Shown here: positions 1 to 41,732 of the stretch, one piece after another | Numbering within the stretch: the stretch's first letter is position 1 | Layout of the letters: each line of letters begins with the position of its first letter | IMG/VR virus record: IMGVR_UViG_3300021961_010974 | Location: 1 to 41,732 of that record | Length of the DNA stretch: 41,732 bases | Reading direction: 5' to 3' (one strand) | From: a virus | Notes under the pieces: generated by a model | Told to the model about the DNA's origin: nothing | Databases searched by the model: none | Seen by the model: the letters and a program-made list of their open reading frames with translations, nothing else | Position numbers and translations under genes: made by a program

Positions 1-1418
1 TCCTCAACAAGCATTCCTTTTGAATCTAAACTTTTCAAAGAATCATTCACAAATAAGTTTTGAAGTGACTTAACTTCGGTAGTATCATTTCGAACCCCCT
101 CAACAGTAAATGAACCGCTTAAACCTAACGTATCATTCTTTTCAAGTTGTGACTTATAGGCCGTAACTATTTGTTGTAGTTTATTATAAGCGTCAGTTCT
201 CGTTTGTTCGTTGGCATTTGTATTTTCATTGAAAATGTAAACAATCTGCTTGTCCTCAGTGTCTTCAGTTATGTTCTTATAAACAAAAGTCTTTTCCTTA
301 TTTATATATAAATTAAACCACGAAGCATCATTATTTGACCTAATATCATTGTACAAAGATTCTATCAATTTCAAATAACTTTGTACATCTGATAGTGGAC
401 TAAAATCCTGTTGACCAAATCCTTCTAATATATTTTTTTCTAAAGTCTGTAATCGAGCAAATAACTGAGCAAATGTCAACTCAGGTAAGTCTTGTGGTAT
501 TAGATTTAAACTTTTATATTTTTTATAAACATCTTTGATAAAACCATAACCTTTGGTTGTACGAAGAGTTGTCGTAGGAGATGTGGTATTTCCTACAGTG
601 GCCTGAGATGCTTGTACTGCGGTGTTGTCAGGACTTGTGGCGTTTATTCTATAGTCAGTGGTATACATGTTTGGTAGTGCGTATAAAACACCAACCTGAG
701 TTTCCGCAAGAATACTGTATTTGTAAGAATAAAATGAAAGAGAAATTCTGTAGTTACCTGTATTACCCTCAAATGCCGCAGAAAATTTCTGAAGTATAAG
801 TTGGTAACGGATTGCCTTACCAAAGAAACCTTTCATTGTAAGATAGAACACAGGATATGGTAAATTGAAAAACGCGGCATATTCTGACTGTTCACCTTTT
901 TCAAATAATGCCCTTCCTTGAGTATCAATCAACACCATTTCAACCATTGGGGTGGCACTTCTCGTGTTTTTTACTCTAATACTTTCGATACCTAATAACC
1001 CAGTTGAATATGAATTCGGGGTATTCTGACTTACATAAAAATCGTTTGACTTATTTTGAACATTTAACTGATTAGGAGCGTCTTGGATAGTTCCTTTATC
1101 ATTTTTTACAGGTTGTGCCGTGAGATATTCTAAATAATCATTCTTGAGTGTTGATTTACCACCTGGTCTTAAAAAATTGATTGATGCTAACTCAACATTT
1201 TGAATTGCATCATTGATTGGTGCACCTACCGCTAATTTTGTTCTTGGGATAACTTTAGCCTCCAAATTAGCGTACATCACCAAATCCTCATGATGAAGTT
1301 GTCGTTCTCTTACCGTACCATCAAGATTTTGTGTTTTGTTCGGGTCAACTAACACTATATTTTGACAGTCGAAATCTACGAAAATATTGTCATTTGACTG
1401 TATATTGTTACCTGCCAT
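1..1418 (-). CDS. Baseplate-associated structural protein, 3' end beyond window
   Basis: The frame is open from an ATG at 1418 to the left edge (about 472 codons), so the C-terminus is missing. It starts MAGNNIQSND and overlaps the end of the gp53-like gene by 11 nt, which implies coupled translation in the same tail operon. No signal peptide or membrane segment is visible. A stretch around residues 160-240 (VEMVLIDTQG, then AAFFNLPYPVFYLTMKGF) is rich in beta-type and aromatic residues. The rest is polar and Asn/Gln/Thr-rich, as in virion proteins. The position directly after a 1645-residue baseplate protein and a gp53-like wedge protein makes a baseplate role likely. I do not recognise the exact family. 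A hub or wedge subunit are both possible. Confidence 0.6.
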   Translation of the reverse strand, partial: MAGNNIQSNDNIFVDFDCQNIVLVDPNKTQNLDGTVRERQLHHEDLVMYANLEAKVIPRTKLAVGAPINDAIQNVELASINFLRPGGKSTLKNDYLEYLTAQPVKNDKGTIQDAPNQLNVQNKSNDFYVSQNTPNSYSTGLLGIESIRVKNTRSATPMVEMVLIDTQGRALFEKGEQSEYAAFFNLPYPVFYLTMKGFFGKAIRYQLILQKFSAAFEGNTGNYRISLSFYSYKYSILAETQVGVLYALPNMYTTDYRINATSPDNTAVQASQATVGNTTSPTTTLRTTKGYGFIKDVYKKYKSLNLIPQDLPELTFAQLFARLQTLEKNILEGFGQQDFSPLSDVQSYLKLIESLYNDIRSNNDASWFNLYINKEKTFVYKNITEDTEDKQIVYIFNENTNANEQTRTDAYNKLQQIVTAYKSQLEKNDTLGLSGSFTVEGVRNDTTEVKSLQNLFVNDSLKSLDSKGMLVE

Positions 1419-1728
1419 AATAGAAGAAGTAGTTGTCTATTCCATTTTTATAATCCTGTAATGAAGATATTAAGGGGAAAGGAATAGTCAACACCGAATT
1501 ATTTGGTATTTTCCATTCTAACCCACCAAACTGAGGATTCGCTTGGAGAATCAACCAACCAAAAAACGGTGTTCCATAAAATTCTTGTGATATTTTATCC
1601 AATCTACTTAGTCCAGTACGATAAACATATCGTTGGTCCGTAGTTTTGGAAGGCAATGGCACAAATGGAACTACTGTTTGTTCTCCATTCACAAAAAATT
1701 GTTGATATCTATTGAAATAAGCGTCCAT
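1408..1728 (-). CDS. gp53-like baseplate wedge protein with LysM-like fold
   Basis: This 106-residue protein matches the pattern of T4 gp53-type wedge proteins, which carry a LysM-like domain. Residues about 36-70 read as a LysM-type motif: a Tyr-containing strand (YRTGLSRLDKIS), then EFYGTPFFGWLILQANP, the usual small-residue/Trp/Ala-Asn pattern. In T4, gp53 joins neighbouring wedges during baseplate assembly. T4 gp53 is about 196 residues, so this is a short version close to a single LysM-like domain. Its ATG overlaps the stop of the upstream 1645-residue gene in a TAATG arrangement at 1728, so translation is probably coupled. A generic LysM-like tail protein is the main alternative. Confidence 0.6.
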   Translation of the reverse strand: MDAYFNRYQQFFVNGEQTVVPFVPLPSKTTDQRYVYRTGLSRLDKISQEFYGTPFFGWLILQANPQFGGLEWKIPNNSVLTIPFPLISSLQDYKNGIDNYFFYYGR

Positions 1729-4700
1729 TAGTTAAAGTTTCGTTTAAAGTTGAATGGGTTTATTTTACCGTTATCATTTTTATTCGAATAGATATCCTGT
1801 AATGTTTTTTTAGTAGAATTTGATGCAGTCAAATCAGTTTCAAATAAAACAACCCTCTCTTGTGTTGTTCCAAATGTAGGTGTATATTCAACGAATTGAA
1901 TACCTGTAGGATTTGTTTTGAAATTCGTCAGGATTTTTGCATTATTTTCATTAATCGATTTCCAATTATTAAAATATGATGTAGAATTACCCAAACCATT
2001 ATAATAGAATTGAACAGCATTTTGTGTCGCTTGGTCTAATCCAACTATTAGTTTATTGATGAAATCTTGTGGATTATTAAGTAAGGCTCTTGACATCAAC
2101 ATATACTCTAATTTCGCATCATTAGTAGGTAATAATGTATTTGTGATACTGTCTGATGATGCCGGAGTATAACTTGATGATGATACCGAATAATTTGTAT
2201 CATATAAACCAACATTTTCTAAATTCGAAAGTAAGTTAGCAATGTCCGTAGACATCGTTGTAATATCAGTATCTAAATTTGTATAAGTATTAACACTTGA
2301 ACCATTTACAGTTTCTGTAGTTCCTGTCGTTGTGTAAATAATTGCAATATTCTTTTTGTCAATTTTACCATCATATCCTTCTGTTGCACTTACACCATCT
2401 AACACAAAATTAATTCTATCAAAATTGAATACCAAATCTTGTTGTGCTTGAACTAATGTTGATAGGTCCTCAGTTAACGAATTCAAGAATGAACTTTGAT
2501 AAGTTGCAAGATATTCTATATAATTTTTCTTGAATAATCTTTTTTGAGCCCCTGTAATGTTTGGGTTCTTAAATCCTGACTCATTAAAAATAGGAATACT
2601 ACCTGAACCTATACTATTAGACAATTTAGTAAACGCATCATCAACAAATGTTTGATACTGTAATGGTTTACCATAGATGGCGGTTGTAGTTGAACCTAAA
2701 TCGCCTTCATTATAACCTCTATTCTTTTTAGACGTAGTATTCAATAAACTAAGAATTCCATAATTATAATTCTTCAAAACATTATCCATAAAATTCATGG
2801 TTGCATTGAAATATGAACCTGTTTGTCCTACAAGGTCATTCATAAAGGTCTTATATGAAATTGTTCCATTTTCACCTGTACTTGTTGAACCAGTTACAGT
2901 TTCAGTTCCAATAGTATTTCCACCATTAGTTCTTTGTGGTGAACTTACATTTGCCGCTCCCACCGTTGGATTACGTTGTTGTATTGACTGAATGACTTCC
3001 TTATCAAGTTTTGAGGTATCCTCAGTAGCCTCAGCTCTTTCATCATACATTTCAGTATTTGCATAGTAATTGAATGACAATGCGTTTTGTAAGGTATCTA
3101 CAGGATTTGCAAGACCTGAACCACCAACAAAGTTGAATGACAGATTTATGTCTGCAATCATTGGTTGAAACCCAATTCCTTCGGGATTCATATCGTAAAT
3201 TTTTTCATACGTAATTTGTAAACCTCTTGGGATTATCTTGGTATTATAAAAATCACCAATACGTAAAACCAAAACAGGTGGTGCACCAAATGAAGTATTT
3301 GTGGCATCATTGTATAGTTTTTCACCATCAGGACCTATAGTCGGAATTGTGTCTCCAGGTCTCATGCACTGTTGCAAAAACGTCAATCTTGAATTTAGCC
3401 CTTCAGGTGTTGTAGAGTGAAATGCCGGTGAAAAATATTTCAACTTATCTTTCAAAGAATCATATATGAATGGATTATCAACTTTCATAACCTCAAAATA
3501 ATCACATTCACTCAAAAGATATCTCAATAACTTTTTAGATGCTCCTTTATATAACGCATCTGTCGGTTGAACAACTTGTGGTATTGGTTTTGATGTTTGT
3601 GAACCTTCAGAACTAGTACCAGGTTTTTTACCATCTTTAGCCAAATCAGCGTCAACACCAATATTTGTTGGTTGTGGTTGTTCTTCTACTGGAATTATTT
3701 TTATATTTTGAATTGTAACCGCACGACACGCCATCGCGTCTGTTGAGTATATTTTGTCATTACCCGACAAATTAGTGTTACAATTTACAGACCCATATGT
3801 TTGAGTTTTTCCACGTGGAGTCACTGTAATTGTTTCACCCGAACCAGCAGGATTAAAAATCAATTGCCCATTATCAATAAACTGCTTCAATGATTTACCA
3901 CCAGGAAATGAGTATGTATTGAAGAAGTTTTCAATAGATGATGTTCTTCTCAATGATAATGGTTGGTTATATGAAACTTGTGCAGGTGAAGAGGCGCTAC
4001 CAATCATTTGAATAGTAATCGATTGAGCTTGTTTTTGGTCTAAGATATTGAAAATTTTAGCACCTAATTCTTCTATCTTTGAAAAGTTTTCTTCAATAGT
4101 ATCTGAGAAGAATTTAGCAACAGATTCCTTATTGTTTGCCTTGTTTTGATATGTTGATTGATTTGAGGATGATGTATAGGTACTATAGGTGTCCTGATAT
4201 TTTACCGTTGTTGTTGTGTTCCATCTTGGACTTTCACCCCTCGGACCAGGAATATCATTATCAAAATAAAATGCATAATTTGCATATGCGGCATTTAAAT
4301 CTTCAACAGGTTCTGCCTGTGTTTGAGGAGAACCCCCCGTTGGTGTAATTGCAACTTCGGGTTGAATGTTTTGTAAAGCCTCTTCAAACTGTTCTTCAGT
4401 AACTTGAGGATTTGTAATAATTTGTTGCCAAGCTTGTAGCTCAGTCATAGGAATTGTATTGTAAATCTTCGCCAACTCATACAAGTCATACTTTTTACAT
4501 CCCGCAAAGAATGAATTGATGATTGAGTCTACTTTTGGTCTATCACCTTCATTCGCCAAGACTTTGTTTACAATCAAGTTCAAAATAGAAGGGTGGTCAA
4601 CAATCATTTTCCACTTTATAGTACCTGAACGAGAAGTTGATTTGTAAGTATATACAGGCTCTGGTCGTCCAACAAAACTTGTTTCATTGAAGTCAGGTCT

Positions 4701-6665
4701 AGTATCTTCATTGAAGTCCAAATCGTATGGTGGGAACCACATAATTCTACCTCCGTTAGGACCTCTTTCACATTCAGGTAAATCTTGTACTCTATAACCA
4801 GGTCTACTTCCTGTTCTCCAAGCTAAGTTCTCAATAGAGAACATATATTTCTTAACACCACCATTGATGATGTTTGTTGAATCTTTTCCTTTTGTTGGTG
4901 TTATATTCAAATTGAAAGTAGAATCCAAAATAGAATAAGAACTCTTTCTGATATTACCCTCATACTTTTGAAGGTCTTGGAATGTGTAGTATGGAGTGTC
5001 TTTGGTAAATAATCGACAATATTCAATACCCACATTTTGTTGACCGTCACTATATTTGATTACTTTTGAACCTTTAGTTATCTCTTTATATCCGTCATTG
5101 AATACCTTAGAGGTTTGGTCAATAGCATTACCTACGTGTCCGAATCGTGCACCACTATTAGGAACAGAATCAACAAGTCTTTGGGTATCATCTAATATAG
5201 AACCAGGTTTAAAATTATAGTTAATAGATTCCGTTGACGTGAATTGACCACTAATAATTGAGAAATCAGGACTTTCACTACCATAATCCCCACCAGGTGT
5301 TTGTCGTCTTCCGGCATTCGGTGCCCATTTCTGACTCACCCATGAGAAACCACCACTTAGATTTCCATCGTCTTCAAATGCTCTTCCCGCAAATCCGAAT
5401 TGGAAATTTTGGTCTGGACCCTCATATTCTTTACCAAGAATGTCAGGACCATATACAGGTGACTGTACTTGTTGACCAAATGGGTCAATAGGAATTTGTC
5501 CCGATGGTGAAGTTAAGAATGAAGGGTCTCTATCAGGACCACCAACATAATACGTACCTTCAGCATTATTACGTGAAAATCCACCACGAATGGCATTACC
5601 TAAGGCTGAAATAATACCTGTACCACCTGTATTATATTGTGGTCGGTATCTATTCTCATCTAAATTAGATGTTAGCTGAGCTCTTTGTCCTGAACCAGTA
5701 TAGTTTAAAAATAACTGTGATGGTGACTTTGGTCGTGCACCCGACAAACCAAATAAACCACCAAGGGCTCTACCAAAAATATTACCAGACGCCAATAACG
5801 CAGATTGAGTCGAATCAAAATCTCTCTGTAAATTGTCTTGTTCAAAATAATCACCAGGGATTGGTGAGAACGGTAAAGTGAACCCTGCAATTCGTTGTAC
5901 AATATCTTGTCCTTGAGAGAGAATATTTCCCCCACCCGAGGTGATTTTCCAATCTCTATCGATAATGGGTCTTCTACCTGCCAATATCTGAGATAGATTG
6001 ACAGGGTCTTGTAATCCATTCAAAATGTTTACTCTACCAATCGTCTCTGTTCGAACATTTTGGTCAACCCTCGCTTGGAACATCTTTTTAGCTTGTTCCA
6101 CAGCAATCTGAGCCATGGTGGAATCCAAAGACGCTGGGCCGTTGTCCCCTACAGGGTCTGCCTGTAGTAATACAGTATATGGAGAATATAAACTAGGTCT
6201 AAAACTAGGCGGGTCCCAATATGTTGCGTTCTTTTGAACTTTGATAATATCACTTATATCATAGTATGTGTTGAACCCACTACCTGGTGAATATTCATTT
6301 TTAACATATTGTTTCTGTTGAAATGATTCTGAATATACCTGTAGAGCATTTGTATATGGAGGAAACGCGCCATAGGGTCCTTTGTTTGTTTCGTTTTCTG
6401 ACGTATTGATTAGGGCACTAATATCTAAGTTATACCCATTATTTGGTCCGAATTCGTTTCTTGTATATAACTGATTTGCGTATGGATTTGAGTCTATCAA
6501 TACATCAGGAGAGTCAATTACACTGTAATCATTTTGTGAAAACTCACTGGACGCAGGTTGCGATGAAGGTGCATAAACCCCAGTTTTTGTATAGGGGGTA
6601 AGATTCCTTAATAGGAGTTTTTTTCTTAGGACCTCTGTTGCTGCGAAGGATAACTGACTTGGCAT
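1728..6665 (-). CDS. Giant baseplate protein with internal OmpA-like segment
   Basis: This is a 1645-residue soluble protein, Asn/Ser/Thr/Gly-rich, without signal peptide or transmembrane helix. It lies between the tape measure and a gp53-like wedge gene, so a baseplate hub or wedge role is the best inference. Around residues 875-985 there is an OmpA-C-like pattern: a hydrophobic strand (ITIQMIGSASS), then YNQPLSLRRTSSIENFF, corresponding to the N..LS..RA..V signature. It ends near ACRAVTIQNIKIIP, where OmpA domains have NRRV. The Asp that contacts peptidoglycan in true OmpA domains is not obvious (the site reads SASSPAQ), so binding may be altered. A further conserved-looking stretch near residue 680 (YTYKSTSRSGTIKWKMIVDH) resembles tail structural folds. 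It is larger than any single T4 baseplate protein (gp7 is 1032 residues). Confidence 0.6.
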   Translation of the reverse strand: MPSQLSFAATEVLRKKLLLRNLTPYTKTGVYAPSSQPASSEFSQNDYSVIDSPDVLIDSNPYANQLYTRNEFGPNNGYNLDISALINTSENETNKGPYGAFPPYTNALQVYSESFQQKQYVKNEYSPGSGFNTYYDISDIIKVQKNATYWDPPSFRPSLYSPYTVLLQADPVGDNGPASLDSTMAQIAVEQAKKMFQARVDQNVRTETIGRVNILNGLQDPVNLSQILAGRRPIIDRDWKITSGGGNILSQGQDIVQRIAGFTLPFSPIPGDYFEQDNLQRDFDSTQSALLASGNIFGRALGGLFGLSGARPKSPSQLFLNYTGSGQRAQLTSNLDENRYRPQYNTGGTGIISALGNAIRGGFSRNNAEGTYYVGGPDRDPSFLTSPSGQIPIDPFGQQVQSPVYGPDILGKEYEGPDQNFQFGFAGRAFEDDGNLSGGFSWVSQKWAPNAGRRQTPGGDYGSESPDFSIISGQFTSTESINYNFKPGSILDDTQRLVDSVPNSGARFGHVGNAIDQTSKVFNDGYKEITKGSKVIKYSDGQQNVGIEYCRLFTKDTPYYTFQDLQKYEGNIRKSSYSILDSTFNLNITPTKGKDSTNIINGGVKKYMFSIENLAWRTGSRPGYRVQDLPECERGPNGGRIMWFPPYDLDFNEDTRPDFNETSFVGRPEPVYTYKSTSRSGTIKWKMIVDHPSILNLIVNKVLANEGDRPKVDSIINSFFAGCKKYDLYELAKIYNTIPMTELQAWQQIITNPQVTEEQFEEALQNIQPEVAITPTGGSPQTQAEPVEDLNAAYANYAFYFDNDIPGPRGESPRWNTTTTVKYQDTYSTYTSSSNQSTYQNKANNKESVAKFFSDTIEENFSKIEELGAKIFNILDQKQAQSITIQMIGSASSPAQVSYNQPLSLRRTSSIENFFNTYSFPGGKSLKQFIDNGQLIFNPAGSGETITVTPRGKTQTYGSVNCNTNLSGNDKIYSTDAMACRAVTIQNIKIIPVEEQPQPTNIGVDADLAKDGKKPGTSSEGSQTSKPIPQVVQPTDALYKGASKKLLRYLLSECDYFEVMKVDNPFIYDSLKDKLKYFSPAFHSTTPEGLNSRLTFLQQCMRPGDTIPTIGPDGEKLYNDATNTSFGAPPVLVLRIGDFYNTKIIPRGLQITYEKIYDMNPEGIGFQPMIADINLSFNFVGGSGLANPVDTLQNALSFNYYANTEMYDERAEATEDTSKLDKEVIQSIQQRNPTVGAANVSSPQRTNGGNTIGTETVTGSTSTGENGTISYKTFMNDLVGQTGSYFNATMNFMDNVLKNYNYGILSLLNTTSKKNRGYNEGDLGSTTTAIYGKPLQYQTFVDDAFTKLSNSIGSGSIPIFNESGFKNPNITGAQKRLFKKNYIEYLATYQSSFLNSLTEDLSTLVQAQQDLVFNFDRINFVLDGVSATEGYDGKIDKKNIAIIYTTTGTTETVNGSSVNTYTNLDTDITTMSTDIANLLSNLENVGLYDTNYSVSSSSYTPASSDSITNTLLPTNDAKLEYMLMSRALLNNPQDFINKLIVGLDQATQNAVQFYYNGLGNSTSYFNNWKSINENNAKILTNFKTNPTGIQFVEYTPTFGTTQERVVLFETDLTASNSTKKTLQDIYSNKNDNGKINPFNFKRNFN

Positions 6666-6680
6666 CTTATTTTATTATTC

Positions 6681-6690
6681 TTATAAATAG
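6681..6690 (-). promoter_or_regulatory. CTATTTATAA box upstream of giant baseplate gene
   Basis: In the sense direction this reads CTATTTATAA, 16 nt upstream of the ATG at 6665. With its upstream flank (GATTATTCTATTTATA) it is identical over 16 nt to the box ahead of the tape measure gene. Boxes of this type recur in the sense orientation in most of the leaders in this window. It is a candidate phage promoter element; the function is inferred from recurrence and position only. Confidence 0.5.
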
Positions 6691-6705
6691 AATAATCTGT
6701 TTTTT

Positions 6706-8562
6706 TTATGTGGTTGCCGTATTTGGAACTAACGAATAGTTTGAACCCCTAACAGCATTTTGAATAGCGTCTGACATACCTTTTTGGAATGTTGGGTTTG
6801 AAAATAGGTCATATGCCATTTTATCCATATTTGGGACATTGGCTAAAGCCCCTCCTGCCATATTCAAATTCACATCCACAGTTCCTTTATAATTAATATC
6901 AGCAATTTCTACTTTAGTTACTTGAGGTGATACCGTAACATCTGCTTTTGATGTCACTCCTGTTGTTTCCAATATAAAGTTTTTACCCGCCTCTGAAACT
7001 TTCATAAAACCTTCCACCGCCGATTCTGCTGCAGCTTTAATTTGATTACCAGATGAAATATATTTTTCACCAACCTCATCAAAATTGAAACTTGAAAGTT
7101 TTGTTGTTATTTGTGTAAATCCATCCATCATATCACCACCCGCACCTTTTAATAAAGTGAAAACTTGCTCAAGACTTCCCTCACCTGATAATATATTACT
7201 AATTGTACTACCAAATTGGTTGTATTGATTATTAATACTTTCAATACCACCCCTTGTGTTACCCATAACACTTGTTGTCATTTGACTAGTACCGCCTAAA
7301 GCTCCTCGAATAAGTTCTCTTGTGTCTTGTAATGGTCTTGCTCCCGCCGCAGGTGCCGCAACACTTGCGAGTATCTTATCTAACAATGCATTAGCCAATT
7401 GCTGTTCTGTAAGTTGTGCCTCAGCAATATCTTCTAATGTTACTGGCTCTTGTTGTTTTCTTAATTTTTCAATATCATCAGGATTCAATTCACTAACAAG
7501 TTTTTCCTGACCTTCTACTTGTACTGTAAATCCTCCTTTTTCTTTTGAAAACTCCGCTAAGTTTGCAACAAATTGTTGAGATTCGGAATCAATACCTGAA
7601 ATTCTAAAATCTTTTTGGATTGCGTTGAGTTTCTGTTGTCCAATTGACATCTTAACTAACTCATCGTATGCGATTCCGGTTTCTTTTTGAATCTCCCTTA
7701 AGTCTCGTTTTGCATTAGGGAATACTTTAAATTCTTTGGTTGACTCATCAAAATACGTGAATTGTTCAGTCATCTTCACAATTTGATTCTGCAATTCTTC
7801 AGTATCTTCCGACGCAAGATACATCAATCGGAATGGGTCTGCTAAATCACCAGCAGCAACACCAAGCCTTTGGAAACTCGCAACCATTTCGATTGCACCT
7901 TCAGGATTGAATACTCTTTCAGCAAAACCAAATACTTCCCTCATGTCAATTCTCAACGAGGCCGCCTGTGCTGACATTCTTGCTAAACCAGCCGCTCCAT
8001 CTTGGAACCCATATTCATTTAGTTTACCTAAATTTTGTTGTACTAACTGAAAAACTGCACTTGTGTTTACACCTACCTGTCGTGCAATGTCAACAGTATC
8101 TTGAATATTATCTTTTATATTTGTCGTTTGAATACCGGCATTTTGAAAAGCCAATACCATACTTCCTACATTTTCGGATGCCACACCTACCGCCTTTCCT
8201 GCGGTGAATAAATCTGAAGTTGTTTCACCTAATGTAACAACATTTCTATTCAATGACTGAGCAATCCCAAGTTGGATGTTCGCAACATCCTTCATATCAC
8301 CACCAAGACCTTCAATTCCCGGTAATGCGATTGCTAATTCTTGCCTAAGACCTACTAACGCTCTTTGTGTTTGACCAAACGTACCGGCCATCGATGCCGT
8401 TACTGTGGCAAATGAACGGTCTAAATTTGCAGTAACATCCCCTAAACTTGCGAAAGCACTATTAATTTGACTTTGTAAGTCCTTAAGTGTTGCCGAAACC
8501 CCAGATAGATTAGGTGGTGGTGTCGGATTCTGATTAGGATTTGGATTCTGTTGTTGTTGCAT
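6706..8562 (-). CDS. Tail tape measure protein (gp29-like role)
   Basis: This 618-residue protein follows a Gln/Pro/Asn-rich N-terminus (residues 1-20) with long amphipathic helices rich in Ala, Gln, Leu and Val (for example LKDLQSQINSAFASLG and GTFGQTQRALVGLRQELAIA). These are typical of tape measure proteins. It lies just downstream of the tube gene and the gp26-like/frameshift chaperone pair, the classical place for a tape measure. Such proteins fill the tube lumen and set tail length. At the usual rule of about 1.5 angstrom per residue, it predicts a tail near 90 nm; T4 gp29 has 590 residues. Weakly hydrophobic segments occur (residues about 395-410, LASVAAPAAG) but no clear transmembrane helix. 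The ATG at 8562 lies 18 nt after a TATTTATA box. Confidence 0.75.
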   Translation of the reverse strand: MQQQQNPNPNQNPTPPPNLSGVSATLKDLQSQINSAFASLGDVTANLDRSFATVTASMAGTFGQTQRALVGLRQELAIALPGIEGLGGDMKDVANIQLGIAQSLNRNVVTLGETTSDLFTAGKAVGVASENVGSMVLAFQNAGIQTTNIKDNIQDTVDIARQVGVNTSAVFQLVQQNLGKLNEYGFQDGAAGLARMSAQAASLRIDMREVFGFAERVFNPEGAIEMVASFQRLGVAAGDLADPFRLMYLASEDTEELQNQIVKMTEQFTYFDESTKEFKVFPNAKRDLREIQKETGIAYDELVKMSIGQQKLNAIQKDFRISGIDSESQQFVANLAEFSKEKGGFTVQVEGQEKLVSELNPDDIEKLRKQQEPVTLEDIAEAQLTEQQLANALLDKILASVAAPAAGARPLQDTRELIRGALGGTSQMTTSVMGNTRGGIESINNQYNQFGSTISNILSGEGSLEQVFTLLKGAGGDMMDGFTQITTKLSSFNFDEVGEKYISSGNQIKAAAESAVEGFMKVSEAGKNFILETTGVTSKADVTVSPQVTKVEIADINYKGTVDVNLNMAGGALANVPNMDKMAYDLFSNPTFQKGMSDAIQNAVRGSNYSLVPNTATT

Positions 8563-8579
8563 AGATTATTCTTCTATAT

Positions 8580-8589
8580 CTATAAATAG
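8580..8589 (-). promoter_or_regulatory. CTATTTATAG box upstream of tape measure gene
   Basis: The sense strand reads CTATTTATAG, 18 nt before the tape measure ATG, preceded by GATTATT exactly as at 6681-6690. It falls in the short gap after the frameshift-extension stop (8595-8597). It could start a separate transcript for the tape measure and baseplate genes. Function is inferred from recurrence. Confidence 0.5.
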
Positions 8590-8594
8590 AATAA

Positions 8595-8756
8595 TCAATC
8601 TTTTTTGTAAGACGATACGACCTTATCAATCAAATACCTTCGAGCGTATGACGGCATTGTTTGAAAATCAGACCATGAAATATGTAAATCTCTTGAAAGG
8701 ATATAAAATTCGTCTAAGAGATATCGACTATAATCAGAAGAAAAGCCGAAAAAACT
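8595..8756 (-). CDS. Probable +1-frameshift extension of tail chaperone (T part)
   Basis: This 53-codon frame was too short for a routine ORF call. It is open from just after a TAG (8757-8759) to the TGA at 8595-8597 and overlaps the end of the gp26-like gene by 23 nt. The encoded sequence looks like real protein: YLLDEFYILSRDLHISWSDF, then QTMPSYARRYLIDKVVSSYK. This is the aromatic/Met-Pro/Arg-Arg pattern of short tail-assembly chaperone extensions. It has no ATG, GTG or TTG before the Met of QTMPS, near the middle, so independent initiation would drop the first half. A +1 (or -2) shift in 8734-8756 would fuse it to the gp26-like protein. The place between tube and tape measure is where G/GT-type frameshifts occur in many tailed phages. 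A one-base indel in the T6 run at 8749-8754 is the alternative. Confidence 0.6.
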   Translation of the reverse strand, partial: SFFGFSSDYSRYLLDEFYILSRDLHISWSDFQTMPSYARRYLIDKVVSSYKKD

Positions 8757-9486
8757 CTACCCCGAAAGTGATATCTACATTCACTTTTTCTCCTGACGGG
8801 GCAATAACTGACTTTCTTAAATCCAACCTTGGTTCGTTTTCATCTAAGAAATTCCTAATGTATTTAGAGTCTACAATCGGTAATCCTTCAATAAAGGAAT
8901 TGATTGTCGTTGGAGTATTATCTCCACCTACTGATAAAATTTGTTTTTGTAATCTCCAAGTAACTTTGGGTGCCACTCTACCTTGAGGATATGATTGGGC
9001 TTGTTTGTTAATGTCTTGGAGTTCTTTGTAGGTCAAAGGTCGTAGAGTTACTTGAACCTGTGACTTGGGTAATGTTGTTGTGTAAGTTCCATTTTCATCA
9101 GGTAATTGGATACCTTTTTTGAAATCTAATTCATCCAACATAATTGATGTGGAATACCTCTGATTTGTCTTAGGGTCTATAACAGAAATATTATATTCAG
9201 GACCAAAAGCAGTATTACGTAAAAATATTAAGATGGCTTCGATGTCTCCATTGAGCATTTCATCAGGTCTTAAGTCCGGTTCATATAGTTTTGTACGAAC
9301 AAGGTTCATAATCAAATCATCCGGCTGAGATGCCATAATTAAATTTTCGTCAGAAGCAGTTAGATAACCTACTTTTACACTTTTTTTCTTAGACTTATAA
9401 AACTTCCCCTCTGATGGTAATGTCAAAACATCGTGAGGTAAGTTAAAATTTTGTTGTCCGTAAACTTTTATATCATCTTGTTCCAT
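8734..9486 (-). CDS. gp26-family baseplate/tail assembly chaperone (G part)
   Basis: I place the start at the ATG at 9486 (MEQDDIKVYGQQ, 250 residues). An in-frame GTG at 9498 lies inside a terminator hairpin and would add only MFFF. The protein fits the T4 gp26-like (T4_baseplate) family: an N-terminal LPHDVLTLPSEGKFY, then SVKVGYLTASDENLIMA, then a helical part with DLRPDEMLNGDIEAILIFLR. In T4, gp26 is needed for baseplate hub formation. Here the gene sits between tube and tape measure. The 3' end (EFFRLFF then TGA) overlaps a short +1 frame, so two products are likely, the short form and a fusion. A terminator's U-tract runs directly into its ATG, so expression probably depends on read-through from the tube gene. 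Confidence 0.7.
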   Translation of the reverse strand: MEQDDIKVYGQQNFNLPHDVLTLPSEGKFYKSKKKSVKVGYLTASDENLIMASQPDDLIMNLVRTKLYEPDLRPDEMLNGDIEAILIFLRNTAFGPEYNISVIDPKTNQRYSTSIMLDELDFKKGIQLPDENGTYTTTLPKSQVQVTLRPLTYKELQDINKQAQSYPQGRVAPKVTWRLQKQILSVGGDNTPTTINSFIEGLPIVDSKYIRNFLDENEPRLDLRKSVIAPSGEKVNVDITFGVEFFRLFF

Positions 9487-9518
9487 AAAAAAAAACACAG
9501 GGATTAGACCCTGTGTTT
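9487..9518 (-). terminator. Intrinsic terminator after tail tube gene, abutting next ATG
   Basis: On the minus strand AAACACAGGG (9518-9509), loop TCTAAT and CCCTGTGTTT (9502-9493) form a perfect 10-bp stem. T residues continue to 9487, immediately followed by the ATG at 9486. It ends the tube transcript about 50 nt after that gene's stop. It is the only strong GC-containing terminator-like hairpin I found by eye in the window. Confidence 0.85.
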
Positions 9519-9566
9519 AATAATACAATACAAAACTTATATATCAATAAAAAAGTAAAGTGTATT

Positions 9567-10055
9567 TTAGTATACCAAAATACAACGGTCCATCTGTAAT
9601 GTTACATCTAAACCTGCCAACTTATCATCACTATAAGCTACGTTATCCCAAGCTGATTTTGTAATCATGGTTCCCTCAAGAATCCATTTTTCAACAACAA
9701 CACCTGTTGGGTCTAACATTTCTAAGTCTACGTTCTTTTTATAACCCGCTGCGTAACCCATACGACCTGTTACGGATTCTGCGTGTAAACGAACCCACTC
9801 CATCAACGCTTGAGTTGCCGATGGGCCGATTGGGTCTCTAAATTTAACTGAGATTGGGTTCCACTTGAATCTTCCCGCAATAAATGTGGATGTATTCAAG
9901 AATGGAACTTCAACTGGGTTTATATCAATGGATGGTCTTCCTGATGACTCAACAAACCACTCATTGATACCCAAAGTAGAGTCGAATCTTAAAATAAATC
10001 TATTCGCTCTTTTTGGTTCATAAGGAACCGGCATTTTCATTAATAAGTCTGCCAT
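9567..10055 (-). CDS. Tail tube protein, gp19-like
   Basis: The 162-residue size matches T4 gp19 (163 residues), whose hexameric rings form the inner tail tube. The sequence has the usual features: an N-terminal NRFILRFDS strand, FVESSGRPSIDINPVEVPF, then WNPISVKFRDPIGPSATQAL, then a C-terminal LDVTLQMDRCILVY strand. This is the T4-type tube beta-barrel with its kinked helix (MEWVRLHAES). It lies downstream of the sheath gene, separated by a HAD hydrolase gene, and is followed by a strong terminator, as expected for one of the most abundant tail proteins. The ATG lies 39 nt after a TATTTATA box, so it is probably transcribed as a single-gene unit. Confidence 0.9.
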   Translation of the reverse strand: MADLLMKMPVPYEPKRANRFILRFDSTLGINEWFVESSGRPSIDINPVEVPFLNTSTFIAGRFKWNPISVKFRDPIGPSATQALMEWVRLHAESVTGRMGYAAGYKKNVDLEMLDPTGVVVEKWILEGTMITKSAWDNVAYSDDKLAGLDVTLQMDRCILVY

Positions 10056-10093
10056 TGTATGATATTTTTTTTTGTATCGTTTATTGTTTTATT

Positions 10094-10103
10094 TTATAAA
10101 TAG
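10094..10103 (-). promoter_or_regulatory. CTATTTATAA box upstream of tail tube gene
   Basis: The sense strand reads CTATTTATAA, 39 nt before the tube ATG, within the 99-nt gap after the HAD gene. Together with the terminator at 9487-9518 it would define a separate tube transcript. This is inference from a recurring motif. Confidence 0.5.
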
Positions 10104-10154
10104 TTGTTGTTCAAAAATTTTTCCCTTTACTTCTTTTTTATAAACTTTATTCTC

Positions 10155-10985
10155 CTAGAACTTCTGTTTAACTCCTCCTGCAGTAGAATAAGTTTGTAAA
10201 GAAGGTTCATCTTCAAAATGCTTTTTCATTAATTCTACATTTCTTAAATCATCATCTGAAAATCCTATTCTAGGAACAAATTTATTTTTGACGTCATCTT
10301 TGATATACAACTTTTTTCCTAATTGTTTGGCTTGTTGTTTTACATAACTAATAAATTCCTTCATTGCCATAACCTTTAATTCCTCCGGAGACGCAGCACT
10401 TTCACCCTGACCAAACGAGACGGGGTAAAATTTGAGAAGGTCCATATAATCACGTATTATTTCTAACTCATTTTTTTCTTCTAAACCTGAGATATCACGA
10501 AATTTTTTCAGATTCTTAATTAATAAGTTTTTATTGATACCCATATGGTCAGATACAATCATATTGAACACACCTTCCTTTAAAGTTGATGGGTTATGAC
10601 CACGAGCAGTTATGATTGAAAAGATGGAACCATTATTAATTGCTTCCACAAAATCAGACCAAGCCGGACCTGGTTTAGCCTTCATTGCATCAATAAGGAA
10701 TTGCTTATCCCCTTTAGTTGTGAAATTTCTAAAAGCATCTTTTGCAAAACCAACAATTGTATTTCCTTTATATTTGAAAGGTTCTTTACCAATCTGTACA
10801 CGGTATTCCGCAAAATCTTCTGTTGACATACCGATTTCATCACCATCATCAGATAGTACGATGATTTCAGTGGGCATTTGAAGGATATTATCATCCCAAT
10901 CAAACGCATAATATTTCATGTCTGGCGTACCTACGTCATCGAAACCTTCCGATAACAATGACGTAGGATTTTTATAGTTTTTCAT
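10155..10985 (-). CDS. HAD-superfamily phosphatase-like protein
   Basis: HAD phosphohydrolases use an Asp nucleophile. Motif I is at residues 27-32 (AFDWDD, the hhhDxD pattern with D29 and D31). Motif II is SIITARG at 123-129 with T126. Motif IV is GFSDDD at 241-246 with candidate metal-binding Asp residues. The motif III Lys may be K216 or K224. The 276-residue length and the long cap between motifs I and II resemble phage-encoded HAD proteins; the substrate is unknown. The first 14 residues (MKNYKNPTSLLSEG) end in L-S-E/G, the form cleaved by the T4 prohead protease gp21, so the protein may be packaged in the head. It sits between the sheath and tube genes with a 19-nt gap to the sheath stop, suggesting co-expression with abundant tail proteins. 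Confidence 0.7.
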   Translation of the reverse strand: MKNYKNPTSLLSEGFDDVGTPDMKYYAFDWDDNILQMPTEIIVLSDDGDEIGMSTEDFAEYRVQIGKEPFKYKGNTIVGFAKDAFRNFTTKGDKQFLIDAMKAKPGPAWSDFVEAINNGSIFSIITARGHNPSTLKEGVFNMIVSDHMGINKNLLIKNLKKFRDISGLEEKNELEIIRDYMDLLKFYPVSFGQGESAASPEELKVMAMKEFISYVKQQAKQLGKKLYIKDDVKNKFVPRIGFSDDDLRNVELMKKHFEDEPSLQTYSTAGGVKQKF

Positions 10986-11004
10986 ATTTCTGAATTACTC
11001 TTTA

Positions 11005-14000
11005 TTAGATATTTTCAAAAGAAGCTCCAGTAGGAGTAATCAAGAACTCGATGTCAATAAATTCTAATGCCTTAGTTGGTTTCAAATAAATCTTACCACT
11101 CATAGTGTTTCTATCCAAATCAGCTGGGTCACTACTAACAGTAACTCTGAAGTCATATAAACCTCTGTCTCTTCTGATTGCGTCTAAGATAGGATTGACT
11201 GAGTCTAAGAAGTCTTGACGAACCTTAGCGTCGTTCTGTTCAAATAACAATCTGACCGCTACTGCCGAAATCAACTTACGTGCTTGTAACAATAATCTTC
11301 TTACGTTAATTCTATTCAAAGCAGTATCCGCAATTTGTAACGTTTTATTACCCCAAATTACCGTACCAACATCAGAGAACGTTGCAATTGGGTTGATACG
11401 ACCTTGATACAAAGTATCTCTTTGCTCTTGAGTTAGTTTGATTCTTGCTTTTACAGAATTTACTAAACCTCTTGTGTAACCCGCAGTTGCGAACCAAGGG
11501 AAAGAAATATTATCTGTCAACGCTAAGTTTCTACATACTTCATTTGTTGGAGGAAGATAAATTTGTGTATTATTCACAGTATCACGAGTCAAAATCCAAG
11601 GATAGTAAGTTGCTGTGTAGTTAGAATCAATACCTGTGTTATCTAAATTATCAACCGCTCTTGTAGGAAGTATGATGTTATCAGTTGTTGTTGGAAGAAG
11701 AACATTACAGTCAGGTGTAGTAACAATATAAACTGAATCCGCTCTCTGATATGTAATCATATCAATTGACTCCTCAACTAAATTACTGTTATTTACATAA
11801 TCAATACCTGGAGTTGCGAATACATTGATATTGACTGCCTCTGGATTATTGAATGTTGCAATTCCCAAAAGATATGCATAATAATCAGTATTTGCGAACT
11901 CATCAAAGTTATCCATAGCAATATTCTTGAAAGCTCCCCATCCTGTAGCCGCAGGGTATCTTGTAGATGCACAAGCACCTTTTTGATAACCTGAACCACC
12001 AATAACGAAACTGTCATTATTAGTTCTATATTCACGGTAGATATCCCAACCATCAAAACCACCTTGTAAAAGGAAAGTGAACTTTCTTGATTGGATGGTA
12101 AAGTAAGGACTAGTTGCCGAAGTAGGGTTTGATTGGAATGAAGAATCACCACAATCAAATGCTGGTTGACCCGCGGTAGGACCTGAAACAATTGTAACAA
12201 CAGTTGCACCTGAATCCATGTGGAAACCTTGTGTAATATAATCCCAAGGTAATGCATCTACTTCCAAACATAAGTTATTTGGTTTTTGTTTACCTTTATA
12301 TTGGAAGAAGTCAGGGTCGTAACCAATCTGAGAAGAAATTCCCAAGAAAGTACGTCTAACATTATCTCCTGAAGATGTAGTACTATTGTCACCACCCGCA
12401 GCACTACCAAAAGGTGGGTTATAAATAACCTGTCCAGGATAGTTGTATGAAGTTTTATACACAGGGAACGGAGGTGTTAGATTAGCATATTCTCTCATCG
12501 TATAACCTTCGAAACCACAAGGTAACGATTCAATAGGAGCTTGGTCATTCAACTCAAGCATAATGTATTTAGAAAGTAATGCGTATTCACCATCTGAAGT
12601 ACCAACTTGAACACCAATATAATTGTTGTTACCTGGGTTCATAGAACAATTAGTAAATCTCTCAAGATAAACAGGATTTGTATCAGTATCGTAGAAACTA
12701 CGAACACCCAAATCAAATGTCATGTTATTGAAATCAATATTCAAGATAGAAATCTTGATTTGTTCGTTTGCACTATTACCGTCAGCAATAGAGATTACTC
12801 TGAATAGTCTGTCAACCTGAGAACCACGAAGTTGTGATACAACCCAAGGAGACTCAGGTGATTGATATTTCTCAAGATAGTATGCAATTGTATCAGTAGA
12901 AGGAGTATCTCTTAGACCTGGCAAGTCCAACAAATCACAATTTAATCCTTTGATAAATCCACTGTTATATGCAAAATTCAACATATTTTGGAACTTCTCC
13001 TCAACAAATAATGGAACCTCGTTTCTTGGTTTACCAAAATTAGTAGTACCAAAAACTTTAGTAATGTAGTTTTGAGAACTTGAATCCAACGATGTTAAGA
13101 AACTGAAGTCCGTTCCATCTGCAGTGACACCTGAGATAGAGAAGGTCGCAAATGGATTTGTTTGTACCGCTGAATATGTACCACTACAATCCATAATAAC
13201 ATCAGTCAAACCTGAAACCGTATAAACAGGACCGTTACTATTAGTACCATATGTTGCAATACCTCTTGAACGAAGTGTAGAAACAATTAAGTTATTCCAC
13301 TCACTGTATGCTTGAGATGTGTAGTTATACACAGCACCTGAAATTGTACCTGTATAACAACCACTACCTTGGTCAACCAAAGTGTCAACAACACTAAAGA
13401 ATGAGAAACCTGAATAAAGATTACCCGAGTAATTGTTAAAGTTTGAATAATACCAAGGGTCATCATTTCTTGATGTGAAGTCCGCATTTGATTCTGATAA
13501 ACCAGAAACTCCGAATACGTTTACTTCGTCTGTGTATGAACTCAAAGCCGCATAATCACCGTCAGCAATTGTACCCCAAAAATAAGCAGTAGTTGCTGAA
13601 GTTGCATTGTCATCAATGATACCTAAGACTTGTGTGTCAAAATCATCACTAAATGATGAAGTACCACCATTGAACTGTGTGTATGGTGTTGTAAATTGAT
13701 TTGCAATTTCAGCTGGGAATGAAGTCAACCAAGTAACTGAAGTGTCACCTGTACATGCCGAGAAATTTACCGTAAAGTAAGAAGGGGCACCAGTTCCACC
13801 TGATAGATTTGTGTAAATTCCATTTACGTTTGCTACTGTTGATATAGACCATGATGGTCCCGCATCATAACCTGATAGACCAAGTACTCTTGTTACGAAT
13901 AATTGGTTAGATTGTTGTAAGTATGACTTAGCAATGTATGCCAATTCATATTTTGGGATTTGTGTGTTCTCGAATTTTTCAGGAATCGTTCCCCCAAAGA

Positions 14001-14172
14001 ACGCCTCGAATTCATCATAGTTTGTGATGAAAATTGGCTCAAAAGCGGGACCTGTTAATGTTTCACCAACCAATCCTAAGGTAGTCACACCCACACTCTG
14101 TGTTACGAAACTTAAGTCTCTTTCAGAAGTATAGACACCAGGACTGACGAATATTTTATTTGATGTTGCCAT
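11005..14172 (-). CDS. Contractile tail sheath protein, gp18-like, enlarged
   Basis: The N-terminus (FVSPGVYTSERDLS) and the C-terminus (MSGKIYLKPTKALEFIDIEF, then LITPTGASFE) are the signatures of contractile sheath proteins. The conserved C-terminal domain around residues 900-1055 includes INVRRLLLQARKLIS and AVRLLFEQNDAKVRQDFLDS. The protein is 1055 residues against 659 for T4 gp18. The extra length lies in the N-terminal and middle part (about residues 100-400 and 500-800), which is rich in Ser, Thr, Asn, Gly and Tyr. It is probably made of extra surface domains, since variable sheath domains face outward. The start is 36 nt after a TATTTATG box. Confidence 0.9.
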   Translation of the reverse strand: MATSNKIFVSPGVYTSERDLSFVTQSVGVTTLGLVGETLTGPAFEPIFITNYDEFEAFFGGTIPEKFENTQIPKYELAYIAKSYLQQSNQLFVTRVLGLSGYDAGPSWSISTVANVNGIYTNLSGGTGAPSYFTVNFSACTGDTSVTWLTSFPAEIANQFTTPYTQFNGGTSSFSDDFDTQVLGIIDDNATSATTAYFWGTIADGDYAALSSYTDEVNVFGVSGLSESNADFTSRNDDPWYYSNFNNYSGNLYSGFSFFSVVDTLVDQGSGCYTGTISGAVYNYTSQAYSEWNNLIVSTLRSRGIATYGTNSNGPVYTVSGLTDVIMDCSGTYSAVQTNPFATFSISGVTADGTDFSFLTSLDSSSQNYITKVFGTTNFGKPRNEVPLFVEEKFQNMLNFAYNSGFIKGLNCDLLDLPGLRDTPSTDTIAYYLEKYQSPESPWVVSQLRGSQVDRLFRVISIADGNSANEQIKISILNIDFNNMTFDLGVRSFYDTDTNPVYLERFTNCSMNPGNNNYIGVQVGTSDGEYALLSKYIMLELNDQAPIESLPCGFEGYTMREYANLTPPFPVYKTSYNYPGQVIYNPPFGSAAGGDNSTTSSGDNVRRTFLGISSQIGYDPDFFQYKGKQKPNNLCLEVDALPWDYITQGFHMDSGATVVTIVSGPTAGQPAFDCGDSSFQSNPTSATSPYFTIQSRKFTFLLQGGFDGWDIYREYRTNNDSFVIGGSGYQKGACASTRYPAATGWGAFKNIAMDNFDEFANTDYYAYLLGIATFNNPEAVNINVFATPGIDYVNNSNLVEESIDMITYQRADSVYIVTTPDCNVLLPTTTDNIILPTRAVDNLDNTGIDSNYTATYYPWILTRDTVNNTQIYLPPTNEVCRNLALTDNISFPWFATAGYTRGLVNSVKARIKLTQEQRDTLYQGRINPIATFSDVGTVIWGNKTLQIADTALNRINVRRLLLQARKLISAVAVRLLFEQNDAKVRQDFLDSVNPILDAIRRDRGLYDFRVTVSSDPADLDRNTMSGKIYLKPTKALEFIDIEFLITPTGASFENI

Positions 14173-14207
14173 TTGTTTTTGGTTTCAGTAAAAATTTATT
14201 TTTTATT

Positions 14208-14216
14208 CATAAATAT
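14208..14216 (-). promoter_or_regulatory. ATATTTATG box upstream of sheath gene
   Basis: The sense strand reads ATATTTATG, 36 nt before the sheath ATG. It is a variant of the recurring TATTTATA box, at a similar distance to the one ahead of the tube gene. Promoter function is inferred. Confidence 0.4.
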
Positions 14217-14250
14217 CTACAGAAATAAGAAAAACTTTACTTTCCTTCAT

Positions 14251-14260
14251 CTATTTATAG
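14251..14260 (+). promoter_or_regulatory. CTATTTATAG box for the small plus-strand gene
   Basis: The plus strand reads CTATTTATAG, 34 nt before the ATG at 14295 and 1 nt before an ATG at 14262. The usual spacing in this window (about 5-40 nt) favours the later start. On the other strand it reads CTATAAATAG, a T4-late-like core 79 nt from the sheath gene, so it could serve that gene instead. Confidence 0.4.
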
Positions 14261-14294
14261 AATGGTAGGTTTTAATTCTGCCTTTTTTCTACCT

Positions 14295-14450
14295 ATGAAG
14301 AAGAAAATCAAAAATTTGAAGATATCTGAGGACTCACACCACATTCTTAAAACTTATTGTGATAAGAAGGGAATTAAAATGTATAGATTTTTAGAAAATC
14401 TAATTGAGGAGACTTGTAAGGAAAAAACAGATGTATACGGTGAAAATTAA
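14295..14450 (+). CDS. Small ribbon-helix-helix-like regulator candidate
   Basis: This encodes 51 residues from the ATG at 14295. An upstream in-frame ATG at 14262 directly touches a promoter-like box and adds an unlikely MVGFNSAFF leader. The sequence has the length and pattern of Arc/MetJ-type ribbon-helix-helix proteins: a basic N-terminus and strand (KKKIKNLKISED), helix 1 (HHILKTYCDKKG), a turn, and helix 2 (YRFLENLIEETC). Such proteins bind DNA as dimers and often act as repressors. It is the only plus-strand gene within the minus-strand tail block. Its stop overlaps the stop of the convergent gp15-like gene by 4 nt. Targets are unknown; the recurring boxes or palindromes in this window are possible. 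Confidence 0.55.
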   Translation: MKKKIKNLKISEDSHHILKTYCDKKGIKMYRFLENLIEETCKEKTDVYGEN

Positions 14451-15490
14451 TTCAGAAGTTTAACACCATAATCTATATAACTTGGAAGAGTCAAACTATT
14501 TGGGGTAATCTCAAATCTTAGAATATCATTTGTGTTTACTTGAATCACATTTACATCACTACCATAAAAGTCATCATTGATATACACATCATAGGTAGAA
14601 ACATTGGACATTCCCAAGAAAGAAAAGTCACCTGTGTAATCAACAACCAATGAACTTGATGTTACCCCCGACGCAAAGTTTACCTGTTTGTCAAAGGTAT
14701 TTTTATTCTCAGGGAAAATATTTCTTTTACGACCTGTAGATGTTGTTACAGTTTCAAAGGAATTAAAAACACGAGAAATTGCAGGTGCAACTTCAAACTC
14801 TTCTTCGTCCAATAAAAATCCCATCATAGTGAATTGGTAATTTTGAATGTAGAATCTACGTTTACCAATATCAACAACGGACTCATCAGAGATGTTATCC
14901 AAAATGATTGGAATGTAATGACCTTCAATCATTCTATAGGCTTGACGAGATGCAAAAGTTTGAATCACATTCTTATTGAAGGTGTTCAACTCTCTCATTC
15001 GGTTACATAAAATTTTTACATTGTATGTAATGTCCACAGGAACAGGCTGGGGGATTTTATAAATGTCTAAACCTTTTATATTTCCGTTCCAAGTAGGAAC
15101 TGCAGCGTAATAGTATTCTCTACGATTAGGAATATTATACATGATGGCAGGATTATTACCATATTTTACTTCAGGAACACGTACTACGGTAATAAAAGGA
15201 GGTGAAGGATTTCCATTTATATCATTGAAGTTCCAAGTTTCGGTAAATTGAGCCCAATTCTGAGTTGTAACGATGATATCAACCATAGGTACAATCTTTC
15301 CACTAACGACTGTCTTTAAATCTTCTTTGACAAAATCCAAAAACCCCCTGTCTAATTCAGGGTGTAACAAGTTTTTGGGTAAGAATGTTCCATCCTCCTT
15401 GATATAGTCAACAAGTTGTTCTCTTCTTTCCCAAAGAATTTTCTCGGGACTCAGATTAATTTTTGGTAAGACTTTTTTTGGTAATGCCAT
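14447..15490 (-). CDS. Neck/tail terminator protein, gp15-like
   Basis: In this 347-residue protein the central part (about residues 150-250) fits the tail-terminator pattern of T4 gp15-type proteins: VPVDITYNVKILCNRMREL, then FNKNVIQTFASRQAY, a strand GHYIPIILD, and RRFYIQNYQFTMMGFLLDEE. The C-terminal 70 residues look like an added beta domain (VDYTGDFSFLGMSNVSTYDV), which T4 gp15 lacks. Tail terminators cap the tube and sheath and join the tail to the neck. The ATG overlaps the stop of the gp14-like gene by one base (TAATG at 15490). The position just upstream of the sheath gene supports the role, but sequence likeness is weak and read by eye. Confidence 0.5.
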   Translation of the reverse strand: MALPKKVLPKINLSPEKILWERREQLVDYIKEDGTFLPKNLLHPELDRGFLDFVKEDLKTVVSGKIVPMVDIIVTTQNWAQFTETWNFNDINGNPSPPFITVVRVPEVKYGNNPAIMYNIPNRREYYYAAVPTWNGNIKGLDIYKIPQPVPVDITYNVKILCNRMRELNTFNKNVIQTFASRQAYRMIEGHYIPIILDNISDESVVDIGKRRFYIQNYQFTMMGFLLDEEEFEVAPAISRVFNSFETVTTSTGRKRNIFPENKNTFDKQVNFASGVTSSSLVVDYTGDFSFLGMSNVSTYDVYINDDFYGSDVNVIQVNTNDILRFEITPNSLTLPSYIDYGVKLLN

Positions 15491-16005
15491 TAGATACCTC
15501 TGAATTCATTTTCACTTACAGGTGTTGCAATATAAGAGAAGTAGAATTTCTTATATCCACCATAGGTGTGTTTATTGTCATAGTTTGGTGCTCCCGCGTC
15601 AACGATACTATAATATCTAACTTCGTCTTCGGTAATCCAATATCCGATGTAGTCACCGAGTTCAATTGTTGTTTGAAGTGTTTCAAGCTCTTTTTGATAA
15701 ACATGGAAGGTAAGGTTGCCAGGTTCATTCTGAATAATCTTGGAATTTGCCAAGAAGTTGTTCTGAGCTTGCTCAATTCTTACATAGGCATTGATAGAAA
15801 TTGGTGCCATAAATTGTATTCCATCTGGAAGTACCTCACCATAGACATCATCTTGCAATGTTTTCTGTCTATCCACCTTATATAATACGATGGTAAAATT
15901 CATATCACCATCCAACCATTCCATACCCATGGATACGTCCAATGCAAAATCTTCACTCCCGAAGAATTTACCCAATCTTGTTATAGGAACTTGTCTCTGT
16001 GCCAT
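15490..16005 (-). CDS. Neck protein, gp14-like
   Basis: This 171-residue protein resembles the core of T4 gp14-type neck proteins. It has a strand before an acidic Tyr-Gly-Glu element (DDVYGEVLPDGIQF), then APISINAYVRIEQ, then ELGDYIGYWITEDEVRYYSI, and an aromatic end NYDNKHTYGGYKKFYFSYI. T4 gp14 is 256 residues, so this would be a shortened form. Neck proteins connect portal and tail. It is the first gene of the minus-strand tail block, with its start only 8 nt from a TATTTATC box and 41 nt from the divergent helicase gene. Another head-completion protein is possible. Confidence 0.45.
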   Translation of the reverse strand: MAQRQVPITRLGKFFGSEDFALDVSMGMEWLDGDMNFTIVLYKVDRQKTLQDDVYGEVLPDGIQFMAPISINAYVRIEQAQNNFLANSKIIQNEPGNLTFHVYQKELETLQTTIELGDYIGYWITEDEVRYYSIVDAGAPNYDNKHTYGGYKKFYFSYIATPVSENEFRGI

Positions 16006-16012
16006 CTTACTT

Positions 16013-16021
16013 GATAAATAT
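16013..16021 (-). promoter_or_regulatory. ATATTTATC box in divergent promoter region
   Basis: In the minus-strand sense this reads ATATTTATC, 8 nt before the gp14-like ATG. Read on the plus strand it is GATAAATAT, close to the T4 late core and about 26 nt before the helicase start, so it might serve either gene. The entire divergent gap is only 41 nt. Confidence 0.35.
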
Positions 16022-16046
16022 AACAGAATAGATTATCTTTTCATTA

Positions 16047-17816
16047 TTGGAATTGGCAAGTCACATATCAGACGTTTCAATCTTAGAACGTAAGGCGTTG
16101 GACCTTTTGGATAAATACGAAGGTGCCAACAATTACATATTGCGTTTAAAACAAAAGATGATGACCAATCCGAAGTTTTATCCCACCCGAGCTCAATCTG
16201 AGTATATCATAAACTTTCATAAGTCCGTTCCAAAGGTTGCCAAAAAATGGGTGGAATTGGATTCTTACTTTGCACAAAGAATTGCAGATGACAAACTATT
16301 CACCAAAGTTCCCGAAAAAGTTTATGTTGAAAAGTTATTGGTAGAAAAAGACACCTCATATCATATTTGGGGAAAGTTCTTTGAGTCAGAGTCCATCCAT
16401 GATTTTTGGTTACCCAAGGTTGCATTGATGAAGGACAATACCGTGAAGAATGTTGTAATAGAGTATTCAAAATATTCCAACAGACCTCCGTTGGAACACC
16501 AAAAGGAGTCCATTCAAAAATTATGTGAAAATAAAAAGTTTATTTTGGCCGATGATATGGGTTTGGGAAAAACAACATCCACCATCATCGCCGCTTTGGA
16601 GACAGGAGCGAAAAAAGTATTGATTGTTTGTCCCGCCTCCCTGAAAATAAATTGGCAAAGAGAGATTGAGAATTATAGTGACAGAACTATTTCAATCATT
16701 GATGGAAAAAAATGGGAGGACGCCGACTTTGTCATTATCAACTACGATATCATCAAGAATTTCCACGATGAAAAAAACAAAAAAGAATCCGTACTCCTGA
16801 ACTCCAAGTTTGACTTGATGGTTATCGATGAAGCACATTACATCCAAAACAAACAAGCACAAAGAACCAAACTAATCAACGACTTTGCAAAGAATATCGA
16901 AAGATTGTGGTTACTAACCGGTACCCCCATCACAAGTAGACCCATCAACTACTTCAATCTTCTGAACCTTATTGAAAGTCCTGTGGCTCTGAACTGGATG
17001 GCATACGTAAAAAGATATTGTAACGGATATCAGTTCAAAGCAGGACGAAGAAAGGTGTGGAACGTAAGTGGTGCATCCAATTTGGAAGAACTTAGAGACA
17101 GAACCGCACCTTTGGTTTTAAGAAGACTCAAAGAAAATGTGTTGGACCTTCCCGATAAAATTATCACACCTGTGTACCTAAGACTAAAATCCAAAGAGTA
17201 CGAATCTTTGATGGGGGATTATTATGCGTGGTATGACAAGGGGGGTGAAGCCAATTCAATGACCCTTCAATTCACCAAACTTACTCAAGTCAGACAATGT
17301 ATTTCTCAGGAAAAAGTTTCATCAACGATTGAACTTTGTGAGAACATTATTGAACAAGGAAAAAAGGTGATTGTCTTTACCAATTTCACTCGTTCTTTAG
17401 AAATGATATTGGAACACTTTGGTAAGAAAGCCGTCAGACTTGATGGTAGTATGAGTCAAAAAGATAGACAAGTTTCTGTGGATAGATTCCAAAACGATGA
17501 AAATGTGATGGTGTTTGTTGGTAACATCAAAGCGGCAGGTACAGGTTTAACTCTAACAGCGGGGGAGGCTGTTGTGATGAACGACTTATCCTTTTTACCA
17601 TCCGACCATTCACAAGCCGAAGACAGAGCATACCGATTTGGTCAAAAAAATAACGTATTGGTTTATTATCCAATTTATGAAAACACGATAGAAGGAATCA
17701 TCTATGATATACTCAAAAAGAAAAAAGAAATTTTTGAAACTGTAATGGGTGATAACGTAGGTCAAACGGATTTTGTCGAAGATATTCTTTCATCTATCAA
17801 TAACATGAGAAGATAA
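16047..17816 (+). CDS. SNF2/SMARCAL1-like DEAH helicase (SF2)
   Basis: This 589-residue protein has a full set of SF2 Snf2-type motifs. Motif I is DDMGLGKTT (about residue 170), motif II is DEAH (about 259), motif III is LLTGTP (about 286), motif V is GTGLTLTAGE and motif VI is QAEDRAYRFGQ (about 540). These proteins translocate on double-stranded DNA with ATP and can remodel forks or protein-DNA complexes. In T4, UvsW fills a related role, but this family is closer to annealing helicases such as SMARCAL1. The first 130 residues carry no motif I recognise. The start is a TTG at 16047 (MELASHISDV); the next in-frame ATG is about 37 codons later and would remove conserved-looking sequence. No Shine-Dalgarno sequence is visible. 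Confidence 0.85.
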   Translation: MELASHISDVSILERKALDLLDKYEGANNYILRLKQKMMTNPKFYPTRAQSEYIINFHKSVPKVAKKWVELDSYFAQRIADDKLFTKVPEKVYVEKLLVEKDTSYHIWGKFFESESIHDFWLPKVALMKDNTVKNVVIEYSKYSNRPPLEHQKESIQKLCENKKFILADDMGLGKTTSTIIAALETGAKKVLIVCPASLKINWQREIENYSDRTISIIDGKKWEDADFVIINYDIIKNFHDEKNKKESVLLNSKFDLMVIDEAHYIQNKQAQRTKLINDFAKNIERLWLLTGTPITSRPINYFNLLNLIESPVALNWMAYVKRYCNGYQFKAGRRKVWNVSGASNLEELRDRTAPLVLRRLKENVLDLPDKIITPVYLRLKSKEYESLMGDYYAWYDKGGEANSMTLQFTKLTQVRQCISQEKVSSTIELCENIIEQGKKVIVFTNFTRSLEMILEHFGKKAVRLDGSMSQKDRQVSVDRFQNDENVMVFVGNIKAAGTGLTLTAGEAVVMNDLSFLPSDHSQAEDRAYRFGQKNNVLVYYPIYENTIEGIIYDILKKKKEIFETVMGDNVGQTDFVEDILSSINNMRR

Positions 17817-17830
17817 TACCAAAGAAAAAA

Positions 17831-17840
17831 CTATTTATAT
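17831..17840 (+). promoter_or_regulatory. CTATTTATAT box upstream of SOD-nuclease gene
   Basis: The plus strand reads CTATTTATAT, 20 nt before the ATG at 17860, in the 43-nt gap after the helicase stop. It matches the recurring box in sequence, orientation and distance. Confidence 0.5.
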
Positions 17841-17859
17841 TCGATAAACGCCAATTTTT

Positions 17860-19389
17860 ATGAAAGATATTAAGACTAAAATTGATTCTCTTGAGAATCA
17901 ACTTAAGGAAAATAGAACAACGAGAGACTCACAAAAATCAATTTCCGAAAGTAATATTCCTGTAGAAAAATTACCTTACTCATATTCATCACTCAAGTCA
18001 TTTATTGACCCTGAAACAATGAATATCCATTATAACAAACACTATAAAGGTTATATCGATAAACTCAATCAAGCATTATCTGAAAAAGATAGTGAACTGA
18101 GTTTAGAACAGATTGTAAGAACTATTGAAAGATTCAATAAGGTTATTCGAGATAACGCCGGAGGTGCCTACAACCACTCCCTTTTTTGGAAGATGTTATC
18201 TCCTAAACCAATGTCTCCAAGAGGATTCATCCTCAAAAAAATCAAACAAAATTTCGGAAGTTTTTCACAATTCAAGAAAAAGTTTGAAGACCAAGCAAAA
18301 AGTAGATTTGGTTCAGGATGGGTTTGGTTGATTCTCACAAAAAGAGGAACCCTAAAAATCATGACAACCCCAAACCAAGACAATCCACTTATGGATGTCG
18401 TCAAACAAGGTGGTCACCCTCTATTAGGATTGGATTTATGGGAACACGCCTACTATCTCAAATACAGAAATAAAAGAGATGAATATATCAAAAACTTTTG
18501 GAAGGTTGTGAATTGGGATTTCGTAGAAGAAGTACTTCAAAAACAAACAAAAGATAATTTAGAAGAAAGTGTCAAAGTAAGAGAATTCTTGACCGAATCC
18601 GCTAAGAGCGAACCATGTTCATCAAGTGAAAAAAATTTAGCAAAAGAACTATTCAACCAAAATAGGTCAGTACTAAAATTATACAAAGAAGCAATTATGC
18701 AAATTTTGAAGGACGTATACCCCTCAAAATATTATAATAAAGGAGAATTTGCCCCCAACCAACTTTCAGGTATCTATAACTTAGAAACAAAAGGAAGGTC
18801 CGTAATCAACTACCTCAACACCAATTACAGCGCATTTTGTGTGTTGAAAAAAGACCTGAACAAATACCTCTCTAAAGTGGGTGAACCCGTGATTGATTTT
18901 CAAAACAAAAATTTCGAAGAACAAGTTCAAGAAATGAAAAGAATGTTAGAATATATCAACTCACTAAAATTTAGAATTTTCTCTACCGATTCCCAAACCC
19001 TACAAACTATCATAAATGTTATGGGTAAAACCCAAGAAAAAGGTGGAAAAACCGAAGACATCGTCACACAAAAACTAAAAAATAAATTTGGTGAAACAAA
19101 CGTAAAAAGAATCGGTGAATTAGGAAGTAAGGAAGATATGATGGGGGTTGACATAAAAGTCATCGTTGATGGAAAAGAATTTACAGGACAAGTCAAACCG
19201 TTTAGTCAAATTGAAAAAGTGGACAATTCATTAAGAATAACAGGGACCGCGAACGTAAAAAAATACAACACCGATTGGATGATATTTTTACGTGCTGGTA
19301 AAGACATGATTATTTTTGATAATAAAAATACTGAAATAAAAGATGGGGTTTACTATTTCCCTGAAAATTCTGTTTTGTACCAATTCTAA
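17860..19389 (+). CDS. Mn-type superoxide dismutase fused to PD-(D/E)xK-like nuclease domain
   Basis: Residues about 34-228 form a complete Fe/Mn superoxide dismutase, which turns superoxide into oxygen and peroxide. All four metal ligands are visible: H57 (IHYNKH), H106 (YNHSLFW), D192 and H196 (LDLWEHAYY). The gateway residues H61 and Y65 are also present. The NAGG before YNHSLFW and the NQDNPLM with Q173 match Mn-type rather than Fe-type enzymes. Residues 240-249 (VREFLTESAK) form a possible L-T-E/S prohead-protease site. Residues 255-390 are helical and unrecognised. Residues about 395-509 look like a restriction-endonuclease fold: a helix with E399, then GVD (D431), then FTGQVK (Q444, K446), the D-QxK pattern of Mrr-like nucleases. 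Bacterial SODs have about 200 residues; this protein has 509. It lies between a helicase and a neck gene. The nuclease call is weaker than the SOD call. Confidence 0.85.
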   Translation: MKDIKTKIDSLENQLKENRTTRDSQKSISESNIPVEKLPYSYSSLKSFIDPETMNIHYNKHYKGYIDKLNQALSEKDSELSLEQIVRTIERFNKVIRDNAGGAYNHSLFWKMLSPKPMSPRGFILKKIKQNFGSFSQFKKKFEDQAKSRFGSGWVWLILTKRGTLKIMTTPNQDNPLMDVVKQGGHPLLGLDLWEHAYYLKYRNKRDEYIKNFWKVVNWDFVEEVLQKQTKDNLEESVKVREFLTESAKSEPCSSSEKNLAKELFNQNRSVLKLYKEAIMQILKDVYPSKYYNKGEFAPNQLSGIYNLETKGRSVINYLNTNYSAFCVLKKDLNKYLSKVGEPVIDFQNKNFEEQVQEMKRMLEYINSLKFRIFSTDSQTLQTIINVMGKTQEKGGKTEDIVTQKLKNKFGETNVKRIGELGSKEDMMGVDIKVIVDGKEFTGQVKPFSQIEKVDNSLRITGTANVKKYNTDWMIFLRAGKDMIIFDNKNTEIKDGVYYFPENSVLYQF

Positions 19390-19395
19390 TCTTAA

Positions 19396-19406
19396 GATAT
19401 TTATAA
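19396..19406 (+). promoter_or_regulatory. GATATTTATAA box upstream of gp13-like gene
   Basis: The plus strand reads GATATTTATAA, followed by an A-rich leader (AAAGAAAAAAACTC) directly before the ATG at 19419. It is another copy of the recurring box. The A-rich leader without GGAGG is typical of the starts in this window. Confidence 0.45.
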
Positions 19407-19418
19407 AGAAAAAAACTC

Positions 19419-20537
19419 ATGGCAGTAATCCCAGAACCAGAAAGAACCGCACTTTATAATAGAATTTTAAATCTATTAGGTGCACCACTCAGAGCGGTAG
19501 AATTGGAGTATGATATGATGGATTCTTTGTTGGAACTATCAATCGGGGATTATGCTCAATATGTTCAAGATTGGTTAATTGAATCTCAATGGACGAGTTT
19601 GTACGGAATGAACTTGGACACACAATCTTTAGCAAATGCACTTATTCGTAGAACACTTGATTGGGAAACACAATATACCTATTCATATTCTAAAATCGTG
19701 GGTTTACAAAACTCAGGTCCATGGGTTCTGAAAAAAGACTATATTCAGTTGGTTCCTAATCAACAGGTTTATGAGATTCCCGCATGTCGCGAACTCAATG
19801 AACTTCTTTGGTTCTCACCCGCAGAGGAAAACAATATGTTATTTGACCCATGGTCTTTTGGTGCTTTAGGTGGACCTGGTGGACTCGGAGGTCCTGGTGG
19901 TTTTGCACAAGCCGGTTATGGTGGTGGTGGATATTTTTTCTTCTCTTCTAATGATATTATTTCACGTCTTCAAGATATCAATATAAAAAGACGTTTGATT
20001 CAACCGGATTTAAGTTATAGAGTAACAGCACTTCCTGATGGAAAACACGCCATTTGGTTATACAATACACCAGGTGGTAAATTTGATTTTGGTGACGGTG
20101 AATTGATGAGAGGACGTGTGTGGTACCATTATTATGAGGCATGTGGTGACGAAAGAGATTTATGTTTAAAGGATAATCCTGACATCGTTAAATTACCATC
20201 AGATATTCCATTAGAGTCAATGTCTTGGATTGACCTCAATGACCCTGCAAGAATTTGGGTTAGAAGATGGTTTACCGCATATTGTAAAGAAACTTTAGCC
20301 AGAGTTAGAGGTAAATTTAGTGGTAACCTAAAAACACCTGATAGTGAAGTAACTATGGATTACACATCTTTGCAAACAGAAGCAAAAGATGAAAAAGTTA
20401 CTTTAGTGACCGAACTCAAAGAAAGGTTAGAAAGATTGCGTCCTGAAAATCAAATGAAAAAAGAGGCGGAAATTGCCACTAACCTTAACACTCAGTTGAA
20501 GTATAGAGCAATGCCTATTCCTATAACTGTTGTGTAA
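19419..20537 (+). CDS. Neck protein, gp13-like
   Basis: This 372-residue protein fits T4-group gp13 neck proteins, which complete the head and bind the tail. The N-terminal helix pattern (LYNRILNLLGAPLRAVELEY, then MMDSLLELSIGDYAQYVQDW) is the usual LGAP-V-E-body start of this family. The middle has an IPACRELNELLWF strand region. The C-terminal part (DPARIWVRRWFTAYCKETLA, then RVRGKFSGNLKTPDSEVTMD) matches the conserved helix and Gly/Pro turn. A Gly/Pro-rich insert at about residues 147-175 (GALGGPGGLGGPGGF, then GYGGGGY) is unusual. T4 gp13 has 309 residues. It lies on the strand opposite to the gp14- and gp15-like genes, so the neck set is split between two transcription units. Confidence 0.7.
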   Translation: MAVIPEPERTALYNRILNLLGAPLRAVELEYDMMDSLLELSIGDYAQYVQDWLIESQWTSLYGMNLDTQSLANALIRRTLDWETQYTYSYSKIVGLQNSGPWVLKKDYIQLVPNQQVYEIPACRELNELLWFSPAEENNMLFDPWSFGALGGPGGLGGPGGFAQAGYGGGGYFFFSSNDIISRLQDINIKRRLIQPDLSYRVTALPDGKHAIWLYNTPGGKFDFGDGELMRGRVWYHYYEACGDERDLCLKDNPDIVKLPSDIPLESMSWIDLNDPARIWVRRWFTAYCKETLARVRGKFSGNLKTPDSEVTMDYTSLQTEAKDEKVTLVTELKERLERLRPENQMKKEAEIATNLNTQLKYRAMPIPITVV

Positions 20538-20540
20538 ATT

Positions 20541-20876
20541 ATGGCAATATTAAAAACAATCCCTGTAAAAAAAGTTATAAATGGAATTGAAGTGAGAACT
20601 TCAGAATCCGCTGTCATATCAGAAAAAACTTACACCACAAATGGTGAGTATTCTATTATTGTCAGAGGTATTGAACAATGTGAATTATTTCTTAACTCAT
20701 CAACAACTGATAGAGTTAAGATAAAAGCAATGACCAAAGTTCTTATTACCCCTGACGTTGGCAAAATAGATGAGGAATGGGATGAAATCGATTTAGATAA
20801 AGGTTCTTGTATCGAATTGGTTTGTGTAAATCGTAATTGGTATATTCTTTCCTCAGACGGTTTGAAAATCTGGTAA
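20541..20876 (+). CDS. Small beta-rich probable virion protein
   Basis: This 111-residue protein starts 3 nt after the gp13-like stop, so it is probably co-translated with it. It is made of short beta-type stretches (EYSIIVRGIEQCELFLNSST, then VKIKAMTKVLITPD) and an acidic turn (GKIDEEWDEIDLDKGSCIEL), ending in NWYILSSDGLKIW. The SSTTDR...K..T...I.PD.G.IDEEWDEI...KG...E......WYI.SSDGLK pattern recalls small structural modules in T4-like marine phages. I cannot assign a precise family. A neck, whisker or fibre-associated protein is plausible from its neighbour. Its last 24 nt overlap the end of the convergent DNA polymerase gene. Confidence 0.55.
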   Translation: MAILKTIPVKKVINGIEVRTSESAVISEKTYTTNGEYSIIVRGIEQCELFLNSSTTDRVKIKAMTKVLITPDVGKIDEEWDEIDLDKGSCIELVCVNRNWYILSSDGLKIW

Positions 20877-23660
20877 AGGGACTACTTTATTTTCCCACCC
20901 ATCTTCAGCCAATTCATACATATACATGGGAGACAAACCTCTTTTATCCCAATAACTTAATTCTTGTTCTGAAATTTTCAAAACATCATCCAAATCATCT
21001 TGGTCTCCAATACCAAGAGGTTGTCCATTGATAAGCTTACACTGTGCTGTTGTAAAGATACCTCTATCTTTAGGGTCATTGACTATAAGATTTTCTCTAA
21101 CTTCGTCTTGGAAAACAACTAATAATGGTTCTATTCTCTTATTGAAAGTGTTGACCGCTCTCGCAACATTGTAATCCCCCGTCATATCAGGATTATTTTC
21201 TAAGTCCTCAGAATTTAGAATATAACAATTCAATTTGATATACGATTCGGTGTCTTGTAAACCCTCACCTGTTTTATCAAAATGTCTTTGTTTTTGAAGT
21301 ACTGTGTAGTTTTTTGCCGGAACTTTTTGTACGTCACCATGAGACGCTTTTTCACCATTATTTACATACATAATAACATCCCCCAAGTTTACATTCAAAT
21401 TATGAGAGATTGCTAATTCCATATGAGCTTGTCTTGACATCAAAGAACCCGCTTTGGTTTTTTGAGTACAACGAATTTTATAATCCTCTAAACTCTGTTT
21501 GACTTTAGCTTTTTGAGCAATTTTTATCAAGGGAATTTCTTGTTCAAAGATTCTCTCCAAGTACTCATAATAATATTCAATAAATTGTTTACCCTCACCC
21601 TTCAATAACATCTTGATACCTTTATCCAAAAAGTCCTCAATATAACCAGGTAATCTTTTAGACTTGATTGTATTACCCACCAATTTTATTTTACCAGTAT
21701 CTGTCATCAAAGCGTAGTTTTTACGAGCTAAGTTGATACATGACGGCCAAACACCATCATTATCTAACGCCATCTCACCTCTCATAAAAATATCATTATA
21801 CTCGGCGATGTCCGCAGAAGCTCCTGTATACTCCTTACCCTCTTTTACTTTCCAATTCAAACCACGACCAATATACTTACGATTTTCAATACCTTTTGGT
21901 GATGAGAAGTTCACACCGTCAGTATCCATAACCAAAGGTTCATATCCTCGACTCATAAAGAATGATATCATTTGACGAAGATATTGTCGTCCTGTACAAG
22001 TAATTTGTTCTCCCATATACATGTCACCCCAATGATATACTTGAGGTGCTGAAAGTGCACCAAACATCGAGTTGATAAAGATTTTAATAGGTAATTGTTT
22101 TCTATCGTATGATTTGGATTTCTTTGGGTCTGATTCTGCATATTCTTCCGCAAGTTGTTTATACAAAATACGACTATCTCGGAAATATTTTAGAAGACCC
22201 TTCATTGCCCCTGTAACATCACATTTAGGGAAAACATCATGTACAAGTTGAATAGAAGGATAAAGAGACGAGAAGTCCAACTTAAGTACATCCGTGGAAT
22301 ATCCAACCTTAATCAAACGAGAAAGTCCACCAACAAAGTCAGTCTTAGATTGTTTCTCGGGAATTGCTAGATTGTGTTTATAAGACCAAGCCAACATAAT
22401 CATTTTCCATAAAGTTGCAGTACCCATCGTACTTACTCTTTCATATGTCGTTGGCACAAGTGACGCCAAAAGAAATGAACCTTGATTAAATTCATCATCT
22501 ACTTTGAGTGTTTCTTCCAAGTCATCATCAAGATATTTTTCTACAATTTTGTCACCAGTAATCTTAGTATATACACCAGGAAATCTAACATCTAAATCAT
22601 CGAACTGAGGGTTATTAGCCCTTTTGTATTTACCATTTTGGGTGTTTAACCAATATTCCTCCTTTTCTGCATACATAGGACCAATATCTGTGTGTTCAAT
22701 ATAAACACGACTTTCACTATTGGCGTCAAGATATTGGGTGATATACTTCAATCCCGCACTCTTAATACTTGAGTTAATTGCCTGAGCTCTTCTTACCGAG
22801 TGAATAATATCAATAACGTTATATCCCCAAATAGAAACCTGAGGATAACGCTCGACTTCATTGGCAAGTTTTAACATTTGTTCTTTCTGACTGATAGTTC
22901 TTTGAGGGTTGAGTGACTTACATACCTTCTTAATATCCAATCCAAGTGCTTTACATCGTTCAAAAATCCAGAACCAGTCGAAGTTGAATGAGTTATATCC
23001 CCCTAAGATACTTGGTTTTAGAGCATCAATTATATTGAAGAACTCGATGATACCTTCTTTTTCTTTTTCTTCTGTATCACACTCAATTACCTTGTGATAT
23101 CCTGTATTCGTTTTGATTCCAATCATGAATATTCGACCATCCTTTGGTTCCAAAGACGTGGTCTCCAAGTCAAATACTAGTCGGGTAATATCATTATATT
23201 CTTCGAACCCTTTGAATAGTCGTTTTTCTTTTTGAATAAGATATTGTTCAACAGGAGGTAACATCAAAAACAGTTCTCGAGTTTTTTCACCCCAAGGGTC
23301 AATACCACCTTCTCTAAAAAACTGTGTTAGAGAACGATAACCCGACAAAGACTTAACTATAAAAGTCAAACCTTTTTCTAATCGAGCGTCACCATGTGTT
23401 TCAAGTTTTTCAATAACAATTTTATGTTTTGTCATCGCCTCTTTCTGAAGAGCTTTAGAACCCTGATAGAAGTTCATGTTTCTCAAATCTCCGACCCAAG
23501 CAAATGGAATAAAATTATCTTTTATGATTTGTTTTCCTTTACCAGGGACTTCTTTGATTTTGAAAATTGAATCTGTGATATAATCAAATTCAATTGCAGT
23601 AATAAATTGTTCAGGGTCATTACCCTCCAAAAATTGTTTGATTTCCTCGTTTGATATCAT
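20853..23660 (-). CDS. Family B DNA polymerase, gp43-like
   Basis: This 935-residue replicative polymerase has a 3'-5' proofreading domain (T4 gp43 has 898 residues). Exo I is FDLETTSL (D164, E166), exo II is GGYNSFNFDWFWIFERC (near 240), and exo III is IHSVRRAQAINSSIKSAG (near 310). Polymerase motif A is LDFSSLYPSIQ (near 462), motif B is KIFINSMFGALS (near 528), and motif C is VMDTDGVNF (near 578). The KTKAGSLM segment after motif C lies in the thumb. All catalytic residues look intact, so I see no sign of decay. The ATG at 23660 follows a 94-nt leader, one of the longest in the window, with a palindrome and a TATTTAT box. The 3' end overlaps a convergent small gene by 24 nt. Confidence 0.95.
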   Translation of the reverse strand: MISNEEIKQFLEGNDPEQFITAIEFDYITDSIFKIKEVPGKGKQIIKDNFIPFAWVGDLRNMNFYQGSKALQKEAMTKHKIVIEKLETHGDARLEKGLTFIVKSLSGYRSLTQFFREGGIDPWGEKTRELFLMLPPVEQYLIQKEKRLFKGFEEYNDITRLVFDLETTSLEPKDGRIFMIGIKTNTGYHKVIECDTEEKEKEGIIEFFNIIDALKPSILGGYNSFNFDWFWIFERCKALGLDIKKVCKSLNPQRTISQKEQMLKLANEVERYPQVSIWGYNVIDIIHSVRRAQAINSSIKSAGLKYITQYLDANSESRVYIEHTDIGPMYAEKEEYWLNTQNGKYKRANNPQFDDLDVRFPGVYTKITGDKIVEKYLDDDLEETLKVDDEFNQGSFLLASLVPTTYERVSTMGTATLWKMIMLAWSYKHNLAIPEKQSKTDFVGGLSRLIKVGYSTDVLKLDFSSLYPSIQLVHDVFPKCDVTGAMKGLLKYFRDSRILYKQLAEEYAESDPKKSKSYDRKQLPIKIFINSMFGALSAPQVYHWGDMYMGEQITCTGRQYLRQMISFFMSRGYEPLVMDTDGVNFSSPKGIENRKYIGRGLNWKVKEGKEYTGASADIAEYNDIFMRGEMALDNDGVWPSCINLARKNYALMTDTGKIKLVGNTIKSKRLPGYIEDFLDKGIKMLLKGEGKQFIEYYYEYLERIFEQEIPLIKIAQKAKVKQSLEDYKIRCTQKTKAGSLMSRQAHMELAISHNLNVNLGDVIMYVNNGEKASHGDVQKVPAKNYTVLQKQRHFDKTGEGLQDTESYIKLNCYILNSEDLENNPDMTGDYNVARAVNTFNKRIEPLLVVFQDEVRENLIVNDPKDRGIFTTAQCKLINGQPLGIGDQDDLDDVLKISEQELSYWDKRGLSPMYMYELAEDGWENKVVPLPDFQTV

Positions 23661-23692
23661 CTATACTAAAATTTACCGAGTGACCTATTTTC

Positions 23693-23707
23693 TTTCACTT
23701 AGTGAAA
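23693..23707 (-). promoter_or_regulatory. Palindrome/hairpin in DNA polymerase leader
   Basis: The minus strand reads TTTCACTAAGTGAAA, a perfect inverted repeat with 7-nt arms and a central base. It can also fold in RNA as a 6-bp stem with a 3-nt loop, 32 nt upstream of the polymerase ATG. T4-type gp43 represses its own translation through a leader hairpin, so an operator is possible, but this one is farther from the start than in T4. A DNA-binding repressor site is the alternative. Confidence 0.35.
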
Positions 23708-23726
23708 TTTGTCTTCTCATTCAAAA

Positions 23727-23736
23727 ATAAATATAG
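23727..23736 (-). promoter_or_regulatory. CTATATTTAT box upstream of DNA polymerase
   Basis: The minus strand reads CTATATTTAT, 67 nt before the polymerase ATG and upstream of the palindrome at 23693-23707. It is a variant of the recurring box at an unusually long distance, which would leave the palindrome within the transcript leader. Confidence 0.35.
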
Positions 23737-23754
23737 ATGAAATTAATCCTCCCG

Positions 23755-24156
23755 TCAACAACAGGGTGAATCTATGATGAAACTATCTTGAACATTAATA
23801 TAGAGTTCATCACGTAGGGGTAAAATTAGATTTCCTGTTGGCGCACCCAATAAGTTACTATTATATTTTATTAAGAATTGTCCAACGTATCTACCAACTT
23901 TGTTAGTATCTCTATCTGTAAATCTATAATAAACATAATATTCAGGTAATGCGTTCGGGTCATTAGTAACGACCTCAACAATATATGCTGGTTTCGAAAC
24001 TATCTTTGGAATACCTGTTGCCTCATCAATCATACTGAAAAATATTGAAGCGTTTGCCAAAGAATCCATAAATGATTGATACTCACTACGACCATCTTGA
24101 ACTACTTGCATTTTCAATAATGGTAATGTAGCATTTTTCTTAATATAAAAATCCAT
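23755..24156 (-). CDS. Unrecognised small protein, probably virion
   Basis: This 133-residue protein has no family that I recognise. It has alternating beta-type stretches (ATLPLLKMQVVQDG, PAYIVEVVTNDP, EYYVYYRFTDRDTNKVGRYV, GQFLIKYNSN), a loop, and a beta end (DELYINVQDSFIID) closed by SPCC. There is no signal peptide or membrane segment. It starts 15 nt after a clear GGTATTTATA box and stops 94 nt before the polymerase ATG, so it is probably transcribed from its own promoter, like the structural genes. A beta-sandwich tail or neck component is the best guess. Confidence 0.5.
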   Translation of the reverse strand: MDFYIKKNATLPLLKMQVVQDGRSEYQSFMDSLANASIFFSMIDEATGIPKIVSKPAYIVEVVTNDPNALPEYYVYYRFTDRDTNKVGRYVGQFLIKYNSNLLGAPTGNLILPLRDELYINVQDSFIIDSPCC

Positions 24157-24170
24157 AGATAGTATTTTAC

Positions 24171-24180
24171 TATAAATACC
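24171..24180 (-). promoter_or_regulatory. GGTATTTATA box upstream of 133-residue gene
   Basis: The minus strand reads GGTATTTATA, 15 nt before the ATG at 24156. The same ten bases occur at 35319-35328 on the plus strand, with the same 15-nt distance to the start of the gene at 35343. Equal sequence and equal spacing at two loci support a real promoter element. Confidence 0.5.
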
Positions 24181-24207
24181 ACCTATGGATAATTTGTTGA
24201 ATTAAAA

Positions 24208-25905
24208 TCAATTTTCTCTTCTTTCGTGAGGTTTGTAATATTTGATTCTATCGTGCCAAATAGGTGACGCCAAACAAACTGCAGGTCTCAAACCACCTTC
24301 TTTGGTCATCTGATACATATGAGACATCCATGTTTGTTCGTAAGGATGAGCCCACTTTGTGTCGATAAACATTTTCTGATTACCTTCTTTACTGACAATC
24401 ATCGGCCAGTTTGCGTAATAAATTTCACCATCAATATAACATAAACCATCAAGGTTTCTGATGTTTTTGAAGTTCGTCAAAGGTACATTGGGGTCCAAAC
24501 CATGAACGGGAAGTTTGTCATAATCAGGCCAATCTCTTGTTCGGATATGTTGGGGAACATTATACCATGAGCATTGTTTGTCATTATCAAAGTAAACTTC
24601 AGTGAATGTCATCTTCAAGAAATCAAACTTCTCTTTCAACATGATTCTGTGTAACATGTTGTATAAATTTGGAATATATTTCCTGAAACCATTTCTACAG
24701 AATTGTCCTTCATATTCGGGAGGGTTGACCGTCATATCATCCTCAAAGAAGAACATGAAGTCCGCATCAGACTCATGAAAGTGTTCAGCCGCCGCTTGTC
24801 TTCCACCACAAATACCTGTATTACCTCCTAAGTTCTTGTATTCAAAATTGTATTGAGCAGCAATTTCCTTATTTCGTACAATTGCATCATTGTCTGTTGA
24901 GTTGTCCAACAAAATCAAGTTTGGTTTAGTCAACCACTCGGGTGTCTTTTCCATTGATTTGATGGTGTGAAGTACTTGTTCAGGAAAGTTGAATGTTAGG
25001 ATGTATAAATTTGTTTTATAATTTTCGACATCTCTATCAGAGTATCTTATTGGGTTAGCAATTTTTTTCTTTTCTACTTCCACTAAAGAAACGGTCTTTT
25101 CAACAAGGGCTTGTGTGAATTTCACAATCAATCCATTTCCATCCAATTCAAATCTACGATACAAATCAGGTTCGGTATAAGACATGATGGTAAAAATACT
25201 TTCTTCAGTACCCATCAACCCTTCACCAAGAGTTCTGTCCAATAATGAATAATAAGCAGCATTGGCTTCTCTTAATTGGTCTTTATGACCACCAAATAAA
25301 CCACCTCTACAAACATATTTTACATCTTTACCTGAATATCTGTTTATGGCATCATACTTGAATCCATGGATTTCATTCTCAGCATCATAAGGATAACTCA
25401 AGAATAAAAATGGATTACCATGTTGGGGTAAATCATTCAAACAATTATTTTCAACTAAATGGGAATAAGGTACTGTATTTGTAATTCCAGCGTCTAACCA
25501 AAAAAAGTATTCAGTATCAAATGGATTCCATATCGATGCGTCGTTCATCATGAACATTTTCGATTGGACAATAGGGTTATACCACTCTAAAGAAGCTTGT
25601 GGTGATGAACCCAACCAACCTGCACCATTAATCCAATCAGGGTTTGTTCTTACACTTTGAGTTCTATCCCAAAAAGGGTTATAAAGTCTTTTTACGTCTT
25701 CCAAAGACATAATTTTTACAAAAGTATTTTCTCTACTTCTTTTTTCCCATACCAAATGCTCAAGTTCTAACGGAACATAAATGAAAAGATTTTGAGGGAT
25801 ATCTAAAAATCTTTTGAAGTTCTCTATGTAATGGTGAAATGGTCTACCAGTTCGATTTATGTCCCAAAGACCTGTGACAATGGTCATATTTTTATTAGGT
25901 TCCAT
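24208..25905 (-). CDS. Two-domain glycosyltransferase: HtrL/YibB-like plus GT2
   Basis: In this 565-residue protein the N-terminal half (residues about 8-290) resembles the HtrL/YibB/WlaTC family of putative glycosyltransferases: VTGLWDINRTGRPFHHYIEN, then NLFIYVPLEL, then FFWLDAGITNTV (near 135), where LDAG is the family signature. The C-terminal half (about 305-550) is a GT-A fold family 2 transferase: NLYILTFNFPEQVLHTIKSM, then NLILLDNSTDNDA, GGNTGICGGRQAAAEH, and a DxD-type FFFEDDMTVNPPE (near 390). The fusion may add two sugars in sequence. It is the last gene of a minus-strand cluster with sulfotransferase, carbamoyltransferase and two other transferases, and starts 3 nt after the sulfotransferase stop. 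The acceptor (virion protein, host surface sugar, or DNA) is not shown by the sequence. Confidence 0.75.
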   Translation of the reverse strand: MEPNKNMTIVTGLWDINRTGRPFHHYIENFKRFLDIPQNLFIYVPLELEHLVWEKRSRENTFVKIMSLEDVKRLYNPFWDRTQSVRTNPDWINGAGWLGSSPQASLEWYNPIVQSKMFMMNDASIWNPFDTEYFFWLDAGITNTVPYSHLVENNCLNDLPQHGNPFLFLSYPYDAENEIHGFKYDAINRYSGKDVKYVCRGGLFGGHKDQLREANAAYYSLLDRTLGEGLMGTEESIFTIMSYTEPDLYRRFELDGNGLIVKFTQALVEKTVSLVEVEKKKIANPIRYSDRDVENYKTNLYILTFNFPEQVLHTIKSMEKTPEWLTKPNLILLDNSTDNDAIVRNKEIAAQYNFEYKNLGGNTGICGGRQAAAEHFHESDADFMFFFEDDMTVNPPEYEGQFCRNGFRKYIPNLYNMLHRIMLKEKFDFLKMTFTEVYFDNDKQCSWYNVPQHIRTRDWPDYDKLPVHGLDPNVPLTNFKNIRNLDGLCYIDGEIYYANWPMIVSKEGNQKMFIDTKWAHPYEQTWMSHMYQMTKEGGLRPAVCLASPIWHDRIKYYKPHERREN

Positions 25906-25908
25906 ATT

Positions 25909-26502
25909 TTAAAATGTGTATCCAAATTTATTTATTTCATTTTGTGACACTTTAGCCACTATATCAATCAATTCATCGGTGTAAAAATCTTGATAGTTTT
26001 CAGGGTATTCATGACCAAAATAATTTTCATGATTAATACCTAAATTTTCGTTATGTTGTAAGTAAGGAATATCGAAATTTTCACACAAACTCTCCAACTC
26101 ATCATCCAATCTTTCAAACTTAATCACCTCATCATAAACGAATAAAGGGTCATTGAAAGTGAAAGTAGATTGGGGTACGTATAAATCTTTCTTCAAATAA
26201 CTTTCGAATGTTTTATACCATTGTTTCTCGTTATCGGGAACAATTTCAATATTGAGTTTTCTTTTTTCGGTCTTATGAATATACAGACTTACCGCATGTG
26301 CCCATGGATTCCGAACAACAAAATATTTCTTAAAATTCTTTATTATATTTTCATATTCTAATGGAAATTTTTTCTTTACCATAGTATACGTAGCGTGTTG
26401 GTGAGCCAATAGTTTACTATGGACAATAGTTCTTAAAATTGTGTGAGAGCCACTTTTAGGTGGTGTAATAACAGCAATTTTATATAACTCCGAATATACC
26501 AT
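25909..26502 (-). CDS. Sulfotransferase-like protein (PAPS-dependent)
   Basis: This 197-residue protein has both nucleotide-binding elements of PAPS-dependent sulfotransferases. The 5'-phosphosulfate loop is TPPKSGSHT (residues 14-22, the PKxGSxT form). The 3'-phosphate element is FVVRNPWAHAVSLYI (about 61-75, RNPxxxxxSxY). A C-terminal helix (YTDELIDIVAKVSQNEINKF) is typical of carbohydrate sulfotransferases, where a Tyr and Asp precede the last helix. The protein is shorter than most family members (about 250-300 residues). Its start shares one base with the carbamoyltransferase stop (TAATG). It would transfer sulfate from host-made PAPS to a sugar or protein, if active. Confidence 0.7.
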   Translation of the reverse strand: MVYSELYKIAVITPPKSGSHTILRTIVHSKLLAHQHATYTMVKKKFPLEYENIIKNFKKYFVVRNPWAHAVSLYIHKTEKRKLNIEIVPDNEKQWYKTFESYLKKDLYVPQSTFTFNDPLFVYDEVIKFERLDDELESLCENFDIPYLQHNENLGINHENYFGHEYPENYQDFYTDELIDIVAKVSQNEINKFGYTF

Positions 26503-28088
26503 TATTTTCTAAAGTAAAAATCTTGTAATAATAAACAATCCATTTGTGTGTTTTCATAGACTTTTACCGCGTCCATGTATCGTGATAAGATTGGTTTACC
26601 GTTCACATTGAATGAAGTATTCAATAGTACACCAATACCAGTCTCTTTTTCAAATTCAGTAATCAAGTTGTACAACCAAGGATTCTGTTCTTCAGTAACT
26701 GTTTGGACCCTTGCGGTTCCATCTACGTGAGTAATGGATACTAACTTTTCTCTCCATTCTTCTTTCACGGTTGGACAAAATCCCATCCATCTACTTTCTC
26801 CCTCGAAATTGAAATACTTGGAAACATCTTCCAATCTTACTACAGGTGCAAATGGTCTATACCACTCTCGATTTTTTACTTTAGCATTTAGAACATCCTT
26901 CATATCAGGATATGTTGGATTACACAAAATACTTCGATTACCCAATGCTCTTGGTCCATGTTCAGAAGTGTCACGAACAACTCCAACAATTTTTCCATTC
27001 TTCAAATCATCAACTAACTTGGGAATTTCTAATTTGGTCGCTCGTTTATCTTCTACATAACTCATCAAAGTATCACGGTCTAATATAGAAATACCCGCAT
27101 ATGTCAAATCAATAGATGTTTCAGGTTTGATATGATTCAAAATCATTCCCGCAGCAATACCACAATCGTTGGGATTTGGTGGTACAAAAACACCTCTATC
27201 TAACTCCTCTTTCAATCGAGTGTTTAATAAAATATTCAAACCACAACCTCCAACAACAATCAACGGTAAATCAGGATATTGTTCCAAAAATGGATTCATA
27301 ATATCCAAAAAAACATTTTCAAAAGCTTGTTGTGAAGTCATAGCGACATCATAAGCATCGTCACCAAACAGACGGTCTTTTACACTAAATGTAATTCCAA
27401 TTTTTTCACCCAATTCTTTGATAAACCCTCTGAAGTTTACACCATCAGGTTTTTTTCTATAATATTCCTCAAAATGAGGTAACCATTCTTCCCTTACTTT
27501 ACCGTATGAACATAACCCCATAATTTTTCCTGAATAAACTAAATTACCAATACTCAGTGCTGGTTCATGTTTGATATCACCAAGGTAGTCACCAAAAGAC
27601 ATATATGGAAACCCTAAATCAATAGGAAATTTATCAATCAATTTTATTTCCTTTCTGTCTTCCGCGACATATACATTGAAAAATCCATCGTTACCTCCAC
27701 CATCAAAAGATACTATTAAAGCATCTTTATAATCAGATTGATAATATCCACAAGCGGCATGACTCTCATGGTGCATAGTTCCCACATAGTTTTCTGCAGG
27801 AATCATTTTATGGTGATGATATCTTACCTCATCTTCAATACAATCCGTATTCAAAAAATAACAGGTTTCATATTCTTCAATACCAAATTCCTTTTTGATA
27901 TATTCCAAAATTTGTTTTACCAAATAAGGTCTTGTGTATGATACCAAATATTGAGAGTATCCTGCATTTTTTTGATTTAAAAATCTCTCTATTTCTATTA
28001 CGGTGATTACCTTTCCATCTTTTTCTACCGCAATTGCAGAATTGTGTGACCCGTAAAATGCTATGTTAGCTTTAGAATTATTACTCAT
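26502..28088 (-). CDS. O-carbamoyltransferase, NodU/CmcH/TobZ family
   Basis: This 528-residue protein matches the two-domain carbamoyltransferase family, which moves a carbamoyl group from carbamoyl phosphate via carbamoyl-adenylate to sugar hydroxyls. The N-terminal Kae1/TsaD-like domain has YGSHNSAIAV at the start, metal-site HHESHAACGYY (about 103-113), FDGGGNDG (about 128-135) and GGCGLNILLN (about 255). The C-terminal domain has EHGPRALGNRSILCNPT (near 360), KVKNREWYRPFAPVV, and LLNTSFNVNGKPIL near the end. All are diagnostic and intact. The gene overlaps its downstream sulfotransferase by one base and starts 1 nt after a GlcNAc-transferase stop, so it belongs to the same operon. The target is probably a sugar made by the neighbouring glycosyltransferases. 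Confidence 0.9.
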   Translation of the reverse strand: MSNNSKANIAFYGSHNSAIAVEKDGKVITVIEIERFLNQKNAGYSQYLVSYTRPYLVKQILEYIKKEFGIEEYETCYFLNTDCIEDEVRYHHHKMIPAENYVGTMHHESHAACGYYQSDYKDALIVSFDGGGNDGFFNVYVAEDRKEIKLIDKFPIDLGFPYMSFGDYLGDIKHEPALSIGNLVYSGKIMGLCSYGKVREEWLPHFEEYYRKKPDGVNFRGFIKELGEKIGITFSVKDRLFGDDAYDVAMTSQQAFENVFLDIMNPFLEQYPDLPLIVVGGCGLNILLNTRLKEELDRGVFVPPNPNDCGIAAGMILNHIKPETSIDLTYAGISILDRDTLMSYVEDKRATKLEIPKLVDDLKNGKIVGVVRDTSEHGPRALGNRSILCNPTYPDMKDVLNAKVKNREWYRPFAPVVRLEDVSKYFNFEGESRWMGFCPTVKEEWREKLVSITHVDGTARVQTVTEEQNPWLYNLITEFEKETGIGVLLNTSFNVNGKPILSRYMDAVKVYENTQMDCLLLQDFYFRK

Positions 28089-28089
28089 T

Positions 28090-29373
28090 TTAATTTTTCA
28101 AATTAATTTCATGTCTTTCAGCCCATCCTCTTATTGGAGAGTGAGCCCAAAAAACAACTCTCGATGGGTCCTTATCTGTCATAAACATTTCTTCATAGTG
28201 AATTGGACCATCTCCATTTAGAAATCTTTGTAAGTCAGAACCATCAATAGAACGAGACTTAATTCCAATACCATTCTCATCATCAAATGCAATTAGAACT
28301 GAATCATAATCATCCTTATCTAACATATATCTCTCAACATTAACTAAGTGATAAAAAGAGTATGTAAATGAGTTTTCCCATTCTTCTTCTGTTTCAAACT
28401 GTGGATTGGGTGGGAATTTATTTTGAATTGTGTGCATTTGGAATGATTTTCTTTTGAAGTGTATTCCAGCATACTTTTCATAATCTCTCACGGTTCGTTT
28501 TTTTCCAAGACCATAACCTGTTAGGTCGTGACCATTATCTTCGACACCCAAAAGTTGTCTAATTCTTGACCGAGCAACATCTTGTTGTTTCCACCAAGCA
28601 GATTCACCTCTTTTATGTTGGTCATCCCAAACTAACATTCCACTTCTTTCTTCTCTCATAGTCGCATGCCATATAACAACTCTATGTGGGTGGAATAAAT
28701 CATATCCATGAGTGAATGACCGAACTGTCAAATTTAATTCTTCACCACTGAAGAAAATATTTGGGTCGTGTCTAACATCTTTAGCCCATTTGTTAGGACC
28801 AAATGCAAAGTGTCCACTAAGGAATCTAGCAGGATATGGTTTTTTCAAACTCTGCCAATTAGGAACACCCGTTGGTCGAATAAAAATTGTACCAAACGGA
28901 TAAAAAGACGCGGCTTCAGACAACCATGGTTCCTTAACTCTTTTTGCGGGGTCATTATATGGGTCATAATAAGGTAGATATCCACAAATTAAAGGATTAT
29001 GACCTTCTTTCTTTAAGTCTTGATACCAACCAATTAATGCTGAATCCCAATTTTTATCAAATCTATGGTGTGAGTCTAACTGACAAACAAAATCTTCATC
29101 AGTTAATAATTCCTCGTTGATTACCGCTCTTGCATATGCCAACCCTTTAGCTTCAGTATATAGAATATCTTTTATCTTGAACCTTGGGTCATCACGATAT
29201 TCATCTAAATTATCAAATCCATCTTCAGGGTTATATTGTCTGCAAATCCCAAAGTGAATTCTTTCAGGGTTTTTTGCATTTTCTAGTGCACTCTTTATTG
29301 TGGGAATCAATTCTGGTTCACGATACGCAGGTAGGTGAACCAAAATTGTCATTTTATCCTTACTTTTTCTCAT
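28090..29373 (-). CDS. GlcNAc-transferase family (GT60-like) protein, copy 2
   Basis: This 427-residue protein matches the family that includes the Skp1 and mucin-type polypeptide GlcNAc-transferases (Pfam GlcNAc, GT60-like). Visible marks are ILVHLPAYREPELIPTIKSA at the N-terminus, then RIHFGICRQYNPEDGFDN. The DxD-like metal site is DFVCQLDSHHRFDKNWDSAL (near 97). A conserved centre FLSGHFAFGPNKWAKDVRHD is followed by FFSGEELNLTVRSFTHGYDL, FHPHRVVIWH and a C-terminal YEKYAGIHF. The architecture parallels the adjacent gene, so the two are tandem paralogues. The ATG overlaps the end of the upstream copy by 14 nt. Family members use UDP-GlcNAc and act on Ser, Thr or hydroxyproline; the acceptor here is unproven. 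Confidence 0.8.
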   Translation of the reverse strand: MRKSKDKMTILVHLPAYREPELIPTIKSALENAKNPERIHFGICRQYNPEDGFDNLDEYRDDPRFKIKDILYTEAKGLAYARAVINEELLTDEDFVCQLDSHHRFDKNWDSALIGWYQDLKKEGHNPLICGYLPYYDPYNDPAKRVKEPWLSEAASFYPFGTIFIRPTGVPNWQSLKKPYPARFLSGHFAFGPNKWAKDVRHDPNIFFSGEELNLTVRSFTHGYDLFHPHRVVIWHATMREERSGMLVWDDQHKRGESAWWKQQDVARSRIRQLLGVEDNGHDLTGYGLGKKRTVRDYEKYAGIHFKRKSFQMHTIQNKFPPNPQFETEEEWENSFTYSFYHLVNVERYMLDKDDYDSVLIAFDDENGIGIKSRSIDGSDLQRFLNGDGPIHYEEMFMTDKDPSRVVFWAHSPIRGWAERHEINLKN

Positions 29374-30619
29374 ATAATGTTCCTTCCATTCTGTTTACCC
29401 AACCTTCACTCATTGAATGTGGCCAAACAATCCATTTATATGGTCTCACTGCTGTGTTAAAACTTCTCCACAATTTACAGTAACCATCGGGGTCATTTTT
29501 CATTTGTTTAATCTCAGGCTCATTAGCATCTAATCTAACAAGTTCGTTACCATTTTCATCTTCAAAAGCAACCGCCCAAACATTGTAATCATCGTGGGGT
29601 ACTTGCGCAAACTGAATATCAATACAGTGTTTGAATACTGAAGCAAAAGAATTTGCATATTCAATAGGGTCTTCAATATGTGGATTAGGTGGATATTTTT
29701 GGTCTAAAGTCCATTGTTGAACTGACCTTCTTCCAAATGAAATACCAGAGTATCGTTCATAGTCTTCAAGAGTTCTTATAGGTCCAAAACCAAAAATTCC
29801 AAATTCGTTCGGGTCATAAACTTCACCATCCATACTAAACAATTTTCTATTTTTAAGATGTGAAGTATCGTTATTTTTCCACCATTCACCATTATCGTCC
29901 CAGTGTTTTTTCAATCCTTTTCTTGTGTATTGATGCCAAATAATAACATTATGTAGATGGAATAGGTCATAACCCCATGTAAATGCTCTTACCGCAATAG
30001 AAATCTCTTCACCATGAAAATAATACTCAGGGTCATGTGGAACTTCTTTTACAAAATCACCGGTTGTAAATGCAAAGTGTGCTGAATAAAACCTTGCTGG
30101 TACAGGACTCTTCTTTTCTTTATAATCATCAATAGTTGAAGGCATAAAATGGACATTACCATCGGGGGAGAATCTATCGAAATTCATTCTCCAAGGTACT
30201 GTCAATCTTGACTGTGGGTCCATATCAGGCTCAAAAGAGGGTACATATCCTGTCAACAAAGGTTTTTTATATCCCTTTTTTTGTAGTTTCTTATACTCTT
30301 TTATTAATAAATCATCCCAATTTTTTTCAAATCTCATGTGAGAATCAATCTGAAGTGTATAGGTCTCACCATCATATAATTGTTGAATAAGGCTTCTTGC
30401 CCAACATACTCCTTTGGATTCTAAATGAGGAATATTTAGTATTTTGAACCTTTTATCATTATCAAATTGAGATAAATCGTCAAACCCGTCCTCTTCACTG
30501 AATTGACGAGCAATACCAATTACCAAATTTTTAGGTCTTTTAGCATTTTCCAACATGTTTTGAATTGTTGGAATTAGTTGGGGGTCACGATAAACCGCTA
30601 ACTGTACAAATATTTTCAT
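29360..30619 (-). CDS. GlcNAc-transferase family (GT60-like) protein, copy 1
   Basis: This 419-residue paralogue of the next gene shares the order and motifs: IFVQLAVYRDPQLIPTIQNM, NLVIGIARQFSEEDGFDDLS, metal site YTLQIDSHMRFEKNWDDLLI (near 97), RFYSAHFAFTTGDFVKEVPH, YYFHGEEISIAVRAFTWGYD, LFHLHNVIIWHQY and YERYSGISFGRRS. DSHMRF is the most typical metal-site form of this family. It is the first gene of the glycan operon, 80 nt downstream of a gene with a Ser/Thr/Pro-rich tail, so its transcript may follow that gene. I see no good TATTTATA box just upstream, unlike the structural genes. It may attach GlcNAc to Ser or Thr, perhaps in the repeat proteins encoded next door. Confidence 0.8.
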   Translation of the reverse strand: MKIFVQLAVYRDPQLIPTIQNMLENAKRPKNLVIGIARQFSEEDGFDDLSQFDNDKRFKILNIPHLESKGVCWARSLIQQLYDGETYTLQIDSHMRFEKNWDDLLIKEYKKLQKKGYKKPLLTGYVPSFEPDMDPQSRLTVPWRMNFDRFSPDGNVHFMPSTIDDYKEKKSPVPARFYSAHFAFTTGDFVKEVPHDPEYYFHGEEISIAVRAFTWGYDLFHLHNVIIWHQYTRKGLKKHWDDNGEWWKNNDTSHLKNRKLFSMDGEVYDPNEFGIFGFGPIRTLEDYERYSGISFGRRSVQQWTLDQKYPPNPHIEDPIEYANSFASVFKHCIDIQFAQVPHDDYNVWAVAFEDENGNELVRLDANEPEIKQMKNDPDGYCKLWRSFNTAVRPYKWIVWPHSMSEGWVNRMEGTLYEKK

Positions 30620-30699
30620 GAAAAAAGCTTTTCACAAAAAATATAACAAAAATAAAACTTTTAAAGATATAATTTAAGAACAATCACAATTTCCTAAAT

Positions 30700-31029
30700 T
30701 CACAACGTCATTGAAGGTGTTGCAGAAATACTGATAGATGGTGTCGCCGAAATAGAAATTGAAGGTGTTGCAGAAATACTGATAGATGGTGTAGGAGATG
30801 GTGTAGAAGAAGGATTTGGTGAAACCACATCTACAACACAGGTTTTATCATCCCCTGAAAAATATAGGAAAAATACACCCTGTGGTGTTCCATCTGACGG
30901 AAAATAAGTGAACGGTATAGTTTCATAACCCAATTCATGAGTAATTCCAGAATCTTCTTCTAAAAACCTCACTAATGCGGTTTGTCCCGAGTAATTAGGA
31001 CAATCAATAGTAACACCATACCCACTCAT
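30700..31029 (-). CDS. Small protein with Pro/Ser/Thr repeat tail
   Basis: In this 109-residue protein residues 1-72 form a beta-type domain with no clear family (VTIDCPNYSGQTALVRFLEE, then YETIPFTYFPSD and GVFFLYFSGDDKTCVVDVVS). Residues 73-109 are repeats of the 8-residue type PSISISAT, the same as in the 1405-residue neighbour upstream, and end abruptly in PSMTL. It may be a short decoration protein with a mucin-like tail, or a fibre that has lost a C-terminal domain through recombination between repeats. It starts 7 nt after a CTATATTTAT box. The gene is followed by 80 nt without a strong terminator, then by the glycan-transfer operon. Confidence 0.65.
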   Translation of the reverse strand: MSGYGVTIDCPNYSGQTALVRFLEEDSGITHELGYETIPFTYFPSDGTPQGVFFLYFSGDDKTCVVDVVSPNPSSTPSPTPSISISATPSISISATPSISISATPSMTL

Positions 31030-31035
31030 ACCTTA

Positions 31036-31045
31036 ATAAATATAG
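31036..31045 (-). promoter_or_regulatory. CTATATTTAT box upstream of 109-residue gene
   Basis: The minus strand reads CTATATTTAT, 7 nt before the ATG at 31029. It is a box variant identical over ten bases to the one in the DNA polymerase leader (23727-23736). Confidence 0.4.
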
Positions 31046-31078
31046 TTTGAACTCGATATTAATATTCCGTAAGACATG

Positions 31079-34000
31079 TTATAATAGTGGTATATTCCAT
31101 TTATTTGATAAATAGGGCTCAATAACATCTAACTCAGATGGGGAAAGAGCTCTACTGTAAACTAACACATCGAACAAAAATCCATTATAATAGTATTGTT
31201 CAGTTCCTGATGCTTGTGGAGTATAAGAAACTCCCATAAATATATAATTCGTAAGTGATGACGTTGTTGTACCAACATTTGATGGGAATGTCATCGTCTG
31301 TTCAACAGAATCAATTCTGAATTTCAATCTATCTGTATTATTCGTTCCTGAACCACTAAATACAATCGAGAAAATGTGAGGATTTGTATCTACTGGTGTA
31401 CCTGATACCACACCAAATCCACCTGCTTCAGCAACGTTATAGGTACCACCACTTTGTCTTAGGAATACAGAATTTAATCCTGTATTTCCATCTTGACCTC
31501 CTTGAATATATTGTTCGGTCGTACCACTGTTCAAAACACGAGCAACCACTATTATAGTTTCACCCGAGTTCGAAGCTAAATCTGTTAAAGGATTTACACT
31601 AGACCCCATGGCAATACCATCGTAATAAGTCCCGCCCAATCCATTTTGTACGTTACTCCACCATTCGGGTTTACAAGACCCACAAATAGAATTGGCGTTA
31701 TGTGCACTTGAGGACGAGTCAACCCATTGATTAAATGTATCACCACTACTTGGTGTTGGTGTGTAATAAGTCGCTAAATTACCTTGATAATAAATTTCAA
31801 GTGTTGGGTCAGTCGGTATGATGGCTTGAGTTGGTGACGGTGTTATCGAGACTGATATAGACGGCGTTATTGAAATTGTTGGTGAAACTGAAATACTTGG
31901 TGTTACCAAAATTGTTGGTGAAACTGAAATACTTGGTGTTACCGAAATTGTTGGTGAAACTGAAATACTTGGTGTTACCGAAATTGTTGGTGAAACTGAA
32001 ATACTTGGTGTTACCGAAATTGTTGGTGAAACTGAAATACTTGGTGTTGGGCTAACAGAAATACTTACCGTTATCGATGGGGTTACAGAAATGCTAATCG
32101 ATGGTGTTGGAGATGGTGTTGATGACACACTTATTGAAGGAGTTGCCGAAATACTAATTGAAGGAGTTACAGAAAGACTAATAGAAGGAGTTACTGACGG
32201 GGTCGCAGAAATACTGATAGAAGGAGTTGCAGAAATACTAATAGACGGAGTAGCAGAAATACTAATAGATGGTGTAGGGGAAGGTGAAGAAGAAACACTG
32301 ATAGACGGAGTTGTAGATATACTAATAGATGGTGTAGTAGATGGTGTAGCAGAAATACTGATAGATGGCGTCGCAGATACACTAATAGATTGTGTAATCG
32401 ATGGTGTTACTGACGGTGAAACTGATGATGTAATTGAAATAGACGGAGTAATAGATGGAGTAACAGATGAAGTCACAGATGGAGTTACAGAACTACTTGG
32501 AGTCACAGATGGTGTTACCGAAGGAGTAACTGAAGATGTTGGAGTTGCGGTTACAGAACTTGGTGGTGTAGGAGATACACTTGGAGTTACGGATGGTGTT
32601 GCAGAAATAGAAATTGAAGGTGTTGCGGAAATCGATATACTTGGCGTTGTTGATATTGATATTGAAGGTGTAGTAGATGGTGTTACAGATGGAGTAACAG
32701 AAATACTGATAGACGGAGTTGCTGAAATACTGATAGATGGTGTAGGAGATGGAGTAGAAGAAATACTGATAGACGGAGTTGCAGTAACCGATGGTGTTAC
32801 AGATGGTGTGGGAGTAGAAGATATAGAAATTGATGGTGTGGGAGTAGAAGATATGGAAATAGATGGTGTAGGAGATACACTTGGAGTTACGGATGGTGTT
32901 GCAGAAATTGAAATTGAAGGTGTTGCGGAAATAGAAATTGAAGGTGTTGCAGAAATACTGATAGATGGTGTAGGAGATGGTGTAGAAGAAATACTAATAG
33001 AAGGCGTCGGTGTTATTGATGGGGTAACTGAAGGTGTTGGACTAACAGAAATAGATGGAGTCACGGATGGTGTTGGACTAACAGAAATAGACGGAGTCAC
33101 GGATGGTGTTACCGAAGGAGTAGGAGTTGGACTCGCAGGAATAAACTCGTAATCACAATCACAATCATCAATAACCTCACAATTCAAACAATAAGGATTC
33201 AACAAATCATAAACAGGTTGCAACACCCTTGCGTTGTGTTGAATTTCAGGAACCGATAAAGGTTTGGCATACATGTGGAAAGTAGAAATACCCCCATCAA
33301 AAGTACCGGCAAAATATTTCTCCAACATAATATTGGTAGTAAGTGCCGACAGACTTGTACCACTCAAAATATTATCAGGGAATAATTCGGGGTCTTGAAT
33401 GTACTCACCACAGAATGTCTGTGGCATTGCTGAGAAGACTAAATTCTCATGTAATCCTTGTGTACCACCACCCCATGAAATATTGAATGGGACACCCACT
33501 TGAACTTCTTTGTGTGCGTATAACGGTCGTGGGATAATCTCTTCAAAATCATCAAAGGTCTCAAAGTGTTTTCCGTTTACATATAGTTTCAACTTACCTA
33601 CACGATAGAACCTTTCCAGTAACCACAAATAATTCAACTCCACCCATTCGTCTTTTTCGGGGACTAATTGTTCGTGAGTTGTTGGGGGTTCTATTAATGA
33701 TACAGAATTGTTGGCGGTTGTCGCGGTATATAAGTCAGTTGAGATTGTACCTAAACCACCTCTGTAATATAAATCACAGAAGTCCATCCACGTATATCTC
33801 TCAAAGACCGCATCTACTAATACCCAATGTTCTTTATTTATATAATCAGTTCCAAGACAATCATCATAGATTCCATTTGTTGAACAGTAATTGTTCACAG
33901 AATATCCTGTGACTGTTTCAGGTCCTAAAGTAACACAAGAACCTGAATATATACAATCACCTGTAAAGGTAAGTGTTCTAACACATATTTTCGGATTTCG

Positions 34001-35296
34001 TGGGTCACCACTAAATCGGATGGCCAACGCATTGGACATGGAGTCAAATAATGGGTCGTGTTCTGGCCATTCTTTTTTAACATCTCCATTACAACAAGAA
34101 CAAGTAGTACTAACCTGATGATAATCGGTATATCCTGTTGGGGGATAAACCAATACACAATATTGCTCAGCGTATTTTAGATAATCTACTTTATCGACAA
34201 TCCAATATGAGAACTCTCCTCTTCCGACTCTTTCTGTAATAACAAAGTGTAATTCACCTGTTATGATATCATATGTGGTAACAGTTCCTATAAGATAGTT
34301 AAGTGCATCGTGATAAAGTAAAATTTGGTCTCCTGTAGTCCATGACAAATTTTTGGCAACTGTTATGGTTGCACCTGAACTTGACATGTCTACTTTACTG
34401 AGAGTGGATGTTGAGTACCCTGGATTAAGATTTGTACACATACATGTACTCAAACCTGTTAGTTCATGTGTTACTCGTTCATAATTTGGGTCAGTAGAAT
34501 TTTTACCATCGGCGTGATGCCAAAACTTATTTTCGGCACGAGTTCCCATGTAAAAGAATATTCCTGAGTTATCAGGATAATAATCATTTAAGGTTGTTTG
34601 TCCTGAAGCTGGTGTATATTGGTCAATGAATCTTGGTTTTAAAGTCATTTCCACAGTCCATCCTTTTGGATATCTTGTTGGTAATACTTCATAATCATAC
34701 CCAAATAACTTGTAAAAACCTTGATAGAAACCACCATATAATTCATGATATATTCCGACCTTATTACTGTTGTAAGAGATAACATTATATAATGTACCGG
34801 CACTTACACCTGAGAATCTATGATTAGGGTCCCAAGTATAACCTGTAACTTGGAACATCTTAAATCTACGGTCATATTTCAATCTATCGAATTTCTCACT
34901 ATCATCTAATAGACCCATAGTGTAATCAATGGATTGACCTGTCATACACTCAAGTAATCCATTATCGGTACCAACTAACCCAATGTCACATATGGTTTTG
35001 GCAGAATAACAAGAAAGGTCTAAATCAAATGGATTATAATAATGAGAAGATACCAATATATTTTGGTCATTATAATTTTGGTAGTCTAATATAAACCCTT
35101 GGTTTGAACCTGAAAAATTCAAATCAATTTTAATTGGCATTACATCACCATCATTAACACCAATCACATAGGGTGAAAAAATAACCTCTTCGTTATAATC
35201 CCTTTCATCTGACGCTAATGATAGGTCAGAAATCTCCCTTACAGGTGCTAAATACCACTTATTATAGACGTATTGATTGATGTTCTGATATGCCAT
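31079..35296 (-). CDS. Giant fibre-like protein: LamG-like parts around mucin-like stalk
   Basis: This 1405-residue protein has three parts. Residues 1 to about 715 are a beta-rich structural region with LamG-like marks ([13 protein letters not shown] near 215, [20 protein letters not shown] near 575, [20 protein letters not shown] near 680). It also holds Cys clusters ([21 protein letters not shown]). Residues about 718-1155 are a stalk built almost only of Pro, Ser, Thr, Ile, Val and Ala in units such as PSISISAT and PSVTPSIS. Residues about 1165-1405 form a second concanavalin/LamG-like domain ([45 protein letters not shown]). There is no signal peptide. A tail fibre or adhesin with a flexible, possibly glycosylated stalk and a sugar-binding head is the best reading. 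The start is 5 nt after a GGTATTTATC box. Confidence 0.75.
31831..33140. repeat. Degenerate repeat array encoding Pro/Ser/Thr stalk
   Basis: About 1.3 kb of short degenerate repeats of roughly 24-36 bp encode PSISISAT- and PSISVSPT-type units. The pattern is visible on the plus strand as many copies of GGTGTTGCAGAAATACTGAT and relatives. Similar copies occur at about 30710-30810 in the 109-residue gene, so the two loci share repeat units and could recombine. Confidence 0.85.
31875..32048. repeat. Near-perfect 36-bp tandem repeat, 4.8 copies
   Basis: A 36-bp unit starts at 31875, 31911, 31947, 31983 and 32019 (plus-strand start ATTGTTGGTGAAACTGAAAT). Copies differ at a single base (CAAA or CGAA) except for the truncated last copy. 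Each unit adds 12 residues to the stalk ([12 protein letters not shown], with one copy changing V to L). Its uniformity next to the degenerate array shows recent expansion. There are no spacers, so it is not CRISPR. Confidence 0.95.
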
Positions 35297-35300
35297 ATGT

Positions 35301-35328
35301 GATAAATACCATTACGGAGGTATTTATA
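35301..35328. promoter_or_regulatory. Palindromic divergent promoter region
   Basis: Inverted arms ATAAATACC (35302-35310) and GGTATTTAT (35319-35327) are separated by ATTACGGA. They lie between the start of the giant fibre gene (35296, minus) and the start at 35343 (plus). Each strand reads GGTATTTAT toward its own gene, and each also reads a T4-late-like ATAAATACC. One site could therefore drive both genes, or bind a dimeric regulator. Confidence 0.5.
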
Positions 35329-35342
35329 TGTAAAAAATCATT

Positions 35343-36143
35343 ATGATAAATTTCGGAAAAGAATATTTTACTAATGATATGTATTTCTTTCTTAAAAAAA
35401 GAGATGCACATATCGATTTGTATTACTCTCAAAGTACCAGTTTGAACGAAGCCAGAAATAGTGATGAGGTAATTTCTATACCATTAGAGTTTGAAACTCA
35501 AATTCTTACATTGGTTGAGAAGGTTACTAAATCAAAAAGAAAATTTAAGAAAGACGATATAAAAAAATTAGTCAATAAGATTAAAGACACTAAAGGTGAG
35601 ATGGAAGAAATCATCGATTATGATGGTAGTTTTTCAAATAGTAAAATTCCAATTCACGACCCAAAATTATCGCCTACTAAAACTATGGACCAAACTGTGT
35701 TCTCAGTAACTCAAGCTGGTGACCCTGTAAGAAGAGGATACCGTGTGTTTTATGGTGAAAGTGTGGTAAAGGAAGAAGACTTTAGTGGAGCCTTTGGATA
35801 TGATGTTGTTTCAGGTGATACATATGAGGAATGTGTTGAAAAAATGAAACAGATGGAGGTTGAGAATCCTGAAGAAAGATGTCAGACTTTTGGTAAATCT
35901 GAAAAATTAGACAAAAGAGGTCAAGAAAGACTTACTGAAAAAGAAATCAAAGAGATTCAAAGACAAAAAATGATTGGTATGTTAGAAGATTTGATTGTTG
36001 GTAAATCTAAATCCGGTGACGTTCAAGATAAGGAAACAAAGGCTTCTAAATTATTTATGAAAAATTTGAAATCTTTGAAAAAACAAGCAGAAAAAGAAGG
36101 ACTTTCTGCATCTGACATTCTAAAATTAATGAAAGGTGAATAA
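35343..36143 (+). CDS. Unrecognised protein, possibly head-associated
   Basis: This 266-residue protein belongs to no family I recognise. Residues 1-30 contain an aromatic start (FGKEYFTNDMYFFLKK). Residues 34-37 read L-N-E/A, a possible prohead-protease site. The middle (about 95-175) is mixed, with GDPVRRGYRVFYGESVVKEE, and the C-terminal third is highly charged and helical (LTEKEIKEIQRQKMIGMLED, then KLFMKNLKSLKKQAEKEG). It opens a five-gene plus-strand run with overlapping starts and stops. Charged helical proteins with such sites are typical of prohead core or scaffold-linked proteins in the T4 group, which is the basis for the guess. It follows a GGTATTTATA box by 15 nt. Confidence 0.55.
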   Translation: MINFGKEYFTNDMYFFLKKRDAHIDLYYSQSTSLNEARNSDEVISIPLEFETQILTLVEKVTKSKRKFKKDDIKKLVNKIKDTKGEMEEIIDYDGSFSNSKIPIHDPKLSPTKTMDQTVFSVTQAGDPVRRGYRVFYGESVVKEEDFSGAFGYDVVSGDTYEECVEKMKQMEVENPEERCQTFGKSEKLDKRGQERLTEKEIKEIQRQKMIGMLEDLIVGKSKSGDVQDKETKASKLFMKNLKSLKKQAEKEGLSASDILKLMKGE

Positions 36144-36609
36144 AGATTTATATAATCAAGTTTGGGACTTTCCAGAACATATGAGAAATCATATGGTTGT
36201 TTGTTTTAAAAAAGTACCAAATGCAGATTCTAACGTTGAGGGTTTCAATCGTAACAAAAGATTACAAAAAACCACTCAATTATCTTATCCCGAATTGAAA
36301 AGAATTAAGAATTTTTTTGACAGTTTTTCAGGACCTCAGACTGACGCTCCGTTTATATTAAATGGCGGACCTAAAATGAAAGATTTTGTTAATGGTATCT
36401 TATCAGGAGCACGCCAATCTCTCCAAACTTCAAAAGAGATTAGAAAAAATTCATCGGCAATAGACAAAGACATGAATGACTTACCCAAAGTTAATAATAG
36501 TATGAATATTGCTCACGATGATGCTAAAAAGAAAACAATTGAAAAATACGACCTTCAGGTTACTGAACACCTAAGAAGGATAAACAACCTAATGCAAAAA
36601 TTACTTTAA
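36136..36609 (+). CDS. Unrecognised 157-residue protein
   Basis: The GTG start at 36136 overlaps the previous stop by 8 nt. The next ATG (36181) would remove 15 residues that look conserved (DLYNQVWDFPEHMRNH). The central part has LSYPELKRIKNFFDSFSG, then QTDAPFILNGGPKMKDFVNG, a pattern I associate with uncharacterised virion-linked proteins of large phages. The last 60 residues are a charged helix (KKKTIEKYDLQVTEHLRRIN). There is no signal peptide. Its position between two other small genes in the same operon suggests a head or neck role, but function is open. Confidence 0.5.
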   Translation: MNKDLYNQVWDFPEHMRNHMVVCFKKVPNADSNVEGFNRNKRLQKTTQLSYPELKRIKNFFDSFSGPQTDAPFILNGGPKMKDFVNGILSGARQSLQTSKEIRKNSSAIDKDMNDLPKVNNSMNIAHDDAKKKTIEKYDLQVTEHLRRINNLMQKLL

Positions 36610-36610
36610 A

Positions 36611-36907
36611 ATGGAACAATTACCTTTAGATTACTCTCAACCTGCAAATAAATTAACTGCAATTGCTGACATAGAGAGAAAGAAAAACATTGTAAAAAAT
36701 GACTATACACAACAAGGGAGTAAGTATTCATCAACTAACCCAGATGCGGTAGGTGATGGTGATACTCTTGGAAGAGGTACGGGCGTCTTTTTGGATATTT
36801 ACAATGATGCCGCTGGCACATCTGTAGATGTATTTGAAAGAAAAATGAATATTAAATTCAACGCATATCAACCTGACAAACCCTACAACGTAAACGGAGT
36901 AGTATAA
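36611..36907 (+). CDS. Unrecognised 98-residue protein
   Basis: This short, soluble, Asp/Asn/Gly-rich protein starts 1 nt after the previous stop. The only notable parts are a basic N-terminal helix (ADIERKKNIVKNDYTQ), a Gly-rich loop (GDGDTLGRGTGVFLDI) and a Tyr/Pro end (NAYQPDKPYNVNGVV). Its stop overlaps the next start in a TAATG arrangement at 36907. No family or function can be assigned. Presence in a tight operon with the same strand and base use as its neighbours supports a real gene. Confidence 0.5.
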   Translation: MEQLPLDYSQPANKLTAIADIERKKNIVKNDYTQQGSKYSSTNPDAVGDGDTLGRGTGVFLDIYNDAAGTSVDVFERKMNIKFNAYQPDKPYNVNGVV

Positions 36908-37308
36908 TGAAATTATTAGAATCTCTACGTGGTCTATTATTGGAAGCGGCATCTATTGATGATATCCGTAAGGCAATCGATTTAAAACAAGTTTGCACAA
37001 TAGATTATCAAGGAGATGTACCAGGTGGTGAGGGTATCAGAGAAATTGAACCTGTTGCGTTAGGTCGTTCTAAAAAAGGAAACTTAGTTTTTAGAGCGTG
37101 GGAAAGAGATGGTGCATCACACACCGCTTATATTGGAGACCCTCACTCACCAAAACCAGGATGGAGATTATTCAGACTAGATAAAACCAATTTGTTTAAA
37201 CCAACTAGGGAAACCTTTACAACCCCTAGACCTGGTTATAACTTTAATGGTGATAAAGACATGGTACAAATAATCACGATTGCAAAATTTGACACACAAG
37301 AACAATGA
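36907..37308 (+). CDS. Stand-alone WYL-like domain protein
   Basis: In this 133-residue protein residues about 20-100 follow the WYL-domain pattern: IRKAIDLKQVCTIDYQGD, then GIREIEPVALGRSKKGNLVF, then RAWERDG, and WRLFRLDKTNL. This matches the sequence of strands with I.Y, R.I.P..L, G...+.A and FRLD. WYL domains usually sit in bacterial regulators and bind ligands or nucleic acids; here no DNA-binding domain is attached. The N-terminus (MKLLESLRGLLLEAASIDD) ends in L-L-E/A at residues 11-14, like the capsid-targeting leaders of T4 internal proteins. A packaged, injected regulator is possible but unproven. Its start and stop overlap both neighbours (TAATG and ATGA). Confidence 0.6.
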   Translation: MKLLESLRGLLLEAASIDDIRKAIDLKQVCTIDYQGDVPGGEGIREIEPVALGRSKKGNLVFRAWERDGASHTAYIGDPHSPKPGWRLFRLDKTNLFKPTRETFTTPRPGYNFNGDKDMVQIITIAKFDTQEQ

Positions 37309-37883
37309 ATAACGATTTGATGCAAAAACTAATGGTGGCTAAAAAAATTATGGATGCTGCCGACCAAAAACCAAGAGGAAATGCTTCACCTTCAGTGCTA
37401 TCTGCACCAATGGTAGAATCATTCAATTCTATGCCGGCTACATATAATATTCCACAGGAAATTTTAGGTGAACAAAAAGTTGAAACTCCTGTTTCTTCAG
37501 GACCTGTCACAAAAGACAAAATTCTAAACTCAAGATTACCTGATGAAATCAAAAAATTGATGATAGAACATCCAATTGAACAACCAAAGCAATTCAACAA
37601 TGCTTCAGCATTGACTGATGAAATGGTTGAAAAAGCTGCGAGATTGATGCATACAGACGCCAAAGGAAATATTAAACAACCGATTAAGAAACAGGCTGTT
37701 CAAGAATCAAGTTCTGTTGACATGTCTTCTTTGAAGCAAGTTATTAGAGAAACAATAGAAGAAGTTCTTTCTGAAAACGGTCTTATGGTTGAGTCAACAC
37801 AGAAGGCTAAAGAGCAAATTTCTTTCAAAGTTGGTCAACACATTTTTGAAGGGACCGTTACAAGAATCAAAAAAATAAAATAA
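37305..37883 (+). CDS. Unrecognised protein with helical middle and beta end
   Basis: In this 192-residue protein residues 1-20 form a helix (DLMQKLMVAKKIMDAADQK). Residues 25-110 are Pro/Ser-rich and look flexible. Residues 140-165 form a charged helix (SLKQVIRETIEEVLSENGLM). The end is a beta stretch FKVGQHIFEGTVTRIKKIK. The layout recalls prohead- or virion-linked small proteins of large T4-like phages, but I cannot name a family. It closes the five-gene run: its ATG overlaps the WYL-like stop (ATGA), and a 51-nt gap follows, holding an inverted repeat. Scaffold component or head-vertex protein are possible roles. Confidence 0.5.
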   Translation: MNNDLMQKLMVAKKIMDAADQKPRGNASPSVLSAPMVESFNSMPATYNIPQEILGEQKVETPVSSGPVTKDKILNSRLPDEIKKLMIEHPIEQPKQFNNASALTDEMVEKAARLMHTDAKGNIKQPIKKQAVQESSSVDMSSLKQVIRETIEEVLSENGLMVESTQKAKEQISFKVGQHIFEGTVTRIKKIK

Positions 37884-37911
37884 TCCTTTGATTTTATAGT
37901 TTATCATTCTT

Positions 37912-37929
37912 ATACTTTTAAAAAAGTAT
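37912..37929. promoter_or_regulatory. AT-rich inverted repeat before glycosyltransferase gene
   Basis: ATACTTTT (37912-37919), two bases, then AAAAGTAT (37922-37929) form a perfect 8-bp inverted repeat, ending 5 nt before the ATG at 37935. It is too AT-rich for a strong terminator. An operator or a weak hairpin that affects initiation is possible. Confidence 0.3.
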
Positions 37930-37934
37930 TTGTA

Positions 37935-39146
37935 ATGTCCAAAATTAAAGTTTTAGTATTACCCTCTGATAAAACGGGTGTGGGTAAATTTAGGTCTATT
38001 GACCCGCACGTTTTTCTACAATCATTATATCCTGACGATTTCCACATTGATATTCTCTTTGATATACCAGAAAATGACCTTAATTTTTGGAAACAATACC
38101 AAATCGTTCACTTCCACAGAAATATAGGAAGAAACTACGATACCTGTCCTCAACTTCTTAGAACTCTAAAATCCATGGGTATCAAAACTATCATGGACTT
38201 GGATGATTATTGGTTACCAGGTAAAGAACATCCTATTCATGACCTAATCATCGTTAATAAGATTCACGAAAAAATTATTGCCAATCTAAAGGAGGTTGAG
38301 TATGTATTAACAACAACACCTGTTTTTGCAAAAGAGATTGCCAAATACAACAAAAATGTTTTTGTTTTTCCAAATGCCATTAATCCAAATGAAGCTCAAT
38401 TCAAAGCTCAGACACAAGAGAGTAATAAATTGCGTTTTGGTTGGTTAGGAGGTTCTTCTCACTTACATGATATTATGTTACTCGATGGTGTATTCTCAAG
38501 AATGCAACCTTACAAAGAAAAAGCACAATTTTATCTTTGTGGTTTTGATACAAGAGGTGTTGTCACTGAAATTGACGCTCAAACAAAGGAACAAAAACAA
38601 CGACCTATCAAACCTGAGGAGACTGTTTGGTATCAGTATGAAACTATTTTCACTCACAAACACCAATTGATATCTTCTGAGTATAAAGATTATCTCATGA
38701 ACTTCAAAGAAACTGATGACTCAAGATTCTCAGATGAATTCTATCGTAGAGTATGGACTCGACCTGTCCAATCATATGCTAAAAATTACGCAAACTTTGA
38801 TGTTTCTTTAGCACCATTGAAGGACCATGTTTTTAATAGAGTAAAATCTCAACTAAAAGTTATTGAAGCAGGTTTTTACAAAAAAGCAATTATTGCTTCT
38901 GATTTGGGACCTTACACTATCGACCTTAAACACGCTATGAACCAAGGTAACTTTGTTGATGGGAATGCTCTTTTAGTTGATATGGGACGTAATCACTCAG
39001 ATTGGTTCAAGTACGTAAAAAAACTTATTGATAATCCTAATTGGGCTAAAGACTTGGGTGAACGTCTTTATGAAACTGTAAAAGACAAATATGATTTGAA
39101 CATCGTTACAAAAACAAGAAGTGAATTTTATAAATCAATTTTATGA
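37935..39146 (+). CDS. GT-B glycosyltransferase (GT4-like)
   Basis: In this 403-residue protein the N-terminal domain starts with IKVLVLPSDKTGVGKFRSID and has IVHFHRNIGRN and TIMDLDDYWLPGK. The linker holds NVFVFPNAINPNEAQF, the usual strand-Pro-Asn-Gly/Ala-Ile turn of GT4 enzymes. The C-terminal domain has LRFGWLGGSSHLHDIMLLDG, then FDVSLAPLKDHVFNRVKSQL, then KVIEAGFYKKAIIASDLGPY, where the EAG-type motif contacts the nucleotide sugar. The donor and acceptor are not readable. It is separated from the main glycan operon by about 7 kb but could act in the same pathway. Its stop overlaps the exonuclease start (ATGA), so translation is coupled. Confidence 0.8.
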   Translation: MSKIKVLVLPSDKTGVGKFRSIDPHVFLQSLYPDDFHIDILFDIPENDLNFWKQYQIVHFHRNIGRNYDTCPQLLRTLKSMGIKTIMDLDDYWLPGKEHPIHDLIIVNKIHEKIIANLKEVEYVLTTTPVFAKEIAKYNKNVFVFPNAINPNEAQFKAQTQESNKLRFGWLGGSSHLHDIMLLDGVFSRMQPYKEKAQFYLCGFDTRGVVTEIDAQTKEQKQRPIKPEETVWYQYETIFTHKHQLISSEYKDYLMNFKETDDSRFSDEFYRRVWTRPVQSYAKNYANFDVSLAPLKDHVFNRVKSQLKVIEAGFYKKAIIASDLGPYTIDLKHAMNQGNFVDGNALLVDMGRNHSDWFKYVKKLIDNPNWAKDLGERLYETVKDKYDLNIVTKTRSEFYKSIL

Positions 39147-39844
39147 TACAACCAAAATTAAATAAGATATTATTTTTTGATATCGAAACTGTAGGTATTA
39201 CCAAAGACTATGAAACTTTGGAAAAGGAGTATCCTGCACTTTACAAACAATTTAACAACTACTTCGATTGGTTTCTCAAAAGATTTCCTGAAGACCAAGG
39301 TTTAGATAAGTCAGAAGTGTTCGTTAATAGAGCAGCATTGGTTCCAGAATTTTCAAGAATTATTTGTGCTTCTTTTGCATTTGTAACACCTGATGGTAAA
39401 ACTCATATTCAAACATTTTCAGGTGAAGATGAAAAGAAATTATTGTTGGGTGTAAATGAAATGTTAGATAAGGTATTCAAACTTGATTTTTGGCTTTGTG
39501 GCCACAATATCAAAATGTTTGACATCCCTACCATGATGAAACGAATGGTAATAAACGGAATCAAACCCTCTGTTTTGTTACCAAATTATGATACCAAACC
39601 CTGGGAAATCAAAGCTATTGATACTATGGACATATGGAAAATGGGTAACAATTTTGCATTATCTTCATTAGAACTTATGTGTGGTGCCATGGGTGTTAAA
39701 TCACCAAAAGAAGGTGAAGTAACAGGAAATAGAGTTCACGAGGCATATTATGATTTAAATCAATTGGATTTAATTATTGAATATTGTGAACGTGATGTAG
39801 AAGTATTGATTCAAATAATTCAAAAATTTAAAGAATTATCATGA
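39143..39844 (+). CDS. DEDD-family 3'-5' exonuclease, PolB-like
   Basis: This 233-residue protein has the three exonuclease motifs of DnaQ-like/PolB-exonuclease proteins: FFDIETVG (D13, E15), WLCGHNIKMFDIPTMMKR (near 120) and YCERDVEVLIQI (near 215). The DV in the last motif and the preceding Tyr suggest the DEDDy form, with metal-dependent cleavage of DNA or RNA ends. No polymerase domain is attached; the phage has its own proofreading polymerase elsewhere in the window. Both ends overlap neighbours by 4 nt (ATGA), so it is co-translated with a glycosyltransferase and a dUTPase. Repair, recombination or nucleic-acid turnover are the likely uses. Confidence 0.85.
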   Translation: MIQPKLNKILFFDIETVGITKDYETLEKEYPALYKQFNNYFDWFLKRFPEDQGLDKSEVFVNRAALVPEFSRIICASFAFVTPDGKTHIQTFSGEDEKKLLLGVNEMLDKVFKLDFWLCGHNIKMFDIPTMMKRMVINGIKPSVLLPNYDTKPWEIKAIDTMDIWKMGNNFALSSLELMCGAMGVKSPKEGEVTGNRVHEAYYDLNQLDLIIEYCERDVEVLIQIIQKFKELS

Positions 39845-40434
39845 GAGACCGTGAATTAGATTTATTACAACAAGAACTATCATCAGTTTTATTACAATTA
39901 AAACAAGAGTTTGAAAATCAACCTGAGGAAGATATCGAAGTTAGAGGTATCAAACTTTCTGAGTTAGAAGAGGGTTACTATGAAAAACAACCCAAAATGG
40001 AAGTTAGATATAAAATCATCCATGAAGATGCTGTTGAACCAAGATATAACTATCCGAGTGATTCAGGATTTGATTTACATTCGGTAGAGGAGATGATTAT
40101 ACCACCACTTTCAAGAGCCTTAGCTCCAACAGGACTTTGTTTTAAAATTAAAGATGGTTATGAGATTCAGGTTAGACCCAAGAGTGGTTTGGCTTGGAAC
40201 GATGGATTAACAGTTCTGAATACACCCGGTACTGTAGATTCAGGATACAACGGAGAAATTAAAGTTATTCTCTACAATTCAACACAAAATTCTATGAAAA
40301 TTAGAAAAGGCCAAAAAGTTGCTCAAGCCTGTGTATGTCCTGTTGCAAATGGAAGATGGATTAACCTAAGTAAAGTAAATGAGTTAGATGAAACAGACCG
40401 TGGTGATAACGGATTTGGTTCAACCGGAGTTTAA
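39841..40434 (+). CDS. dut: dUTPase, trimeric type
   Basis: In this 197-residue protein all five motifs of trimeric dUTPases are present. Motif 1 is SDSGFDLHS (about 73-81), motif 2 is RPKSGLAW, motif 3 is GTVDSGYNGEIKVIL with the catalytic Asp, motif 4 is RKGQKVAQ, and motif 5 is RGDNGFGSTG at the C-terminus. The enzyme splits dUTP to dUMP and pyrophosphate, keeping uracil out of phage DNA and feeding dTMP synthesis. The first 55 residues are an extra charged helical leader (LDLLQQELSSVLLQLKQEFE) not found in the core family of about 150 residues. The start overlaps the exonuclease stop by 4 nt. Confidence 0.95.
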   Translation: MRDRELDLLQQELSSVLLQLKQEFENQPEEDIEVRGIKLSELEEGYYEKQPKMEVRYKIIHEDAVEPRYNYPSDSGFDLHSVEEMIIPPLSRALAPTGLCFKIKDGYEIQVRPKSGLAWNDGLTVLNTPGTVDSGYNGEIKVILYNSTQNSMKIRKGQKVAQACVCPVANGRWINLSKVNELDETDRGDNGFGSTGV

Positions 40435-40439
40435 GAATT

Positions 40440-41732
40440 ATGATTACAATTGGATATAGTACAAAAAAAATTGACCCATCATTTAAGAAATATATTGAAG
40501 AGTCATGCGGATTAGATAATGTAGAAGTAATTGCATTTGAAAATCCAGGTACTCACTCCTTGACTGAAGTTTATAATATAATTCTAAATCAATCACAAAA
40601 CGATATTGTTGTTTTATGTCATGACGATATTAGAGTAAAAACTAAAAAATGGGGACAAAAAATTTTAGACCATTTTAATAATAGTGATTACGGTATTATT
40701 GGAGTTGCCGGAACTTATAATTTCCCAAAATCTGGAAGATGGTGGGAAGATAGTACCTCAATGGTCGGTATTGTAAATCATAAACACCCTCAAACAGGTA
40801 AAGAATACGAATCTAAATATTGTGCAAATGTTGGTGATAATATTATACCGGTAGTTTCTTTAGATGGTGTTTTTATGGTTGCAAAAAAATCAAAATTAAA
40901 ATATAATTTTGACGAATCAATTAATGGATTTCATTTTTATGATGTGGATTTTACTGTCGGTAATTACTTAAATGATGTTAAAATTGGTGTAATAACTAAT
41001 GTTCGAATTTTACATTTTTCAATTGGAGCCACAAATAATCAATGGGAAGAAAATAGAAATAAATTTGTTGAAAAATGGAAGGAGTCCTTACCTATAAATC
41101 ATCCTGAAATTAAAATTTTCTACAACCAAGATGTTCCTAAAATAAAAAAAGAACAAAAAGTTAGTGTAATAATACTAAGTAAATCAGCAAACAATTTATT
41201 GTTTGATTGTGTTGATTCTTTTTTAGAAAAGAGTCAATATAAAAATTATGAAATAGTTGTTGGTGATACCGGTTCCTCGGAAGAAGAAATTCAAGAATTC
41301 AAACAACGATACCAACAAGAAAATATTAGAATTGTCGAGCTTAATCATTATCATTTTGCAACAAATAATAATGATATTGTGACCAACCATATATCACCAG
41401 ATACCGAACTAATATTGTTTTCAAATAACGATATCAAAATATTAAATGATGTTATATCCAAAATGGTATCATATTATAACACAAATAAAAATCAAATCGG
41501 GACAATAGGTGCAAGATTACACTTTGCAAATAATTTAATTCAACATTCTGGAGTAATATGTGCTCAATTAAATAATAGAGTTGCTTTAGGACATTTTGGA
41601 ATCAATACCGGATATAAGTTTCACGAAGGAAACAAAGAAGTTTTTGGAAATACTGCAGCCTTAATGATGATAAATAAAACGTTATTCAATCATATTGGGA
41701 TGTTTGATACTTCATATCAAGAATGTTTTGAG
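40440..41732 (+). CDS. Tandem-domain GT2 glycosyltransferase, cut by window edge
   Basis: The frame is open from the ATG at 40440 to the right edge (431 codons), so the C-terminus is missing. The first domain (residues about 1-215) starts ITIGYSTKKIDPSFKKYIEE, then has EVYNIILNQSQNDIVVLCHD with DDI as metal site, and WWEDSTSMVGI. The second domain (about 240 on) starts SVIILSKSANNLLFDCVDSF, followed by YEIVVGDTGSSEEEI and FSNNDIKILND, a second GT-A metal site. Two such domains in one chain are typical of polysaccharide or protein-glycan synthases. It starts 5 nt after the dUTPase stop and adds another glycosyltransferase to the window. Confidence 0.8.
   Translation, partial: MITIGYSTKKIDPSFKKYIEESCGLDNVEVIAFENPGTHSLTEVYNIILNQSQNDIVVLCHDDIRVKTKKWGQKILDHFNNSDYGIIGVAGTYNFPKSGRWWEDSTSMVGIVNHKHPQTGKEYESKYCANVGDNIIPVVSLDGVFMVAKKSKLKYNFDESINGFHFYDVDFTVGNYLNDVKIGVITNVRILHFSIGATNNQWEENRNKFVEKWKESLPINHPEIKIFYNQDVPKIKKEQKVSVIILSKSANNLLFDCVDSFLEKSQYKNYEIVVGDTGSSEEEIQEFKQRYQQENIRIVELNHYHFATNNNDIVTNHISPDTELILFSNNDIKILNDVISKMVSYYNTNKNQIGTIGARLHFANNLIQHSGVICAQLNNRVALGHFGINTGYKFHEGNKEVFGNTAALMMINKTLFNHIGMFDTSYQECFE

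Follow-up and report, generated by a model that had tools for sequence, protein, structure and literature searches.

A superoxide dismutase-nuclease-like fusion gene in uncultured tailed phages, a candidate precursor of packaged and cleaved head proteins

The window analysed here is a stretch of 41,732 nucleotides, positions 1 to 41,732 of IMG/VR virus record IMGVR_UViG_3300021961_010974. From its ATG start, the gene at 17860-19389 on the + strand is one open reading frame of 509 codons encoding 509 aa, in which a superoxide dismutase (SOD) domain is joined to a nuclease-like C-terminal domain. The reverse strand of this segment is stop-rich, with no competing frame of similar length there. 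The features of the locus are as follows.

16047..17816 (+), SNF2-type helicase, upstream syntenic neighbour (annotation, synteny)
17860..19389 (+), SOD-nuclease fusion gene, 509 aa (architecture also unbroken in 138 complete ORFs of fetched loci, the total after a second search in which some contigs were fetched twice)
17860..17949 (+), residues 1-30, variable N-terminal tag, putative capsid-targeting propeptide (alignment, model)
17941..17949 (+), residues 28-30, I-S-E, candidate prohead-protease site 1 (conserved column)
17959..18543 (+), residues 34-228, Fe/Mn superoxide dismutase domain (Pfam, PDB, and NCBIfam searches)
18028..18030 (+), H57, metal ligand (this and the next three: PDB SOD alignment, invariant in 40 relatives)
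18175-18177 (+), H106, metal ligand
18433-18435 (+), D192, metal ligand
18445-18447 (+), H196, metal ligand
18559..18567 (+), residues 234-236, L-E-E, candidate protease site 2 (conserved column)
18589..18597 (+), residues 244-246, L-T-E, candidate protease site 3 (conserved column)
18598..19011 (+), residues 247-384, helical region before the nuclease core (AlphaFold model)
19012..19386 (+), residues 385-509, PD-(D/E)xK nuclease-like core (AlphaFold, Foldseek, invariant residues)
19054..19056 (+), E399, predicted catalytic residue in a long helix (this and the next two: invariant in fused proteins, alignment A1, and in remote homologues, alignment A3)
19150..19152 (+), D431, predicted catalytic residue
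19189..19197 (+), Q444-V-K446, predicted catalytic QxK, core strand in the model
19419..20537 (+), head-tail adaptor (neck), downstream syntenic neighbour (phrog_211, 3e-9; synteny)

Elsewhere in the window, the - strand carries a probable fibre protein of 1405 aa with long SISATPS-type repeats (31079-35296), the repeat having an antisense ORF (32091-33152) as its by-product, and, at 24208-30619, genes resembling glycosyltransferases and sulfotransferases clustered with carbamoyltransferase genes, a set suited to glycan modification.

Both SOD domains score above the Pfam cut-off (Sod_Fe_C, 1.3e-41; Sod_Fe_N, 2.2e-20) and SODs in the PDB match at 1e-60 across residues 37-228. In NCBIfam, Mn- and Fe-SOD models are top-scoring, yet are under their curated cut-offs. 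As well as the four ligands, the gateway and second-shell residues H61, Y65, Q173, and E195 are found in the PDB SOD alignment and are invariant in the 40 relatives, bearing out a preliminary description, made from the sequence alone, in which residues 34-228 were said to retain every metal ligand and gateway residue. The Mn-type label given there is reasonable as a residue-based one (Gly at 102, Gln at 173), metal preference being something that sequence cannot decide. Fe/Mn SODs (SodA/SodB) likewise have all of these ligands and gateway residues in a domain of this native length; the phage SOD differs in being embedded in a putative precursor and in having Ala for the usual His after GG. This residue, A103 (18166-18168), directly follows the GG of the NAGGxxNH motif in all 40 phage SODs, and the equivalent position is His in 55 of 64 cellular SODs examined.

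Identity to the nearest Bacteroidota/FCB enzymes is 46-54 %, and the nearest cellular relatives of the SOD are almost all from Bacteroidota or related FCB bacteria, from which we infer a Bacteroidota donor and probably also a Bacteroidota host for these phages. The preliminary description overstated how unusual it is for a tailed phage to have an SOD at all, as the database search found SODs in relatives of Pseudomonas phage PA5oct and in a Vibrio phage, and freshwater phages have been listed as carrying them (PMC6802176). SOD-containing 'phage' records of small size, such as 1.5-kb Staphylococcus entries, were ignored because they look like host DNA.

For the C-terminal part, the AlphaFold model from 40 aligned sequences (pLDDT 88.9, pTM 0.82) has as its best Foldseek match in the PDB the PD-(D/E)xK homing endonuclease I-Ssp6803I (probability 1.00, E 5.7e-3, the best of E-values that are weak, we believe because the helical half of the query matches nothing), and archaeal Hjc resolvases match at probabilities up to 0.97. 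The model thus supports a PD-(D/E)xK nuclease-like fold with the expected alpha-beta core topology. The D431, Q444, and K446 pattern noticed in the preliminary description is at the positions given there and is invariant in the 40 relatives, and the nuclease suspected from it agrees with the predicted fold; overlooked there were E399, a glutamate of the helix, D426, which is also invariant, and the three [LIVM]xE sites described below. The predicted catalytic set E399-D431-Q444-x-K446 does not vary among the 40 fused proteins or among remote homologues without SOD, and D426 is likewise invariant in homologues 24-29 % identical. Once these remote homologues are added to the alignment (a protein of a 735-kb phage, a paralogue found in a 295-kb contig, and the homologue of this paralogue, all 24-29 % identical to the protein of the window), invariance is confined to the columns G395, E399, G422, D426, D431, Q444, K446, Y469, and F486, which have the appearance of an active site under selection. 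The D...QxK pattern near the C-terminus is kept in all 138 complete fused ORFs. Core topology and E-D-QxK residues are therefore shared with I-Ssp6803I and archaeal Hjc, whereas there is no sequence-level family match and an extra helical region lies in front of the core.

Residues 247-384 belong to no known family, with no convincing Pfam or PHROG match, and weak Pfam/PHROG matches of the C-terminal half were discarded as chance because they differ from member to member. The 509-aa protein has no match in PHROGs and no model match among the PADLOC anti-phage defence families. Two motif patterns found no cellular relative of the C-terminal domain in the GTDB genome collection, and a cellular origin was rejected on this basis; a search with the homologue from the 735-kb megaphage gave no matches, and the A3 profile is too divergent for a collection scan. 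The domain is present in other architectures. In the megaphage (L081:7743-8612; LR756501.1) it is a 290-aa protein without SOD. At L166:6530-7606 (-), a second, diverged copy of 359 aa, with its own short tag and without SOD, is found in the same phage as a fusion. An 1113-aa uncultured marine phage protein (BFVD A0A8D9CCA0) also holds the domain (TM-score 0.81 to the query).

The preliminary description knew of no SOD-nuclease fusion, and the one in this window is not unique. A search of IMG/VR identified 303 stretches encoding relatives of the query, from which 80 loci were kept, most with the full fusion; including the window, 79 sequences have the whole fusion as a single ORF. In a 40-row alignment, the fused proteins are 45-86 % identical to that of the window. 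An uncultured Caudovirales phage protein in UniProt (A0A6J5L953, 501 aa) is 46 % identical over 478 columns and has the same fusion of SOD and C-terminal domain, although its name says 'superoxide dismutase' only. In the loci compared, the gene order is neck genes, SNF2-type helicase, fusion, head-tail adaptor, small ORF, PolB. The unbroken ORF and the same gene order in many independent contigs rule against misassembly. That the halves are two always-separate genes was also rejected, the only split case being L095 (3272-4815), where the SOD and nuclease frames meet at the linker; the simplest explanation there is a one-base frameshift, either a sequencing error or a real split. Carriers of the fusion make up a large family of tailed, uncultured phages whose hosts are probably Bacteroidota.

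In one clade the SOD is absent, rather than a separate gene. Fifteen loci (11 distinct sequences or fewer once near-copies are removed) encode a 294-residue protein in the same place in the gene order. These proteins share an N-terminal segment with the fused forms (MKNTENKVNLIIEEIKK versus MKNIEEKINLISEEIKK) and resume in the linker. In a tree of 76 C-terminal domains they are one fully supported group nested among fused forms, requiring one change, the nesting resting on midpoint rooting of a tree without an outgroup root. The simplest reading is a single loss of the SOD in this clade. A 308-kb contig of the group has no SOD match anywhere.

The N-terminal 30 residues of the fusion are disordered and variable, with pLDDT below 50 at residues 21-30 in the AlphaFold model. 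Conservation is low across the first 29, but E30 is found in each aligned row extending that far. At site 1, [LIV]xE is present in all 39 aligned rows reaching it, with 12 kinds of residue at x; the 40th row (L071) shows the pattern, as LLE, when read from an upstream GTG. Site 2 is [LIVM]xE in 40 of 40 rows, with six kinds of residue at x, and site 3 is [LIM]xE in 39 of 40, with nine kinds (L055 being without it). SOD-less relatives keep the tag and have LSE/S at the place equivalent to site 3. Among 507 triplets of the fusion, these are the only three [LIVM]xE columns with a variable x, all of them outside the domains; the LWE of the SOD active site is invariant throughout and so is without a variable x. 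Nine neighbouring gene families have one such column in 3588 triplets. The p-value of this enrichment is modest (one-sided Fisher p=0.007), and the test counts sites of a short motif only, ignoring their placement at domain borders. Cutting after E30 would leave 7-8 residues before LPY, the median in cellular SODs being 7, and cutting after E236 would leave 17 residues after NW, the cellular median being 11 and the maximum 17. Sites 1 and 2, if cut, would bracket an SOD of native length. Across 125 ORFs, [LI]xE occurs at 14.4 per 1000 at residues 5-19 versus 5.5 beyond residue 100; this positional scan partly reflects composition, therefore the aligned families are relied upon instead.

In phage T4, the prohead protease gp21 cuts after L/I-X-E, and internal proteins are targeted to the head by propeptides of 10-19 residues, some of these proteins passing into the host by ejection (PMC9026906). 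T4-type propeptide targeting has also served to package and deliver foreign enzymes, and the T4 capsid precursor loses 65 residues (PMC9026906). The T4 IPI sequence record has ITE/A at 17-19. A Peptidase_S77 (gp21) domain is encoded in seven of 12 large related contigs, with no protease match in the other five, all of uncertain completeness. A Gp23-type capsid protein is present in all seven protease-bearing contigs as well, in every case with LINE/A at about residue 60, which would be comparable to the 65-residue loss in T4. These protease and capsid genes are seen in relatives only, lying outside the 41.7-kb fragment.

Similar tags are present on other proteins. The short protein at 36907-37308 (+) begins MKLLESLRGLLLE/A, with SLITE/A and SLILE/V in relatives, and its N-terminus is very like T4 internal-protein tags; each of the ten family members examined has [LI]xE at residues 11-13 (MKLxxxxxSLITE/A type). 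The 276-aa protein at 10155-10985 (-) has SLLSE/G, and its relatives LLE/G, INE/G, IVE/G, and IKE/G, with variable sequence preceding [LIV]xE/G in most members. This protein, which has a YYAFDWDDN motif that is HAD-like by eye and no Pfam match, may also be head cargo. Nuclease-domain paralogues have short T4-like tags, MGFKFLKILKTIITE/N (IITE/N) and MKQIKLVNVLKE/S (LKE/S), and the megaphage homologue has no obvious early [LI]xE tag. In the 295-kb contig G006 (L166, L182, and L183), N-terminal tags with [IL]xE at their end recur on many proteins that are otherwise unrelated; examples are RLTESDLTRIVRRVISE/Q, MKDLIRKILKE/E, MNLQENIHRIKEMMGLLIE/D, and MKIIITESQLSNLMTE/D. The pattern resembles a modular tag system.

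From the fusion itself, its residue conservation, fold match, synteny, and three motif columns, and from the protease and capsid genes of relatives, we infer packaging, cleavage, ejection, enzyme activities, and a purpose for the fusion. The product is likely to be internal head cargo of the T4 kind, which prohead cleavage would split into an SOD protein and a nuclease protein, both to be ejected with the DNA. The gene would encode a precursor of internal head (ejection) proteins of a T4-like contractile-tail phage, with residues 1-30 acting as a capsid-targeting propeptide. A gp21-type protease would cut after E30, E236, and E246 in the prohead, freeing a native-length SOD (31-236) and a 263-residue PD-(D/E)xK nuclease-domain protein (247-509), both of which would stay with the DNA in the capsid and pass into the host on infection. 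The SOD would then scavenge superoxide just as the phage enters, and the target of the nuclease would be DNA, whether that of the host genome or ends that are branched or damaged. Forms lacking the SOD would keep the tag and one site because their nuclease would still need targeting. A head-cargo precursor of tag, SOD, spacer, and nuclease is the simplest account covering the conserved glutamates, the native-length SOD, and the retained tag. The preliminary suggestion of a host-takeover protein fits such delivery, although no mechanism had been offered; the idea that the SOD shields a permanently attached nuclease is weakened because the two conserved linker [LIVM]xE sites would separate the halves, and also by the SOD-less nuclease clade.

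The main rival is a bifunctional enzyme acting in the cytoplasm during infection, its nuclease working with the SNF2-type helicase in Hjc-like recombination or repair, its attached SOD lowering superoxide near replicating DNA, and its [LIVM]xE columns being structural. The helicase is a fixed neighbour across loci, the fold matches are Hjc-like, and freshwater phages commonly carry genes for defence against reactive oxygen species (ROS), all of which would suit this explanation. It is nonetheless unlikely, as it does not anticipate a conserved Glu with a free neighbouring residue confined to the N-terminal tail and linker, sites that bracket a native-length SOD, or a tag that survives in forms without SOD.

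Improbable, by comparison, is a role at the portal, where the C-terminal protein would take the place of T4 gp4 or gp2 as a factor for head completion or DNA ends, the SOD being a passenger. The fusion gene does adjoin that of the head-tail adaptor, and four large relatives have no match to gp2 (phrog_429) or gp4 (phrog_218), the gp4 search being one without a positive control; against this, there is no profile similarity to the T4 gp2 DNA end protector (hhalign probability 0.1 %) or the gp4 head closure protein (0.12 %). Homology to gp2 or gp4 thus found no support; the short QVKGF of gp2 resembles QVKPF, but just seven columns align at 0.1 % probability. Least probable of all is a catalytically dead nuclease domain that only binds DNA, anchoring the SOD on the packaged genome. 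Gln in place of the more usual Glu at the (D/E)xK position would be explained; however, E399, D431, Q444, and K446 are invariant down to 24-29 % identity, where little else is, the linker sites would free the SOD from its anchor, and SOD-less forms persist.

Until now, phage SOD genes have been interpreted as auxiliary ones whose products are made in the course of infection. If this SOD is capsid cargo, it would be a phage-delivered enzyme acting on superoxide at the instant of infection, before any phage gene expression, and part of a wider modular tag system; the purpose of phage ROS enzymes would become directly testable. Domain-border [LI]xE motifs in which the middle residue varies freely would offer a sequence-only way to list ejected proteins of uncultured T4-like phages, and the nuclease-domain family is one previously without a convincing match in Pfam or PHROGs.

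Phage SODs, T4 internal proteins, and polyvalent injected proteins are already known. That a two-enzyme precursor is packaged in the head and split by the protease into an antioxidant enzyme and a nuclease, both delivered with the genome, has in our judgement slightly better than an even chance of being correct, and no paper linking SOD with prohead processing was found in the open-access literature. The abstract and section list of the work on polyvalent proteins (Iyer et al. 2017, PMC5512222) do not name SOD; as outlined there, these proteins similarly combine disparate enzyme domains in one injected polypeptide for which protease processing is proposed, by zincin-like metallopeptidases there and by the prohead protease here. 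With the T4 internal head proteins cut by gp21 (IPI-III, Alt), the fusion shares an N-terminal putative propeptide ending L/I-x-E, a T4-type prohead protease and capsid protein in related genomes, and proposed ejection. It differs in its tag, which has 30 residues rather than the 10-19 of T4 and a sequence unlike other tags of the clade, and in its proposed cargo, an SOD and a PD-(D/E)xK protein that would be separated into two products at internal sites.
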